This document shows positions 1 to 64,000 of a DNA stretch of 64,000 bases, in pieces (positions within the stretch are counted from its first letter, which is position 1; every line of letters starts with the position of its first letter). The stretch is from positions 62,001 through 126,000 of the forward strand of contig JAFRFG010000054.1 of assembly GCA_017434455.1 (NCBI GenBank), written 5' to 3'. The position numbers and the translations under genes are program-made. Origin of the DNA: Thermoguttaceae bacterium. GTDB lineage: Bacteria > Planctomycetota > Planctomycetia > Pirellulales > Thermoguttaceae. The notes beneath the pieces are model-generated. The model worked only from the letters and a program-made list of their open reading frames with translations. It searched no databases and had not been told where the DNA came from.

Positions 1-1031
1 CCGGGGCCGATGGACACCGACCGGCGAACAGCCGTTTTCCCGGGGTGCTTTCCCTCGACCTCGCCGCGCTCGTTGACGGTATCGAACTGGCCGTCCTCAA
101 TGACATAGACAAAATGGCCATCGGCGTCGAACATCACCGCCGAGACCTTCACCGAGGGGAATTCCTCCCCCTCGACACTGGAAAGATGAACGGTACAAAG
201 ACCGCCGGGGTTGAGAATGCCATCGGGATTGGAGTAGGTAGCCCAAACGTAAATCGAGTCGGTTTTGGTCTTAATCTCGTTGTCGATAAAAGAAATTTCA
301 CCCTTCCCGTCATAGAACTCGCCGTTGGCCAGCTGAAGGGAAATATTCGCGCGTTTTTTCAACTCTTCCAAGTTGCCGTAATAGGTCGCGAAATCGTGTT
401 CACTCATCGAGAAGCGGACGTAGATCGGGTCGATCTGAACGACTTTGCACAGCGGGCCGCTCTGCTGGGTGATATAGTTTCCCTCGGTGTAATTGACACG
501 CCCCACACGGCCGGTGAGCATCGACTCGATGCGCGTGTAAGCCAGATCGTCCTGCGCGAGAATCAGTTTCGCCTCGGCGCCGAGAAGCTCGGCCTGAAGC
601 CCCTCCAGAGTACTGAGGGAGTTATCGACATCGTCTTCGGAGACCGACTTGGTGGCCAAAAGTTTCTTGTTTCGTTCGTAGGTATTGCTCGCGTAACGGA
701 CCTTCGCCTGGATCACCTCGATCGAGGATTGCGCGGCCTGAACGTTCGCCTTGTAACGGACATTCTCGATCTCGAAGAGGACATCCCCCTTGCGGACCAT
801 ATCCCCCTCTTTGAAGTTGATCTTCTCCAAGGTTCCCGAAACGCGGGCCAGGGCGGTCAGGGTTTGGATCGGGTCGAACAGACCGTTGTATTTCCGCTTG
901 ATTTCGGGACGGCGCGAGGTCACCTTTTCGACGGCGATTTTCGGCGGAGCGGACTGCATCTGAGCCGACGCGTTCATCGAAACACAGAGAATCATCGCCA
1001 CGCAGGCGGCAGCAATTTTTACTGTTTTCAT
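1..1031 (-). CDS. Periplasmic adaptor subunit (HlyD/AcrA family) of a tripartite efflux pump, 3' end outside the window
   Basis: The frame is open from an ATG at 1031 to the left edge of the window, so the C-terminus is missing (343 residues visible). Residues 1-23 form a signal peptide (MKTVKIAAACVAMILCVSM, then NASA). A biotinyl-lipoyl-like half motif follows at about 63-92 (RVSGTLEKINFKEGDMVRKG), then an alpha-helical hairpin at about 95-165 and a beta-barrel region starting at DPIYVRFSMSEHDF (201-214). This order is typical of RND-type membrane fusion proteins, which link an inner-membrane pump to an outer-membrane channel. GAGAG precedes the start by a short spacer. The pump gene probably lies beyond the window edge. 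The opposite-strand frame over the same DNA is a codon shadow. Confidence 0.88.
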   Translation of the reverse strand, partial: MKTVKIAAACVAMILCVSMNASAQMQSAPPKIAVEKVTSRRPEIKRKYNGLFDPIQTLTALARVSGTLEKINFKEGDMVRKGDVLFEIENVRYKANVQAAQSSIEVIQAKVRYASNTYERNKKLLATKSVSEDDVDNSLSTLEGLQAELLGAEAKLILAQDDLAYTRIESMLTGRVGRVNYTEGNYITQQSGPLCKVVQIDPIYVRFSMSEHDFATYYGNLEELKKRANISLQLANGEFYDGKGEISFIDNEIKTKTDSIYVWATYSNPDGILNPGGLCTVHLSSVEGEEFPSVKVSAVMFDADGHFVYVIEDGQFDTVNERGEVEGKHPGKTAVRRSVSIGP

Positions 1032-1090
1032 CGTATTTTCTCTCGTTAGATTGGTAAACCAAACGAAGTTTCGGATAGATTTAAGCGGTC

Positions 1091-1120
1091 ATTATATCAG
1101 AAGAGGGCGGTTAAGTACAA
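1091..1120 (-). promoter_or_regulatory. Sigma70-type promoter for the adaptor gene
   Basis: On the minus strand TTGTAC (1120-1115) and TATAAT (1096-1091) are separated by 18 bp. A start near 1084 would give a leader of about 50 nt before the ATG at 1031. The promoter sits just downstream of the groEL terminator, so the efflux gene appears to be transcribed separately from groEL. Confidence 0.65.
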
Positions 1121-1187
1121 GGCGGCTTTTCTTCACAAGGCCGGGGCGGTCAGAAAAAAGCGAAAGGAAGCGTTTCCCCGCGTGGAT

Positions 1188-1229
1188 AAAAAAAGCGCCC
1201 CGGCGCGAAAGGCACCGGGACGCTTTTTT
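1188..1229 (-). terminator. Rho-independent terminator of groEL
   Basis: AAAAAAGCG pairs with CGCTTTTTT and an inner CCCGG pairs with CCGGG around an unpaired apex. On the minus strand the hairpin ends in a run of seven T. It lies 35 nt past the groEL stop codon. Confidence 0.85.
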
Positions 1230-1263
1230 GGGTTTCAGACAAACGCGTTTCACCGCGGAAGGA

Positions 1264-2904
<1,641 letters not shown>

Positions 2905-2927
2905 TTATGTGGATCTTTTCACTTCCG

Positions 2928-2964
2928 CCGCCCCAGCGAGCCCCTCACACCCGCTTTGGGGCGG
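2928..2964 (-). other. Stem-loop in the groES-groEL intergenic region
   Basis: CCGCCCCA (2928-2935) pairs with TGGGGCGG (2957-2964). No T-run follows on the minus strand, so it is not a classical terminator. It could be an mRNA processing or stability element that changes the GroES:GroEL ratio. That role is inference only. Confidence 0.35.
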
Positions 2965-2999
2965 AACGAGGGCCTCTGGTGGGCACGCTTCCCCTCAAG

Positions 3000-3326
3000 T
3001 TACTTGATGACCGCCAGGATGTCGCTTTCGCGCATCAGAAGCAGCTGGTCGTCACCGAACTTGAACTCCTCCCCGGCGTAGGAGAGGAACAGAACACGGT
3101 CACCCTCTTTCACGGTGAAAGTACTGCGGGAACCGTCATCGAGAAGACGGCCGTCGCCGATCGAAACGATCGTTCCGCGGGCGGGCTTGTCTTTGGCGGA
3201 ATCCGGAAGATAGATACCGCCGGAGGTCTTCTCTTCGGACTCATCACGGCGAATCACCACGCGGTCACCCAGCGGCTGAAGCTTCATTCCACACTTGCAA
3301 GAATCCGATTTCGCTTTACTCATCAC
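3000..3326 (-). CDS. groES: Co-chaperonin GroES
   Basis: A 108-residue GroES, the heptameric lid of GroEL. The fold core starts at MKLQPLGDRVVIRRDES, the mobile loop is EEKTSGGIYLPDSA, and the C-terminal strand ends in LLLMRESDILAVIK. An N-terminal extension of about 13 residues (MMSKAKSDSCKCG) precedes the usual GroES start and carries a Cys-x-Cys pair. Translation could also begin at the second Met, or at the Met of MKLQPL, which would remove the extension. An AAAGGAACG ribosome-binding site lies just upstream of the first ATG, which favours the longer form. It is the first gene of the groES-groEL operon. Confidence 0.96.
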   Translation of the reverse strand: MMSKAKSDSCKCGMKLQPLGDRVVIRRDESEEKTSGGIYLPDSAKDKPARGTIVSIGDGRLLDDGSRSTFTVKEGDRVLFLSYAGEEFKFGDDQLLLMRESDILAVIK

Positions 3327-3634
3327 ACGTTCCTTTTGGGTTGTTCGTAGGTCTGTTGTATCGTTGTCGATTGGCTAACGATACGTTTTTGCTGGTTTTG
3401 CGCCCCGCGCCGAAAGGCGGAACGCGGCCTTTAAGTATCCGGGGTTTTAAGCAACTAACAGACCAAAGAAGGTGAAATCAGCAAAAACAGCAAAGTTTTT
3501 ACCGGTTTTAAGGCAAATATCTGTTTTCGCGGGAAGATAAAACCCCGTCGGCGTGTCATTCTGGCAGTTTTCCTGCCAACACCTCGGCCGCGGGGCAAGC
3601 GGGAAGAAAACCCGTTTTTTAAGGTCTCTTCCGC
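3327..3634. other. Gene-free stretch between groES and the small membrane protein gene
   Basis: It holds the inverted repeat at 3358-3384 and presumably the groES promoter, but I could not assign clear -35/-10 boxes. A small TGGCAG/CTGCCA hairpin lies near 3572-3588. No convincing coding sequence is present. An open frame running through here on the minus strand (3447-3830) overlaps the better-supported membrane protein in another frame. Confidence 0.5.
3358..3384. promoter_or_regulatory. Perfect 8-bp inverted repeat upstream of groES, candidate heat-shock operator
   Basis: GTATCGTT (3358-3365) and AACGATAC (3377-3384) are exact reverse complements separated by 11 nt, about 30 nt upstream of the groES start. 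The geometry resembles the CIRCE operator (9-N9-9) bound by HrcA, but the sequence is not CIRCE (TTAGCACTC-N9-GAGTGCTAA). The repeat may bind a different repressor. Confidence 0.4.
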
Positions 3635-3874
3635 CTACCGCTGGAGGTTCCTGAGATGATCGACCGCCAGCAGAAGAACGATCGCGGCTAAGTCGGTCCC
3701 CCACAGGGCCGTCACCACCAAAGAGGCGATACGCAGGAAACGTTCCCCGCCCAAGTCCCCCAGCGAACCGAGCACCGCGCCAAAAACAGAAAGAAGAACC
3801 GCCAGAATCGGCAAAATCACTGCCGCGCAAAGAAAACCGGCCAAGAAACGGCGGATATAGTCGGAGAAAGACAT
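3635..3874 (-). CDS. Small two-TM membrane protein of unknown function
   Basis: A 79-residue protein with two hydrophobic segments, at about residues 10-35 (FLAGFLCAAVILPILAVLLS) and 48-71 (IASLVVTALWGTDLAAIVLL). They are separated by a short glycine-rich polar loop, and the ends are basic. I do not recognise a family. Support for it being real comes from the strong hydrophobic pattern, from a good promoter upstream (3940-3968) and from the absence of a better frame. It stands alone between groES and a divergent hydrolase gene. Confidence 0.55.
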   Translation of the reverse strand: MSFSDYIRRFLAGFLCAAVILPILAVLLSVFGAVLGSLGDLGGERFLRIASLVVTALWGTDLAAIVLLLAVDHLRNLQR

Positions 3875-3875
3875 C

Positions 3876-3905
3876 TTGTAGAATACGATTATTACTCTAT
3901 ATAAT
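3876..3905 (+). promoter_or_regulatory. Promoter for the secreted alpha/beta hydrolase gene
   Basis: TTGTAG (3876-3881), an 18-bp spacer, then TATAAT (3900-3905). The predicted start near 3912 gives a 5' leader of about 136 nt before the ATG at 4048. Confidence 0.55.
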
Positions 3906-3939
3906 GGCGTAAAAATGGCCTTTCGGCTTGGATTGGTTT

Positions 3940-3968
3940 ATTATACCCTCACCGGTTCCGCCAATCAA
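3940..3968 (-). promoter_or_regulatory. Promoter for the small membrane protein gene
   Basis: On the minus strand TTGATT (3968-3963), a 17-bp spacer and TATAAT (3945-3940). Its predicted start near 3933 lies downstream (on the plus strand) of the predicted plus-strand start near 3912. The two transcripts would therefore overlap at their 5' ends. Confidence 0.6.
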
Positions 3969-4047
3969 CCCGACTTCACCATTTTAAAGCACTCGCCGTT
4001 TTCGCTGTGACGACACGCCGAAAAACGGTTCATCGACGGGGTAGGAT

Positions 4048-6420
4048 ATGCCGAGACACGCGCTGACCGGTCTGCTGTTATTTGCCGCCTTGGGACTTTT
4101 TGCCCTCCCCCGGCTTTGGTCCGCATCTTCTTTAGTGACCTTAAAAGACGGCCGTGTTCTCTCGGGGGCGGTGGCCCAGATCGAGTCGGTCGCGTTCGAC
4201 CCGAACGCCAAGCGCGGCCGAGACGAGGTTCCTCACGAGCGAATCGTGGTGATCGACGACACCCTTCGCCAAACCTACGTCGGCAAGACGTTCGTCCTCG
4301 ATATTCAGCCCGACGACATCGGCGCCTCGCTGGAGGTATTCAAATTCCATCAGCCGACCGGGCACGCGCACCAGCCGCTGGCGTCGATCGGCTCGTTCCG
4401 CGCCTCGGCGGTCGACTTCGACGAGTTCGGCCGGCGAATCGTCGAACTGGGAGGGATCCCCGTCGTCCAGGGGATCACCGAGATCTCCCCGCGGGCGATC
4501 CACGCCGAGGGAATCTCCGAGGGGATCGATATGCGGATATCCCCCCACAACTTCCGGCGCGAGACCCTAACGCGGCTGATCAAGCGGGGAATCAACCCCC
4601 AGTCGCTCGACGACCGGCTGAGGATCTATCAGTTCTACGTTCAGGCGGAGCTGTTCGACGAAGCGGCCGAGGAGATGGAGGAAATCATCAATGATTTCCG
4701 CGATGATAAAGAAAACAGCGACCGCCTGGCCGTGGGACTGAGAATGATCCGTCAGCTGGCGGCCGATCGGCTCATCTCCGAACTGGAAATGCGGCGTTTG
4801 GCCGGTCAGCACCGCAATGTCCGCGCTCTTTTGACCGCCTTCGACGAACAGGGGGTCGCCTTCGAAAAGACCCAGACAATCAAAAGGATGGCCCAGGACT
4901 GCCAGGCGGAGGACCAGCGCTGCGCGGATGTCGTCTCGCAGCTGAAAGAACTTCTCGAGTCCCTCGAGAACGAGGAACTCAAAGAACAGGCCCGTCCGAT
5001 CGTCGAGGAGATCGCCAAAGAGCTCAATCCGAATACGCTGGAGCGTTTCTCGGAATACGATCTGTCCAGAAACGACCCTTCCCTCAACAGTGAGTCGCGC
5101 CTGGCGCTGGCCCTTTCGGGGTGGATCGGCGGAAATATCGGAACCGACACGCGCCTGGAGATCGCCGTGTCGATGTACCGGGTTCGCAAACTGATCCGCC
5201 GCTACCTGCTCGATCAGACCGACGCGGGACGCCAGGAGATTTGGGAGTCGCTCCAAACCGAAGAGGCCTCGACCCCCGAGCGGGTCGCCAGAATCCTCCA
5301 ACTGATGAAACCTCCCCTCCCCACGAAGGCCGGAAGCAAAGAGACCCCGGGAGAGTACGCGCTGGAGACCGGCTCCTTCGAAAGCGGACGGACGATTCAC
5401 TATCTCGTCCAGCTCCCCCCGGAATACGACCCGAACAGAAAATACCCGCTGGTGGTGACGCTCCACGGCGAAAACACCACGCCCGCCCAGCAGCTCGACT
5501 GGTGGGCGGGGATGCGCAAAAACGACGACTCTCACGCCCGGCTCGGGCAGGCAGGCCGTTTCGGCTATATCGTGCTGGCCCCCGAGTGGGCCAGCGGCGA
5601 TGAACGTGTGTGGGACTACTCCCCCAAGCAGAGCGCCGCGGTCCTCTACTCGCTGCGCGACGCGCTTCAGCGCTTTTCGATCGATACCGACCGTATTTTT
5701 CTGTCCGGACATTCCGCGGGAGGGACAGGTACCTGGGACCTGGGAATCGCCCATCCCGACCTGTGGGCGGGGATTATCCCGATCTGCGGGGAGGCGGTCA
5801 AATACCCCCACTATCTTCGAAAGAACGCCGAATTCGTCCCGATCTACGGCGTCGGCGGGGAACTCGACGGCGGAAAACTCGCGCGCAGCAAGACGCTCCT
5901 CGACGAGGGGATGTCCCGCGCCTTCCCGTTCGATATGACGTTTGTCCTCTTCAAGGGGAGAGGGAACGAACCGTTCTCGGACGAAATTATCCGGATCTTT
6001 CAGTGGATGCAGCTGCACCGCCGAAACGTCGCCCCGAACACAGAACGAACCGTCTGGTCGATGCGCCCGTGGGACAACGCGTTCTGGAACGTCGAACAGC
6101 TCGTGTTCCCCAGCAAGATGATGATTCTCCCCTTCGATTGGGTCGGGCCGATCTCCCACAACTTCTACGCGGCCGAAACACAATTTTTCAAGACCCAAAC
6201 GAACGTGATCCGCGTCAAATCGAAATCCGCCACCGCCCGAATCGGGTTGTCGCCGGAGTATGTCGATTTCAACCAGCCGATCGAGGTGATGTTCAACGGA
6301 AAACGGATCACCCCGACCAGCGGGATCGTTCTGCCGGATGTCCGAGTCCAGATCGAGGACGCGCGGACCCGCCGCGACCGCCAGCACCCCTTCTGGGCGA
6401 TTTTGGCGACAAAAAAATAA
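4048..6420 (+). CDS. Secreted alpha/beta hydrolase with a long N-terminal helical region
   Basis: A 790-residue protein with an N-terminal signal sequence (LTGLLLFAALGLFALPRLWS). A helical, TPR-like middle region spans about 160-430. An esterase/peptidase-type alpha/beta hydrolase domain spans about 445-670, with YPLVVTLHGENTTP as the oxyanion-side strand and the nucleophile elbow GHSAGG at 554-559 (Ser556). The place where related secreted hydrolases carry the catalytic His (GRGHE-type) reads GRGNEPF, with Asn640, so the triad may be incomplete. A beta-rich C-terminal segment follows. Substrate is unknown; outer-membrane or periplasmic location is inferred. The gene is monocistronic, convergent with holB. 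Confidence 0.75.
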   Translation: MPRHALTGLLLFAALGLFALPRLWSASSLVTLKDGRVLSGAVAQIESVAFDPNAKRGRDEVPHERIVVIDDTLRQTYVGKTFVLDIQPDDIGASLEVFKFHQPTGHAHQPLASIGSFRASAVDFDEFGRRIVELGGIPVVQGITEISPRAIHAEGISEGIDMRISPHNFRRETLTRLIKRGINPQSLDDRLRIYQFYVQAELFDEAAEEMEEIINDFRDDKENSDRLAVGLRMIRQLAADRLISELEMRRLAGQHRNVRALLTAFDEQGVAFEKTQTIKRMAQDCQAEDQRCADVVSQLKELLESLENEELKEQARPIVEEIAKELNPNTLERFSEYDLSRNDPSLNSESRLALALSGWIGGNIGTDTRLEIAVSMYRVRKLIRRYLLDQTDAGRQEIWESLQTEEASTPERVARILQLMKPPLPTKAGSKETPGEYALETGSFESGRTIHYLVQLPPEYDPNRKYPLVVTLHGENTTPAQQLDWWAGMRKNDDSHARLGQAGRFGYIVLAPEWASGDERVWDYSPKQSAAVLYSLRDALQRFSIDTDRIFLSGHSAGGTGTWDLGIAHPDLWAGIIPICGEAVKYPHYLRKNAEFVPIYGVGGELDGGKLARSKTLLDEGMSRAFPFDMTFVLFKGRGNEPFSDEIIRIFQWMQLHRRNVAPNTERTVWSMRPWDNAFWNVEQLVFPSKMMILPFDWVGPISHNFYAAETQFFKTQTNVIRVKSKSATARIGLSPEYVDFNQPIEVMFNGKRITPTSGIVLPDVRVQIEDARTRRDRQHPFWAILATKK

Positions 6421-6456
6421 GAACCCGCTTTTTTAAAATAAGTACCCGCCCTTAAG

Positions 6457-7590
6457 TTACCGGTGAATCGAGCGGTCGATATCGAAGGCCCACGATTCGA
6501 TAATTTGCGGCAAAAGGGCGTTGCGGTCAATCTGTTCGAGTGCCTGCAGCGTTCGGTCGCAGGCGTCCTCCAGCAGGCGCACGGCGCCGCTGATATCGGT
6601 GCCTTCACACCGGTGATACTTTCGGACTTGATCCCGCAGGAATTCCAAAGCCCAGGTCAGAAGAAGACGCAGCCGGGCACGCCGTTCGACGGGCTCTTTC
6701 CCCGCTTTCTCCACATCGGCCAAGACTTCCGCCGCCAGATCGACCGCTTCGGAGGCGTTCCCCCCGGAAGAGAAAAGCCACGACTTGAGGGATTCCTGAA
6801 GTTTACCGCGCTGCGCGGACAACCCCTCCCCCTGGATCTGCCGGGCCAGATTCACCGAGCCGCCGGCGACCAGAACGCTCTTGAGATCGTCGGCCGAAAG
6901 GGCGATTCCCTGGCGCGAGAGAACCTTTCCCAGCGCTTCCTCGTCGAGGGAAAAGCGAACCATTCGGCATCGCGATCGGATGGTCGGCAGCTGGCGGGCC
7001 GCGCTGGTCCCGATAAGGATCATCAGGGTGTTGGCGGGAGGTTCCTCGAGGGTCTTCAGCAGCGCGTTGGCTCCCTCCTGCGAGAAAAAGTCGGCGTCGT
7101 CGACCACCGCCACCAGGCGCCCGTTGAAGAAGGGGGTTCGGGAAAGATCATAGCACAGCCCCGAACGCATCCGCTCTTCTTTGGCGCCGACGAGCAACTC
7201 CATCGGGATCGTCGAACGGTCGGGGGGCCGGCAGACGAAGAAGAAATCGGGGTGGGCAGGGTTTTCGGCGGTATCGGACACGGTCTCGGCCGAGGATGCC
7301 TTTTTCTTTTTGCCTCCGGCGGGAAGCGCCTTTTGGCCGGCGGCGCCGAAACGCCGGCAGCTGCCGCACCGGCAGCAGGGGACAAATTGCTCGAGGGTAA
7401 ACGCTTCCCCAGCGGAAGGGACTTTTAAGTTTTGGCACAGCAGCGTCTTGGCCAGAGCGAAGGCGAACTTTTTCTTCCCGATCCCCTCCGGACCGAGAAA
7501 GAGGTAACTCCCCTCCAGCCGGCCTCGGGCAAAGGCGCGGGCGAAATTCTCCGCGATCTTGTCGTGGCCCTCGATCTCTTGCCAAGACAT
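6457..7590 (-). CDS. holB: DNA polymerase III delta' subunit (clamp loader)
   Basis: A 377-residue clamp-loader ATPase-fold protein of the kind that loads the sliding clamp on primed DNA. Evidence is the P-loop-like GPEGIGKKKFAFALAK near residue 33, the zinc-binding CCRCGSCRRF at about 72, the Walker B-like VVDDADFFSQEGANALLKT, and sensor 1 with MILIGTSAARQLPTIRSRC. The LLKTLEEPP segment is characteristic of DnaX/HolB proteins. An insert rich in Lys and Ala follows the zinc motif. It lies 26 nt downstream of the lactonase-like gene and is the last gene of a long minus-strand run. Confidence 0.9.
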   Translation of the reverse strand: MSWQEIEGHDKIAENFARAFARGRLEGSYLFLGPEGIGKKKFAFALAKTLLCQNLKVPSAGEAFTLEQFVPCCRCGSCRRFGAAGQKALPAGGKKKKASSAETVSDTAENPAHPDFFFVCRPPDRSTIPMELLVGAKEERMRSGLCYDLSRTPFFNGRLVAVVDDADFFSQEGANALLKTLEEPPANTLMILIGTSAARQLPTIRSRCRMVRFSLDEEALGKVLSRQGIALSADDLKSVLVAGGSVNLARQIQGEGLSAQRGKLQESLKSWLFSSGGNASEAVDLAAEVLADVEKAGKEPVERRARLRLLLTWALEFLRDQVRKYHRCEGTDISGAVRLLEDACDRTLQALEQIDRNALLPQIIESWAFDIDRSIHR

Positions 7591-7616
7591 AAGCTGCTGC
7601 GCCGATATAGTTTCGA

Positions 7617-8858
7617 TTACGGTTTCTCGATCAAGGCCATCGCGCAGGGCCAGCCGAGCTTCACGATGCCGTTGCCGGTCGCGGTTAAGGTCCCGTCGTC
7701 CGCGACATCGAAGGTCAGCATAGTACCGGTCCGCTTATTGGCGACGATCATGTGCGACATATCCCGATCGAAGCAGAAATAGCGGGGGGCGTTCCCTTGG
7801 GTCGGAACGTATTGCATGGGGGCCAAAGCCCGAACCCCGTCGCGCTCGACGATCTTAAACACGGCGATGGAATTGTGACCGCGGTTGGAGACGTAAACGG
7901 TCGTGCTGCCATCGGGATTCGCGCGCCAGGCGGTCTCGGCGGTGGAATTCATCAGCGTCAGCTGCGGGTCGGCGTCGACCTTGTCCTGACGCCAATGGAC
8001 CTTTCCGCGAAACTCCTCGGGAACGGTGAGCCAGGTCCCCCAATAGGTCAGGCCGTCGGAGCCCTTCCCGAACTGGAGCGTGAAGAACGAGACGGTGGAA
8101 TTGAGCTCATTGTTCACGAACACATCGAGCGTGCCGTCGTCCATCTGACGCCAGGCCAGGTGGCGGGAACCCCCACCGGCGGGGACGTAAAGAACCGGAA
8201 TATCCGGATCGTCGCTCACCTGCCCGGTTTCGGAATCGACCCGGGTGATGAAGACGCGGTCGGTCCCGAGATCGACGAGCATCAGGCGAAGGACACCGTC
8301 ACTGCAAGGAACAAAGTAGCAGGAATGGCCATACGGTTTGGTCTGGCGGTCCACCTCGGGGCCGGTCCCGCCAAAGGCGATGTTCGCGGTGATCTCACCG
8401 ATGCTTCCATCCTCGGCCAGACGATTGATTGCGAAATCGCCGCCGGTGTAATTGGCCGAGGCGAGCCACTTTCCGTCCGGGGAGACATCGATATGGGTAC
8501 AACCGACCCCGCCGTTCGACGTGCGGTTGATCAGCGTCAAGTCCCCCGTGGCGGCGTTGATCTTGAAGGCCGCCAGGTCGTCTTCCCCGTCGCAGCAGGT
8601 GTAGAGGACACTGCGATCGGGCGAAAGAGCGAAGAAGTTCGGGGAGCCGATCTCGGCGGCCAGGCGCGGGGTATCCATCTTTCCGGCGGCCTGGTCGTAC
8701 TGCCCCACATAGATCCCCTCCAGCCGGGAAATCCCCAGCTCTTTCATCGCTTCGTTCGGCTCGCTGCCGTACCCGCCAATGTAGAGCCAGTCGCCGGCCA
8801 TCGCCGCGCCGCAGGCGAACAGCACCGTCAGCGCGGCACAGATCATCGTCTTCTTCAT
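7617..8858 (-). CDS. Secreted lactonase-family seven-bladed beta-propeller protein
   Basis: A 413-residue protein counted from the ATG at 8858, which has GAGGGAG upstream. The open frame can be extended to a TTG at 8876, but that is less likely. A signal peptide (MKKTMICAALTVLFACGAAMA) is followed by repeated blades: YIGGYGS near the start, FFALSPDRSVLYTCC, HIDVSPDGKWLASANY, and a C-terminal PRYFCFDRDMSHMIVANKRT. This pattern is that of the 6-phosphogluconolactonase/3-carboxymuconate cyclase-like family. An exported member need not act in the pentose phosphate pathway, so the substrate is uncertain. It lies between the DHS-like gene and holB. Confidence 0.8.
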   Translation of the reverse strand: MKKTMICAALTVLFACGAAMAGDWLYIGGYGSEPNEAMKELGISRLEGIYVGQYDQAAGKMDTPRLAAEIGSPNFFALSPDRSVLYTCCDGEDDLAAFKINAATGDLTLINRTSNGGVGCTHIDVSPDGKWLASANYTGGDFAINRLAEDGSIGEITANIAFGGTGPEVDRQTKPYGHSCYFVPCSDGVLRLMLVDLGTDRVFITRVDSETGQVSDDPDIPVLYVPAGGGSRHLAWRQMDDGTLDVFVNNELNSTVSFFTLQFGKGSDGLTYWGTWLTVPEEFRGKVHWRQDKVDADPQLTLMNSTAETAWRANPDGSTTVYVSNRGHNSIAVFKIVERDGVRALAPMQYVPTQGNAPRYFCFDRDMSHMIVANKRTGTMLTFDVADDGTLTATGNGIVKLGWPCAMALIEKP

Positions 8859-8949
8859 CGCTTGTGTCTCCCTCAAAAAGTTTGTTGCTGTCGTTTTTCT
8901 TATGGTCCGCCGCCCCCATCGTCCATTGTATCGCGGCGCGGGTCGAATA

Positions 8950-10074
8950 TCAAGAAGATCGCGTCTGGTCCAGCCGCCTGAGGATCTCCAAAAGCCAGGA
9001 GCGGTTGTCGGCGCTGGTGTAGGTCATCTTCCCTCCCATCCGGCTGAACGTCTTGCAGAACCGCAGATAGTACGCCGGGTTGTCCTGAGGGGGTTCTCCC
9101 TGGGTGGTCCAATCCCAGGTGGAAGCGGCCAAGTCGACGACGTGGATATCAAAATCGGTGATCGACTCCCCGCGCTGACGGGCGAGGTTGCGCGACATCG
9201 AAAGGGATTTCTCAAAGATCATCGGCGACATCACCGCCGAGCCGACGGAAAGGTAGATGCCGTGCTCCAGCCGCGAGACCGAATCGGCGAAACAGAGGAA
9301 ATCCCGTTCGGCCGTTCGGCCGATCGCCGCGGGTTTGTTCATCGGGTGGGTGTAGATAATATCGTGCCCGATCATCGGGTGACAGGTAAAAGGGACACCG
9401 AGCCGCACGGCGGCCGCGGCCACGCTGTGCTCCGGGAACCGATGCGGAATCGGGATAAAACCCTCGTCGAGACGAAAATGCCGTTTTGTCTCAAGAAGGT
9501 CGGCGGCGGCCGCGGCCCGATCGGCCGAGGCGGCGTCCGCCCCTTCGTCGGCCGTCCGGCGTATCGTCTCGAACAGCTCGCCCTCGCCGGGGATCGTCAA
9601 TCCCCCTTCCTGAACCATCGTCCCGACCGACTGGCCGTAGCCCAAACCGCGGTAGGCGCCGATAATCAAAGCCAGATTGAGAAATTTCCCCGTCTCTTCC
9701 CAAATGCCGAACTGTCCCTCGGCGGTGTAGTGCTCGACGTTCTCCCCGGTCTGCCCCTGGAAGGCGAATTCCCAATCGTGAATGATCCCCGCGCCGTTGG
9801 TGGCCAGGTGGGTGACATCCCCCTTCTCCATCAAACGGATCAAAAGATCGGCCAGGCCGTTTTTGATCGAGTGAGCGCCGAAGACGAGCATTCGGGAGGC
9901 ACCCGCTTGCCGGGCGGAGAGTAGGCGGGAGACGATGCTTTGGATATCGCACAGCGCCTGTTCGGAAAGAGGGGCCGAAGGGCTGTTCGGCCGAACATTG
10001 TTGGCGACAGAGAGCTTATTTTTGCGCTCGGCAAGCGGTTTGACTTCCAGGGCGTCGCGGTTGAAATAACGCAT
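8950..10074 (-). CDS. Deoxyhypusine-synthase-like protein of unknown substrate
   Basis: A 374-residue cytosolic protein without signal or membrane segments. The core (MLVFGAHSIKNGLADLLIRL at about 62-81, then HLATNGAGIIHDWEFAFQG) resembles the bacterial deoxyhypusine-synthase-like group, an NAD-binding Rossmann-type family. True deoxyhypusine synthase moves an aminobutyl group from spermidine to eIF5A, and bacteria lack eIF5A. Some bacterial relatives act on free amines, so a polyamine-related reaction is plausible but not shown. I could not place the catalytic lysine of the eukaryotic enzyme with confidence. It sits 48 nt downstream of the U32 gene and 91 nt upstream of the lactonase-like gene. 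Confidence 0.6.
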   Translation of the reverse strand: MRYFNRDALEVKPLAERKNKLSVANNVRPNSPSAPLSEQALCDIQSIVSRLLSARQAGASRMLVFGAHSIKNGLADLLIRLMEKGDVTHLATNGAGIIHDWEFAFQGQTGENVEHYTAEGQFGIWEETGKFLNLALIIGAYRGLGYGQSVGTMVQEGGLTIPGEGELFETIRRTADEGADAASADRAAAAADLLETKRHFRLDEGFIPIPHRFPEHSVAAAAVRLGVPFTCHPMIGHDIIYTHPMNKPAAIGRTAERDFLCFADSVSRLEHGIYLSVGSAVMSPMIFEKSLSMSRNLARQRGESITDFDIHVVDLAASTWDWTTQGEPPQDNPAYYLRFCKTFSRMGGKMTYTSADNRSWLLEILRRLDQTRSS

Positions 10075-10122
10075 GATACTGTTCTTTGTTCCTAAATACT
10101 TCGCGGGGGGACCGACGGCGTT

Positions 10123-12519
10123 TTAAAAAATAGGATGGATGAAACCGTAGGAATCCTCACTTTCGGGGGGATCGGCGAGGATTCGCGTGATTTCCTCGGG
10201 GGACTGCGTAGTGAAATCGTATCTCAGCTCGGTAAGCGCCCCGATCCGCCGGGCCGGTCGAATATCGTTGTGGCAGCCGTAGTAGAGGGTGCTTCCCGAA
10301 AGATGCCCGGCGGCCCGATCGGTGAACCAGCGGCGGTTCTTCACCACGGTAAAACGCCTTTCCTCCCGATCGATCAGCGTCAGGGTCTCTTCCGGAAAGA
10401 GGGTCACGCGGGTCGTCATTCCGGCCAGGGCGCCGTAGACCGACAGTCCCACCCGGCCGCCGCGCCGCGATAGGATCGGCGCGATCGCGTCGGCGAGCTC
10501 CCGCACCGCCGAAGCCGAAAGCTCCGGGGAGAGGTAGAGCGTCTTTAAGTGTGAGAACCGGTCCAAAAGCACCCGGGCGCTTCGGAGGTTCGTGACGTTG
10601 AAAAACCAGTCGGCGGCAAAATCGAGGCCATGCTCCTGACACCAAAGCGCCTCGGCCAGCGTCCCGGCCAGCAGGAGGAAGGGGATCGATTCATCGGCGC
10701 CGGGCAGGGTAAACCGATCCGAAGGCGAAAGCGGCTGGCTCGATCGATAGTCGCTTTGAAACAGAACCGGGCGGGCCAGGGGGTAGATCAGGCGGATTCC
10801 CGCGCGATAGGCCGCCTCGGCCTGATGCGCCGTTCGAACGGCCGCCGCGCGCACCGGCGGGAGGGAAAGCTCTGTTTCTGTTTCGGTCGTCGGTCTTGTA
10901 AACGGGCCGGGAACGCGGGCCGGCCGGTGAGCCGCCAGGCGGCAGGCGCCGAGCAGATCGTCGGCGGCCCGCTGACGAACCTTGTTGAGAACCGACTTGG
11001 GGAGAAAGACATCGTCGTCGATATCCAGTTCCCACGCCGCGGGAACGAAGATTGTCTGTCCAAATCGATCCAAGGCGAGCCGAACCTCTTCGGCCGAGGT
11101 TGTTCGCTTCAGCGACCTGGCCAGCGGCTGCTCGGAAAGCGCCGCGGCCGTGACTCCGCCGGCCGCCAATTCCAGGCGAAGGGGGCTCCCCACCTTCGCC
11201 GTCACACGGATCGTGATGGGGCGATGCCTGCGGGTATTCTCCAGCGCGTGCTCGCAAAGACGAACCGCGTCGTGGTCAAACGAACGATACAGTTCCACCG
11301 CGCCGGCGGGGGGCGGGCCGTCGAGCCGGACGCGGTCGCCCTCCGAAGCGCTGTCGACCAGAAGCGGCCGGCCGCCGGGACGGGTCGGGAGACGTTCGAT
11401 CTTCGAGACGTTCCCCCCGCCGAGGCGCTTATGGAGGGCGTCGAGGTAAACGACCCCGTCGCCGCAGCGAACCGGGGCGGCCAGCAGCAGCGCCCCGCCG
11501 CTGACCTTGGCGATTTTCTTCCCCAGGGAGGAGGCAAACTCCGGGTGGAGAATATCGGGGTCGGAATCGTAGAAGAATCCTTTCCCGTACCCCCGATTGA
11601 AGATCGACGGAAGAACCGTCTCTCCGGGCGGGAGAGGTTCCTTCCCCTTGAGGACATAGAGCTTGCCGGCCAGTTCGTCGGAAACCCCGGCAATTGTGTC
11701 GAGAATCCTGCGGTAATACCGAACCGCCTCAAAGACGTAGGGGGGAGATTTCATCCGCCCTTCGATCTTCAGGGCGTCGATCCCCAGCCGGGCGAGCCGC
11801 CCGATTTCGTCGGGCCCCATCAGCTGGTCGCACAGCGACAGAAGGTAGGGCCCGTCCGGATCGCGCCGAGAAGCCGGCTGTGTCCGATAGCTCTGGCGGC
11901 ACGGCTGAGCGCACATTCCGCGATTTCCGCTTCGGCCGCCGATGAAACTGGACAGATAGCAGCGGCCGGAACACCCCTGGCACAGGGCGCCGGAGATGAA
12001 CACCTCCAGCTCGATGGCCGCGGCCGATCGAATCTCGGCCAGTTCTTCTATGGTCAATTCACGCGGGAGCACCGCGCGCGTCATTCCAAATTGCTCCGCC
12101 CAAAGAACATCGGCGCTGTTGGCCAGCGCCATTTGCGTGGAGGCGTGCAGGGGGAGATGAGGAAAATTTTCGCGGAGGAAATCGGCGGCGCCCAGATCTT
12201 GGACGATCACCGCGTCGAGTCCCGAGGCGTCTAACCTGGCGATATCCGGCGCCGCGCGTTCGATCTCCTCGGCGGACATCACCGTGTTGAAGGTCAGGTG
12301 GACGGCGACACCACCGGCGTGGGCGTCGTCGAGTGCCCGGCAGAACTCGTCGGGGGTAAAATTCGCGGCGCTTTGCCGCGCCCCGTAACCGACCAGCCCC
12401 ATATAGATCTCATCCGCCCCGGCGCGCAGGGCCGCGTCGAACGCCTCGCGCCCTCCGGCGGGCGCTAAGATTTTCGGGATAACGGTACGGTTGGTTTTCT
12501 GTGTTGTCACGGCGATCAC
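10123..12519 (-). CDS. U32-family protein, likely RlhA-type 23S rRNA/tRNA hydroxylation factor
   Basis: A 798-residue protein starting at a GTG; I see no strong ribosome-binding site or nearby ATG. The N-terminal half is a U32 TIM-barrel (ILAPAGGREAFDAALRAGAD, then ASTQMALANS) with the family signature EVFISGALCQGCSGRCYLS. The cysteine cluster continues as RGMCAQPCRQSY and probably binds an Fe-S cluster. The C-terminal half matches the extended collagenase-like region of RlhA, which is longer than in TrhP. Known family members hydroxylate cytidine in 23S rRNA or uridine in tRNA, using prephenate. The gene is 22 nt downstream of the kinase gene. The old label of collagenase/peptidase is probably wrong for this type. 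Confidence 0.8.
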   Translation of the reverse strand: MIAVTTQKTNRTVIPKILAPAGGREAFDAALRAGADEIYMGLVGYGARQSAANFTPDEFCRALDDAHAGGVAVHLTFNTVMSAEEIERAAPDIARLDASGLDAVIVQDLGAADFLRENFPHLPLHASTQMALANSADVLWAEQFGMTRAVLPRELTIEELAEIRSAAAIELEVFISGALCQGCSGRCYLSSFIGGRSGNRGMCAQPCRQSYRTQPASRRDPDGPYLLSLCDQLMGPDEIGRLARLGIDALKIEGRMKSPPYVFEAVRYYRRILDTIAGVSDELAGKLYVLKGKEPLPPGETVLPSIFNRGYGKGFFYDSDPDILHPEFASSLGKKIAKVSGGALLLAAPVRCGDGVVYLDALHKRLGGGNVSKIERLPTRPGGRPLLVDSASEGDRVRLDGPPPAGAVELYRSFDHDAVRLCEHALENTRRHRPITIRVTAKVGSPLRLELAAGGVTAAALSEQPLARSLKRTTSAEEVRLALDRFGQTIFVPAAWELDIDDDVFLPKSVLNKVRQRAADDLLGACRLAAHRPARVPGPFTRPTTETETELSLPPVRAAAVRTAHQAEAAYRAGIRLIYPLARPVLFQSDYRSSQPLSPSDRFTLPGADESIPFLLLAGTLAEALWCQEHGLDFAADWFFNVTNLRSARVLLDRFSHLKTLYLSPELSASAVRELADAIAPILSRRGGRVGLSVYGALAGMTTRVTLFPEETLTLIDREERRFTVVKNRRWFTDRAAGHLSGSTLYYGCHNDIRPARRIGALTELRYDFTTQSPEEITRILADPPESEDSYGFIHPIF

Positions 12520-12541
12520 ACTTCAAACAAAAGCGCCTTTT

Positions 12542-15500
12542 TCAGCGGCCCTCTTTCGGCGACGGCTCGGCCGGCCGCTCAAAGGTGTAGACGCCGGTCT
12601 CGATACTCTCCAATATTTCACGCTCTTGAGGAGAACGGAGATGATCATAGATCGGTCGGAACATAGTATCATACATATCGGTCAGGGACATTCGGTGGGG
12701 AGGAATCTCCTCAAGCCGCCGAAGCGCCGCGTCGTCCTCCTCGATCGGCCGGAAGAGTTCCTCGCTGCCGGGGAACGTCCGAGCGGTTTGCTCGGGGACG
12801 GACTCGGCGTTCTGGTCGGTATCCTCCTGCGCCGCGGCGGAGCTGTTCTCGGCACCGCCGGGCGTCTCTTCGGCGGCCTCGGCGGAAGCGGCGTCGCCAT
12901 TGATTCGGGCCGCGCCAAGGTCGGCGACGCGAAGAAGCGACGTTCCCCCGCAGATGATTGACTCGGAGAGATGCCAGCGCGGTACTCCGACAGCGAACGG
13001 ATCGCCGGAGCAAAGACACTCGGCCAGCGGCGTGTTCCGCATGCGAAGCAGAGAATGTGTCACCGACAAGCTCAGATGACTTTCCGGCCGCGGACCGGGT
13101 GCCTGGGTCCCCTGGTCAGGCAGCGCGGGACCGACGACCGTCCGAAAGAGGGAATCGTGACAGAACCCCGTTATACGGTCGAGTGACGCCGAAACGACCC
13201 CCTGCCCCGTGACGGAAATCAGGGGGGCCGTCAGGCAAAATCCCGAAAGAGAAAGGGCGATATGGCAGTCTTGCGCCGCCTCGAACGAACAAAACGCCGC
13301 CTCGCCTCGAACCAGAACACGGTCCATCTCCACACGGAACGGTCGTTTTCCGGCACTGTCGGCGTCCTCCCCCGACGTTTCGCCGTAGGGGACCGCCGAA
13401 CCGCCCGCTTCGTAACCGAGGGAACTATCTTCCCCATCGGGGGAGAGCGCGCGAACGAAGGCGATCGCCGGCGGGGCGTCTTTCGGGGGAGCCGGTGAGG
13501 AGGAATCGTTCTGGATCGTCAGAACCGTTCCCTTTACCGCCAGAGAGGAATTGCCGTTGAGCTCAAAGAGCGACCAACGCTTGGAAGAACGCGTCGGCGC
13601 GGAAAAGTCGATGGCCACCCCGGAAAGCGTCAGATCGGACTGCTCCAGGCGAAACATCGTGCTGTCGTTCTCTTGGGGAACAAAGGCGAGAACCGGCCGA
13701 AAACCGTCTCGGGCGACCAAACTTAATTTGCAGGCGGGCAAATCAAGTGTCCCGACCTCCATCGTCCCCTCGTAAGCCAGTTCGATCACGATCCCCTCGA
13801 GGGGGTTTTCGTCTTTGCGCTCCAGACCGCGAGCCAGCGCTTCGGACAAGGTGGCATACGATCCGGGGGTCTCCCCGGCACGATCCACCGACAGAACGGG
13901 GTAGTTCTTTTCCTCGCCGGGAAGAATCGGAACATCGGCGCGGGCCGCCAAACTGGCTGCCAGCGACCAGGAACCCGCCAGCGAAGCCCCCGACGGGGAG
14001 ATGGAGTACCTCAAGGCCTCGACAACCTCCGGCGGCTCGTTCAAAAGAGTCGAATCGCTCAGCGCCTGGGTAAGCGCCAACGGTATGACCCCCAGCCCGG
14101 AACGCTGCCTGGACGACTCCCCCCGGCCGTCCAAGGTCCCGCGCAGGGAAAACTCGCCGGAAAGAAAGGCGTTCGATTCGGTTTCCCGAACGGTCGAACC
14201 GAGAACCCGCATCATCAAACTCGAGGAGGGCTCCGGCGTGACTTCGGCCGGCGGTGAGGCCGTCTCGGGCATCTGGACGGGAGCCGTCGTGATCGTCTGG
14301 GGCTCCAGGCGGGGGAGAGGAATGTTGTTCTCTCGGCTGATCGACCAAAAACGATACCCCGCCGCCCCGGCCAGCAGGAGGAGAACCGTCGTTATCCAGG
14401 GAAGGTGGAAGGCCAAATCGATCGATTTCTTCCGAACGGGAATCGGGGCGGCAACCCAGGCCCCTTTCTTGGTTTTCGAGGGGGCCAGACCGACCAGCGG
14501 AGCGATTCGCGCCAGCTCGGCGCAGAGTTCCTGCGGAGATTGATACCGCTTTTCCGGTTCAATCTCCATCATTTTCTGCACGAGATTTGAAACCTCGTTG
14601 GGAATTCTCGGGATCAGCTGGTGGAGATCCGGACGCTTATCCCCCTGATGCATCAGGAGTTTCTGAACCGGGGTCCCCTCGGGAAACGGCGGGCGTCCGG
14701 CCAGCATAAAGAAGAGGGTGCATCCCAGAGAATAGATATCGCTCCGGGAATCGGATTTGCGGGGATCTTTGGCCTGCTCCGGGGAAATATAATCGAATGT
14801 TCCCAGGGTCACGCCGCTGGCGGTCAGCTCGTCGCTGGCCTGGTCTTCGTCCATGAACAGCCGCGCCAGCCCCATATCGATCAGCTTGGCGGTCTCGTTT
14901 TCGGTGAGGATGATGTTCGACGGTTTGACGTCACGATGAATCACGCCGTGAGTGGCGGCGTGAGCCAACGCGTCGGCGATCTGTATCATGTATCGGATCG
15001 CCTTTTGAACCGGCATCGGCCCATGTTCATTCACCCATTGGCGGACGTTTATCCCCTCGACAAACTCAAAGGCGATGAACGAAATATTATTCTCTTCGCC
15101 AAAGTAATAGACCTGAGCGATATTCTCGTGGTTCAGACGCGCGGCGGATCGCGCCTCGTTGAGGAAACGGGCGTTGGCGTTGGAATCTTTAGCCCGCTGC
15201 AGAGGAAGGAGCTTGATCGCGACGCGCCGATCCAATGTCTCGTCGACCGCCTCGAAAACGCGTCCCATCCCGCCGCCGCCGATGTACTGTCTGATGACAA
15301 AGTGGCCCAGTTTCGTCCCCGGCTCAATGGGGCCTTTGGCGTTTATCCAAGCGGGATAGGGAGGAGCGTCGAGATTCGCAGACGCGGCGGGAGGAACCGC
15401 CCCCGCGGCGGGACCAACCTGGTAAGGGGCGGTACTGGAGATGATCGTCTTGTCGTCCTCCTGCGGTTCGGAGGATCGGACGGAAAAGTCGCCTTCGTCA

Positions 15501-15769
15501 TTTGCCCCGGCCGCCGCGAACCGCTCGCTGTCAAGGGTCACCGTCGAGGCAATCGGGGGCTTGCCCGGTGACTCGGCCGGGGGCACGGCCGGCTCGGCCG
15601 AAGGACCGCCAGTACCGGCGTCGGCCGTCGGGGCGGCGGGAGGAACCGTCGGCGGCACGGGCGCTTCGGACGCTTCTTCCTCGCGCGCCGGGGCCGGCTG
15701 TGTCCCGTTTAAGGGAGGGGCCGGTTCGGCGTTATCGCCGGGAAGGTTGGGGAAACGGCTGGTGGACAT
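12542..15769 (-). CDS. Transmembrane Ser/Thr protein kinase with beta-helix-like C-terminal domain
   Basis: A 1075-residue protein counted from the ATG at 15769 (MSTSRFPNLP). The upstream frame overlaps the ferredoxin gene and is not used. Residues 1-150 are Pro/Ala-rich and probably disordered. The Hanks-type kinase domain spans about 156-423: glycine loop GGGGMG (164-169), Lys186, HRD (278-280), KPSN, a DMG in place of DFG (298-300), and SPEQA. A single TM segment lies at about 452-475. The remaining roughly 600 residues would be extracytoplasmic, with beta-rich stretches such as SYATLSEALARGLER and SLVARDGFRPVLAF that look like a right-handed beta-helix. It is the fifth gene of a redox operon, 26 nt after the ferredoxin gene. 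Its substrates are unknown. Confidence 0.88.
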   Translation of the reverse strand: MSTSRFPNLPGDNAEPAPPLNGTQPAPAREEEASEAPVPPTVPPAAPTADAGTGGPSAEPAVPPAESPGKPPIASTVTLDSERFAAAGANDEGDFSVRSSEPQEDDKTIISSTAPYQVGPAAGAVPPAASANLDAPPYPAWINAKGPIEPGTKLGHFVIRQYIGGGGMGRVFEAVDETLDRRVAIKLLPLQRAKDSNANARFLNEARSAARLNHENIAQVYYFGEENNISFIAFEFVEGINVRQWVNEHGPMPVQKAIRYMIQIADALAHAATHGVIHRDVKPSNIILTENETAKLIDMGLARLFMDEDQASDELTASGVTLGTFDYISPEQAKDPRKSDSRSDIYSLGCTLFFMLAGRPPFPEGTPVQKLLMHQGDKRPDLHQLIPRIPNEVSNLVQKMMEIEPEKRYQSPQELCAELARIAPLVGLAPSKTKKGAWVAAPIPVRKKSIDLAFHLPWITTVLLLLAGAAGYRFWSISRENNIPLPRLEPQTITTAPVQMPETASPPAEVTPEPSSSLMMRVLGSTVRETESNAFLSGEFSLRGTLDGRGESSRQRSGLGVIPLALTQALSDSTLLNEPPEVVEALRYSISPSGASLAGSWSLAASLAARADVPILPGEEKNYPVLSVDRAGETPGSYATLSEALARGLERKDENPLEGIVIELAYEGTMEVGTLDLPACKLSLVARDGFRPVLAFVPQENDSTMFRLEQSDLTLSGVAIDFSAPTRSSKRWSLFELNGNSSLAVKGTVLTIQNDSSSPAPPKDAPPAIAFVRALSPDGEDSSLGYEAGGSAVPYGETSGEDADSAGKRPFRVEMDRVLVRGEAAFCSFEAAQDCHIALSLSGFCLTAPLISVTGQGVVSASLDRITGFCHDSLFRTVVGPALPDQGTQAPGPRPESHLSLSVTHSLLRMRNTPLAECLCSGDPFAVGVPRWHLSESIICGGTSLLRVADLGAARINGDAASAEAAEETPGGAENSSAAAQEDTDQNAESVPEQTARTFPGSEELFRPIEEDDAALRRLEEIPPHRMSLTDMYDTMFRPIYDHLRSPQEREILESIETGVYTFERPAEPSPKEGR

Positions 15770-15795
15770 ATCGTTCGAAAAACTTCCGGATCGCT

Positions 15796-16470
15796 TCAGA
15801 CGGTACGCTGCGTGAAGACCCCCTCGACGTAGATGGCGCTGACCGGACGGGCCGGGCAGAGGTACTCGCACCGGCCGCAGCCGATGCATCGGTCGGTATC
15901 GATGGTCGGCACCTTCAAACCGTCGGGTTCCTCGGCCGACAGCGGGATCAGCTCGATCGCCGAGGACGGACAGTGCCGCGCGCAGTTGCCGCACGATTTC
16001 CCCTCGGTAACGACGATACAGGCGTCCCGGACGTAGACCGCGTAGCCGATTTGCGTGGAGGCCTTATCGGCGGTGGTCATCTTTTTGATCGCCCCCGAGG
16101 GACAGACCTCCGAGCAGCGGACACACTCCGGACGGCAGTAGCCATGCTCAAAGCGCATCTCGGGCTGGAACGGCTCTTTGGGACCGTTTTGGGGAAAGAG
16201 CACATGGTTCGGACAGGCACTGACACACAGGGCGCAGGCGGTGCAGCGTCTGCCGAAAGTATAGCGGTTGATCCCCCCCGGGGGAAGAATCGGAATGGTT
16301 CTTTTGGGGAAGAGACGCTCCCGCAGCGGCGCCAGTCCCCCGTCGGCGGCGATCTCGGCGGGTTTATTCTCCTCGGCGATCGTCGACGGCGAGCACAGCC
16401 CCAGCGCGGCTAAAGTCAAAAATCGGCGCCGGTTGGTCGAAGCGTTACGGCGGGTCGGGTCGGTCGACAT
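15796..16470 (-). CDS. Tat-exported 4Fe-4S ferredoxin (NapG/MauM-like)
   Basis: A 224-residue protein from the ATG at 16470, preceded by GGAGG; a longer TTG start is possible but worse. A Tat-like signal is visible (NRRRFLTLAALGLCS). Four cysteine clusters of ferredoxin type follow: CTACALCVSACP, CRPECVRCSEVCP, CGNCARHCP and CIGCGRCEYLCP. This fits NapG-like electron-transfer proteins that pass electrons from a membrane quinol-oxidising partner to periplasmic reductases. The NapH-like gene is 18 nt upstream and the aldo/keto reductase lies before that, which suggests a quinol-to-periplasm redox chain. Confidence 0.85.
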   Translation of the reverse strand: MSTDPTRRNASTNRRRFLTLAALGLCSPSTIAEENKPAEIAADGGLAPLRERLFPKRTIPILPPGGINRYTFGRRCTACALCVSACPNHVLFPQNGPKEPFQPEMRFEHGYCRPECVRCSEVCPSGAIKKMTTADKASTQIGYAVYVRDACIVVTEGKSCGNCARHCPSSAIELIPLSAEEPDGLKVPTIDTDRCIGCGRCEYLCPARPVSAIYVEGVFTQRTV

Positions 16471-16488
16471 GGCTTCCTCCAATGGTTC

Positions 16489-17373
16489 TCACACCTCTCC
16501 CTTGCTCGGTTCACCTGCCTTTTCCCCCGCCGCGGCCTGTTTAGATGCCTCGCGGGGGCCGTCGATTTTGGAGGGGAAACGATAGGCGATCGCCTTTTGG
16601 GGACACTGCGTGGTGCAGTTCAGGCAGACGACACAGCGGTCGGCGTCGATCTTTTGCTCCGAGGAATTGATGCAGGAGGCCTTGCAGATACGGGCGCATT
16701 TCCCGCACTTATTGCACCGGCTCTTGTCGATTCTCGGCCGAACCAGCGCGCCGCGGGACAGCAGCCCAAGGAACGTTCCCACCGGGCAGATGGTATTGCA
16801 GTAAAAACGTCCCCAGCGCCAGGCCAAAAAGACCAGAATCACAAGGACCACCGCGGCCAAGGCCGCCCCCGAGGCGAGAATCTCCACTCGGTAGAAGAGG
16901 GTGTTGCCCGCCTTCTGCGACCAGTCGGCCAGAAGGTTGTTTCCCCAGCGATAACAGGGGGCGAAGAGATTGGCCGCGATTCGGCCAAACATCCCGTACG
17001 GCTCTATCAGCGCCCCCCACGCGCAAAGCCCCCCGGCCATCAAACCGATGAAGATCAAAAGGACGACGGCCCGAATAAGCGTCTTTCCCCGGCGATAGGC
17101 AAACCGGAGCTTCTTCCGCAGCGAGGCCAGGTGAGAGACAATATCTTGAAGGATCCCCAGCGGGCAGATCACCGAGCAGTAGATCCGGCCGAAGAGGACG
17201 GTCAAAAGAACAAGAATCGCGACCGTCAGCAGCGAGGCGCGCATGATCGCCGGAACGAATTGGCACCGGACGGTAAAACCGAGATAGTCCGCCCCAATAC
17301 CGGTGAAATCGCAGAAAAAGAACACGATCGCCGCGAACATCAGCGCGGCCAGGGCAACGCGAAGCTTTCTCAT
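16489..17373 (-). CDS. NapH-like membrane ferredoxin (4Fe-4S, polytopic)
   Basis: A 294-residue polytopic protein with at least four hydrophobic segments, among them ALAALMFAAIVFFFCDFTGI, TVAILVLLTVLFG and VVLLIFIGLMAGGLCAWGAL. The twin CxxxCP motifs of the NapH/NosR/RdxA type are present (YCSVICPLGILQD and YCNTICPVGTFLG). The C-terminal cytoplasmic part has two 4Fe-4S sets, CNKCGKCARICKASC and CVVCLNCTTQCP. These proteins take electrons from the quinol pool. The stop of the aldo/keto reductase is only 2 nt upstream of this start, so the two are translationally coupled. Confidence 0.87.
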   Translation of the reverse strand: MRKLRVALAALMFAAIVFFFCDFTGIGADYLGFTVRCQFVPAIMRASLLTVAILVLLTVLFGRIYCSVICPLGILQDIVSHLASLRKKLRFAYRRGKTLIRAVVLLIFIGLMAGGLCAWGALIEPYGMFGRIAANLFAPCYRWGNNLLADWSQKAGNTLFYRVEILASGAALAAVVLVILVFLAWRWGRFYCNTICPVGTFLGLLSRGALVRPRIDKSRCNKCGKCARICKASCINSSEQKIDADRCVVCLNCTTQCPQKAIAYRFPSKIDGPREASKQAAAGEKAGEPSKGEV

Positions 17374-17375
17374 AG

Positions 17376-18737
17376 TCAGAAACCTCCCTCAGCACGGAGT
17401 TTTTCGACGTATTCGTCAATTTTGAGCATCTCCCCCGGAATATCGATCCATTGGGGGCACTTGGAAACACAATCCCGGCAGCCGGTGCAGTGATCGGCCT
17501 GGCGAAGGCGGGGAACCGCGCGATCGTAGCCGATCAAAAACGCGCGCCGCGCTCGGCGGTAACCGTCGTCCTCCGGCGAGAGGGGGAGCGTCTGTTCGGT
17601 TAAACAGCGGTTGTAGTGGAGGAATATCTCGGGAATATCGAGCCCGTAGGGGCACGGCATGCAGTATTTGCAGCCGGTACAGGGCGTCCCCTCGGTACTG
17701 AGCGCAAGAAACGCCTCGACCGCCCGCTGGACGGTGGCTTTTTCCTCCTCATCCAAGGGGTCGAGCGGGGAAAAGGTGATAATATTGTCCCGCACGTGCT
17801 CCATAAAGGTCATCCCGCTGAGAACCGTCAGAACGTTCGGCAGGGAGGCGGCAAAACGAAACGCCCAGGAAGCGACACTCCTTTCCGGCGATTTCGCCTT
17901 GAACAGAGCCCGAATCTGGTGGTTTCCGCGGGCCAGCGCCCCGCCGCGAAGCGGCTCCATCACAATGGCCTGGATCCCGCGCTTGTCAAGTTCCCCGTAG
18001 AGATACTCGGCGTTGACATTGTACCCCGAGGCGTGCTGCCAATCGATGTAGTTGAGCTGGATCTGCGTGAAGTCCCAATGGGTCCCGCAATCGAGCATCC
18101 AGTCAAAGAACTCTTTCTCGCCGTGGAACGACCAGCCGAGATGGCGGATGCGCCCGGCCTGGCGCTCGGCGACCAAAAAATCGAGGATACCGTTGTCGAG
18201 GAACCGCTGTTTAAAATTTTCGTGACTGCCGACGTTGTGAACCAGGTAATAGTCGAAGTAATCGGTCTGAAGATATTCCATCGACCGATGATACATCGCC
18301 AGTGACTCTTCCCGGCTAAAGGTCTCCGGGGCCATGTTGGACATCTTCGTGGCGATATAGTAGCTCTTGCGATCGTGCCGCGAAAGCGCCTTTCCGACGA
18401 TCTCCTCCGATTTCCCCTCGCAGTAGCGCGGGGAGGTATCGAAATAATTGACGCCGCAGCTTAAGGCGAAATCGACCATCGCGTTGAAGCTCTCCTGGTC
18501 AAATTTCTCCCCCTCACGAAGATCGCTGACATCGCGCAAAGGGATACGCATACAGCCGAAACCCAAAAGGGAGACGTTATCTTCTCCCGAGGTGTCCTTT
18601 CGGCAGGTCATTGTCCCCGGGACGATCTGGCCCGAGGAGATATCCTCGGCACGCCGGCTCTCCTGCCGGATCGGACCGCACCCGGCCGCCGAACCGGCCA
18701 CCCCGAGGGCTTTGAGAAAATCGCGGCGTCTCACCAT
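17376..18737 (-). CDS. Tat-exported aldo/keto reductase with C-terminal 4Fe-4S clusters
   Basis: A 453-residue protein with a Tat signal (RRRDFLKALGVAGSAAGCG). The cysteine at the end of the signal could make it a lipoprotein. The AKR TIM barrel follows, with GVNYFDTSPRYCEG holding the catalytic-type Asp and Tyr, and SYYIATKM the Lys region. The C-terminus carries CTGCKYCMPCPYGLDIP and CTGCRDCVSKCPQWIDIP, two ferredoxin-like sets. Reductases of this Fe-S type probably take electrons from a ferredoxin partner, here the NapH- and NapG-like proteins next door. The substrate is unknown. Confidence 0.88.
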   Translation of the reverse strand: MVRRRDFLKALGVAGSAAGCGPIRQESRRAEDISSGQIVPGTMTCRKDTSGEDNVSLLGFGCMRIPLRDVSDLREGEKFDQESFNAMVDFALSCGVNYFDTSPRYCEGKSEEIVGKALSRHDRKSYYIATKMSNMAPETFSREESLAMYHRSMEYLQTDYFDYYLVHNVGSHENFKQRFLDNGILDFLVAERQAGRIRHLGWSFHGEKEFFDWMLDCGTHWDFTQIQLNYIDWQHASGYNVNAEYLYGELDKRGIQAIVMEPLRGGALARGNHQIRALFKAKSPERSVASWAFRFAASLPNVLTVLSGMTFMEHVRDNIITFSPLDPLDEEEKATVQRAVEAFLALSTEGTPCTGCKYCMPCPYGLDIPEIFLHYNRCLTEQTLPLSPEDDGYRRARRAFLIGYDRAVPRLRQADHCTGCRDCVSKCPQWIDIPGEMLKIDEYVEKLRAEGGF

Positions 18738-18776
18738 AAAAAATACCTGCTGTCTTCTCCTTTAGGGCCTTACCTC

Positions 18777-20156
18777 TTAGGAATTGGCCTGAACCGCTTT
18801 ATTGATCAGATAGACAACCACGCCCGCCCCGATAACAAAGACGATCAGGAAGATGATCAAGGGGGACCATTCCACCTGCTGGGGGATCATCGAGACATCG
18901 AGGTAACTCTTAAGCTGCGCGTTTTGGATCATCTGGCGGGCAATTGCCCAAAGCGAGACGACCAGCAGATCGGCACCGAACAGCGCGCAGGCCAGAGAGC
19001 GCCCCCGCAATTTGCCGAACAGGGCAAAGATCGAGACCAAACCGAAGACCCCCAGCGCGGCGAGAACCGCCGTGAGAAGATGGCGCGCGCCGCTCTGGAG
19101 AATCGGGGCCATCGTCTCGGGGTCGAGCGGGAGCAGTTTGTAGTAGTAATACCAAAGCAGACCGGCCGCGGTAAACAGCCCGAACCACTGCAGACACAGG
19201 GCGAATCGGCGCATCCACTCCGGATAGTTCTCGCCGACGGGGAACTGCGTCTCGGCCGATTCGTCGTCCATCTCCTCGAATTCTTCCTCGACCTCCTCCA
19301 TTTCGGTGTAGGAGAGGTATCTCTCCCTCTCGTCGCTTGAGAGCTGGTTCCGTTTTTGTTTCCTCAGAAGATCGTCCCGCTTATTTTGGGGGAGATTCCT
19401 GAAATCGGGGTTATCCTCCAATCGCTTGTAATATTTGGTCACCGTCTCGCTTCTGGTTCTCGCCCCAGCGCCATAGGAGGCGTCGTCTCCCGCGGCGTCC
19501 CCTTCCTCCCGATTGTAGAAAAAGGAGGCATCAAAAAGAACCCAGCAGGAGAGGGTCAGCAGACTGAGAGCGACGGTCTGGAAAAAACGGATAAAGACGG
19601 TCTTGTTCCAGGCGGTTCCCAAGCCGGTCACGGCCGAAGCGACCGAACTGTTCTCCCAAATCTCATGCCACGAGGCCGTATCGGCCATCAGTGTCCAGTT
19701 CGAGGTGAGGATCAACCCGGCGGCGGCCAATGCCAGGGAGGCGATGGTCCCGGTTAAAAGAGGGCGCCAGCGTCCCCCCTTCTTAATCAGCGAGACGGTG
19801 AGATAGACAAAGGCGTAAGCCAAAAGGGTCAGCGGGATCACCGAAAACCAATGCCACGCCGTGAGGATGGTCGCGGGATAAAACGCCCAGGCGTACCCCA
19901 CCTGAACGAACAGCAGCGGGACAATCCCCAGGTTGATCCCGAACGCCATGAAGAACGGGAGCTGAAAGAAAAACCTCCGCGAGCAGGTTTTCGCGTTCGG
20001 GCCGCCGAAAAGGAAGAAGAACAGGGCCATCGGGATTCCGGCCAGCCACAGATGCATCGGGATCGAATGCAGGACAAACCCGAGCGTCTTAAAAAAGCTG
20101 ACGAACCAAAACGGGGCCGGAATCGGACCGACCGTCGATGGATCGATAGGTGTCAT
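18777..20156 (-). CDS. Polytopic membrane protein, weakly CydA-like, with acidic cytoplasmic loop
   Basis: A 459-residue protein from the ATG at 20156 (MTPIDPSTVGP). The frame is open further upstream, but that part has no support and overlaps the promoter region. About eight or nine hydrophobic segments are visible. The segments INLGIVPLLFVQVGYAWAFY and ATILTAWHWFSVIPLTLLAY resemble quinol-oxidase subunit I-like membrane proteins, though the match is weak. A highly charged loop (about residues 233-308, rich in Glu/Asp and Lys/Arg, with EEVEEEFEEMDDES) interrupts the hydrophobic parts. It is the first gene of the redox operon and may bind quinone or haem. Function is not established. Confidence 0.6.
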   Translation of the reverse strand: MTPIDPSTVGPIPAPFWFVSFFKTLGFVLHSIPMHLWLAGIPMALFFFLFGGPNAKTCSRRFFFQLPFFMAFGINLGIVPLLFVQVGYAWAFYPATILTAWHWFSVIPLTLLAYAFVYLTVSLIKKGGRWRPLLTGTIASLALAAAGLILTSNWTLMADTASWHEIWENSSVASAVTGLGTAWNKTVFIRFFQTVALSLLTLSCWVLFDASFFYNREEGDAAGDDASYGAGARTRSETVTKYYKRLEDNPDFRNLPQNKRDDLLRKQKRNQLSSDERERYLSYTEMEEVEEEFEEMDDESAETQFPVGENYPEWMRRFALCLQWFGLFTAAGLLWYYYYKLLPLDPETMAPILQSGARHLLTAVLAALGVFGLVSIFALFGKLRGRSLACALFGADLLVVSLWAIARQMIQNAQLKSYLDVSMIPQQVEWSPLIIFLIVFVIGAGVVVYLINKAVQANS

Positions 20157-20299
20157 TTCGGCAGCTTCCCTTCCGTAATTCCTTAATATTCCCCGGCCAA
20201 AGGCGGCCGGAGCGTTCTTTCTCCCCGCGCGGGCACCTTTAGATCCGCTGAAAGCCCCAAAGGTCCTTGAAAAAAAGCAAACCCCCGCGGCACTTAGCA

Positions 20300-20328
20300 A
20301 GGATACCAGAAAACCGCCTCTAAAGCAA
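20300..20328 (-). promoter_or_regulatory. Promoter of the minus-strand redox operon
   Basis: On the minus strand TTGCTT (20328-20323), a 17-bp spacer and TATCCT (20305-20300). The predicted start near 20293 would give a leader of about 137 nt. It faces away from the nhaD promoter at 20387-20416. Confidence 0.45.
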
Positions 20329-20352
20329 GTTATTCCTCTTCTCTCAAAAGCC

Positions 20353-20368
20353 GGCGGCCCCGGCCGCC
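20353..20368. promoter_or_regulatory. Palindrome between divergent promoters, candidate operator
   Basis: GGCGGCC-CC-GGCCGCC is a perfect inverted repeat with a 2-nt centre, placed between the predicted redox-operon and nhaD promoters. No T-run follows on either strand. The position would suit a shared operator; this is inference. Confidence 0.3.
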
Positions 20369-20386
20369 AAGCCGACCGACAGACCC

Positions 20387-20416
20387 TTGAAATAACAGGG
20401 ATTTTTGTTCTAATAT
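20387..20416 (+). promoter_or_regulatory. Promoter of nhaD
   Basis: TTGAAA (20387-20392), an 18-bp spacer, then TAATAT (20411-20416). The predicted start near 20423 leaves a leader of about 47 nt. Confidence 0.55.
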
Positions 20417-20469
20417 GGGGGCAAGTCTATCAACACTCCCTACGTATCCCCAAGGAAAACAACACTGCC

Positions 20470-22101
20470 ATGTCCAACGAACAGATTGCAGCGGTGGAAC
20501 ATCAGGAAAGTACCACCCCCAAAGCGGCGCCGGTGATCATCGCCCTGCTGGCCGTCTTCGTTATCTACGGAATCCTCCTGGCGATGGGGCTCCCCCAGAA
20601 ATGGACCCAAGCGGCCAACGAAGGGCACGCGCCGGCCGCCGAGGTTTCGGCCGAGGAAGAACATCACGAACCGATTGCCGCTCCGGCGATGTGGACGATC
20701 GCGCCGTTCTGTATTCTACTGCTGTGCATCGCGATTCTCCCGCTGATTCCGGCCACGGAACACTGGTGGGAGAGCAACAAAAACCGCTTCCTGGTCGCCG
20801 CGCTGCTCGGATTGTTGATTCTCGGTTACTACGCGTTTATGCATCCCACCCCGATCGCTCGCCACTGGCCGTCGCACTCGGTGGCGGCGTCCCAATGCGA
20901 AAAGGCCGGTGCCATTTTCATCAACGCGATCGTCGGCGAGTACATTTCGTTCATCGTCCTGCTCTTCGCGCTGTTTACCATCTCCGGCGGGATCCGCATT
21001 TCCGGTGACCTGAAGGCCTCTCCTCTGGTCAACTCGATCATCCTCTTCATCGGCGCGGCACTGGCCAGCTTTGTCGGCACCACCGGCGCGGCGATGCTCC
21101 TGATCCGGCTGCTGCTGGACACCAACCGCGAGCGCAAGTATAAGGTTCACACCATTGTCTTCTTCATTTTCTGTGTCTGCAACTGCGGCGGCTGCCTCCT
21201 GCCGATCGGCGATCCCCCGCTGTTCCTCGGTTACCTGAAGGGGGTCGCGTTCCTGTGGACGATGAGCTTGTGGAAGGAGTGGCTCTTCGTCAACGTTATC
21301 GTTATCGCCATCTACTTCCTCTGGGATTCGCTCTGGTTCTATCGCCGCGAGCCGAAAGAGGCCAAGGCGGCCGATGCCGCCGAGCGTCAGCCGCTGCGCA
21401 TCAGCGGGCTGTTCCCGAACCTGTTTTGCCTGATCGGCGTGATCCTCGGTGTCGCCCTCCTCGATCCGGCCAAGACGATCGGCGGCTGGCAGCCGTGGAT
21501 GTTCCTGCGCGAAATCGTCCAGCTTCTGATGGTCATCATCTCGCTGGCGTTCGGTTCGTATGAGATCCGCAAGCTCAATAACTTCAACTACTCGGCTATC
21601 ATCGAGGTGGCCGCGCTGTTCTTCGGCATCTTCATCTGCATGCAGGCCCCGCTTCAGATCCTCAACGAGAAGGGGGGCGAAATCGCCAATCGGGCCAAAG
21701 AAATCGGCGCGAAGGTTGGTCTGGACGAAAACCAGATGTTCTTCTGGATGACCGGATCCCTCTCCTCGGTTCTCGATAACGCCCCGACCTACGTGGTCTT
21801 CTTCGAGACCGCCGCGGCCGCGGCCGCCGAAGAGGCGAAGACCGATCCCGAGATGGACGCTGAGCTTACCGCGGCCAAGGACAAATGCGGGGTGCGTATC
21901 CCCCTGTCCCTCCTGATGGCCGTCTCCCTCGGAGCCGTGATGATGGGGTCGATGACCTATATCGGCAACGGCCCCAACTTTATGGTGAAGGCGATCGCCG
22001 AACAGTCCGGCGTCAAGATGCCGAGCTTCTTTGGGTATATGGGGTACAGTCTGGTTATCCTCCTGCCGGTTTTGATCGTGATGACGCTGATTTTCCTCTA
22101 G
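20470..22101 (+). CDS. nhaD: NhaD-type Na+/H+ antiporter (ion transporter superfamily)
   Basis: A 543-residue inner-membrane protein with about 11-13 hydrophobic segments. The hallmark half-site CNCGGCLLPIGDPPLFLGYL matches the GDPP-type loop of NhaD, and a second conserved region reads SLSSVLDNAPTYVVFFE. A third, MTYIGNGPNFMVKAIAEQSG, is typical of the family's C-terminal part. NhaD exchanges cytoplasmic Na+ or Li+ for protons. The region before the second hydrophobic segment is rich in Glu and His. No partner gene is adjacent. Transcription appears to start at its own promoter. Confidence 0.9.
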   Translation: MSNEQIAAVEHQESTTPKAAPVIIALLAVFVIYGILLAMGLPQKWTQAANEGHAPAAEVSAEEEHHEPIAAPAMWTIAPFCILLLCIAILPLIPATEHWWESNKNRFLVAALLGLLILGYYAFMHPTPIARHWPSHSVAASQCEKAGAIFINAIVGEYISFIVLLFALFTISGGIRISGDLKASPLVNSIILFIGAALASFVGTTGAAMLLIRLLLDTNRERKYKVHTIVFFIFCVCNCGGCLLPIGDPPLFLGYLKGVAFLWTMSLWKEWLFVNVIVIAIYFLWDSLWFYRREPKEAKAADAAERQPLRISGLFPNLFCLIGVILGVALLDPAKTIGGWQPWMFLREIVQLLMVIISLAFGSYEIRKLNNFNYSAIIEVAALFFGIFICMQAPLQILNEKGGEIANRAKEIGAKVGLDENQMFFWMTGSLSSVLDNAPTYVVFFETAAAAAAEEAKTDPEMDAELTAAKDKCGVRIPLSLLMAVSLGAVMMGSMTYIGNGPNFMVKAIAEQSGVKMPSFFGYMGYSLVILLPVLIVMTLIFL

Positions 22102-22149
22102 TGGGAAACGGCTCGCCAAGTCACGGTGTAAAAAAACGTGCTCCGGTTT

Positions 22150-22185
22150 CCCCCCGCGGCGGTAGTCTCCTTGCGCCGCGGGGGG
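22150..22185 (+). terminator. Strong GC hairpin after nhaD
   Basis: CCCCCCGCGGCG (22150-22161) pairs perfectly with CGCCGCGGGGGG (22174-22185). No T-run follows, so it may act as an attenuator, a processing site or a Rho-assisted terminator. It lies inside the apparent N-terminal extension of the rnd frame and argues for the downstream start at 22222. Confidence 0.45.
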
Positions 22186-22221
22186 GATGTTGATAATAAG
22201 ACGAAATCGATTCAGGCGGAA

Positions 22222-23463
22222 ATGACCCCCAATCACAGGAAAGCCCACCAAAAAAAGACCGGTCGCGTTTCGTCGGCTCCCCGTCAAGCGTCATACCTGT
22301 TCATTCAGTCCGACGAAGCGCTGCGCGCGTACCTGGAAAATGTCCAATCCGCCGAGTGGATCGCCATCGATACGGAATTTATCTCGGAGAGGCACTATTG
22401 CCCCGAACTGTGTTTGATTCAAGCCTCCGCCTTCGCCGGTTCGGTTCTCATTGATCCCCTGGCCATCCGTGATATGACTCCCTTTTGGGAGTTTCTTTGC
22501 AGCGGCATTCTTGTCATCGCTCATTCGTGCCGCAGCGAGTTGGAATTCTGCCATCGGGCTATAGGCCGCTTTCCCAAACGGCTGTTCGACGTACAGTTGG
22601 CCGCCGGCTTTGTCACGGAAGGTTACCCGCTGAATTTTAAGGATATCACCAGGACTTTTCTGCGCATCAATCTCCCTAAGGGAGAAACGCGCACCGATTG
22701 GCGCCGCCGGCCGCTGTCGCTTTTGCAGATAGAGTACGCGCTGAACGACGTCATTTGCCTCAACGATCTGGCGGTTCAGCTCACCGAAAAAATGAAGCGA
22801 GCCGAACGCTACGACTGGTTTCTTGAAGAGACCGATGCTTACCTAAACCGAATTGGCGAATCTTTTGGCGACAATCGCTGGAAGCAAATAGGTAAAAAAT
22901 ACTCGTTGTCCCGCTCACAGCTGGCCGTTGCCCGCGAGCTGTGGCGTTGGCGTGAGAAGAAGGGCCAGCTTCTCGATCGCCCGGTCGATCGAATCCTCAA
23001 AGATGAGATCCTGGCCGAGTTGGCCCGGCGTGATACCGCCGATCCCGAGGAGATCGCGCTGCAGAGGGATCTCGCCAGACGGAGCGATCTTGGGATACTC
23101 CTCAACGAGCTGCCGGCGGTCATCCGTCAGGGGATGTCCCTTCCCGAAAGCCAGCTTCCCGAACTCCCCGTGCGTAAAAAAATCCCAAACTACGACGTCG
23201 CTGTCCATTTTCTGACGATTATCCTGTCCAACTACGCGCATCGTCAAAAGCTCTCTTTGGGCCTCCTGGGTACGCCTATGGATTTCCGGGAGTTCCTCGC
23301 TCACCGTCAGGGGGTTCTCCCCGCGGGAATCACCCCCCGCTTGGATACCGGCTGGCGAAAGACCTTCCTCAACGGCCTGCTCGATTTAGTTCTCGACGGA
23401 CACATGGCGATAAAAATTACCGATTTCACTAAAAACGATCCCCTGGGTATAATAGAGTTATGA
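22222..23463 (+). CDS. rnd: Ribonuclease D-like 3'-5' exoribonuclease
   Basis: A 413-residue protein from the ATG at 22222 (MTPNHRK), with AGGCGG just upstream. An earlier in-frame ATG at 22138 would include the hairpin above. The DEDDy exonuclease domain shows AIDTEF at the first motif and [10 protein letters not shown] at the second, where Glu replaces the usual Asp. It also shows [27 protein letters not shown] (the Y-x3-D third motif), and then a helical HRDC-like region ([12 protein letters not shown]). RNase D trims tRNA and other small RNA 3' ends. It overlaps thiC by 4 nt. Confidence 0.85.
23425..23453 (+). promoter_or_regulatory. Possible internal promoter for thiC
   Basis: TTCACT (23425-23430), a 17-bp spacer and a perfect TATAAT (23448-23453) lie inside the end of rnd. 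The predicted start would fall at or next to the thiC ATG at 23460, which would make the transcript leaderless. Weak -35; hypothesis only. Confidence 0.35.
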
Positions 23464-24779
23464 CGCAGTATCAAGAGGCCCTGGCAGGGCATATAACGGC
23501 CGAAATGGAAGCCGTGGCGAAAAAAGAGTTTCTTCCCGCCGAAACAATCCGGTCGGAAATCGCCGCGGGACGTCTGGTCATCCCCGCCAACACGGTTCAC
23601 CTGCGCAAGGGACTTGATCCGGTCGGGATCGGCTCGGCGGTCACTTGCAAAATCAACGCCAACTTGGGAAATTCCGCGCTGGCCGGCGACCTCGACCGCG
23701 AACTGGAAAAAGTCCGCTGTGCCGTACGCTTCGGCGCCGACACGGTGATGGATCTTTCCACCGGTCCGGATATCGATCGGCTTCGTCAGAACGTGATCGA
23801 TCATGTCCGGGTCCCCGTCGGAACCGTTCCGCTCTACCAGGTCTGCGAGCAGCTCGATGATATCCTCGATATGACCCCGCGGCATTTCCTCGAGGCGGTG
23901 GAACATCAGGCCCGGCAGGGAGTCGACTACATGACGATCCACGCCGCGCTGCTGCGCCGGCACATCCCCTTGATCGACTCGCGCCTCACCGGGATCGTCA
24001 GCCGCGGCGGCTCCCTGATCGCCAAGTGGATGGCGGCCCATAAAGAAGAAAACCCCTTCTACACGCACTTTGGGGAACTGTGCGAAATTATGGGGCGTTA
24101 CGACGTCACCTGGAGTTTGGGCGACGGTCTGCGTCCGGGATGTTTGGCCGATGCCTCCGACGCGGCTCAATTCGGTGAGCTTTCGGTCATGGGAGAACTG
24201 TGCCGCCGGGCCCACGAGGCCGGAAACCAGGCGATGATCGAAGGCCCCGGCCATGTCCCGCTCGATCAGATCGAATCGAACATGGCCCGCCAGATTAAGG
24301 AATGCGACGGCGCCCCCTTCTATGTTCTCGGCCCCCTGGTGACCGACTGCGCCCCGGGATACGACCATATCACCGGCGCGATCGGCGGGGCGATGGCCGC
24401 CTGGCACGGCGCGGCGATGCTCTGCTACGTCACCCCGAAAGAACACCTGGGCCTTCCGAACCTCAACGATGTCCGTGAAGGGGTGATCGCCTTTAAGATC
24501 GCCGCCCACAGCGCCGACATCGCCCGGCATCGGCCCGGCGCGCGTGATCGCGACGACGCCATCTCGCGTGCGAGAAACGACTTCGATTGGCCGCGCCAAT
24601 TCAATCTGGCACTCGACTGTGACCGAGCGATCGGGTATTATAAAGAAGCTCGGGGGATGAGTCCCGATGATCCGCTCCCGGCCTGCTCCGAAAATTTCTG
24701 CACGATGTGCGGGCCGAAGTTCTGCGCGATGAAGACCACCGCCGAGCTGAAAATGCTCCGTGAGAAGAACGGCGACTGA
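23460..24779 (+). CDS. thiC: Phosphomethylpyrimidine synthase ThiC (thiamine biosynthesis)
   Basis: A 439-residue radical-SAM enzyme that makes HMP-phosphate from aminoimidazole ribotide. The catalytic cluster motif is at the C-terminus, CTMCGPKFC, a CxxCx4C set. Other landmarks are the conserved [30 protein letters not shown], and [15 protein letters not shown]. Its length fits the short bacterial ThiC class. The start overlaps the rnd stop by 4 nt (ATGA), suggesting translational coupling. There is no room for a TPP riboswitch immediately upstream, which is unusual for thiC. Confidence 0.96.
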
Positions 24780-24819
24780 CAAAGCCGTTCTTCGGTTTTT
24801 TAACGAAAGGTTTCTCGCT

Positions 24820-25959
24820 ATGTCCAAGGTTCTCCCCAAATACTGCTGTTTGCTCGCGGTCATCCTCACCGCCTGCGCCGCTGCTGTGCTGTTTGCCGAA
24901 GATGTCGACGTCACGCCGACGATCGCCGACGGTATCGCCTGGTACAACGCCCAAAACTGGCCGGTCGAAAACAAGGGCTGGAACGATACGGCGCGTTACT
25001 TCGCCCGTCTTCCCGGCCGCGCCGAGGGGGTCGTTACCGGCAGTGTCTGGGGGCTGTCGCAGCACAGCGCCGGGGAATTGGTCCGCTTCCGGACCAACGC
25101 CCCCGCGATCCGGGTCAAGTTCCGCCTGTACAGCGCAAATCTGGCGATGACCCACATGCCGGCCACCGGCGTCAGCGGCCTGGATCTCTACGCCCTGGAC
25201 AAAAATGATTCGGATAGTGGCACCTGGAAATGGGCCGCCTGCACCCAGCCGAAAAACCAGGAAGACAACGTCGAGCTGATCGGTGGCATGAACCCGGTGA
25301 TGCGTGATTACATGCTCTACCTTCCGCTCTACAACGGGGTGGACGCCCTGGAGATCGGGGTCCCCGAGGGGGCCGAGTTCCACGCGGTTCTCCCCAGGAC
25401 GGACCGGCCGATTCTCTACTACGGAACCAGTATCGCCCACGGCGGCTGCTGCTCCCGCCCGGGGAACACCTTCACCGCGATGCTCTCCCGCCGCCTGGAT
25501 GTCCCCGTTCTGAATCTCGGCTTCTCCGGTTCGGCCAGGATGGAACCCGAATTGGGCGAGCTGTTCGCCGAACTTGATCCGGTTCTCTTTGTTCTCGACG
25601 CTTCGCCCAATATGAACGCCGCGCTGATCGACGAACGGGGAATCAACTTTGTTCAGATCCTTCGCGACAAGCATCCCGATACCCCGATCCTTCTGGTCGA
25701 AGACCGCGTCTACTCCAACTCGTGGATCATTCCTGGGAAAGCCGAGGCCAATCGGACCAACGAAGAGGCGCTGAAGAGGGTCTACGATCACTTCATCGCC
25801 GCCGGCGATAAGAATATCTACTACCTCAGCGCCGAGAACCTGATCGGTGAGGATATGGACAACGACTCGACGATGGACTCCTCGCACCTGAACGATCTGG
25901 GGATGTTCCGCATGACCGACTCGCTCGAGAAGGTGATTCGCCCCATCCTCGGCAAGTAA
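24820..25959 (+). CDS. Secreted SGNH-type esterase with GxDLY domain, paralogue 1 of 5
   Basis: A 379-residue protein from the ATG at 24820, preceded by GAAAGG. A signal peptide covers about the first 25 residues (CCLLAVILTACAAAVLFA). An N-terminal beta-sandwich domain follows with the GLDLY motif at 120-124. The SGNH hydrolase domain carries block I YGTSIAHGG with Ser204, NLGFSGSARM, DASPNM with Asn264, and DSSH with Asp353 and His356. All four blocks are intact, so it should be active. Relatives deacetylate or de-esterify polysaccharides. It lies 40 nt after thiC. Confidence 0.85.
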   Translation: MSKVLPKYCCLLAVILTACAAAVLFAEDVDVTPTIADGIAWYNAQNWPVENKGWNDTARYFARLPGRAEGVVTGSVWGLSQHSAGELVRFRTNAPAIRVKFRLYSANLAMTHMPATGVSGLDLYALDKNDSDSGTWKWAACTQPKNQEDNVELIGGMNPVMRDYMLYLPLYNGVDALEIGVPEGAEFHAVLPRTDRPILYYGTSIAHGGCCSRPGNTFTAMLSRRLDVPVLNLGFSGSARMEPELGELFAELDPVLFVLDASPNMNAALIDERGINFVQILRDKHPDTPILLVEDRVYSNSWIIPGKAEANRTNEEALKRVYDHFIAAGDKNIYYLSAENLIGEDMDNDSTMDSSHLNDLGMFRMTDSLEKVIRPILGK

Positions 25960-25976
25960 CCTCTTTTTCTTCGCGC

Positions 25977-26013
25977 CGCGCGCCGGCGGGGTTAAATGCC
26001 CCGCCGGCGCGCG
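25977..26013. terminator. Long perfect hairpin between SGNH paralogues 1 and 2
   Basis: CGCGCGCCGGCGGGG (25977-25991) pairs with CCCCGCCGGCGCGCG (25999-26013) around a 7-nt loop. A GTTT stretch follows. It could be a partial terminator or an mRNA stabiliser between copies. Confidence 0.5.
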
Positions 26014-26091
26014 GTTTGAGTGTTTGTACAAAGGTTCAAAACGGACGCGGTCTGCCCCTTGAACGTCCGTTTTTCACAAAAGGTTTTCGCT

Positions 26092-27228
26092 ATGTCCAAG
26101 GTCCTCCCCAATTACTGCTGTTTGCTCGCGGTCTTCCTCACCACCTGCGCCGCCGCGTTGTTTGCCGAAGATATTGATGTCACGCCGACGGTCGCCGACG
26201 GCATCGCCTGGTACAACGCCCAAAACTGGCCGGTCGAGAACAAAGCGTGGAACGACACGGCGCGTTATTTCGCCCGTCTTCCCGGCCGCGCCGAGGGGGT
26301 CGTTCCCGACGATGTCTGGCGTCTGTCGCAGCACAGCGCCGGGGAACTGGTCCGTTTCCGAACCGATGCCCCCGCGATCCGGGTCAAGTTCCGCCTGTAC
26401 AGCGATCAGCTGGCGATGACCCACATGCCGGCCACCGGCGTCAGCGGATTGGACCTCTACGCGCTGGACAAAAATGATTCCGACAGTGGCACCTGGAAAT
26501 GGGCCGCCTGCACGATGCCCCAAAGCCAGGAAGACAATGTCGAGCTGATCGGCGGCATGGACCCGGCGATGCGGGATTACATGCTCTACCTTCCGCTCTA
26601 CAACGGGGTGGACGCCCTGGAAATCGGGGTCCCCGAGGGAACCGAATTTCACGCGGTTCTCCCCAGAGCGGAGAAACCGATCCTCTACTACGGAACCAGT
26701 CTCGCGCAGGGCGGTTGCTGCTCCCGCCCGGGAAATCTCTACACCGCGATGCTCTCGCGCCGCTTGGATTACCCTGTCCTGAACCTCGGTTTCTCCGGTT
26801 CGGCCAGGATGGAACCTGAAATGGGGGAACTGTTCGCCGAGCTCGATCCGGTTCTCTTCGTCCTCGACGCTTCGCCTAATATGTACGCCGATCTGATCGA
26901 TCAGCGGGGTGTCAACTTTATTCGGATCCTTCGTGACAAGCATCCCGATACCCCGATCCTTCTGGTCGAAAATCACATCCACGCCCATTCGTGGATCATC
27001 CCCGGTAAAGCCGAGGAGGATCGAACCAACGTCGAGGCACTGCGCCGGGTCTATGATCAGCTCATTGCCGAAGGTGATAAGAATCTCTACTACCTCAGGG
27101 CCGATAACCTTGTCGGCGAAAAGATCGACAACGACACGACGATGGACGGTTCGCACTTAAACGATTTGGGGATGTACCGCATGGCCGACTCGCTCGAGGA
27201 GGTGATTCGCCCGATTCTTGGACTGTAA
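26092..27228 (+). CDS. Secreted SGNH-type esterase with GxDLY domain, paralogue 2 of 5
   Basis: A 378-residue close copy of the preceding gene from the ATG at 26092 (MSKVLPNYCC). Catalytic blocks are YGTSLAQGGCC (block I, Ile replaced by Leu), NLGFSGSARM, DASPNM and DGSH. In this copy the segment after DASPNM reads YADLIDQRGVNFIRIL. The GxDLY motif is intact. It is secreted by the same kind of signal peptide, starting with the same seven-residue sequence as paralogue 1 except for one residue. Upstream carries the ACAAAAGG ribosome-binding site. Confidence 0.85.
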   Translation: MSKVLPNYCCLLAVFLTTCAAALFAEDIDVTPTVADGIAWYNAQNWPVENKAWNDTARYFARLPGRAEGVVPDDVWRLSQHSAGELVRFRTDAPAIRVKFRLYSDQLAMTHMPATGVSGLDLYALDKNDSDSGTWKWAACTMPQSQEDNVELIGGMDPAMRDYMLYLPLYNGVDALEIGVPEGTEFHAVLPRAEKPILYYGTSLAQGGCCSRPGNLYTAMLSRRLDYPVLNLGFSGSARMEPEMGELFAELDPVLFVLDASPNMYADLIDQRGVNFIRILRDKHPDTPILLVENHIHAHSWIIPGKAEEDRTNVEALRRVYDQLIAEGDKNLYYLRADNLVGEKIDNDTTMDGSHLNDLGMYRMADSLEEVIRPILGL

Positions 27229-27245
27229 CTTTCCTCTCCCCGTGC

Positions 27246-27282
27246 CGCGCGCCGGTGGGGGTGACTGCCCGCCGGCGCGCGG
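27246..27282. terminator. Imperfect hairpin between SGNH paralogues 2 and 3
   Basis: CGCGCGCCGG pairs with CCGGCGCGCG around a short G/C-rich apex. It resembles the hairpin between paralogues 1 and 2, differing in the apex. Confidence 0.45.
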
Positions 27283-27336
27283 TTTGGGTGTTTGTACTGT
27301 TCCTTGAGTATCTGTTTTCACGAAAGGTCCTTTGGA

Positions 27337-28473
27337 ATGACGAAGTTCCTCCTCAAACACTCCTGTTTGCTCGCGGCGATTTTCGCCGTCTGCGCCGCCG
27401 CGCTGTTTGCCGAAGATATCGACCTCACGCCGACCGTGGCCGACGGTACCGCCTGGTACGACGCCCAAGATTGGCCGGTCGAGAACAAAGCGTGGAACGA
27501 CACGGCGCGTTACTTCGCCCGTCTTCCCGGCCGCGCCGAAGGGGTTGTTACCGACAATGTCTGGTATATGTCGCAGTACAGCGCCGGGGAAGTGGTCCGC
27601 TTCCGGACCGACGCCCCCGCGATCCGGCTGAAGTTCCGTTTATTCAGCCCGAATCTGGCGCTGTACAATATGCCGGCTACCGGCTACAGCGGAATCGATC
27701 TTTACGCGCTGGATAAAAGTACTTCCGACAGCGGTACCTGGCGATGGGCCGCCTGCACACAGCCGAAAAACCAGGAGGACGACGTCGAGCTGATCGGCGG
27801 CATGGACCCGGCGATGCGGGATTACATGCTCTACCTTCCGGTCTATAATGGCGTCGACGCCCTTCAGATCGGTGTCCCCGAAGGAGCCGAGTTCCATGCG
27901 GTCCTCCCCAGAACGGAGAAACCGATCCTCTACTACGGGACCAGTATCACGAACGGCGGCTGCGCCTCCCGTCCGGGGAACACCTTCATCGCGATGCTCT
28001 CCCGCCGCCTGGATATCCCCGTTCTGAACCTCGGTTTCGGCGGTGCGGCCAAGATGGAACCGGAATTGGCCGAACTGTTCGCCGAGCTCGATCCGATTCT
28101 CTTTGTCCTCGACGCTTCGCCCAATATGGACGCCGCGCTGATCGACCAGCGGGGTGTCAACTTCGTTCAGATCCTTCGCGACAAACATCCCGATACCCCG
28201 ATTCTTCTGGTCGAAGACCGCATCTACCCCGATTCGTGGCTCATCCCCTCGAGGGCCGCGACCAACCGGACCAATGAAGAGGCGCTGCGCCGGGTTTACG
28301 ATCACTTCATCACCGCCGGCGATAAGAATATCTATTACCTCAGTGCCGAAAATCTCCTCGGGGAGAATATCGACAACGACTCGACGGTCGATTACTCACA
28401 CCCGAACGATCTGGGAATGTATCGGATGACCGACTCGCTCGAGAAGGTGATTCGCCCCATCCTCGGATTGTAA
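27337..28473 (+). CDS. Secreted SGNH-type esterase with GxDLY domain, paralogue 3 of 5
   Basis: A 378-residue copy starting MTKFLLKHSC at 27337, with an ACGAAAGG ribosome-binding site and a leader peptide ending LFAEDIDLTP. It is among the more divergent copies. It has GYSGIDLYALDKSTSD in the sandwich domain, NLGFGGAAKM at block II, and DYSH in place of DSSH at block V. The Asp and His are kept, as is YGTSITNGGC at block I. Substitutions near the catalytic cleft suggest a somewhat different substrate, but this is inference. Confidence 0.85.
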   Translation: MTKFLLKHSCLLAAIFAVCAAALFAEDIDLTPTVADGTAWYDAQDWPVENKAWNDTARYFARLPGRAEGVVTDNVWYMSQYSAGEVVRFRTDAPAIRLKFRLFSPNLALYNMPATGYSGIDLYALDKSTSDSGTWRWAACTQPKNQEDDVELIGGMDPAMRDYMLYLPVYNGVDALQIGVPEGAEFHAVLPRTEKPILYYGTSITNGGCASRPGNTFIAMLSRRLDIPVLNLGFGGAAKMEPELAELFAELDPILFVLDASPNMDAALIDQRGVNFVQILRDKHPDTPILLVEDRIYPDSWLIPSRAATNRTNEEALRRVYDHFITAGDKNIYYLSAENLLGENIDNDSTVDYSHPNDLGMYRMTDSLEKVIRPILGL

Positions 28474-28567
28474 CTTCCCCTTCCCCGCGAACCTTTACCC
28501 CCCCAAAAAAGAACACGAACAGACATGATTCCCCCCGGTGTCTGTTTTTCACGAAAGGTTGTTCGCC

Positions 28568-29707
28568 ATGTCTAAGTTCCCCTTCAAACGCTGCTGTTTG
28601 CTCGCGGCGGTTTTCGCCGCCTGCGCCGCCGCGCCGCTGTTAGCCGAAGATATCGACGTTACGCCGACGATCAGCGACGGCATCGCCTGGTACAACGCCC
28701 AAAACTGGCCGGTCGAAAACAAGGCGTGGAACGACACGGCGCGTTACTTCGCCCGTCTTCCCGGCCGCGCCGAGGGGGTCGTTACCGGCAGTGTCTGGAA
28801 TCTGGCGCAGAAGAGCGCCGGTGAGCTGGTCCGTTTCCGGACCGACGCCCCCGCGATCCGAGTGAAGTTCCGCCTGTACGGCGCTCAGCTGGCGATCCCC
28901 CTGATGCCGGCCACCGGCTACAGCGGCCTGGACCTCTACGCGCTGGACAAAAATCATTCAGATAGCGGCACCTGGCGATGGGCCGCCTGCACCCAGCCGA
29001 AAAGCCAGGAAGACAATGTCGAGCTGATCGGCGGCATGGACCCGGTGATGCGGGATTACATGCTCTACCTTCCGCTCTACAACGGGGTGGACGCCCTGGA
29101 GATCGGGGTTCCCGAAGGAGCCGAATTCCACGCGGTTCTCCCCAGAACCCAGCGGCCGATTCTCTACTACGGGACCAGCATCACGAACGGCGGCTGTGTC
29201 TCCCGTCCGGGGAACACCTTCACCGCGATGCTCTCGCGCCGTCTGGATATTCCCGTTCTGAACCTCGGTTTCGCCGGTTCGGCCAGGATGGAACCAGAGC
29301 TTGGTGCGTTGTTCGCCGAGCTCGATCCGGTTCTCTTTGTCATCGACGCCCTGCCGAATATGGACGCCAAGCTGATCGACGAAAGGGGGATCAACTTTGT
29401 CCAAATCCTTCGTGACAAACATCCCGATACCCCAATTCTTCTGGTGGAAGACCGCGTCTACTCCAATTCGTGGATCATCCCCTCGAAAGCCGAAAGGAAT
29501 CGAACCAGCGCGGAGGCGCTGCGCCGGGTTTATGACCACTTCATCGCCGCCGGCGATAAGAACATCTACTACCTCGGCGCCGAAAACCTCCTCGGGGAGA
29601 ATATCGACAACGACTCGACGATGGATTCCTCGCACCCGAACGATCTGGGAATGTACCGCATGACCGACGCGCTCGAGCGGGCGATCCGTCCCATTCTCGG
29701 AATGTAG
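28568..29707 (+). CDS. Secreted SGNH-type esterase with GxDLY domain, paralogue 4 of 5
   Basis: A 379-residue copy from the ATG at 28568 (MSKFPFKRCC), ribosome-binding site ACGAAAGG. Block I is YGTSITNGGCVS, block II NLGFAGSARM, block III DALPNM (Ser replaced by Leu beside the conserved Asn) and block V DSSH. The signal peptide ends in APLLAEDIDVTP. The beta-sandwich motif is GYSGLDLYAL as in copy 3, and the next four residues are DKNH instead of DKND. It is likely active. Confidence 0.85.
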   Translation: MSKFPFKRCCLLAAVFAACAAAPLLAEDIDVTPTISDGIAWYNAQNWPVENKAWNDTARYFARLPGRAEGVVTGSVWNLAQKSAGELVRFRTDAPAIRVKFRLYGAQLAIPLMPATGYSGLDLYALDKNHSDSGTWRWAACTQPKSQEDNVELIGGMDPVMRDYMLYLPLYNGVDALEIGVPEGAEFHAVLPRTQRPILYYGTSITNGGCVSRPGNTFTAMLSRRLDIPVLNLGFAGSARMEPELGALFAELDPVLFVIDALPNMDAKLIDERGINFVQILRDKHPDTPILLVEDRVYSNSWIIPSKAERNRTSAEALRRVYDHFIAAGDKNIYYLGAENLLGENIDNDSTMDSSHPNDLGMYRMTDALERAIRPILGM

Positions 29708-29809
29708 CCCACTGTCCCCGCGGCACGCCCGCGAACCTTTATCCCCAAAAAGAACCCGAACCGACATTATTCCCTCTAGCGCCTGTTTTTCACGAAAGGT
29801 TTTTTCGCC

Positions 29810-30946
29810 ATGCAAAAGATTCTCCCCCAGTGCCGCTGCCTGATCGCGGCGTTTTTCGCCGCCTGTGCCGCCGCGCTGTTTGCCGAAGATGTCGACGTCA
29901 CGCCGACGGTCGCCGATGGGATCGCCTGGTACGACGCCCAAAACTGGCCGGTCGAAAATAAAGCGTGGAACGATACGGCGCGTTACTTCGCCCGTCTTCC
30001 CGGCCGCGCCGAGGGGGTCGTCACCGGCAGTGTCTGGAACCTCTCGCAACACAGCGCCGGGGAACTTGTCCGTTTCCGAACCAATGCCCCCGCGATCCGG
30101 CTGAAATACCGTCTGCTCAACGCTCAGCTCGATTTTCCCCACATGCCGGCTACCGGCGTCAGCGGCCTGGACCTCTACGCGCTGGACAAAAATGATTCCG
30201 ACAGTGGTACCTGGAAATGGGCCGCCTGCACGCAGCCGAAAAGCCAGGAAGACAATGTCGAGCTGATCGGCGGTATGGACCCGGTGATGCGGGACTACAT
30301 GCTCTACCTTCCGCTCTACAACGGGGTGGACGCCCTTCAGATCGGTGTCCCCGAAGGGGCTGAATTCCACGCGGTTCTCCCCAGGACGGACCGGCCGATT
30401 CTCTACTACGGAACCAGTATCGCCCACGGCGGCTGCGCCTCCCGTCCGGGGAATGCCTATACCGCGATGCTCTCGCGCCGCCTGGATATCCCCGTTCTGA
30501 ACCTCGGTTTCTCCGGTTCGGCCCAGATGGAACCGGAATTGGCCGAGCTGTTCGCCGAGCTCGATCCGGTTCTCTTCGTCCTCGACGCCTCGCCCAATAT
30601 GGGTCCCGATCTGATCAACGCGCGGGCCGCCCATTTCGTTCAGATCCTTCGCGACAAGCATCCCGATACCCCGATCCTTCTGGTGGCGGACCGTATCTAC
30701 TCCAATTCGTGGATCATCCCGTGGAAAGCCGAAAGCAACCGGGCCAATGAAGCGGCGGTTCGCGGCGTCTATGATCAATTTATTGCCGCCGGCGATAAGA
30801 ATATCTACTTCCTAACCGCCGAAAACCTCATCGGCGACGATATCGACAAAGACTCGACGATGGATTCCTCGCACCTGAACGATCTGGGGATGTACCGCAT
30901 GACCGACTCGCTCGAGCGGGTGATCCGTCCCATTCTTGGGAAGTGA
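29810..30946 (+). CDS. Secreted SGNH-type esterase with GxDLY domain, paralogue 5 of 5
   Basis: A 378-residue copy, the last of the array, from the ATG at 29810 (MQKILPQCRC). Blocks are YGTSIAHGGCAS, NLGFSGSAQM, DASPNM and DSSH, all intact. The helix after block III differs most (GPDLINARAAHFVQIL, then LLVADRIYSNSW), and one segment of the sandwich domain reads LLNAQLDFPHMPATG. Block I matches copy 1 rather than the neighbouring copy 4, a mosaic that fits gene conversion. The dus gene follows after 52 nt. Confidence 0.85.
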   Translation: MQKILPQCRCLIAAFFAACAAALFAEDVDVTPTVADGIAWYDAQNWPVENKAWNDTARYFARLPGRAEGVVTGSVWNLSQHSAGELVRFRTNAPAIRLKYRLLNAQLDFPHMPATGVSGLDLYALDKNDSDSGTWKWAACTQPKSQEDNVELIGGMDPVMRDYMLYLPLYNGVDALQIGVPEGAEFHAVLPRTDRPILYYGTSIAHGGCASRPGNAYTAMLSRRLDIPVLNLGFSGSAQMEPELAELFAELDPVLFVLDASPNMGPDLINARAAHFVQILRDKHPDTPILLVADRIYSNSWIIPWKAESNRANEAAVRGVYDQFIAAGDKNIYFLTAENLIGDDIDKDSTMDSSHLNDLGMYRMTDSLERVIRPILGK

Positions 30947-30998
30947 CCGCGCGGATCGATCCCCCAATCGTTTTTAGCCCCCAAAGCCCCCGCCCGCG

Positions 30999-32033
30999 AT
31001 GAAAGAAGCGTTTCAAATAGGGCCGGTAACGGTCCGGCCGCCGTTTCTCTCCGCGCCGATGGCCGGATTCACCAACGGGGCCTTTCGTTCGATACTGCGC
31101 CACTTCGGCGGGGTGGGGCTGATCGCAACCGAGATGATCTCCGCCCGCGCGTTCGTTCATCGCAGCGCCGCGGGCCAATCGCACCCCGACCGGCTCTGGG
31201 GGGTCGCCGAAGAGCCGGCCCCCCTGTCGGTTCAGATTTGGGACAACCAGCCCGAGACCCTCGCCGAGACCGCCAGCCGTATCGCCCGGGAGTATCATCC
31301 CGCGGTCATCGATCTAAACTTCGGCTGTCCGGCCCCTAAGATCGCTCGCAACAGCGCCTCGGGTTCGGCTCTTTTGCGCGATCCGCAAAAGGTGGGAGAC
31401 ATCGTCGCGATGGTCGCCTCGGTCACCGAGGGGCTCCCCGTCACCGCGAAAATCCGCCTGGGACTTACCGCCGACACCATCAACGCCGTCGATGTCGCCC
31501 AGGCGGTCGAGGCCGCCGGCGGCAAGGCGCTGACCGTGCACGGGAGAACCGCCGCGCAGATGTACCGGGGCCAGGCCGATTGGGAAGAGATCGGTAAAAT
31601 ACGCCCCTATCTCAAGGCGATCCCCCTGATCGGGAACGGTGATATCCGCGCTCCGGAAACCGCCGTGGCGCGCCTGCGCGACACAGCGGTCGACGGGGTG
31701 ATGATCGGCCGCGCGGCGCTGAGCCATCCATGGATATTCTCTCAAGCCGCGGCGCTTCTGCGCGGCGAGCCCCTTCCCCCTGCCCCCGACCGGCGGGAAG
31801 AACGGGAGCTGATCATCGGCCATTACCAACTCATCTGCCAACGTTTCGGACCCGTCAAAGGGACGATTCTTATGCGCAAGTACGCCGCCGAATGGTCTCG
31901 AGGCCGTGATCGCGGCAAACTCTTCCGAGTCGCCGCTTCCGGCGCGAGCACCCCCGAGGAATTCCTCGAGGCGATCGATCAGTTCTTCGACGGCGACGTA
32001 CCTTCCGCCGCCGAGGCGGATAAACAAGAGTGA
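30999..32033 (+). CDS. dusB: tRNA-dihydrouridine synthase (DusB-like)
   Basis: A 344-residue FMN enzyme that reduces uridines in the tRNA D-loop or other sites. The N-terminal TIM barrel starts with FLSAPMAGFTNGAFR, and the catalytic Cys lies in NFGCPAPKIARNSASGSALL. The FMN-binding GNGDIRAPETAV and the C-terminal helical domain (LICQRFGPVKGTILMRKYA) are present. It is 52 nt after the esterase array and may share its transcript. Its 3' end is followed by a fragment of an MBOAT gene on the other strand. Confidence 0.9.
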   Translation: MKEAFQIGPVTVRPPFLSAPMAGFTNGAFRSILRHFGGVGLIATEMISARAFVHRSAAGQSHPDRLWGVAEEPAPLSVQIWDNQPETLAETASRIAREYHPAVIDLNFGCPAPKIARNSASGSALLRDPQKVGDIVAMVASVTEGLPVTAKIRLGLTADTINAVDVAQAVEAAGGKALTVHGRTAAQMYRGQADWEEIGKIRPYLKAIPLIGNGDIRAPETAVARLRDTAVDGVMIGRAALSHPWIFSQAAALLRGEPLPPAPDRREERELIIGHYQLICQRFGPVKGTILMRKYAAEWSRGRDRGKLFRVAASGASTPEEFLEAIDQFFDGDVPSAAEADKQE

Positions 32034-32101
32034 TTCAAGATCTCTCCGGCCAAATAGCGGCTGTAGAATTGCGCGCCGATCCCGGAAAGATGGTGGTCGT
32101 C

Positions 32102-32203
32102 GACGAACAGCAGCAGGAGGTTCTGCCAGCGCCGGGCGAGGCAATAGTAGAGAGACAGAACAATCAGGAGAAAGACCGGAAACGTAACGGAATTAAACAG
32201 CAT
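32102..32203 (-). pseudogene. N-terminal remnant of an MBOAT (AlgI-like) acyltransferase
   Basis: From an ATG at 32203 the first 33-34 residues (MLFNSVTFPVFLLIVLSLYY, then CLARRWQNLLLLFV) match the start of AlgI-like membrane O-acyltransferases. The similarity stops abruptly and the frame runs to a stop at 31979 within dus on the other strand, with a sequence that does not fit the family. Intact relatives are about 460-500 residues long. This looks like a decayed or truncated copy. An alternative is chance similarity over a short membrane segment. Confidence 0.5.
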
Positions 32204-32263
32204 AACGTTCGATCACGCTCCCGACTGTAACTGTCAACTTCAAAATGCGCCTTTGCCCGTAAG

Positions 32264-33688
32264 TTATTCCCACGCCCCGCCTTCGGTGAGCCACTGATGG
32301 ATATCTTTCGACGCCTCGCGGCCGGCTCCCATGGCCAGGATGACCGTGGCCGCGCCGGTGACGATATCCCCGCCGGCCCACACGCCGGGGCGGCTGGTTC
32401 GGCCGGCGCCGTGCGAAACGATGTATCCGCGCGAGGTCAGACCGAGGTTAGGGGTATGTCCGGTGAGAACCGGATTGGCCCGGGTTCCCGTGGCGATGAG
32501 GACCAGGTCGGTCGGGATCTCGTACTCGGAGTCGGCAATCGGGATGGGACGGCGGCGCCCCGAAGCGTCGGGTTCGCCGAGTTCCATCTTCTGGACGGTC
32601 ATCGCGCGGACCTTCCCCTGATCGTCGCCATGGAAGGCGACCGGATTGGTCAGAAGCTGGAAGCAAACCCCCTCCTCTTTGGCGTGATGAACCTCTTCGG
32701 CACGGGCGGGGAGCTCCGACTCACTGCGGCGATAGACGATGGTGACCGTCTCGGCGCCTAGGCGCATCGCGCTGCGGGCCGCGTCCATGGCGACATTTCC
32801 CCCGCCGACGACACAGACATTTTTTCCCCGGATGATCGGGGTATCGTACTCGGGGAAGAGGTACGCTTTCATCAGGTTTGAACGGGTCAGGTACTCGTTG
32901 GCCGAGCAGATATTGCCGAGGTCCTCGCCGGGAACACCGAGAAACATCGGCAGACCGGCGCCGACGCCGATAAAGACCGCCGAATACCCCTCGTCTTGGA
33001 GAAGTTCGTCAACCGTCACGGTCTTGCCGACGAGGGTATTGCACTCGATCTGAACCCCCATTTTCCGGAGGTTTTCGATCTCGGCCTCGACGATCGCCTT
33101 GGGGAGCCGGAACTCGGGGATGCCGTAGCTCAAGACGCCGCCCGGCTTGTGGAACGCTTCGAAGATGGTCACTGCGTAGCCGAGACGGACCAAGTCGCCG
33201 GCGACGGTCAGACCGGAGGGCCCCGCGCCGATCACGGCGACTTTCTTGCCGTTGGACTGGGGAAGAGCGCTCTTGTCGGAGGCGTCCTCCCCGGCGGCGG
33301 CGTGCTGACGCTCATAATCGGCGGCGAAGCGCTCACAGCGGCCGATCGCCACCGGCTCGGACTTGCGGCCGAGAATGCACTTTCCCTCACACTGATTCTC
33401 TTGGGGACAGACCCGCCCGCAGATCGCCGGAAGGGCGTTAGTCTCTTTGATCTTCGCGGCGGCGGCTAAGAAGTCCCCTTCGGCGATCAGCGCCAGGAAC
33501 TCGGGGATCTTCACCCCAACGGGGCAGCCGGTGCGGCACATGGGGGTTTTGCACTTCAGGCAGCGGGACGCCTCGCGGCGAGCCATCTCCTCGGTGTATC
33601 CAAGGGGAACCTCGAGAAAATTCCGGGCCCGAACCTTGGGGTCCTGCTCTGGCATGGGGGTCCGACCGGGACGATTGGGATTCGACAT
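32264..33688 (-). CDS. nfnB: NfnB-like subunit: NADPH-ferredoxin oxidoreductase/GltD family
   Basis: A 474-residue protein from the ATG at 33688; the longer frame overlaps nfnA. It has an N-terminal ferredoxin-like domain with cysteine groups CLKCKTPMCRTGCPV and CGRVCPQENQCEGKC, an FAD-binding GAGPSGLTVAGDL, an NADPH-binding GGGNVAMDAARSAMRLG, and the C-terminal GDIVTGAATVILAMGAGR. GltD, the glutamate synthase small subunit, has the same fold. The decision for NfnB rests on the immediately upstream NfnA-like gene and on the absence of gltB here. NfnAB couples NADH, ferredoxin and NADP by electron bifurcation. Confidence 0.8.
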   Translation of the reverse strand: MSNPNRPGRTPMPEQDPKVRARNFLEVPLGYTEEMARREASRCLKCKTPMCRTGCPVGVKIPEFLALIAEGDFLAAAAKIKETNALPAICGRVCPQENQCEGKCILGRKSEPVAIGRCERFAADYERQHAAAGEDASDKSALPQSNGKKVAVIGAGPSGLTVAGDLVRLGYAVTIFEAFHKPGGVLSYGIPEFRLPKAIVEAEIENLRKMGVQIECNTLVGKTVTVDELLQDEGYSAVFIGVGAGLPMFLGVPGEDLGNICSANEYLTRSNLMKAYLFPEYDTPIIRGKNVCVVGGGNVAMDAARSAMRLGAETVTIVYRRSESELPARAEEVHHAKEEGVCFQLLTNPVAFHGDDQGKVRAMTVQKMELGEPDASGRRRPIPIADSEYEIPTDLVLIATGTRANPVLTGHTPNLGLTSRGYIVSHGAGRTSRPGVWAGGDIVTGAATVILAMGAGREASKDIHQWLTEGGAWE

Positions 33689-33747
33689 ATTCTTGATCTT
33701 CTTGAGGTTTGGTGATGTTTCAGTGGATGGAAAGGCCGTTTGCGGAA

Positions 33748-34590
33748 CTATCGGGCCGGCCGGCCGGTCTGCAGCTCGACATAGCGATCCAGCGAGCATT
33801 TCTCCTGCTCGCAGTAGGTCTTTTGACGCGACAGGAGAAGCCCCCAGTCGACCGCCAGAGCGTCGAACTCCGGTCCATCGACACAGGTAAACTTCGTCTG
33901 ATCGCCGACCCGGACGCGGCACCCGCCGCACATCCCCGTCCCGTCGATCATAATCGAGTTGAGCGAGGCGATGGTTTTAACACCGAACGGCTGACAGGTC
34001 AGCGCGCAGAATTTCATCATGATCGCCGGGCCGATCGTCCAGACGGCGTCGACGCCCCCGGCTTCGAGGAGCTCTTTGAGCGGTTCGGTCACCAGCCCCT
34101 TGCGGCCGAAGGAACCGTCGTCGGTCATCACGATATGCTGATCACTGACCGACGCGAGACGGTCGGTCCAAAAGAGAAGGTCTTTCCCGCGGGAGCCCTG
34201 GATACTGACGACACGGTTCCCCGCGGCGCGCAGAGCGCGGGCGATCGGGTAGATCGGCGCGGTGCCGACACCACCGGCGACCATCACCACCGTTCCGAAT
34301 TTTTCGATCTCGGAGGGCTGCCCCAGGGGACCGATCATCGCGAAAAGAGAATCCCCGGGGCGAAGAGCGGCCATCTTGCGGGTGGTGGTTCCCACCGCCA
34401 TGTAGACCATCGTCACCGTCCCTTTTTCGGCGTCAAAGTCGGCAATGGTCAGTGGGATGCGCTCCCCATGATCATCGATCATCACGATGACAAACTGCCC
34501 CGGGCGGGCCTTGGCGGCCAAGCGCCGGTTTTCAACCGTCATTTCGTAGATCGACGCAACCAGCTGTTTCGTATCGAGAATCGGAATCAT
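33748..34590 (-). CDS. nfnA: NfnA-like FAD/NAD-binding subunit with 2Fe-2S cluster
   Basis: A 280-residue protein from the ATG at 34590, preceded by AAGGGAGTGACC. FAD-binding barrel parts include ARPGQFVIVMIDDHGERIP. The NAD-binding part is VVMVAGGVGTAPIYPIARAL, and the C-terminal 2Fe-2S cluster site is GTGMCGGCRVRVGDQTKFTC. This is the SudA/NfnA architecture, related to dihydroorotate dehydrogenase electron-transfer subunit. Together with nfnB (59 nt downstream) it should form the NADH-dependent reduced ferredoxin:NADP+ oxidoreductase, typical of anaerobes. Confidence 0.83.
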   Translation of the reverse strand: MIPILDTKQLVASIYEMTVENRRLAAKARPGQFVIVMIDDHGERIPLTIADFDAEKGTVTMVYMAVGTTTRKMAALRPGDSLFAMIGPLGQPSEIEKFGTVVMVAGGVGTAPIYPIARALRAAGNRVVSIQGSRGKDLLFWTDRLASVSDQHIVMTDDGSFGRKGLVTEPLKELLEAGGVDAVWTIGPAIMMKFCALTCQPFGVKTIASLNSIMIDGTGMCGGCRVRVGDQTKFTCVDGPEFDALAVDWGLLLSRQKTYCEQEKCSLDRYVELQTGRPAR

Positions 34591-34693
34591 GGTCACTCCC
34601 TTAAAGGCAATTCTCTTTGGGTCGCTTTTTTGCCAAGCCAACACCGCTTAAGCGGCGGTTTTCAAGTCCCCCGCACCCGATGATAACCCCACA

Positions 34694-34702
34694 AGTATAG
34701 CA
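34694..34702 (-). promoter_or_regulatory. Extended -10 promoter candidate for nfnAB
   Basis: On the minus strand TGCTATACT forms an extended -10 element. The -35 region is poor. It lies about 100 nt before the nfnA ATG. Confidence 0.35.
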
Positions 34703-34740
34703 CAATCAATGAAGGGAAAAAGTCCCTTAATTCCCCCGGG

Positions 34741-34772
34741 GAAAAAAGAAAGGCGCCGAAAAAAACGGCGCC
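34741..34772 (-). terminator. Terminator of the TPR-protein gene
   Basis: GGCGCCG (34752-34758) pairs with CGGCGCC (34766-34772) over a seven-base loop. On the minus strand it is followed by TTTCTTTTTTC. It lies 55 nt beyond the TPR gene stop. Confidence 0.8.
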
Positions 34773-34827
34773 CGCGATTCGCTCCAAGGGGAACGGATCG
34801 GTTTTTTCGAAACCGAATCGGCATAAT

Positions 34828-36723
34828 CTACAGAGGCGAGGGGGCGGATCTTTGTTTCGCCGCCGCGGCTCGCGCTTCCTCCTTCGCCTCCCTGACAAGC
34901 GTACCGGCGCGGGTGGCGATCTCGTGGTTGTACTGTTCCGGGGTAAGGTACTCGACGGTCGCGCCGGCGGCGATCGCTTCGGCGAGTTTTTCCTCGGAGC
35001 TCTTCTTCCTGGAGGGACGATTCTGGGTCGTCGGAACAAATTCGGTCTCTTGTCGATGATCGAAAGACTTCGAGGAGGCCCAAATGTCCTCTTCCTCCGC
35101 ACTGTCCATCGGCGAGGCGGCCGGAACCGGCCCCGGAACAGACGCGGCGCTTAAGCCCGGGTGTGAATTGCCAAGCCAGGCGTCCGTGCTTTGATAGGCC
35201 GCGCTGTACGATTCCTCGTGACTGTCTTGAGGCATGGGAGAAACCGACGGAACAACGTTCTGCGAGATCATCGGACTGTTGACAACCGTCCCTTCGCCGA
35301 AGGCCTCCTCCGAAACAGGATTGGCCCCCTCCCCGTCCAGATACTGCGTGAAAGCCGGAAGGAACAGCTTCGAGATACTCGCCTCCTCCCCCTCCGGCTG
35401 ATCAGGGACGGGGATCGGCCCGGGATTTTGGGCAGCTTTCATCTTGGAGGTCGGCACCGAATCGGGTTTGGGAGAGGAGCCGACCGTACCGGCTTTCGGA
35501 ACCGCCATCGCCAACTCAGCGGCCGGGACCGGGACAGCGGTCGGGTCGGGGAAGACCGGATCGCTCACCGTTTGCGGGGCATTTTCCCCAAGGAAGAACT
35601 GCTGATCCTTATTCATATTCACCTGGAGCAGATAACGCTTCATCTCCTCCGCCACTTCGGTATCCCCCTGCTCATTGGCCTGTTTGGCGATTTGAGCGCA
35701 GGCGTCCTCCCTTCCGACGGATTCTTTCAGGAGCTTATAGGCCTCGCTGTAGCGCCGCAAACGCAAGGTGGACTGAGCGAGATAAAATTTAACCTGCTGG
35801 TCGCTGGGATTGTCCTGATAGAGGTGGGCCAGGAGCTTTTCAGCCCGGTCGTATTGCCCGATGTCGTAGAGGATCCGAGCGTAATCGAAGGTGATCTCTG
35901 AATTCTGCATCGGCGACGCTTGGACGGCCTTGACCAGGTAATCCATCGCTTTTTCGTACTGCTGCCGTTTTCGGGCGATGAGCCCCAAACGATGGTACGC
36001 GATCGATACGGTCGATCGATCCCCGATGGTGCTGTTCTGGGCCAGATACTGCTGGTAGAGCGACTCAGCGTCATTGAACCGTCCGTTCTGATAGGCGGCG
36101 TCGGCTTCAGACAGAATATCTTGAGGGCCCTCCATATTTGGCTGATCAAAGCGCGGAGCGTTCCCCGGCAGCGGAGAGGAACCCCCTGCCCGGCCCCCGG
36201 CCGCGCGATCCAAAGATGGACCATCCGCGAACCTCTGGCTGTCGAAGAACTGGCCGTTCGCGTTTTTGCCGACGAAGGACGATTCACTGGGGAAAGGGCG
36301 GTTCATCACGGGGGACGGCTGAACATACTGGTCGTCTAGTCCGCCGCGGTCGAACCGACTGCCCCGCTCGCCGCCGTTTTGGCGGGACGACGCTCGGCTG
36401 TAAGACGAGCTGCTCGAGACATAGGCGTCCGAAAAGTCCCGCTGCGGACCACTGTCGTTCACGGCGGGGGCGTTTTTCGAATCTCGAAACGTTCGTTCCC
36501 CTCGCGGCATACTCGCCGAGGAGGAGGTCTTTTCTTCTTTGTCGGACGAACCCGATTGAGAACGGGAGTAACCGGAATTCATGTTGATCGGTTTGCCGAT
36601 CACCGTTAACTTCGTCGGATCAAACGCCAACGCGGAAGTCCCCCCGCCAAGGAGCCCCCCGGCGATCAAGAACAATCCAAACAGTTCCAGTGCCACAAAG
36701 AACAAACGCTGGGAACGTAACAT
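34828..36723 (-). CDS. Secreted TPR-repeat protein of unknown function
   Basis: A 631-residue protein with a signal peptide (FFVALELFGLFLIAGGLLGG, then an ALA-type cleavage). A long Ser/Arg/Gly/Asn-rich disordered part follows (about 35-190). Four to five TPR-like helix pairs lie at about 200-340 (SEADAAYQNGRFNDAESLYQ, AYHRLGLIARKRQQYEKAMD, FDYARILYDIGQYDRAEKLL, KFYLAQSTLRLRRYSEAYKL). The remaining C-terminus is Pro-rich and ends in a basic coil. The TPR part suggests a scaffold in the periplasm. I do not recognise a specific family. A strong terminator isolates it from nfnAB. Confidence 0.75.
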   Translation of the reverse strand: MLRSQRLFFVALELFGLFLIAGGLLGGGTSALAFDPTKLTVIGKPINMNSGYSRSQSGSSDKEEKTSSSASMPRGERTFRDSKNAPAVNDSGPQRDFSDAYVSSSSSYSRASSRQNGGERGSRFDRGGLDDQYVQPSPVMNRPFPSESSFVGKNANGQFFDSQRFADGPSLDRAAGGRAGGSSPLPGNAPRFDQPNMEGPQDILSEADAAYQNGRFNDAESLYQQYLAQNSTIGDRSTVSIAYHRLGLIARKRQQYEKAMDYLVKAVQASPMQNSEITFDYARILYDIGQYDRAEKLLAHLYQDNPSDQQVKFYLAQSTLRLRRYSEAYKLLKESVGREDACAQIAKQANEQGDTEVAEEMKRYLLQVNMNKDQQFFLGENAPQTVSDPVFPDPTAVPVPAAELAMAVPKAGTVGSSPKPDSVPTSKMKAAQNPGPIPVPDQPEGEEASISKLFLPAFTQYLDGEGANPVSEEAFGEGTVVNSPMISQNVVPSVSPMPQDSHEESYSAAYQSTDAWLGNSHPGLSAASVPGPVPAASPMDSAEEEDIWASSKSFDHRQETEFVPTTQNRPSRKKSSEEKLAEAIAAGATVEYLTPEQYNHEIATRAGTLVREAKEEARAAAAKQRSAPSPL

Positions 36724-37027
36724 CGCTTTACCTGCTGACTGTTAAATCCTTTTGACATCGGTTCCATACCGACACGTTTGCGCCTGCCCGCGCAATCGTT
36801 ATCCTTGTTATCGACCCTCTAACCCGAATTCTTTAAGCTATTCGCAATATCCCATTCTCTTTCTTTTTATCCTTATATTGCCTATATTGCCCACAGCGTT
36901 TCGCTTAACATTATTTCACCCTTCCGCCGCGGTACAAAAGCGGTTAAAATAAATAAGCCCCCCCTCCACCGCGGTCAAAATCTGTGTTATCTCTTGACTG
37001 TGACGTTTTGTTAAGCCGCCATAAGTT
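36724..37027. other. Divergent AT-rich intergenic region before uvrA
   Basis: The region is clearly richer in A and T than its surroundings. It contains a tandem repeat TATATTGCC-TATATTGCC (36874-36891), a TTGACT (36994-36999) without a good partner -10, and a short TCGGT/ACCGA hairpin near 36758-36772. It should contain the promoters of the TPR gene and of uvrA, but I could not place them confidently. Confidence 0.45.
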
Positions 37028-40000
37028 ATGGTTATACAAAACGCAAAAACCAGTATTCAGGTCAAGCCGATGGTAGAAGACAAACGCTCCGACGCGATTC
37101 GCCTGCGCAAGGTTTCGGTCAACAATCTCAAGGCAATCGACCTCGATATACCTTACGGTAAATTGACCGCCCTGTGCGGACTGTCGGGAAGCGGAAAGAG
37201 CTCCCTGGCGATCGATACCCTTTACGCGGAGGGACAGCGCCGGTACATCGAGAGCTTTTCGGCCGGAACACGCCAATTCCTCGAAAAGCTCGAAAAACCT
37301 GACGCCGAACTGATCGACGGCATTCAGCCGGCCGTGGCCGTCACAAGCCGTCAAGGTTCTTCGCCAACTCGAGCGACGGTCGGGACGACGGCTGAAATCG
37401 ACGATTACCTCCGCCTTCTTTATTCCAAGATCGGCCGCCTCCACTGCTACTCCTGCGGCCGAGAGGTCTTGAAAGATTCCCCTGATTCCATTCTTCGGGG
37501 GATCCAAGATCTCAAGCCCGGAACCCGAATGATTCTGGCGTTCTCCCCAACAGCGAAAGATTTTCATGGCTGCCGCCCGGCCGAGTTCCAGGACCAGTGG
37601 CGTGAACGGGGATTTCGGCGCGGTATCGTGCTGGGGGAGAGCTTTCATTTGGACGAAGGGGGAATCCCCTTCGATAAGTTCGCCGAGGCGCAGCTCCTGG
37701 CTTTGGCCGACCAGTCGCCGGAAGAATTCCCAAGCGACGAGAACGTACTTTCCGTTTCCCGGTCAAACGACCGTCAGGAAATCCCCGGGGACGAGGAGAT
37801 TTCGTCCGACGAGGAAGAAAGCGCGCTCGACACGGAAGATCAGGCCGCCGATCAAGAGACATCTTCCTCGGTCCCCGAAGAGCCGGGTGCCGCAGACCGG
37901 GGGGAAAAGCTTGAGGATGACGAACCCCTCTCCAAGCGGATCGTGACCATACGGCTGGACAGCAATGAGTATTTCGAGCGGTGTGTTCAGCGCTGGAAAG
38001 AATCCCATAAACCGGGTGGTCCCCCGCCGCTGTTTTTCGTGATCGACCGTCTGGTCGTCGGCAAGACATCCGAGAGCCGAATTCGTGAATCGCTCGAATC
38101 GGCCTTCTCCGCCGGACAGGGACGCTGCTGGATCTTTTTCGAGGGGGAGACGATTCCACGACAGACCAGTGACGACAGTGACGATTTCCGGTTGGGTGAT
38201 TTCCAGCGGATCCACGAAAGCTCTCACGCGCGGGAGGACGAGCATACTTGCGAGGAATGTTCCTCCCACGCGGACAACATTATCTCCTCCGAAAAAAAAC
38301 GGGTCGGCATCCGCTACACCATCGACGGCGAGCAATGGACGCTCTGTGGTTTTTCGCGCCGACTGCGCTGCGAAGACTGCGGGATCGAGTATCCCGGGCT
38401 GGAACCGAAACTCTTCAGTTTCAACAGTCCCCTGGGCGCCTGCCCTCTTTGCGAGGGGTTCGGAAACCTGATGACCTTTGAGCTGAACAAGATCATCCCC
38501 GACAAGAAGAAATCGCTCAAAGACAGCGCCATCGCCCCTTGGAACAGCCCCTCCTACCGGTACAAGTATCAGGAGCTCTTTCGCGTGGCCGAAACAATCG
38601 GCTTAAGGACGGACGTTCCGGTCGGTGAGCTGACAAAGCGGGAGATGGATCTGCTTCTCAACGGGAAGCGCGGAACGGAATTCGACGGCATCAACGGCTT
38701 TTTTAGCCGTCTCCAGCGCCAAAAGTACAAGATGCATATTCGGGTCTTCCTCAGCCGCTGGCGCAGCTACCGGGCCTGTCCCCTTTGCGGCTCGGCTCGG
38801 CTTCGTCCCGAGGCGCTGGCGGTGACGATCGGGGGGAAGAACCTCAGCGAACTGGCCGAGATGTCGATTACCGAGGCGGCGGAGTTTTTGGGGAATATCG
38901 AGCTGACCGACTATGAACGTTCGATCGGCCAAACGATCCTTCTTCAGGTCAAAAACCGCCTCTGCTATCTCGATCAGGTCGGTCTCGGCTACCTGACGCT
39001 CCAACGGCCGCTTCGGACTCTCAGCGAGGGGGAACAGAGGCGGGTCTCCCTGACAACCGTCCTGGGATCCTCGCTGGTCGATATGCTCTATATCCTCGAC
39101 GAGCCTTCGATCGGCCTTCACCCGTGCGATATCCAAAAACTCCTCCGTTCGATTCTGTCGCTGCGCGACCGGGGAAATACGGTTGTCGCCGTGGAGCATG
39201 AGCCAACTATCCTAAAGGCCAGTGACCGGATCGTCGAAATCGGGCCGGACGCCGGCCAAGACGGAGGTCAGATCGTCTTCCAGGGGACCTATGAGGAAAT
39301 CTGCCGCGATCCCAAGAGCCTGACGGGGAGTTATCTCAGCGGCCAGCGCGGCAGGATGACTCGTCCAAACCGCCGTATTCTTGAAAACGGATTTTTAGAG
39401 CTCACCGGCGCTTCGGGACATAACCTCAAACACATCCACGCGATCTTCCCTCTTGGCGTTCTGTGCCTCGTCACAGGGGTTTCGGGAAGCGGGAAAAGTA
39501 CCCTCATTGAAGAGACTCTCTACAGGGCCTTGGCCCGCCATCGCGGGAACAGCAATGTCCCCGCGCCGCTTCCCTACGACAGAATCCTCGGCGCCGATCA
39601 AATCGACGACGTGATCTTAGTCGACCAGCTGCCGATCGGCCGCTCCCCGCGCAGCAACCCGGCGACTTACCTTAAGATCTTTGACGATATCCGGAACGTC
39701 TTCGCCGAAACCCCCGAAGCCAAATCGAAGGGATATGGGGCGGGCTATTTCAGCTTCAACGTCGACGGCGGCCGCTGCAATACATGCAAGGGGGAAGGTT
39801 TCCTGACGATCGACATGCAATTCATGGCCGATATGTTCGTGAAATGCCCTCAGTGCGGTGGGAAACGGTATCAGCAAGAGATTCTCAACGTTCTTTATCG
39901 AGGACGCAATATCGCCGAAGTCCTCAATATGACGGTTCACGAGGCCTTCACCTTCTTCCGAAACAACAGCAAAATTCAGCAGAAACTTAAGAATTTAAAG

Positions 40001-40387
40001 GACGTCGGACTGGAGTACCTTCGGCTGGGGCAGCCGGCCAACACACTCTCCGGGGGGGAATCCCAGCGTCTGAAATTGGCGGCCTACCTCCAGACCACCA
40101 AAAAGGGACGCTGTCTGTTCCTCATGGACGAACCGACGACAGGGCTTCATTTCGCCGATATCATCCAGCTTTTAAACAGTTTCAACCACCTGCTGGAAAT
40201 CGGCCATTCCCTGGTCATCATCGAACACAACACACAGATGATGATGGCGGCTGATTACATTGTCGACCTGGGCCCCGGCGCGGGGGAGGCCGGCGGCCAG
40301 ATCGTTGCCGAGGGGACCCCGGAACAGGTCGCCCGGTACGAGCAGTCGGCGACCGGGCGCTGCTTAGCTGAGCTGCTGAAGCGCTAA
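37028..40387 (+). CDS. uvrA: UvrA-like ABC ATPase with acidic insert
   Basis: A 1119-residue protein with two ABC ATPase halves: GLSGSGKSSL at 51-60 and GVSGSGKSTL near 817. Zinc fingers read CEDCG with CPLCEGFG, and CNTCKGEGF with CPQCGGKRY. Signature motifs are LSEGEQRRVSL in the first half (Gly replaced by Glu at the usual LSGGE) and LSGGESQRLKLA in the second. The C-terminus is EPTTGLHFADI. An insert at about 233-301 is rich in Asp, Glu and Ser and has no counterpart in canonical UvrA. The role is damage recognition in excision repair. The divergent first signature and the insert leave open that this is a second UvrA-type protein. Confidence 0.85.
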   Translation: MVIQNAKTSIQVKPMVEDKRSDAIRLRKVSVNNLKAIDLDIPYGKLTALCGLSGSGKSSLAIDTLYAEGQRRYIESFSAGTRQFLEKLEKPDAELIDGIQPAVAVTSRQGSSPTRATVGTTAEIDDYLRLLYSKIGRLHCYSCGREVLKDSPDSILRGIQDLKPGTRMILAFSPTAKDFHGCRPAEFQDQWRERGFRRGIVLGESFHLDEGGIPFDKFAEAQLLALADQSPEEFPSDENVLSVSRSNDRQEIPGDEEISSDEEESALDTEDQAADQETSSSVPEEPGAADRGEKLEDDEPLSKRIVTIRLDSNEYFERCVQRWKESHKPGGPPPLFFVIDRLVVGKTSESRIRESLESAFSAGQGRCWIFFEGETIPRQTSDDSDDFRLGDFQRIHESSHAREDEHTCEECSSHADNIISSEKKRVGIRYTIDGEQWTLCGFSRRLRCEDCGIEYPGLEPKLFSFNSPLGACPLCEGFGNLMTFELNKIIPDKKKSLKDSAIAPWNSPSYRYKYQELFRVAETIGLRTDVPVGELTKREMDLLLNGKRGTEFDGINGFFSRLQRQKYKMHIRVFLSRWRSYRACPLCGSARLRPEALAVTIGGKNLSELAEMSITEAAEFLGNIELTDYERSIGQTILLQVKNRLCYLDQVGLGYLTLQRPLRTLSEGEQRRVSLTTVLGSSLVDMLYILDEPSIGLHPCDIQKLLRSILSLRDRGNTVVAVEHEPTILKASDRIVEIGPDAGQDGGQIVFQGTYEEICRDPKSLTGSYLSGQRGRMTRPNRRILENGFLELTGASGHNLKHIHAIFPLGVLCLVTGVSGSGKSTLIEETLYRALARHRGNSNVPAPLPYDRILGADQIDDVILVDQLPIGRSPRSNPATYLKIFDDIRNVFAETPEAKSKGYGAGYFSFNVDGGRCNTCKGEGFLTIDMQFMADMFVKCPQCGGKRYQQEILNVLYRGRNIAEVLNMTVHEAFTFFRNNSKIQQKLKNLKDVGLEYLRLGQPANTLSGGESQRLKLAAYLQTTKKGRCLFLMDEPTTGLHFADIIQLLNSFNHLLEIGHSLVIIEHNTQMMMAADYIVDLGPGAGEAGGQIVAEGTPEQVARYEQSATGRCLAELLKR

Positions 40388-40399
40388 TACCCCGCTTGA

Positions 40400-41326
40400 T
40401 TACGCGGTCTCCGGCATGAAGCTGGGGATCACTATTCCGGAGACAGGAAAATCTTCCCCCCGAACTTGGGCGATATGGGTCTCGCAAAGCCGCGCTCCCA
40501 GCCGGGCCAGGTGCTGCCTGATTTTTAGGGCGCCGGAGGGAACCAGGCAGACGGGCTTATTGCCGGGATAACGGTTCAGTTCGCGCAGAATCAGCGCCAG
40601 GCATTCCTCCTCGCTGCGGGCCGCCGCCGGGCCGACCATATGGCTGCCCGGATCGAGCACCGAGGCGCAGACGGCGCGCAGTTCGCCGCGGTCATTTTCC
40701 AGGACGCTCAATCCCCAGATACGATCTTTATTTTCGAAGAAGAACCGCCAATCCTTCTGGCGGCGAATGCCGCAGATCGACTCCTCCAACCGGGCAATCT
40801 TCTCTATATCGCCGGCCCGGGCGTCGCGCGCCGTCATGCCGTCCGGCACCTGAAGGGGAAAACCCCGATCCGGGACTTCCACCACCGTGTCTTGATAAAA
40901 ACCGGTGGGAACAAAGCCGTATCGATTGTAGAGCGCGAATGAGTCGAGGTTCATCGCGCTGGAAACCAGCCGCAGCGGCAGGGCAAGCTTATCGGCGATG
41001 CAGGTGATTTCGCGCAAAATGGCGCTCCCGGCTCCACGGCCGAAGTAATCGGGATCGACGTTCATCATCCCAAGGGACACATGGCGTTCGCGAGGATGGT
41101 AAAAACAGCTTCCCGCGATTCGACCGGTTTCGGTATCCACGGCCAGCAGCGCGCAGCCGGGATCGAGCGCCTCGTAGACGCGCGGAAACAGGAGCATCGT
41201 CTCATCCCCGCCGGCAACCAACTCGAAGCCGCGGTTTTTTAGATACCAGCCATTGAGTGACCGACGGATCATATGAGCCGTCCGGTCCCAATCACCGCGC
41301 GTCATCGACCGAATTTCAAAAGGCAT
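40400..41326 (-). CDS. GNAT-family N-acetyltransferase (two GNAT-like halves)
   Basis: A 308-residue protein from the ATG at 41326 (MPFEIRS); the G-rich upstream run is the likely ribosome-binding site. The first half has the acetyl-CoA loop VDPDYFGRGAGSAILREI, with the family R/Q-x-x-G-x-G/A pattern. FALYNRYGFVPTG closes the domain. The second half (from about 160) has a weaker GNAT-like pattern ending in VCLVPSGALKIRQHLARLG. The substrate is unknown. It is convergent with uvrA and downstream of a strong terminator. Confidence 0.8.
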   Translation of the reverse strand: MPFEIRSMTRGDWDRTAHMIRRSLNGWYLKNRGFELVAGGDETMLLFPRVYEALDPGCALLAVDTETGRIAGSCFYHPRERHVSLGMMNVDPDYFGRGAGSAILREITCIADKLALPLRLVSSAMNLDSFALYNRYGFVPTGFYQDTVVEVPDRGFPLQVPDGMTARDARAGDIEKIARLEESICGIRRQKDWRFFFENKDRIWGLSVLENDRGELRAVCASVLDPGSHMVGPAAARSEEECLALILRELNRYPGNKPVCLVPSGALKIRQHLARLGARLCETHIAQVRGEDFPVSGIVIPSFMPETA

Positions 41327-41375
41327 ACACTCCCCCCCCAAAAAAACTTGGCGGAAATTATTCCCATCATATCAA

Positions 41376-41430
41376 TATAAACAAGCGGTTCACTCGCCCA
41401 AGGATCCCCGGATCGAATGAACCGCTTGCG
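41376..41430 (-). terminator. Terminator of the Gfo/Idh/MocA gene
   Basis: CAAGCGGTTCA (41382-41392) and TGAACCGCTTG (41418-41428) are perfect inverted repeats of 11 bp. On the minus strand the hairpin is followed by TTTATA. Confidence 0.6.
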
Positions 41431-41467
41431 GCCGGAGCGTGTTTTCACGCCGGCATGCTATAACGAA

Positions 41468-42784
41468 CTAGCCGCGGACGACCTGATGATAGGCCAGCCC
41501 CTCGCCGGGGACGTGAACCTTGTAGCGGCCCTGCTCGTCGGGGAGAGTCGGCGGATCAGACTCGAAGGTATAACCGGTCGGGCGAATCGCGGGCAGCTCC
41601 ATCGCCTCGTCCCAAGTCATCCGGGCGCCGGAGTAGCAGACCTCACGGGCCATGATCCCCATCATCGTCGCGCGGGCCATGTACAGACCGTTGTTGATGA
41701 CCTCACCGCTCTTGATCGCGTTGTACATCTCCTGATGCTCGATCAGGTACATATCCGACGGCTTCTTCTCCTGCTTGTAGATGATGTTGCCGGCGTAGTC
41801 CTTAATGACCGCTTCGCCGAGGATCGTCGCGGTTCCCTTGGTACCGGCGAAGATCGCCTCGTTCTGGCCCCAGCAGCCGTTCTGCTGACGGCAGTAGGAG
41901 TAGTGGGTCACCCCATTGGGATACTCGAAGACCGTCGCCATCGAGTCGAAGATATCGCCGTAGGCGGGCTGCTCAACGCGCTGCATCCGAGCGCCGAGAC
42001 CGTAGGCGCAAACCGGCGGCTCATTTCCCATCGCCCAGAGGGCCTTATCGAGGGTGTGGACATGCTGCTCCACGTTGAAGTCACCCGAAAGCCAAGCGAA
42101 GTTGTACCAGTTCCGAACCTGGAACGCCATTTCGGTATCGCCTTCCACGCGCGGGCGGGTCCACAGGCGGGAGGTCAGATAGGTCAGACGGGAGGAGACA
42201 ATGTCGCCGATGGCGCCGTCGAGGACACGCTGCATCATGTCCCGAACGTTGTAGTCATAACGCCAGCACAGACCGGAAACCAAGTTGGTATTGTTCTTTT
42301 TGGCGATCTCGGCCGACTCGAGCACCGACTTGATGCCGGGGGCGTCGACGGCGACCGGCTTCTCACAGAAGACATGCTTGCCGGCCTCGACAGCGGCGCG
42401 CAGCGAAATCGGGCGAAAACCCGGGGTTTCACAAAGAAGAACAACATCGCACAGGGGGATGATGTCCTTGTAGCACTCCAGGCCGCTGAAGGTCGTCTCG
42501 TCGGTGACCGAGACACGATCCTCGTACATCTGCTTGAACCCTTCCAGGGCGCCGACGGCATTGGCGGCAAAAGCATCGCCGATGGCCACCAGCTCAACAT
42601 CCTCACAGGCGTCCAGAGCGTTTTTCGCCGCGCCGCGGCCGCGTCCACCGCAGCCGATCAGACCGACACGAATCTTGCCGCCGTCGGCGGCATGGGCGGA
42701 ACGAGCGACGGAAAGGGTACTGGCCGCCGCGGCGCCCAGGGCTGTCGTCTTAAGGAAATTACGACGGGTAAAGGTTTGTTTCAT
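41468..42784 (-). CDS. Tat-exported Gfo/Idh/MocA-family oxidoreductase
   Basis: A 438-residue protein with a clear Tat signal (RRNFLKTTALGAAAASTLSV). The NAD-binding Rossmann fold is GLIGCGGRGRGAAKNALDA. The conserved EKPVAVDAPGIKSVLE follows HVFCEKP, and the catalytic His area reads DFNVEQHVHTLDKALWAMG. Planctomycetes carry many Tat-exported paralogues of this family, presumed to act on exported sugars with a tightly bound cofactor. It has its own sigma70-type promoter and a terminator, so it is monocistronic. The substrate cannot be told. Confidence 0.88.
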   Translation of the reverse strand: MKQTFTRRNFLKTTALGAAAASTLSVARSAHAADGGKIRVGLIGCGGRGRGAAKNALDACEDVELVAIGDAFAANAVGALEGFKQMYEDRVSVTDETTFSGLECYKDIIPLCDVVLLCETPGFRPISLRAAVEAGKHVFCEKPVAVDAPGIKSVLESAEIAKKNNTNLVSGLCWRYDYNVRDMMQRVLDGAIGDIVSSRLTYLTSRLWTRPRVEGDTEMAFQVRNWYNFAWLSGDFNVEQHVHTLDKALWAMGNEPPVCAYGLGARMQRVEQPAYGDIFDSMATVFEYPNGVTHYSYCRQQNGCWGQNEAIFAGTKGTATILGEAVIKDYAGNIIYKQEKKPSDMYLIEHQEMYNAIKSGEVINNGLYMARATMMGIMAREVCYSGARMTWDEAMELPAIRPTGYTFESDPPTLPDEQGRYKVHVPGEGLAYHQVVRG

Positions 42785-42917
42785 CTTTGGTTCCTCGTGA
42801 TGATTGTTGAGACGGTAACGTAACTGTTATTCTAGACCAAACCCGACGGCGTTCCCCTTGAGCGCGAAGGAAAAAGGGGGTACCTGCCGCGGGCATTTGC
42901 TTTTACTGCTGAAGGAC

Positions 42918-42946
42918 ATTATAAAGGGTGAAAAAACAAATTTCAA
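42918..42946 (-). promoter_or_regulatory. Sigma70 promoter of the Gfo/Idh/MocA gene
   Basis: On the minus strand TTGAAA (42946-42941), 17 bp, TATAAT (42923-42918). This is close to consensus. Transcription would start near 42911, about 127 nt before the ATG. Confidence 0.7.
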
Positions 42947-42972
42947 CAGTGCCTTGAAAAGAAGTGAATAAA

Positions 42973-43011
42973 ACAAGCGCCAAAGGCGATCAACAGTCCC
43001 CTGGCGCTTGT
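42973..43011 (-). terminator. Terminator of the twelve-repeat protein gene
   Basis: ACAAGCGCCA (42973-42982) pairs perfectly with TGGCGCTTGT (43002-43011). On the minus strand TTTT follows. It is immediately upstream of the Gfo/Idh/MocA promoter. Confidence 0.75.
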
Positions 43012-43048
43012 TCTTATCGATACGGCTAACGGCTGATGCGCTTTTGTC

Positions 43049-45601
43049 CTAGCGGCGTCCACCCATCATCCCCCAGAACGGAGGGGTCGGCCCCCAACCG
43101 TTTGACTGCGAGCCCCGCGCCGAGCTGAAGGAGCGCTGGGTCTGCTCCAGCGAGTAATCGACCGTGTTCGGCGTACCGTTATCCGGAATGGGACGTCGGG
43201 CCGCGTGGCGGGTCTGTTTCTCCTCGGTATCCTCTTCACCGGCGGCGGCCAGTTCCTCATCGGTGGGCCGGTCGATAATGAACCCCTGCGGTGTCCCGCG
43301 CTGACTCATCATGTTGTTCTTCGCGCCGCAGCCGTATTGATCTGCCCCGCCGTGATCGACGACGAAACTGAAATTTCCGCCGCAGTCATACGCCTGGTGA
43401 TAGGTGATGCCGCTGCTGGCGTACCCCTGCCCGCGGCCAAGGTACCGATCCTCGCCGCGGTAGTCCAAGAGGAACCCGAGACTCCCCTCGGCGCCGGTCC
43501 CCTGAGTCAGGCCGCCGGTCGCCTCATAGGTGTCATCGCCGGAGAAATCGACCAGGAAACCGGCCGACAGGTCCCAGGCCATCCCCAATCCCATGATCGT
43601 CCCGTTGTATCGGTCGTTTCCGGCATCGTCAAAAAGAAAACCCAAGGCATAGTGGCAGCCGAACCCGTTGCTGAAACGCTGCCAGCGCTCCTGTGTGCGG
43701 GCATTGTTCGTATACGATTTGAGCGTCGCCCCGACACGGACATCATCGCCGCTGAAGTCGCGCAGGAAGCCGAGCGCCATCCAATATCCGCCGCCGTGTC
43801 CGAAGTAGTCGTACTCGTAGGTATCGTTCCCTTCCCCTTCCAGGAGAACACCGATACCGCCGCAGGCGACCCCGCGCACCCCGGCGCCGATCCCCTGTCC
43901 CCAGCCGTCGTAGCCCGGATGTTCGGGGTAGGAGTCCTCGTAGTAACCGCCGACGTAGTAGTAGTCATCCCCGGACTGATCAAAAAGGAGACCGAATCCG
44001 CGGGGATTCCCGAGTCCCTGAGCCAGCAGAGCGGCGCGATACTGGTCATCGCCGCCGCGATCGATGATCGCGCCGAAACCTTCCATCGCGCACCCTTGAA
44101 CCCGTTTGAACCCCAAATAGCGGTCGTTCCCATCCATATCGATTAAGATGCCGATCCCGCCGATCGCGCCCCCTTGAGCGATGTCACGGGCACGGTAAAA
44201 ATCGTTTCCTTTTTCGTTATACAGGATGGAGACACCGAGTATCGCCCCCCCTTGGATCCCCGCTTTGGTCCCTTCGAAGGTATCGTCCCCTTCCCCCAGG
44301 TCGAGAACCAGAAGGATCGGCCGTTTCGGGCTGCAGGAACCCTCTTTGTAGGTATCGTTCCCGCCCAGGTCGATCAGACAGACCAGGTCTTCGATAGCGT
44401 CCATATCCCAGGTGTTGTCCTCAGGACCGCCGATGATGATGTTCCCCGCGGGGGTCGAAACCCTTTGGCAGACTTGCCCGCTGACGGTGACTTCCTCGAA
44501 CATACCCGGCTCAATCTTTTTGAGCACCTCGATGAAACGCGGCGAGGTGAGCGGCAGGAGCGTCTCCGCGGCGTCGTACATCGCCGCGCCGTTGACCTTC
44601 TCCATTAAATCGATCACGTTCTTCGCCTGATTGACCGCCGAGATCGTATGACCATAGTGGGTCTGCGCGCAGAAGATCGAGAAACTCTCGCTGGTAACGT
44701 ACCGAATCTCCTCCGGCTTGAGAAGCGACAGCGCCTGGGAGTGGAGTTCCGCGGCTTTGGTAAGCGCGACCCCTACCCCGAGAACGGCCTGCTGCGGGGT
44801 CTGCGGCGCGTAGAGGAACGGTTCGGCGAAGGTCACCGGGGAAAGATCCATCTTGGCGCGGGCCTGGCGCAAACCGCGGATGATGCCGTTGGTTCCCGAA
44901 GCGACATCCTGATAGAGCAGCCGGGTAAATTCCTCGGCGTAAAAGACCGAGGTGATCGGATCGCGATAGAGCTTGTCGTACCAGCTCAGACGGCATCGGT
45001 TATTCAGCTCCAGTCCGGTGGAAAGACGATCGGTGCGCGCCAGAATGCTCGCCGCGTACTTTTGCCATTTCCGATAGACCGACTCGGACCGCCGGGTGTT
45101 GATCCCACTGACAATGTCCTCGTACATATCGCGCAAGGCCTCCTGCGCGTTGTCGTAACCGGCACGTACGACCGGCTCTTCATAGGTGTCCTCATCCTTT
45201 TCGGAGGTGACCCCCAGCTGCTTGGCTTCGTCGTAGGTAAACGGAGTACTCTGATCGTCGGAAGAGTTTTCGACCGGCTCAAGATCCGGGATTTCGACGC
45301 GGGCGTCGGGGGCTTTCGGATTCTCAGACGGGGCGATTGTATGGGTGGCGTCTTCGCCGTTGATCGTCACCTGGTCATCGGCGGTGCTTTCCGACGACGG
45401 GTCGGCCGACACCTCGTCCTCGGCCGGCGAGACACTTTCGTCAGCAGCCGGCAAGACGCTGTCATCAGCGGTCGATTCAGTCGGCGTATCTGTCGTACCG
45501 TCGGTCCGCGCGTCGATTACCTGGTGGCCCAGCAGCGCGGCGCCAAAGAAAACAAGAGCAACGGCCAGCCCGCGCGACAACACTCTTTTGTAAAGGTTCA
45601 T
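43049..45601 (-). CDS. Secreted protein with twelve G-[ND]-D-x-Y repeats
   Basis: An 850-residue protein from the ATG at 45601 (an overlapping GTG at 45604 is in frame). A signal anchor is followed by an acidic Ser/Thr-rich region (about 35-140). A helical domain follows (about 150-390). Residues 405-760 hold twelve imperfect repeats of the form [LIV]-x-D-x-x-G-[ND]-D-x-Y, for example LIDLGGNDTY, LIDMDGNDRY, LVDFSGDDTY. The repeats are spaced about 20-45 residues apart and are separated by GIG-type turns. The pattern resembles calcium-binding beta-roll or beta-solenoid proteins without matching the classical RTX GGXGXDX nonapeptide. The C-terminus is Arg/Gly-rich. The function is unknown; a cell-surface role is inferred. 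Confidence 0.75.
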   Translation of the reverse strand: MNLYKRVLSRGLAVALVFFGAALLGHQVIDARTDGTTDTPTESTADDSVLPAADESVSPAEDEVSADPSSESTADDQVTINGEDATHTIAPSENPKAPDARVEIPDLEPVENSSDDQSTPFTYDEAKQLGVTSEKDEDTYEEPVVRAGYDNAQEALRDMYEDIVSGINTRRSESVYRKWQKYAASILARTDRLSTGLELNNRCRLSWYDKLYRDPITSVFYAEEFTRLLYQDVASGTNGIIRGLRQARAKMDLSPVTFAEPFLYAPQTPQQAVLGVGVALTKAAELHSQALSLLKPEEIRYVTSESFSIFCAQTHYGHTISAVNQAKNVIDLMEKVNGAAMYDAAETLLPLTSPRFIEVLKKIEPGMFEEVTVSGQVCQRVSTPAGNIIIGGPEDNTWDMDAIEDLVCLIDLGGNDTYKEGSCSPKRPILLVLDLGEGDDTFEGTKAGIQGGAILGVSILYNEKGNDFYRARDIAQGGAIGGIGILIDMDGNDRYLGFKRVQGCAMEGFGAIIDRGGDDQYRAALLAQGLGNPRGFGLLFDQSGDDYYYVGGYYEDSYPEHPGYDGWGQGIGAGVRGVACGGIGVLLEGEGNDTYEYDYFGHGGGYWMALGFLRDFSGDDVRVGATLKSYTNNARTQERWQRFSNGFGCHYALGFLFDDAGNDRYNGTIMGLGMAWDLSAGFLVDFSGDDTYEATGGLTQGTGAEGSLGFLLDYRGEDRYLGRGQGYASSGITYHQAYDCGGNFSFVVDHGGADQYGCGAKNNMMSQRGTPQGFIIDRPTDEELAAAGEEDTEEKQTRHAARRPIPDNGTPNTVDYSLEQTQRSFSSARGSQSNGWGPTPPFWGMMGGRR

Positions 45602-45604
45602 CAC

Positions 45605-46086
45605 CTACCCGTTCACATCTGATGATCTGACAGCCGAGGGATATCGGCCTTTTATGGCGTACCGCCGCCAGCGGCAAGTACACAGACTCATTGGTTGGTT
45701 TTCGACACCAACACTTGGGACCCTCCAGTTACTTTCCCCAATTTTGGCCAAACAGGCAAGACGGCCCCTCCCTTAAACACAAAGCCAACAAGAACCGTTT
45801 TATCCCTATTTTCCCCTCCCGGAGTATGCCCTTTCGTTAATCTCGGGCTGTCTTGTCTGTTTTTACCGTTCGTTTCCTCCGGAAGACTTTGCTTCGAGCC
45901 CGCAGATATCTTGATTGAGAAAGCCCGATTTTTCTCAAGCCGCGCTTCCCGATACTCTTATTTTTAGGGGAAAGCTAACTTGTTTCCCTCTGTTGTTGGG
46001 GATATAATTGACGGCTGTGGGGTCCGCGTGCGCCGGAAGGCCCCTTTCCTGAAAAACAATTTCTCCCGATTATATGGAGGGTATCC
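45605..46086. other. Divergent intergenic region upstream of the mutarotases
   Basis: Low-complexity, AT-richer sequence with no convincing gene. A 90-residue frame at 45695-45967 has no ribosome-binding site, no recognisable motif and atypical composition, so I reject it. The region contains a near-consensus promoter at 45980-46008. I could not locate the minus-strand promoter of the repeat protein. Confidence 0.5.
45980..46008 (+). promoter_or_regulatory. Sigma70 promoter for the galactose mutarotase operon
   Basis: TTGTTT (45980-45985), exactly 17 bp, TATAAT (46003-46008). The predicted start near 46015 gives a 5' leader of about 72 nt ending with GGAGGGTATCC before the start codon of the first mutarotase. 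Confidence 0.7.
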
Positions 46087-47418
46087 GTGAAGTCACTGTT
46101 TTTGTCACTGGCTGTCTTGGGGTCCGTTTTTTTCTTCCTCTTCGGCAATAACGCGCCTGGACAGGAGGCCCAAGCCCCGGAGACCTGCGGCCCCGCCGCC
46201 GTCTACCTGCAGCCCCCGCAGCCGCTGGTTCCCTGGTCCCGCCGCCCGGTTCTGGGAAGCCCGCTGCAGATTCGGTTCTTCCCCCAGTTTGTCCCGGTTC
46301 AAATCTGCCCGCAGCAAGCGGCGGCCGCTGACAACCCCGCCGGCGACGCCCCTTCGGCAGACGAGGCCGTTACCTCCCGTCCCTTTGGGGCTACCTCCGA
46401 GGGGACACCGGTCACCGCCTGGACGCTGAAGAACAAAAACGGTCTTTCGGCGGTCATTCTCGACTTTGGCGGTGTCCTCTACGAGATGAATACGCCCGAT
46501 CGTGACGGCAATTTCGCCAACATCTCCTGCAACTACCCGACGATCCCCGAATATCAGACGATCCGTCCCTACTTCGGTTCGCTTGTCGGCCGTTACGCCA
46601 ACCGAATCGCCAAAGGGAAGTTCACCATCGACGGCACCGAATACAGCGTCCCGGTCAACGACGGTGAAAACGCGCTGCACGGCGGGCTCAAAGGGTTTGA
46701 CCAGGTGATGTGGAACGTCGAGCCGTATACCAAAGACAACGCCGCCGGGCTCCATCTCACCTATACCGCGGCCGACGGTGAGGAGGGTTACCCCGGGACG
46801 CTGAGCGTCGCGGTCGACTACGAGCTCAACGACGACAACGAGCTGAAGATCGACTACACGGCGACCACCGATAAGGCGACCCCCGTCAACCTGACGAACC
46901 ATACCTTCTGGAACCTCGGCGGCGCCACCAGCGGCTCGATCCTTGGTACCGAGCTGAAACTCAACGCCTCCCATTTCCTTCCGACCGATTCCGGTCTGAT
47001 CCCGACCGGTGAAATCGGCGATGTCACCGGTACCCCTCTTGATTTCCGTCAGACCAAGACCATCGGCCAAGATATCGCCAACGTGACCGAACCGCAGTTC
47101 AACGGCGGCTACGATCATTGCCTCATTCTGGACGCCCAGGAAGGCGAAGGCCTAACCCTCTGCGCCGCGGCGCGCGATCCGAATACCGGCCGCACACTCG
47201 AGATCACGACCTCTGAACCGGCGGTCCAATTCTATTCGGGGAACTTCCTCGACGGTTCCACCGGTGTTGGCGACTATAAGTACCAGAAGCAGTCGGCCTT
47301 CTGCCTGGAGACACAGCACTATCCCGATTCCCCCAACCACGAAGAGTTCCCCAACACCATCCTGCGGCCCGGTGATGTCTATCGCCACACCACCGTTCAT
47401 AAGTTCGGTATCCAGTGA
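46087..47418 (+). CDS. galM: Secreted galactose mutarotase (aldose 1-epimerase)
   Basis: A 443-residue protein starting at the GTG at 46087, preceded by GGAGGG. A signal peptide (LFLSLAVLGSVFFFLFG) and a Pro-rich linker precede the mutarotase domain from about residue 95. Conserved features are GRYANRIAKGKFTIDG, the active-site NGENALHGG, the catalytic His region LTNHTFWNLGG, and FNGGYDHCLIL. It interconverts alpha and beta anomers of aldoses. A secreted form would act on sugars released in the periplasm. A cytosolic paralogue follows after 37 nt, so the pair appears to be a tandem duplication with one export-modified copy. Confidence 0.9.
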   Translation: MKSLFLSLAVLGSVFFFLFGNNAPGQEAQAPETCGPAAVYLQPPQPLVPWSRRPVLGSPLQIRFFPQFVPVQICPQQAAAADNPAGDAPSADEAVTSRPFGATSEGTPVTAWTLKNKNGLSAVILDFGGVLYEMNTPDRDGNFANISCNYPTIPEYQTIRPYFGSLVGRYANRIAKGKFTIDGTEYSVPVNDGENALHGGLKGFDQVMWNVEPYTKDNAAGLHLTYTAADGEEGYPGTLSVAVDYELNDDNELKIDYTATTDKATPVNLTNHTFWNLGGATSGSILGTELKLNASHFLPTDSGLIPTGEIGDVTGTPLDFRQTKTIGQDIANVTEPQFNGGYDHCLILDAQEGEGLTLCAAARDPNTGRTLEITTSEPAVQFYSGNFLDGSTGVGDYKYQKQSAFCLETQHYPDSPNHEEFPNTILRPGDVYRHTTVHKFGIQ

Positions 47419-47455
47419 TACCCGAAGCGTGTTTATCGAAAAGGAGAACGCCCCC

Positions 47456-48505
47456 ATGAGCATCACATCCAAGCCGTTCGGCACCACGAAAAGCGGTCAA
47501 AAAGTCACCGCCTGGACGCTGACCAACAGCGCCGGACTTTCCGCGGTTATTCTCGACTTCGGGGGCGTTCTCCACGAAATGAACACGCCCGACCGTGACG
47601 GCCGTTTCGCCAATATCTCCTGCAACTACCCCGATATCTCCTCCTACGAACAGATCCGCCCCTTCTTCGGCTCCCTGGTCGGCCGCTACGCCAACCGGAT
47701 CGCCAAAGGAACGTTTTCTATCGACGGGGTCGAGTATCATGTCCCGATCAACAACGGCGAAAACGCGCTGCACGGCGGGCTGAAGGGGTTCGACCAGGTC
47801 ATTTACGAGGTCAAGCCGCTGGAAGGCGAAAACGGTATCCGGCTGACCTATACCTCCCCCGACGGGGAGGAAGGTTACCCGGGAACACTCGACCTGACGG
47901 TCGACTACGTTCTTAACGATGCCGACGAACTCGTCATTCGCTACCGCGCCGTCACCGACAAGCCGACGGTGCTCAATCTGACGAACCACACCTTCTGGAA
48001 CCTCAACGGCGCTTTCGGAGGAGATATCCTCCCCACCGAGCTGACGCTTTACGCCTCGCGTTATCTGGCCGCCGACGCGGGACTTATCCCGACCGGCCAA
48101 TATGTCAACACCGCGGGAACGCCGCTGGACTTTACTCAGCCCAAACCGATCGGCCGTGATATCGCCGGTATCACCGAGCCGCAGTTCAATGGCGGCTACG
48201 ATCACTGCTACGTGCTCGACAAGGCCAAAGAAGGGGAACTTTCGCTCTGCGCCGAGGCGTTCGATCCGCGCAGCGGCCGGACGATGGCGATTTCCACCAC
48301 CGAACCGGGCGCCCAGCTCTACACGGCCAACTTCATCGACGGGACCACCGGCGTGGGGGACTACAAATACCAGAAGCACTGCGCCTTCTGCGTCGAGGCC
48401 CAGCATTATCCCGACTCGCCGAACCGTCCGGAATTCCCGACCACACTCCTGCGCCCCGGTCAGGTCTATCTCCAGACCACCACGCATCGGTTCGGAACCC
48501 GTTAG
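47456..48505 (+). CDS. galM: Cytosolic galactose mutarotase (aldose 1-epimerase)
   Basis: A 349-residue protein from the ATG at 47456 with AAGGAG upstream. It is a close paralogue of the preceding secreted enzyme but has no signal peptide. Motifs are GRYANRIAKGTFSIDG, NNGENALHGGLKGF, LTNHTFWNLNG and FNGGYDHCYVLD. It should supply the proper anomer to the ROK kinase or epimerases of the cell. It shares the promoter at 45980-46008. The apparent earlier in-frame extension runs into the upstream gene in another frame and is not used. Confidence 0.92.
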   Translation: MSITSKPFGTTKSGQKVTAWTLTNSAGLSAVILDFGGVLHEMNTPDRDGRFANISCNYPDISSYEQIRPFFGSLVGRYANRIAKGTFSIDGVEYHVPINNGENALHGGLKGFDQVIYEVKPLEGENGIRLTYTSPDGEEGYPGTLDLTVDYVLNDADELVIRYRAVTDKPTVLNLTNHTFWNLNGAFGGDILPTELTLYASRYLAADAGLIPTGQYVNTAGTPLDFTQPKPIGRDIAGITEPQFNGGYDHCYVLDKAKEGELSLCAEAFDPRSGRTMAISTTEPGAQLYTANFIDGTTGVGDYKYQKHCAFCVEAQHYPDSPNRPEFPTTLLRPGQVYLQTTTHRFGTR

Positions 48506-48553
48506 TTTTCCCGTTGCCGCCCCGCTGAGCCCCGCGTGGGGGGAAAGGCCGAG

Positions 48554-49444
48554 ATGTCCAAAAGTTCCGATGTCATTGCACTCGACACGGTCGCCGAGTT
48601 TCTGACAGAGATATTCCCTCCGGCCCTGGCCGAAGAATGGGACAATACCGGTCTTCTGATCGGTGAGCGAACCCGCCCGATCAAGGGCGTGGTCACGGCT
48701 TTGACCGTAACCCCCCAGGTTGTCGGCGAGGCCGCGCGCCGCGGGGCCGATCTTATCGTCTCACACCATCCCTTTCCGTTTAGGGCGGCTAAACGGTGGA
48801 CGAGCGAAACCGCCGACGGGGCACTTCTTTTGGCCTTGGTCGGCAAGGGCTTGGCCCTCTACAGTCCTCATACGAGTTTCGATTCGGCGCTTTGGGGGAT
48901 CAACCGCCAAATCGCCGCGCGTCTGGAGCTGACCGACGTGGTCCCGATGCGTCCGCTCCCCGTTTTTTCCAGCGACGCGATGCTCTGCGGTCTTGAACCG
49001 GATGTCGTTGACCTGCTTAAGCCGGAGGTATCCGCGCCCTTAGGTTCCGGGCGTATCGGTACGCTCCCCAAACCGCTCCCCCTTTCGCAGCTCATTGAGA
49101 AAGTCCGCCGAACATTCTCGGTACAAACGCTTTGCTATGTCGGAAGGGGCGACAAAGAGATTTCCCGTGTCGCCATCGCCTGCGGAGCGGCGGACGATTT
49201 CATCGAGGACGCCATTCGCCTGAAGGCCGACGCCATCGTGCTGGGCGAAATTCGTTATCATCACGCGCTGGAAGCCGAACAGGCCAATCTGGCCGTTTTA
49301 GCCCCCGGGCACTTCGCGACCGAACACTTCGCGACCGTCGCGTTGGCCGATCGCCTGGCGCGGCGGTTCCCCCAACTGAACATCATGGCCTCACAGGAAG
49401 AACGTGACCCCTTCCGGTTTGACGGCCGGCGATCTTTCCCGTAA
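48554..49444 (+). CDS. Nif3-like dinuclear metal-centre protein
   Basis: A 296-residue protein from the ATG at 48554, with GGGGGGAAAGG upstream; an in-frame GTG 18 nt earlier is less likely. Nif3 signatures are AEEWDNTGLLIG, VSHHPFPFRAAKRWT (metal-binding His pair), SPHTSFDSALWGIN (Asp for the usual NLD), and the C-terminal GEIRYHHALEAEQ with APGHFATEH. Nif3 family proteins bind two metals, form hexamers, and may work as a GTP cyclohydrolase-like hydrolase or NAD-related protein. The function here is not established. Confidence 0.88.
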   Translation: MSKSSDVIALDTVAEFLTEIFPPALAEEWDNTGLLIGERTRPIKGVVTALTVTPQVVGEAARRGADLIVSHHPFPFRAAKRWTSETADGALLLALVGKGLALYSPHTSFDSALWGINRQIAARLELTDVVPMRPLPVFSSDAMLCGLEPDVVDLLKPEVSAPLGSGRIGTLPKPLPLSQLIEKVRRTFSVQTLCYVGRGDKEISRVAIACGAADDFIEDAIRLKADAIVLGEIRYHHALEAEQANLAVLAPGHFATEHFATVALADRLARRFPQLNIMASQEERDPFRFDGRRSFP

Positions 49445-49548
49445 AATTGGTTTATTCCTCGGCGGCGCGGGGACTGTTCCCCTTGATGTTGCCGGTACAC
49501 CACGAAGCGTGACCTAGGTTTAACGCGTTCCACTTAAGGAATCTTCCG

Positions 49549-50598
49549 ATGACGAAAGCCAAAGCCCAAACAAAGAAGAATTTTCCGAAACTTCACAACG
49601 CCACCTGGCCGGGTGTGGTCGGCAAGGGCGCTCCCGGGTGCGACCCCTGTATCGGACTGAAGGATATGCTCGATATGACGCGCGCGGCCGAGGTCGACGG
49701 CGTGAAGTTCGATGGTTTCGATCTGTTTCTCGACCTCCCCCATTTCGATCCGTCGAAGATCGACGCCGAGACCGAACGTCTGGCCGAGCTTTCGTATCAG
49801 TACGGGCTCGATATCGGAACGCTGGTAGCCCCCATTTGGTCGGGTTCGGCGATCGGGAGCGAACAGAAGCGCCAGCACTTCCTCAACCAGGTTCGAATCG
49901 GCTGCGAGGCGGCGCAGAAGCTTCGCAAGCTCGGTGTCCGCCCGAACGGCTGTGTCCGCATCGACTCCTCCTGCTCGGTGGAAGAGTGGTCGAAAGACCC
50001 CGAGGGGAATCAGAAAATCTTGGCCGATACGTTCTCCAAGGCCTGCGATATCGCCGCCCAGTACGACGAGGTCCTCGCCGCCGAGGGGGAAATCTGCTGG
50101 GGCGGAATGCACAGCTGGAAGCGGATGCTCCAACTGCTCGAGATGGTCGACCGGCCGCAGACGCTCGGGTTCCAGGCCGATATGTCCCACACGCTTCTTT
50201 ATCTTCTCGGCGCCAACGCCCCGGAAGACCGCCTTCTCCCCGAAGATTTCGACTGGTCCGATACCGAAACCTTCGACCGCGCCTACAAGATGATGGCCAA
50301 CGCCCTGCGTCCCTGGACGGTCGACCTGCATATCGCCCAAAACGACGGGACGGTCTTCGGAAGCGGTTCGCACGATAAGACAGGGCGTCACTGCCTGGCC
50401 AAAGATCCCAACGGGAAGCTCGACATCGTAAAATACGCCGGTTTTTGGCTTCGCGACGAAGACGGCCTGACCCGCCGATTCAACCATATCTGCTGGGATG
50501 GCTGTATGTTCCCCAACTCGGTCATGACCGACCCGGCCACCTGGAACGACATTCTCGAGGTGATGGTCGGCGTTCGCGATACCTACGGGTGGAAATAG
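49549..50598 (+). CDS. Sugar phosphate isomerase/epimerase-like TIM barrel
   Basis: A 349-residue protein with the pattern of the xylose-isomerase-like/AP-endonuclease-2 fold: DGVKFDGFDLFLDLPHFD, YGLDIGTLVAPIWSG, and AAEGEICWGGMHSWKRML. The metal-ligand region is FQADMSHTLLYLLGA, with PWTVDLHIAQNDGTVFG near the C-terminus. Substrates of this large group are sugars or inositols, and the exact one cannot be told. It lies 40 nt before the saccharopine-dehydrogenase-like gene and is close to the ROK kinase, suggesting sugar catabolism. No signal peptide is present. Confidence 0.75.
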   Translation: MTKAKAQTKKNFPKLHNATWPGVVGKGAPGCDPCIGLKDMLDMTRAAEVDGVKFDGFDLFLDLPHFDPSKIDAETERLAELSYQYGLDIGTLVAPIWSGSAIGSEQKRQHFLNQVRIGCEAAQKLRKLGVRPNGCVRIDSSCSVEEWSKDPEGNQKILADTFSKACDIAAQYDEVLAAEGEICWGGMHSWKRMLQLLEMVDRPQTLGFQADMSHTLLYLLGANAPEDRLLPEDFDWSDTETFDRAYKMMANALRPWTVDLHIAQNDGTVFGSGSHDKTGRHCLAKDPNGKLDIVKYAGFWLRDEDGLTRRFNHICWDGCMFPNSVMTDPATWNDILEVMVGVRDTYGWK

Positions 50599-50638
50599 CG
50601 TCAGATCCCCTTTTCACGGCATGGAGGTAAAGCGAACC

Positions 50639-51838
50639 ATGAATCGCACCCTGTTCATCGGCGCCGGCGGTGTCGGCCGGGTCGCTCTGCTGAAAGCGGC
50701 CCAGCATCCCGAAATCTTTGACGACATTGTCTTCGCCAGCCGCACTGTCTCAAAGTGCGAGAAAATCGTCGCCGACTCGACTTTCCCGCGCGACATCCCG
50801 ACCGAGCGGGTCGACGCCGACAGCGTCGAGGAGCTGGTCGCGCTGTTTCAGCGTTACCGGCCCAACTTGGTCGTCAACCTGGCGCTCCCCTACCAAGATT
50901 TAACAATCATGGAGGCATGCCTGGCCGCCGGCGCCAACTATATCGACACCGCCAACTACGAGTCGCCCGAGCTGGCGCACTTCTGCTACGGCCCGCAGTG
51001 GACGATGCACGATCGTTTTCGCAGCGCGGGGCTGATGGCGCTGTTGGGATGCGGCTTCGATCCGGGGGTCACCAGCGTCTACACGGCCTACGCCAAAAAG
51101 CATATCTTTGACCGAATGGATACCGTCGATATCATCGACTGCAACGCCGGCGACCACGGGTACCCCTTCGCGACGAACTTCAACCCCGAGATCAATATCC
51201 GTGAGGTCTCGGCCAAGGGACGTTATTACGAGAACGGCCGGTGGATCGAGACCGCGCCGCTGGAGATGAAGCGGGTCTACGATTTCCCCGCCGGAATCGG
51301 CCCGAAAGATATGTACCTTCTCTACCACGAGGAGATGGAATCGCTGGTTAAGAACTACCCGGAGATTCGCCGCATTCGTTTCTGGATGACTTTTGGTCAG
51401 TCATACCTGACGCACCTCCAGGTCCTCAAAAATGTCGGCATGACGGGGATCGAGCCGGTCGAGTTCGAGGGACACCAGATTGTCCCGCTTCAGTTCCTCA
51501 AAAAACTCCTCCCCGATCCGGCCTCGCTCGGGCCTCGTACCGTCGGCAAGACCTGTATCGGCTGCCTGATCAGCGGTGAAAAGGATGGGCAGCCGCGCCG
51601 GTACTACGTCTACAATGTCTGCGACCACCGGGAGGCGTTCAAAGAGCTTGGCGCCCAGGCGGTGAGCTACACCACGGGAGTTCCCGCCGCGCTGTGCGCG
51701 GCGCTGGTGACCGGGGGCCAGTGGCGCGGTGAGGGGGTCTTCAATATCGAGGAGTTTGATCCCGATCCGTTTATGGAAAAAATTGGCGCGTGGGGGCTCC
51801 CCTGGGAAGAGACCTTCTCCCCCACTGCGGTCGAGTAA
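50639..51838 (+). CDS. Carboxynorspermidine/saccharopine dehydrogenase-like protein
   Basis: A 399-residue protein from the ATG at 50639 with a perfect GGAGGT just upstream; an earlier in-frame ATG is worse. The NAD(P)-binding GAGGVGRVALLKAAQHP and the conserved IFDDIVFASRTVSKCEKI are followed by ANYIDTANYESPELAHFCY, LLGCGFDPGVTSVYTAYAKK, and the substrate-side VDIIDCNAGDHGYPFATNFN. This matches carboxynorspermidine dehydrogenase, which reduces a diamine plus aspartate semialdehyde condensation product in an alternative spermidine pathway. Lysine-pathway saccharopine dehydrogenase is the other option. No decarboxylase partner is visible here. Confidence 0.75.
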   Translation: MNRTLFIGAGGVGRVALLKAAQHPEIFDDIVFASRTVSKCEKIVADSTFPRDIPTERVDADSVEELVALFQRYRPNLVVNLALPYQDLTIMEACLAAGANYIDTANYESPELAHFCYGPQWTMHDRFRSAGLMALLGCGFDPGVTSVYTAYAKKHIFDRMDTVDIIDCNAGDHGYPFATNFNPEINIREVSAKGRYYENGRWIETAPLEMKRVYDFPAGIGPKDMYLLYHEEMESLVKNYPEIRRIRFWMTFGQSYLTHLQVLKNVGMTGIEPVEFEGHQIVPLQFLKKLLPDPASLGPRTVGKTCIGCLISGEKDGQPRRYYVYNVCDHREAFKELGAQAVSYTTGVPAALCAALVTGGQWRGEGVFNIEEFDPDPFMEKIGAWGLPWEETFSPTAVE

Positions 51839-51839
51839 G

Positions 51840-51862
51840 GCCGGCGGCGGTTAGCCGCCGGC
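51840..51862 (+). other. Hairpin after the dehydrogenase gene
   Basis: GCCGGCGGC (51840-51848) pairs with GCCGCCGGC (51854-51862). No T-run follows. It may be an mRNA 3' stabiliser or a weak pause site. Confidence 0.35.
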
Positions 51863-51915
51863 GCGAACCGCGCGTCATCAAAAGATTTTTCTAACCTTGA
51901 GGAAGGATTCATCCA

Positions 51916-52935
51916 ATGGCAAACGAAAGTGGTACCCCCCCGTATTTCGTCGGGGTTGATCTTGGCGGAACGGGAATGAAAATCGGTGTGATCGACAACC
52001 GCGGAAAGACGATCGCCTACTCGACATTCCCGACCTTTGTGGAGCGGGGCCCGGAAGACGGTGTCAAGCGGATGGGGCAACACGTCTTCGAGACGATCGA
52101 GCAGGCCGGGATCTCCCGCGACCAGGTCGTCCGTATCGGGCTCGGTTCCGCCGGACCGATCGATATCCCCGCGGGCAAATATATCCGCCCCACGAACTTC
52201 CCGGGATGGGACTTCTTCCCCATCTGCACCCGTCTTTCCGAGGTGACCGGCAAACCGGTGACCTTCGCCAACGACGCCAGTGCCGCCGCCTACGCCGAAT
52301 ATTGGATCGGCGCGGGACAAAAAGAACCGGGCCTGATCGTTCTGACGCTCGGAACCGGGGTCGGCTGCGGCATCATTCTCAACGGCCGTCCCTGGAGCGG
52401 CATCCACTCCCACGGCGGAGAGGCGGCGCACATGCTTATCGATATCTCTGAAGGTGCCCGCTGGTGCAACTGCGGCCAGAAGGGACACTTTGAGGCGTAC
52501 GCCGGGGCTCTGGGGGTCGGCAAGCGGACCAAAGAGATGATGGTCACCAAGCGCAAGTCTTCCCTCAAGACACGGATCAACGCCGACACCGACGTGAGAA
52601 CGATTCCGAAAATGGTCTTTGAGGAGGCCGAAAAGGGGGACGAACTGGCCCTGGAGATCGTCGACGAGACCGCCCGCTGGCTGGCCTACGGCATCGTCTC
52701 GCTGGTCCACACGCTCGACCCGTCGTGTGTTCTTCTCGGCGGGGCGATGACCTTCGGGGGAAGCAATTCCCCGGTGGGGCGTCGTTTCCTCGCGCAAACC
52801 CAAGAAGAGGTTAAGAAACGTATCTTCCAGCATCTGGCCGAACGCCTTCGCATCGACTTCGCCAAGCTGGGGGGGGACGCCGGTTACATCGGCGCCGCCG
52901 GTCTGGCCTACGCCGATTATCACCGTCTGAACTGA
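51916..52935 (+). CDS. ROK-family sugar kinase
   Basis: A 339-residue kinase of the ROK family, most like bacterial glucokinase. The phosphate-binding loop is VGVDLGGTGMKIGVID. The catalytic FANDASAAAYAEYW includes the base Asp, and the zinc region reads CNCGQKGHFEAYAG, where the third usual Cys is replaced by His (His191; Cys184 and Cys186 remain). The GGEAAHM segment takes the place of GEIGH. Despite these changes the fold looks intact. Its position after the isomerase and mutarotase genes fits glucose or galactose phosphorylation. Confidence 0.88.
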   Translation: MANESGTPPYFVGVDLGGTGMKIGVIDNRGKTIAYSTFPTFVERGPEDGVKRMGQHVFETIEQAGISRDQVVRIGLGSAGPIDIPAGKYIRPTNFPGWDFFPICTRLSEVTGKPVTFANDASAAAYAEYWIGAGQKEPGLIVLTLGTGVGCGIILNGRPWSGIHSHGGEAAHMLIDISEGARWCNCGQKGHFEAYAGALGVGKRTKEMMVTKRKSSLKTRINADTDVRTIPKMVFEEAEKGDELALEIVDETARWLAYGIVSLVHTLDPSCVLLGGAMTFGGSNSPVGRRFLAQTQEEVKKRIFQHLAERLRIDFAKLGGDAGYIGAAGLAYADYHRLN

Positions 52936-52961
52936 TCCCTCGTCAGAAAGACAAGTGAATC

Positions 52962-53027
52962 AAAAAACCTCCCCAAAGCAAGATCGGCCGGCTCTTGGCC
53001 GGTCGCGCTTGTGGGGAGGGTTTCTTT
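52962..53027 (+). terminator. Strong terminator after the ROK kinase
   Basis: AACCTCCCCA pairs with TGGGGAGGGTT at the two ends of a long stem with an inner CGGCCGG/CCGGTCG-type pairing. TTTCTTTCT follows. It separates the sugar genes from queE. Confidence 0.75.
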
Positions 53028-53076
53028 CTGATAATAGTTCCCAGAGTATTCACACGCGCGATGAAAGGGGGGGCTG

Positions 53077-53763
53077 TTGCGTATCGCTGAGATATTCCGC
53101 TCCAAACAGGGAGAGGGATTTTGGACGGGGACGGATTCCCTCTTTATTCGGGTGAGCGGCTGTCCCCTGAACTGCGGTTTCTGCGACACCGCCTATGCCT
53201 CGTGGAAAATCGACCACGCCGAGGAACTGTCGTGTGACCAAATCCTCACGCGCGTCCTGGCCGAGGGGACCGAGCATGTGGTCATCACCGGCGGAGAACC
53301 GATGGTTCAAGCCGGGATCGTCGAGCTGACACACCGCCTGTGTGAGTATAACCGGGTGATCACCATTGAGACCGCGGGCATCGCGGCGCCTCCGGTCAAG
53401 TGCAATCTCATGTCGATCAGTCCCAAACGGGGCAATTCCACCCCGCTGGGGGCTCCCGAGGAGGTAATTCGCCGCCATGAGGCACTGCGCGATCAAAAGC
53501 AGATCGTCCGGCGCCTGATCGCCGATTACCCCTATCAGCTGAAGTTCGTCGTCGATCATCCGGACGACTTGGACGACATTGACGGCTACCTGACCGCGCT
53601 CGGTTCGGTCGACAGTTCGCGCGTGTGTGTTATGCCGATGGCCATCGACACTCCCTCGATGGCCGAAAAATTGGTCTGGATCCGCCCCTACTGCCGGTCG
53701 CGCGGCTTCTATTATACCTCCCGCATGCAGCTGGTGTGGTTCGGCAACCGGCGGGGAACCTAG
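53077..53763 (+). CDS. queE: 7-carboxy-7-deazaguanine synthase QueE
   Basis: A 228-residue radical-SAM enzyme that makes the 7-deazaguanine core of queuosine. The Fe-S cluster motif is GCPLNCGFCDTAY, CX3CX2C with Cys29, Cys33 and Cys36. Other signatures are MRIAEIFRSKQGEGFWTG and VVITGGEPMVQAGIVEL. The start is a TTG at 53077 with AAAGGGGGGG immediately upstream, so the non-ATG start is well supported. It is alone in the plus direction; other queuosine genes are not in this window. Confidence 0.92.
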   Translation: MRIAEIFRSKQGEGFWTGTDSLFIRVSGCPLNCGFCDTAYASWKIDHAEELSCDQILTRVLAEGTEHVVITGGEPMVQAGIVELTHRLCEYNRVITIETAGIAAPPVKCNLMSISPKRGNSTPLGAPEEVIRRHEALRDQKQIVRRLIADYPYQLKFVVDHPDDLDDIDGYLTALGSVDSSRVCVMPMAIDTPSMAEKLVWIRPYCRSRGFYYTSRMQLVWFGNRRGT

Positions 53764-53767
53764 CCCA

Positions 53768-55906
53768 TTACAGCGCCCGGGGACCGAACTGGTCAAACGG
53801 GATCGGCTCATACCCCACCGCGCCGGCGGCGGTGTCGTCCTTGAGACGGAAATCCCCCTTTTGCGGATCGACAAATCCCGGATCGACCCCGATAAGGTTA
53901 TCACCGAAATGAATATAGGGCCGGGCCGCTTCTTCGACCGCGTCGAGCCAATGCCCATCCCCGGGCGCCCCTTCCCGCCCATCCACAGCGCCTAAGCAAA
54001 TATTGCCGGCCACCACATTCCCCTCGGGGGCGTAGATATTGCCGTCGAGAATCGCGGCCAGTTCCGGATATCGCTCGCTGTAGGGGGGTTGATTCCAGGC
54101 GATCCCGCACATTGTCCCCTTCTCTTGGCTTTCTTTCACCCACCCGTCGGTGTGGTCGTGGCACCAGCCCAGCGCGCGGGCGTCGATATGAAGCGCGGGG
54201 CTGCAATCGTAAAAGATATTGCCGAGGACATGGCAGTCGCGTCCGCCGCCGAGCATCGCCGCCCGGGTCACGCGGACAAAGAGGTTTCCGACAATGTCGC
54301 AGCTGCAGAACATATCATCCAGATAGACCCCAACACAGCCGAGCCCCTCCCGACCCGAAATATCGTGCAGATAGTTGTTCCGGAAGAGGTTGCCGCGCAT
54401 CGTCGGATTGCGTCCCGCGTAAACGGCTCCGGCGTCATTGGACTCCAGACAGACGTCATGAATCTCGTTCAGTTCGAAGAGGTGATCGTTTCCCCCGAAG
54501 TGAATCCCGATATGGGGAGCGTCATAGATCAGGTTCCGCGCGATATAGGCGCCGACGCCGCCAAGATTCACCGCGGATTGGTACATCCGAAAGACCTGGC
54601 CGTAATGGTGAATCGTGTTGTTGACCACCGCCATATTCCCCGGCGTGAGGGTCTTTCGATCCCCGCCGTTCACGATGACCCCCATAGCGCCGAGGCGATG
54701 GAGATGACAGTTCATCACGGTGACATAGGAGCCCTCCGCGAGGATCGCGTTTCCGCTGGAGCGACAGACCTCCAGATCGTACGCCAAAAGATGATCGCCG
54801 CGAAGCGAGCAGGCCGCTCCCCCCGGGCCGAGCGCCCCGTCGACAGTCAGGTGGGCAAAACCGAGATAGGACGCCTCGGCGACTTTCAGCGCCCCATTGG
54901 CGTGGGTTAGGAACATACCTTGTTCCCCCTCCCCTTCGGGAGGATAAAAATAGAGCTTCCGCGCCGCGCGGTCGATGTAATACTCCCCGGGAAGATCAAG
55001 TTCGCTCAAAAGATTGTAGGCGTAGAACCACTGTCCCGCGAGGTAGCCGTAGTGATGATACGGCGGGATAATTTCAATAAGGAGACTCTTCGGATCGATT
55101 CGCTCCACTTTATGGATCTGGTTCGACCAATCCCAAAACCAGTAGCCGTTGAGCCAAACATCGTCCTCATCCGCCCATTCGGCCGCCTCGGGATCGTCGA
55201 CGTAAAAACGTCCTTCGCGAATCCCGGTCCTCCCATGGATAGTGACTTCGGTTGTACCGTCGCGAAGCAGATCGGTGATTTTCATGAACCCTTCGTTCGG
55301 ATAGCGGGCCAGCGTCATCGCCTCCCCGCCGAAGAACAGTTCCGGCGCGCTCCCATTGGGCTGCCGAAGATCGAGCGCATCGGCGGCGGGCAGGTCGATT
55401 TCCACCACGTGATCGCGGACCTCGGGCTTGAGTTTTCCGAGAACCCGCTCATCGGTGACCTTTTTCCCTGGGGACAGAGGGACTCCACAGGAAAGATGAA
55501 CCCTCTGACCGGCGGCGCCGCGCCAAAGGATCGGCGCTTTTTCGGTCCCCGAGTCGGCGGTCTCAAAGAGAACCGGTTCCTCGATCGGATAGTCCCCGCC
55601 GGCCAGCTCAACAATGGTCGGCTGACCGTCGAACGCTTCCGACGCGCGATACTCGCGAACCCGATCCCGGGCGGCGGCAAGAGTCGCCCACGGACCGTCT
55701 GTTCGCTCTTGGTTCGGCTGGGCGAGCCGCCCCGACCAGCTGTCGTCCCCTTGGGGGGAGACAAAGAAGGTCGCCGGGGCGCCGCCGCGCGCCAAAAGGA
55801 CCATAGGGTCGTTTAAGAGCGCCTCAAAGCGTTCCCCCGTCTGCTCGGCGCCAAAGGCGGCGCAGCCGAACAAGACCAGCAGAACAGTCCAAAAAGATCG
55901 TTTCAT
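53768..55906 (-). CDS. Secreted right-handed parallel beta-helix protein, possible glycoside hydrolase
   Basis: A 712-residue protein with a signal peptide (FWTVLLVLFGCAAFGA). The N-terminal part ATFFVSPQGDDSWSGRL and GPWATLAAARDRVREYR is typical of GH141/GH120-like beta-helix enzymes. A jelly-roll-like middle section follows (about 150-330). The beta-helix coils run from about 355, for example VVNNTIHHYGQVFRMYQS, ARNLIYDAPHIGIHFGG, and NNYLHDISGREGLGCVG. Substrate is probably a decorated plant or algal polysaccharide, but I could not identify catalytic residues. Its stop is 4 nt from that of convergent queE. Confidence 0.72.
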   Translation of the reverse strand: MKRSFWTVLLVLFGCAAFGAEQTGERFEALLNDPMVLLARGGAPATFFVSPQGDDSWSGRLAQPNQERTDGPWATLAAARDRVREYRASEAFDGQPTIVELAGGDYPIEEPVLFETADSGTEKAPILWRGAAGQRVHLSCGVPLSPGKKVTDERVLGKLKPEVRDHVVEIDLPAADALDLRQPNGSAPELFFGGEAMTLARYPNEGFMKITDLLRDGTTEVTIHGRTGIREGRFYVDDPEAAEWADEDDVWLNGYWFWDWSNQIHKVERIDPKSLLIEIIPPYHHYGYLAGQWFYAYNLLSELDLPGEYYIDRAARKLYFYPPEGEGEQGMFLTHANGALKVAEASYLGFAHLTVDGALGPGGAACSLRGDHLLAYDLEVCRSSGNAILAEGSYVTVMNCHLHRLGAMGVIVNGGDRKTLTPGNMAVVNNTIHHYGQVFRMYQSAVNLGGVGAYIARNLIYDAPHIGIHFGGNDHLFELNEIHDVCLESNDAGAVYAGRNPTMRGNLFRNNYLHDISGREGLGCVGVYLDDMFCSCDIVGNLFVRVTRAAMLGGGRDCHVLGNIFYDCSPALHIDARALGWCHDHTDGWVKESQEKGTMCGIAWNQPPYSERYPELAAILDGNIYAPEGNVVAGNICLGAVDGREGAPGDGHWLDAVEEAARPYIHFGDNLIGVDPGFVDPQKGDFRLKDDTAAGAVGYEPIPFDQFGPRAL

Positions 55907-55939
55907 CGGTACAGTCTCCCGTTGCTCAATAGTAAAAAC

Positions 55940-56809
55940 TTAGGATAATGTCTGGAGTTTATATTTCCGGCTTCCGAGTCCAAGCGCCTCGGCTGCCTCG
56001 AGTGTGTGAATGGCATGGCGATCTTCCATCCGAGCGATGAGCGCCTTCTTCCCAGGATCGCCGCTGGAATAGACCAAGTCGACGCACGCCTGGTCCAGCG
56101 CGACCGGATCGAGCGAAGAGAGGATGCCGATATCGGCCATTTCGGGGGGAGCGGGGTGGCTGTCGCAGTCGCAATCGACCGACAGATCTTTCATCACGTT
56201 GATGTAGGCGATGTTTTTCCCGAAGAATTTGGCTACCGACCAGGCGGCTTCAGCCATCGTCTCGAGGAAGATATCCTGCTCACAGTCCCACAGAACCTCA
56301 GGATCTCCGCCGCCGTGAATCCATTTTTTCCCCTCCGAAGAGGCGATCCCAATCGACATATTCTTGACCGCGCCGCCGAATCCCCCCATGATATGCCCCT
56401 TGAAGTGGGAGAGAATCAGAATACTGTCGTAGTTCTCCAGGTGGGCGCCGACCCGATTGGTCTTTAGGTGTTTGCCGCCGGCGACCGGAAGCTCGATCTC
56501 GCCGTCGGCGTCCATAATGTCGACCGGAGCGATCCTGGTGAAGCCGTGCCGTTCCAGCGCCTTGAGGTGATCTTTTGTCCGATACCGTTTTCCCTCATAG
56601 GCGGTATTGCACTCGACGATCGTCCCGGAAAGCAGATCGACCACGCCGCGCATAAACTCCGGCTGAATAAAATGGCGCCCCCCCGGCTCCCCCGAGTGTA
56701 CCTTCACGGCGACCTTTCCCTTCAGGGGACGGTCAAGAACCTGATACATCCTCTTAAGCGCCTCAGGGGTGACGGTTTTCGAAAAATAGACCGTGGCCGG
56801 CTGACTCAT
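55940..56809 (-). CDS. DUF362-family protein
   Basis: A 289-residue protein from the second ATG (56809, MSQPATV) with AAAGGA at the right distance; the first ATG lies 6 nt earlier. DUF362 features are KGKVAVKVHSGEPGG, SHFKGHIMGGFGGAVKNMSIG, and VKDLSVDCDCDSHPAPPEMADIGILSSLDPVALDQACVD-type segments, the last with a Cys-rich CDCD pair. Members are often linked to Fe-S or redox functions, but their role is unknown. This copy lacks the ferredoxin cluster found in many relatives. It lies 33 nt upstream of the beta-helix gene and is probably co-transcribed with it. Confidence 0.75.
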   Translation of the reverse strand: MSQPATVYFSKTVTPEALKRMYQVLDRPLKGKVAVKVHSGEPGGRHFIQPEFMRGVVDLLSGTIVECNTAYEGKRYRTKDHLKALERHGFTRIAPVDIMDADGEIELPVAGGKHLKTNRVGAHLENYDSILILSHFKGHIMGGFGGAVKNMSIGIASSEGKKWIHGGGDPEVLWDCEQDIFLETMAEAAWSVAKFFGKNIAYINVMKDLSVDCDCDSHPAPPEMADIGILSSLDPVALDQACVDLVYSSGDPGKKALIARMEDRHAIHTLEAAEALGLGSRKYKLQTLS

Positions 56810-56948
56810 AGGCATTTCCTTTGCGGCAGTTTTAAAAAACCGCCCATTTTACTTAATTTCTCTATTTATTTCCTAGTACTCCTCCACCTGCGATTGTATC
56901 ACCACGGGAACCAAAAAAACAGTCTCCTCCTCACTAGAAAAAGTTCTC

Positions 56949-56977
56949 TTGTCCCGCCAAGGCAAAATCGCTAAGAT
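56949..56977 (+). promoter_or_regulatory. Promoter for the planctomycete hypothetical gene
   Basis: TTGTCC (56949-56954), 17 bp, TAAGAT (56972-56977). The predicted start near 56984 leaves about 45 nt before the ATG at 57029. Confidence 0.45.
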
Positions 56978-57028
56978 TCCCCTCTAAGGACGCGGAGTGT
57001 TCCCGTCCGTCAAGGCAAAATTAAGCGA

Positions 57029-57544
57029 ATGATCAACGAGAACGCCATCCCCCGATGCTCCAAAATCTGCTGCCGAACACGGCGCTGTTTGGCGCCGGGC
57101 GAGGTGTATTACTCGGCTCTGGTCGAAGAACCCGAGGGGATTGTCCGGCTCGATTTTTCACCCGAGGCCTGGCGTGAGGAACAAAAAAACCGCCCCGCCG
57201 ATCGTTCCGGCGGCCAACCGGCGATGATCGGCTGGTGGAAAGCGGTTCTTCCCGCCCAGGATGACAAAAAGGTTCGACTGGCCCCCAACGATATTCTCTT
57301 CAACCTCTTCGACCAATGGCTCGCAGACGAGGAGAAAGGGGAATACCTCTACATTCTTTCGCTTTTGATGGTTCGCCGCCGGCTTCTGCGCATGGAGCGC
57401 GGCGACAGCGAATCGGCAAGCGAAATGACCGTCTACGCGCCCCGCCGTGAGATTTCCTACGTCATCCCGATTCACCAGATCGCCGAGGAGCGGATCTCAG
57501 AGCTTCAAGAGACATTCGCCCGATTGATCTTCCCCGCCCCTTGA
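57029..57544 (+). CDS. Planctomycete-type conserved hypothetical protein
   Basis: A 171-residue cytosolic protein with an N-terminal cysteine group (CSKICCRTRRCL) and then LAPGEVYYSALVEE, RLDFSPEAWREE, and IGWWKAVLP. The C-terminal half is helical (LSLLMVRRRLLRMERGD). I know this pattern from planctomycete genomes, without a function. The cysteines could bind a metal. It is followed after 31 nt by the lipoprotein gene and ribD, which suggests an operon, but the functional link is unclear. Confidence 0.7.
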   Translation: MINENAIPRCSKICCRTRRCLAPGEVYYSALVEEPEGIVRLDFSPEAWREEQKNRPADRSGGQPAMIGWWKAVLPAQDDKKVRLAPNDILFNLFDQWLADEEKGEYLYILSLLMVRRRLLRMERGDSESASEMTVYAPRREISYVIPIHQIAEERISELQETFARLIFPAP

Positions 57545-57575
57545 CCTTCACGCAGCCCCCTAAGCCCCGATTTCA

Positions 57576-58748
57576 ATGCCCAAGATTCCCCGACATCCAT
57601 CGACTCTCCCCGGCTGGGCCGCCCTCAGCGCCGCGATCTTCCTGACGCTGCTGACCGGCTGTCAAACGGTCAAGCTCCCGGTGGTGATGAACGATAACCC
57701 CACGCTCGGTGAACTGCTCAGCGCCGTCAACGCCAACAGCGCCAAAGTCACGACGCTTCGCAGCGACAACGCCTCGGTGGGGATGTCGAATCTCTCCGGC
57801 TGGGTCACCTGCCGCGTGGCGTATCAGAAACCGCAAAACCTTCGTCTCATCGGAACCGCCCCGATGAACGGCAAGGTCGTCGACTTTGGCTGCAACGGTG
57901 ATAAATTCTGGTTCTGGAGCCAGTTTCAAGACAGTGACAAAATCTTCTGGTCGCCTCTGGGGGAATACACCAACAGCCCGATGAAGGAAGCCATTCCCGT
58001 CGATCCGGTCTGGTTCCCCGACGCGCTGGGAGTGACCGAAATCAACAATGCCGAGGTCATCGAAGGGCCGATTGTGCAAGCGGACAAATCGATTCTTCTG
58101 GTCACACAGCGTCAGCGAAGCGACGGAATCTACCGCAAAAATATGTTCATCGAGCCGCGTACCGCCGCGATTAAACGCCAGGATATCATCGGGCCGAACG
58201 GCGATACCGTGGTCTCGGTAACCTGCAATGATTTCCAGGTCGACGACGCCACCAAGGCGGTTCTTCCCAAGAAGATGGTGATCACCTGTCCGAAGGCCGA
58301 CGCCTCCCTTCAGTTCGACTTGGGAAAGGTTCAAGTCAATCAGCCCGACGGAATTACCCCGGAGCTCTTCGCGATGCCGACCCAAAACGAGATCAACGCT
58401 CAGCAGGTCAATATCGGCGCCAGTTCCGTCCCCTCGGTCGCCCCGGCGCAGGATTACAGCCCGCCCGCGGCGCAGATAACCACCCCCGCCCCGCCCCCCA
58501 TGGCGGAAACCCAGCCGCCTTTGATGACGACACCGGCGCAGCCGGCAGGCACTCCGGAGGTTCCCGCCTTTAACGGCGGCGACACACAGTTCACCCCACC
58601 GGTTTCGGGTACGGAGATCCCGGTGTCCGGTCCGCAGACAACGCAGGGGGAACCTTCCGTGACGGCGGAGTTTCGCTCCATTGCCTCGCAGGGGGAGAAC
58701 CGCTACACGAACGACGGTCAATCTTATTTCGTTCCGCCGTCCAACTAA
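57576..58748 (+). CDS. Putative outer-membrane lipoprotein, LolA-like fold
   Basis: A 390-residue protein with a lipoprotein signal ending in LLTGC (Cys at about residue 29). The N-terminal region (about 40-270) is beta-rich in the way of LolA/outer-membrane-carrier-like proteins. The C-terminal third is Pro/Thr/Gln-rich and disordered. No catalytic motif is visible. It lies 31 nt after the preceding hypothetical gene and 76 nt before ribD. The start ATG has no clear ribosome-binding site, so an upstream in-frame start cannot be excluded. Confidence 0.6.
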   Translation: MPKIPRHPSTLPGWAALSAAIFLTLLTGCQTVKLPVVMNDNPTLGELLSAVNANSAKVTTLRSDNASVGMSNLSGWVTCRVAYQKPQNLRLIGTAPMNGKVVDFGCNGDKFWFWSQFQDSDKIFWSPLGEYTNSPMKEAIPVDPVWFPDALGVTEINNAEVIEGPIVQADKSILLVTQRQRSDGIYRKNMFIEPRTAAIKRQDIIGPNGDTVVSVTCNDFQVDDATKAVLPKKMVITCPKADASLQFDLGKVQVNQPDGITPELFAMPTQNEINAQQVNIGASSVPSVAPAQDYSPPAAQITTPAPPPMAETQPPLMTTPAQPAGTPEVPAFNGGDTQFTPPVSGTEIPVSGPQTTQGEPSVTAEFRSIASQGENRYTNDGQSYFVPPSN

Positions 58749-58824
58749 CGAACCACCGGTTCTGTCCACCCCGCTTCATCCTCCGCGGCTGACCCGATAC
58801 TCGCGGCGTTAGAAAGAATCTACG

Positions 58825-60009
58825 ATGACCTCGAAGCTCAACTGGGACGAACATTTTATGCGTCAAGCCCTGGCGCTGGCTGCCCAAGGTCAAGGATCCG
58901 TTGAGCCCAATCCGATGGTCGGCTGTGTTCTGGTCCGTCCCGACTTGCCGAAAGCCCGCTCGAAAGACGATCCCCCGAAGGTGGTCGGCACCGGTTATCA
59001 CGCCCGCTTCGGCGGTGATCATGCCGAAGCGGCGGCACTGAAGAAGGCCAAAAAGCAAGCCCGCGGCGCCACCTGTTACGTGACACTGGAACCATGCTGT
59101 CACTTTGGCAAGACTCCCCCGTGCTGCGACGCCTTGATTGAGGCGGGGATCCGTCGCGTCGTCACGGCGATGACCGATCCCTTCCCGAAGGTCGCCGGCG
59201 GGGGACTAGCCAAACTTCGCGCCGCGGGGATCGAGGTCACCACCGGTGTTCTTGAAGAAGAAGCCCGCGCGCTCAATGCCCCCTATCTGACGCGTGTGAC
59301 AAAGCGCCGCCCCTGGATCATCGGCAAATGGGCGATGACCCTCGACGGCAAAATCGCCACGCGAACGGGGGCAAGCTACTGGGTGTCATCCGACCAGTCA
59401 CGCCAGAGGGTCCATCGCCTCCGCAGCCGGATGGACGCGATTATGGTCGGCAGCCGTACGGCGATGGAGGACGACCCCCGTCTGACGGTTCGCCTCCCTG
59501 AGGGGGAAACCCCGCTGAGAACCCCGCTGCGGATCGTCTTCGACTCCGGGGGAACGCTTTCGGTCTTCTCCGAGCTGGCACTCACCGCGCGGGATGTCCC
59601 CCTCCTTTTGGCCTTTGGTCCGGAGGCGGCGCCGGAAAAACGAGTCTTCTGGGAAGGGAAAGGAGCCGAGGTTCTGACACTTCAGGCCCCGGAACACGAG
59701 CAGCGTCTGATCCTCCTGACCGAAGAATTGGCGCGCCGCGGGGTAACGAACCTCTTGGTCGAGGGGGGAGGAGAGCTGCTGGGTCATCTGTTCGACCTGG
59801 AACTGCTCGATGAGATCTATGTCTTCATCGCGCCGAAAGTGATCGGGGGCTCCAAAGCGGTGGTTCCGGTCGGAGGGTTTGGTATCGATTCGATGAGGAA
59901 AGCGGCCCGGCTGGAAGAGTGCCGCACCGAGATGATCGGGCCGGATGTGCTGGTTTCGGGACGTCTCATCTACCGGAGCAAAGACGATAAGACCGAAAAG
60001 AAGCCATAG
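58825..60009 (+). CDS. ribD: Riboflavin biosynthesis deaminase/reductase RibD
   Basis: A 394-residue bifunctional enzyme. The N-terminal deaminase has EPNPMVGCVLV, the zinc-binding GGDHAEAAAL and TLEPCCHFGKTPPCC. The C-terminal reductase starts at about 150 with GKWAMTLDGKIATRTG and continues with DAIMVGSRTAMEDDPRL and VEGGGELLGHLFDLELLDE. It converts the pyrimidine product of RibA to 5-amino-6-ribitylamino-uracil phosphate. The HAE-A-A-L variant replaces the usual HAEVVAL. Basic residues end the protein. No other rib gene is close. Confidence 0.94.
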   Translation: MTSKLNWDEHFMRQALALAAQGQGSVEPNPMVGCVLVRPDLPKARSKDDPPKVVGTGYHARFGGDHAEAAALKKAKKQARGATCYVTLEPCCHFGKTPPCCDALIEAGIRRVVTAMTDPFPKVAGGGLAKLRAAGIEVTTGVLEEEARALNAPYLTRVTKRRPWIIGKWAMTLDGKIATRTGASYWVSSDQSRQRVHRLRSRMDAIMVGSRTAMEDDPRLTVRLPEGETPLRTPLRIVFDSGGTLSVFSELALTARDVPLLLAFGPEAAPEKRVFWEGKGAEVLTLQAPEHEQRLILLTEELARRGVTNLLVEGGGELLGHLFDLELLDEIYVFIAPKVIGGSKAVVPVGGFGIDSMRKAARLEECRTEMIGPDVLVSGRLIYRSKDDKTEKKP

Positions 60010-60035
60010 GAAAAAAGGGGGCGGTACGCCGCGTC

Positions 60036-60353
60036 TTATGGAAAAAGAAGGTACGGCTCGATCTGCTGGCGTTTTTTCGGTCCGATCCCATAGACACGCT
60101 CCAGATCTTCCGCTTTTTGGAACGGGCCGTTTGTCTGTCTAAACTCGAGGATTCGATCGGCCAGCGCCGGGCCGATCCCGGGAAGGGCCAGCAGCTCATC
60201 GGCCTGCGCTGTGTTCGGATCGACCTGGAACAACAGCTCTCGGGAAGGATCCTCGTCTTTAGAGATATCGACCGTCCCGTGATATCGAACGCTCAGCCCC
60301 AAAAGCGCCAGCGCAGCCAAAAGGGCAAAAGTCACACCTTCTCGCCTGGACAT
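60036..60353 (-). CDS. comEA: ComEA-like helix-hairpin-helix protein
   Basis: A 105-residue protein with an N-terminal hydrophobic segment (FALLAALALLGLSVRY) and two helix-hairpin-helix units: VDPNTAQADELLALPGIGPA and FQKAEDLERVYGIGPKKRQQ. ComEA anchors DNA at the membrane during natural transformation; small relatives also bind DNA elsewhere. The N-terminal segment would make it a membrane-anchored protein facing the periplasm. No other competence gene is seen, so a role in transformation is inferred from the fold alone. Confidence 0.75.
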   Translation of the reverse strand: MSRREGVTFALLAALALLGLSVRYHGTVDISKDEDPSRELLFQVDPNTAQADELLALPGIGPALADRILEFRQTNGPFQKAEDLERVYGIGPKKRQQIEPYLLFP

Positions 60354-60526
60354 CGCACGAACCTATCGAATCACACCTTCCGCCGACGGTTACAGCCCCT
60401 TCTTAGCCCCAAACAACAAAAAAGAACAAACCGCGCAAAAACACAAACGCGGCGGCCAAAACAGACCACCGCGCCGGGGCAAACTACACAAGAACGCTGA
60501 ACTTCTCCATCAAGGGCGCTCGATCT

Positions 60527-60724
60527 TTAGCGAGCGGCAAGCTTCGCCATACGATAGGCACGGCGGGCGGCGCGAAGACGGGCGCGGCGCTTCGTCTCGC
60601 TCGGCTTCTCGTAATTCTCACGACGACGCATCTCTTTTTTGATACCGCTGCGCTCAACGAGCTTGCGGAAACGGCGGACGGCATCTTGAATCGACTCTTT
60701 CTCTCTGAGCGTCAGCTTGACCAC
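60527..60724 (-). CDS. rpsU: 30S ribosomal protein S21
   Basis: A 65-residue, strongly basic protein matching bS21 ([19 protein letters not shown] and [19 protein letters not shown]). It binds the platform of the small subunit near the 3' end of 16S rRNA and aids initiation. The start is a GTG with AAAGGTGA at a suitable distance. It has its own promoter (60867-60894). Confidence 0.93.
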
Positions 60725-61051
60725 AAAATCACCTTTCTTTCAAATGGAACGCTGCTTGAATGTTTGCCCCGGAGCTTAAACAACCCGGATATCTTCCTTC
60801 AAAAGGGTACGTCCCCCCAACAACCAATGTACAGGGGAACAGACCCTAAGAGCCACTTTCGGCGCGATTATACCCTCTTGACGGCGGCTGTCCACCCCCA
60901 CCCTTGCGTGAAAAACCGGCAGAACTGGGAAAGTTTAAGGAATTTCACCGCCGCGCCGGCGTGCGCCGCGGCGCTTGACCTGGTACAATCCCAGGGAGTC
61001 ACTCGACATTCCGCCCCCGGGCGTCCCCTCAGCAAGACGGAACCAGTTTCC
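60725..61051. other. Intergenic region between rpsU and the cyclo-ligase gene
   Basis: It holds the rpsU promoter and leader. The plus-strand frame starting at 60686 runs through here, but the cyclo-ligase homology begins only at 61052. A TACAAT at 60984-60989 lacks a matching -35. Confidence 0.4.
60867..60894 (-). promoter_or_regulatory. Promoter of rpsU
   Basis: On the minus strand TGGACA (60894-60889), 16 bp, TATAAT (60872-60867). The predicted start near 60860 leaves a leader of about 136 nt, long for an r-protein gene and possibly regulatory. Confidence 0.5.
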
Positions 61052-61693
61052 ATGACCGACATTCAAGAACAAAAGCGACAGCTTCGCCGGACGATACGCC
61101 AACGGCTCACCGAGTTGACCGCGGCCCAGCGCCGTGAGGCGGTGGATCGGGTTCGCCCCTGTCTCGAAAGCGCGGCGGCCGGGGCGCGCCGCATCCTGGT
61201 CTATCTGAGCATGCCCGATGAACTGGCGACCTACCCGCTTTTATCGACCCTCTACCTCGGGGGGGAGAACCTCAGGGATATTGTCATCCCGTGGTGTGAC
61301 GGCCCCGACCTTCGGCTCTTCACCCTGCTTCGAGCCGACAGCCCCGCGCCATGGGAATCACTTGAGCGATTCGGAGAGCTTCTGGCGCGCGACCACTTTG
61401 GAATCCCCGAACCGAAAGCCGAACTGCGAAACGAAGAGGCCTATCGATTCGACCCCAAACACCTCGACCTGGTGATCGTCCCGGGCCGGGCTTTCTCCCC
61501 CCGGGGGGATCGACTCGGCCGGGGAAAGGGATACTACGACCGGTTCTTTCCGTGTCTGCGCCCCGACTGCCGCCTGGCGGGACTGGCCTACGCGGCTCAG
61601 ATCGTCGAATCGATCCCCACCGAACAACATGACCGCCCTATGGACTTGGTGGTCACCGAAGAGGGAATCGTTGAGCCGTGCCCGCGGACCTAG
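61052..61693 (+). CDS. 5-formyltetrahydrofolate cyclo-ligase
   Basis: A 213-residue enzyme from the ATG at 61052 (MTDIQEQKRQLRR). It converts 5-formyl-THF to methenyl-THF with ATP. The family motifs are ILVYLSMPDELATYPLL, DLVIVPGRAFSPRGDRLGRG with the substrate/ATP-binding GRGKGYYDRFF, and a C-terminal HDRPMDLVVTEEG. In the longer frame the first 122 residues have no homology. The stop codon overlaps the stop of the opposite-strand Sel1 gene in a shared CTAG. Confidence 0.9.
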   Translation: MTDIQEQKRQLRRTIRQRLTELTAAQRREAVDRVRPCLESAAAGARRILVYLSMPDELATYPLLSTLYLGGENLRDIVIPWCDGPDLRLFTLLRADSPAPWESLERFGELLARDHFGIPEPKAELRNEEAYRFDPKHLDLVIVPGRAFSPRGDRLGRGKGYYDRFFPCLRPDCRLAGLAYAAQIVESIPTEQHDRPMDLVVTEEGIVEPCPRT

Positions 61694-62928
61694 TCGATCG
61701 TCTCCACCCCCTCATCGGTACTGTCGATCGCTTCCCCGCCGTCGCCTATTGTCTTGCTGCTTAGGAGCTTCAGCGCGCCAACCGCCTTGCGATCCCCCTG
61801 GAGAGCGGCGCGGCTGAGCCAGCGGCGCGCTTCGGTATCGCTCGGTTTTACCCCCTGGCCGTTGGCGTAGCAGACTCCCAGGTTGTACTGGGCGTCACTG
61901 TTCCCCTGAAGGGCGGCGCGGCGATACCAGCGTACCGCCATCGTCTCATTGAGTTTGACTCCCTGACCGTTGGCGTAGCAGACTCCAAGATTGAACTGGG
62001 CGATCGCGTCCCCCTGATTCGCCGCCTTTTTGAACCAAAAGACGGCTTTGTCCGCATCGCGTTTGACCCCTTCCCCATTGCTGTAGCAGATGGCCAAAAG
62101 CCGCTGCGCCGCGGCCTCCCCCTGTTTGGCCGCGCGGGTAAACCACGAAACGGCCTCTTTGTTGCTCTGCTTGACCCCGTCACCGCAGAACAGGCAAAAA
62201 CCGAGACTATACTGCGCCGCGGCATACCCACGCTCGGCGCTGGCCCGAAAACAACGAACCGCTTGTGTCGTGTCCTGAGCGACCCCCTCGCCGTTGGCGT
62301 AACAGACTCCCAAGTTGAAGAGGGCCGGCGGGTAATCCTGATCGGCGCTTTTCGCGAACCATTTGGCGGCTTCGCTGAGGTCGCGCGCGACCCCCTCCCC
62401 CATTTGGTAGCAGATACCGATATTATTCTGTGCCTCGGCATTGTTCTGTTTGGCCGCGGCGCGGAACCATTTCAGCGCCTGGATATCGTCTTGGGCAACG
62501 CCATAGCCATAGGAATAGCAAAGCCCCATATTGCTCTGCGCCTCGGAATCTCCCTGCTCGGCCGCCTCTTTGAAATATTTCGCGGCCTTCGTTAAATCGA
62601 CGGAAACACCGTAACCGTTCAGGTAACAGATCCCCAGCATCCGCCGCGCCTGGGAACTGCCGTTTTTTACCGCGGCGCGGAACCACTTAACCCCCTCGGC
62701 CTCATCGCGCGGGAGCCCTTTGCCGTTCATCGCGCACAGCCCCAGGTAATACTGTGCCTCGGGGTTGTTCTGCTTCGCGGCGGCGCGAAACCAACGGATC
62801 GCCTCGGTATCGCTTTGTTCCACCCCATTGCCCTCGGCGTAATAAGTCCCCAGGGTCTTCTGCGCTTCGGGGTCACCACTTTCGGCCAAAGCGCGGCACG
62901 CGCTGAATTTTTTCGCGGAAACAGCCAT
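61690..62928 (-). CDS. Sel1-repeat protein (ten repeats)
   Basis: A 412-residue protein from the ATG at 62928, with GGAGG upstream; the longer frame is not needed. It holds ten 36-residue Sel1-like repeats of the form AQ-x-LG-x-CY-x-NG-x-GV...A-x-x-WF-x-x-AA, for example AQYNLGVCYANGQGV. There is no signal peptide, so it should be cytosolic. Sel1 proteins form alpha-alpha superhelices that bind partners. No partner is evident. The acidic tail ends in EGVETID. Confidence 0.88.
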   Translation of the reverse strand: MAVSAKKFSACRALAESGDPEAQKTLGTYYAEGNGVEQSDTEAIRWFRAAAKQNNPEAQYYLGLCAMNGKGLPRDEAEGVKWFRAAVKNGSSQARRMLGICYLNGYGVSVDLTKAAKYFKEAAEQGDSEAQSNMGLCYSYGYGVAQDDIQALKWFRAAAKQNNAEAQNNIGICYQMGEGVARDLSEAAKWFAKSADQDYPPALFNLGVCYANGEGVAQDTTQAVRCFRASAERGYAAAQYSLGFCLFCGDGVKQSNKEAVSWFTRAAKQGEAAAQRLLAICYSNGEGVKRDADKAVFWFKKAANQGDAIAQFNLGVCYANGQGVKLNETMAVRWYRRAALQGNSDAQYNLGVCYANGQGVKPSDTEARRWLSRAALQGDRKAVGALKLLSSKTIGDGGEAIDSTDEGVETID

Positions 62929-63250
62929 GAATTCTCCTCCGGTGAGGGCTTTGATGACAGACAAAAAGCAGCCGCACACGGCTTCGAACCAAGCCGTGTG
63001 TGGGAACAACACGCTCCCCTCCCCTATTGTTCCGATAATCCGAAGGAAGTCAAGTTTTATACCCGGCCGGCACGGGGGAAATTTCCCTCAAAGGGGTACT
63101 TTTCCCCCCGCGCCGGCGGCAGCCAAGGATTGCCCTACCGGTTGAAAAATCCCCCTGTCAAAGTAGAATAAACGGCTCCCTTGTTGTGGAGGAAGCCCCG
63201 CTTTATCACCGTCCATCGCGCCTTCACCCCCCGGCCGTGAAGGAAATACC
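62929..63250. other. Divergent region between the Sel1 gene and typA
   Basis: It holds a typA promoter candidate (63142-63169). On the minus strand, TTGACT (63053-63048) and AACAAT (63031-63026) with 16 bp between could drive the Sel1 gene. No coding sequence is apparent. Confidence 0.45.
63142..63169 (+). promoter_or_regulatory. Promoter of typA
   Basis: TTGAAA (63142-63147), 16 bp, TAGAAT (63164-63169). The predicted start near 63176 gives a leader of about 75 nt. Confidence 0.5.

Positions 63251-64000
<750 letters not shown>

Follow-up and report, generated by a model that had tools for sequence, protein, structure and literature searches.

A tandem array of five GxDLY–SGNH hydrolase genes, putatively secreted, with divergence localised around the active site in a Thermoguttaceae genome

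SGNH hydrolase families studied so far act mostly on carbohydrates, and the family Lipase_GDSL_3 (PF14606) was without a characterised member in a 2022 review of SGNH families (PMC9487903). A literature search for GxDLY or BACOVA_00914 found no papers. The closest solved relative of the proteins described here is BACOVA_00914 (structure 4lhs) of the gut species Bacteroides ovatus, annotated as putative lipase, which has the same two domains and catalytic motifs, whereas the present genes form five tandem copies with altered active-site loops. A Foldseek search with a weak AlphaFold model (pLDDT 62) ranked 4lhs first (E 9.6e-19), followed by SsfX3 (3skv), the CE2 structures 2wao and 2waa and the peptidoglycan O-acetylesterase 4k3u; sequence homology to 4lhs (phmmer, E 2.5e-49 over 340 residues) provides independent support for the SGNH fold predicted for the array proteins. 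CE2 enzymes likewise combine two domains with a C-terminal SGNH domain and match over nearly the full length (E 3e-7), while identity amounts to 13–14 % and the likeness is one of fold alone. SsfX3 also yields a near full-length fold match (E 5e-12), together with a weak sequence match, but is a salicylyl acyltransferase of tetracycline biosynthesis, whereas the genes read around the present array are housekeeping genes. In planctomycetes, single-copy orthologues such as those of L032–L036 share the domains and length of the array proteins at a mean identity of 58 %, and differ in being present as one copy with nearly invariant catalytic blocks; that of L032 is located beside EF-P. G087 and G100, which belong to a different genus of the family, carry a tandem pair arranged head to tail like the array, but this pair arose by a separate duplication and comprises only two copies.

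Organization of the array and its surroundings

The window, i.e., the whole analysed stretch of 64,000 nucleotides, harbours five intact plus-strand ORFs of 378–379 amino acids arranged head to tail (24820–30946) between thiC and dus, all of which start with ATG. The coordinates and motifs given for these paralogues in the earlier note agree with the ORFs and profile matches. GxDLY (PF14607; E 3e-41 to 2e-46, 141–158 bits, cut-off 27) and Lipase_GDSL_3 (E about 1e-55, 186–192 bits, cut-off 27) were matched in all five copies, and no match was found among NCBIfam profiles. The copies share 77–86 % protein identity and form a DNA repeat with a spacing of 1234–1269 bp.

Copy 1 (24820–25959, 379 aa), encoding a putatively secreted GxDLY and Lipase_GDSL_3 hydrolase, carries GTSIAHGG in block I, DASPNM in block III and DSSHL in block V. 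Copy 2 (26092–27228, 378 aa) has GTSLAQGG (I), ENHIHAHS in the loop after strand 4 and DGSHL (V); copy 3 (27337–28473, 378 aa) GTSITNGG (I), GFGGAA (II) and DYSHP (V); copy 4 (28568–29707, 379 aa) GTSITNGG (I), GFAGSA (II), DALPNM (III), DSSHP (V) and a leucine at position 112; and copy 5 (29810–30946, 378 aa) GTSIAHGG (I) and DSSHL (V). All five are encoded on the plus strand. Block variants had been described as each confined to a single copy, which holds for LAQ and DGS (copy 2) and DYS (copy 3), but not for IAH (copies 1 and 5), ITN (copies 3 and 4) or DSS (copies 1, 4 and 5). DALPNM of copy 4, although the odd one among the five copies, is the family-typical state, with leucine at this position in 47 of 54 homologues, and DASPNM of the other four copies represents the novelty.

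Block I reads GTS rather than GDS, and residues S204, G237 (block II), N264, D353 and H356 are invariant in the five copies and the 54 homologues. Neither frameshifts nor stops nor losses of catalytic residues were detected in any copy. Since this machinery (Ser, His and Asp with the oxyanion hole) is retained, all five copies are probably active ester hydrolases. The derived residues L205, N295, H296 and H298 of copy 2 form one run and are retained in the orthologue of a sister species. Copy 3 possesses N112, Y118, G236, A238 and Y354, each absent at the respective position from the 54 homologues. Position 112 is occupied by histidine in 52 of these, by asparagine in copy 3 and by leucine in copy 4; the near-invariant H112 and S236 are both lost in copies 3 and 4.

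As judged by eye, the N-terminus of every copy resembles a Sec-type signal ending in LFA/LLA-ED, and a positive n-region, a hydrophobic stretch and an A-rich cleavage-like site are common to all copies and homologues, which would agree with secretion. C19 is present in all copies, and a lipobox fit (LTAC) was found in copy 1 only. Each start is preceded by a leader of ~40 bp with a T-run and a ribosome-binding site, which forms part of the repeat unit. The leader motif TTTTTCACGAAAGG was discarded as a genome-wide signal, five of its eight genome hits preceding the five copies. A long GC-rich hairpin is located in the spacer between copies 1 and 2 (25976–26014, plus strand; fold z -6.0), the corresponding spacer of the sister genome folding alike, and the same hairpin recurs between copies 2 and 3 (27245–27282, plus strand; fold z -4.9), where it is also kept in the sister. 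The former is possibly a terminator or an mRNA-protecting stem; a genome-wide repeat was dismissed, because the pattern occurs only in these two spacers of the array. Own leaders and strong spacer hairpins would allow the copies to be expressed separately.

Upstream of the array lies a plus-strand ORF (23460–24779) in synteny with the sister genome, which we take to encode ThiC (phosphomethylpyrimidine synthase), whose stop is surrounded by a hairpin and T-run directly ahead of copy 1. The downstream plus-strand ORF (30999–32033) presumably encodes a tRNA-dihydrouridine synthase (Dus), a homologue of which is found near rnd/nhaD in genus relatives. Within the genus and the order, the neighbours vary (EF-P, sulfatase, BNR repeat, QRPTase, HerA), and no conserved neighbour other than an antisense shadow ORF was detected across 24 class-wide loci, so gene neighbourhood was abandoned as a guide to function.

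Age of the array and copy number in relatives

The metagenome-assembled genome (MAG) of a sister species of the same genus (uncultured planctomycete RUG14274) contains nhaD-rnd-thiC-copy 1-copy 2-copy 3 (start) up to a contig end, the orthologue of copy 3 being an N-terminal fragment at the contig edge. Identity between orthologues is 95.7 % for copy 1 and 90.7 % for copy 2, these two being the copies with full orthologues. An array of at least three copies, ordered as here, therefore existed before the two species separated. An assembly artefact is excluded by distinct spacers, by the length of the contig (C24, >228 kb) and by the presence of the array in the independently assembled sister genome; single-copy loci in relatives, named in the earlier note as a sign of such an artefact, do exist, yet the sister shares the array. 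From this sister genome, a cow-rumen or gut habitat may be assumed for the array genome as well.

Synonymous divergence (dS) is 0.39–0.48 between paralogues, 0.18 and 0.33 between the orthologues of copies 1 and 2, respectively, and 0.18 for nhaD between the two species. The paralogue values are about twice the interspecies dS of nhaD, and a recent dosage amplification was ruled out, as a paralogue dS of about 0.4 exceeds that of the species split. The nearest neighbour among copies shifts along the gene, which suggests gene conversion among them; ectopic events of this kind could make the paralogue branch look less diverged at synonymous sites.

The array genome has exactly five GxDLY genes, all of them in the array, and a search of the same genome for a sixth copy was negative. 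Across the order, the domain was found in 176 of 396 genomes, 167 of which have one copy, seven two, one four (G066, dispersed) and one five, the counts in other genomes being lower bounds because incomplete MAGs can hide repeats. This bears out the earlier view of the expansion as atypical, only the array genome having five copies. Class-wide relatives at E ≤ 1e-100 are all single-copy, and the single-copy gene occurs in about one quarter to one half of genomes across the class. Each of the other five genus members has one copy, 56–60 % identical and near nhaD/rnd in a different arrangement. In the wider tree, the array clade and the single-copy clade of the genus are not firmly placed as sisters, and the tandem pair of G087 and G100, representing two species, forms a clade of its own.

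The array genome also contains GH43 genes and two GH10 genes in tandem. A further 25 Lipase_GDSL_2 matches lie elsewhere in it, many of them grouped in tandem clusters, so that the esterase expansion looks genome-wide; its total of 29 exceeds that of each of the 39 relatives searched (at most 22). In a published survey, the highest CAZyme coding frequency was that of an uncultivated Thermoguttaceae genome from ruminant gut (PMC11131199).

Divergence around the active site and tests of selection

Within the array alone, variable sites are not enriched in the catalytic blocks (p=0.73), and the excess becomes visible only by comparison with single-copy orthologues. The five single-copy orthologues of the genus, with a mean identity of 81.3 % versus 82.6 % in the array, served as baseline. 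Variable block positions number 13 of 46 in the array and 3 of 46 in the single-copy orthologues, and the ratio of block to outside positions is 11:48 for sites variable only in the array versus 1:64 for sites variable only in the single-copy set (interaction p=0.0015). This excess depends neither on the window taken about the catalytic residues (2–12 residues) nor on any single copy. Counted over pairs, which are non-independent, changes in blocks make up 78 of 613 between paralogues, 16 of 648 between single-copy orthologues and none of 41 between the orthologues of copies 1 and 2 in the two species, where the rate seen between paralogues would predict about 5 (P=0.004). Differences between copies 1 and 2 are retained in the sister in 33 of 55 cases.

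The loops following the five SGNH strands are variable at 51 % of positions in the array versus 14 % in the single-copy set (34 % versus 33 % in the rest), and 15 of 22 sister-kept versus 2 of 16 non-kept differences between copies 1 and 2 locate in them; as the loops were delimited on the weak AlphaFold model (pLDDT 62) with the variable sites already in view, the comparison lends support but is not an independent test. At the sequence level, paralogue-specific residues are kept across species and concentrated at the active site, the orthologue evidence covering copies 1 and 2. The G087/G100 pair is devoid of such a pattern of divergence followed by freezing, the block shares of paralogues (about 11 %) and orthologues (7–13 %) being similar.

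In a quartet analysis, the branch separating copies 1 and 2 has an omega of 0.43 (bootstrap 0.24–0.94), compared with 0.13 (0.08–0.18) between orthologues. The quartet estimate is preferred over a McDonald-Kreitman-like count (41:24 versus 50:102, p=5e-5), which is biased by synonymous saturation. Omega never exceeds 1, so positive selection, for which the earlier note suggested a test, is not proven. The proposal in that note of tuned substrates rather than dosage gains from active-site divergence that goes beyond that of single-copy orthologues and is kept in the sister.

Possible course of events and significance

We favour, at a probability of roughly 55 %, tandem amplification prior to the species split followed by divergence of active-site loops into specialised secreted polysaccharide deacylases. 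The ancestor would have been a single-copy gene for a two-domain secreted SGNH hydrolase, common in this class of Planctomycetota, which was amplified in tandem before two close species separated, whereupon the copies diverged while all retained their Ser-(Gly)-Asn-Asp/His machinery. Replacements would have gathered in the active-site loops following SGNH strands 1–5 and would later have been held by purifying selection. The enzymes most likely act outside the cytoplasm, where they would strip complex polysaccharides of O-acyl (mostly O-acetyl) groups, different copies possibly being suited to different acyl positions or sugars. The host would be pictured as a gut polysaccharide degrader with secreted SGNH esterases expanded in several tandem clusters. 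The housekeeping nature of the neighbouring genes, the want of a characterised PF14606 member and omega values below 1 speak against this reading. Since the gene also occurs in many larger genomes of presumably free-living planctomycetes, the ancestral substrate need not be a plant polysaccharide.

Several observations could also be read in terms of dosage or expression, with all copies catalysing the same reaction in differing amount or at different times and with sequence differences as tolerated drift: catalytic residues are retained throughout, each copy has its own leader, some spacers contain strong hairpins and omega is well below 1 everywhere. Such a reading is unlikely, as the changes in the blocks go far beyond those of equally diverged orthologues and were then frozen, and copies 2 and 3 contain residues absent from the 54 homologues at well conserved positions; functional divergence fits the array better than pure dosage. 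That constraint was merely relaxed after duplication, some copies (chiefly 3 and 4) drifting and losing the ancestral activity, would agree with their loss of H112 and S236 and with a block share of array changes (13 %) equal to the share of sites in blocks. The integrity of all five copies and the lack of block changes between the orthologues of copies 1 and 2 make this improbable, although the argument from orthologues covers copies 1 and 2, and some of copies 3–5 may be drifting.

The substrates could also belong to the cell's own envelope or exopolysaccharide, or the proteins could transfer acyl groups instead of hydrolysing esters, as does SsfX3, the second-best fold match. The broad occurrence of the single-copy gene across the class would suit this reading, but the expansion took place in a gut lineage beside other SGNH clusters and GH10/GH43 genes, and 4lhs originates from a gut species, which leaves little probability to either version.

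A stronger form of functional specialisation, in which the five constitute a natural specificity series, selection having adapted each copy to its own acylated glycan, is plausible at somewhat less than even odds. If true, the array would be a ready set for finding the function of Lipase_GDSL_3 and the loops behind specificity. As its members differ mainly around the active site and single-copy relatives are at hand for comparison, it offers an efficient start for assigning an activity to this family and for mapping such loops. Tandem duplication of secreted enzymes with subsequent divergence is an ordinary process, of which the array is a well-supported new case; it demonstrates that tandem expansion of putatively secreted esterases is possible in this lineage of Planctomycetota.

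Further SGNH gene clusters in the genome

The genome carrying the five tandem GxDLY-SGNH esterase genes (copies 1–5), G000, also hosts a second SGNH array, formed by five single-domain Lipase_GDSL_2 genes (C37:74957–81430; L094:2739–9500), four of which are contiguous and which share 53–71 % identity among each other. Double-domain SGNH genes locate on three other contigs (C39:23899–27975, L095; C20:1–3020, L097; C10:23347–29497, L096). Since each of these contigs terminates within such a gene, and those of C10 and C20 are 80–89 % identical, the genes are suggested to represent pieces of a single larger array split by assembly. Additionally, two tandem GH10 xylanase-like genes were detected (C15:66629–68786; L099).

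Duplications and export signals among homologues

In another genus, the GxDLY-SGNH family was independently duplicated in tandem, and two species have retained this duplication (L049 in G087, L050 in G100). One single genome of the same family of bacteria (G066) harbours four dispersed, deeply diverged paralogues (contigs C7, C56, C73 and C84; L051–L054). Two homologues possess twin-arginine-like N-termini (PRRHFLAL in L040 of G039, SRRSFVRF in L041 of G019), motifs hinting at a changed export route; those of the other homologues are Sec-like.

Antisense frame and spacer hairpins

An open frame of 606 codons (28958–30778, minus strand) spans copies 4 and 5 in antisense. Antisense shadow frames of this kind are repeatedly found facing the homologous genes of other members of the class, so this one probably reflects codon usage and is unlikely to be a genuine gene. 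Very stable GC hairpins are confined to the first two spacers of the array (25976–26014, between copies 1 and 2; 27245–27282, between copies 2 and 3), and a pattern search of the remaining genome found none. Both are retained in the sister species RUG14274 and are candidate terminators, possibly separating the expression of the array copies.
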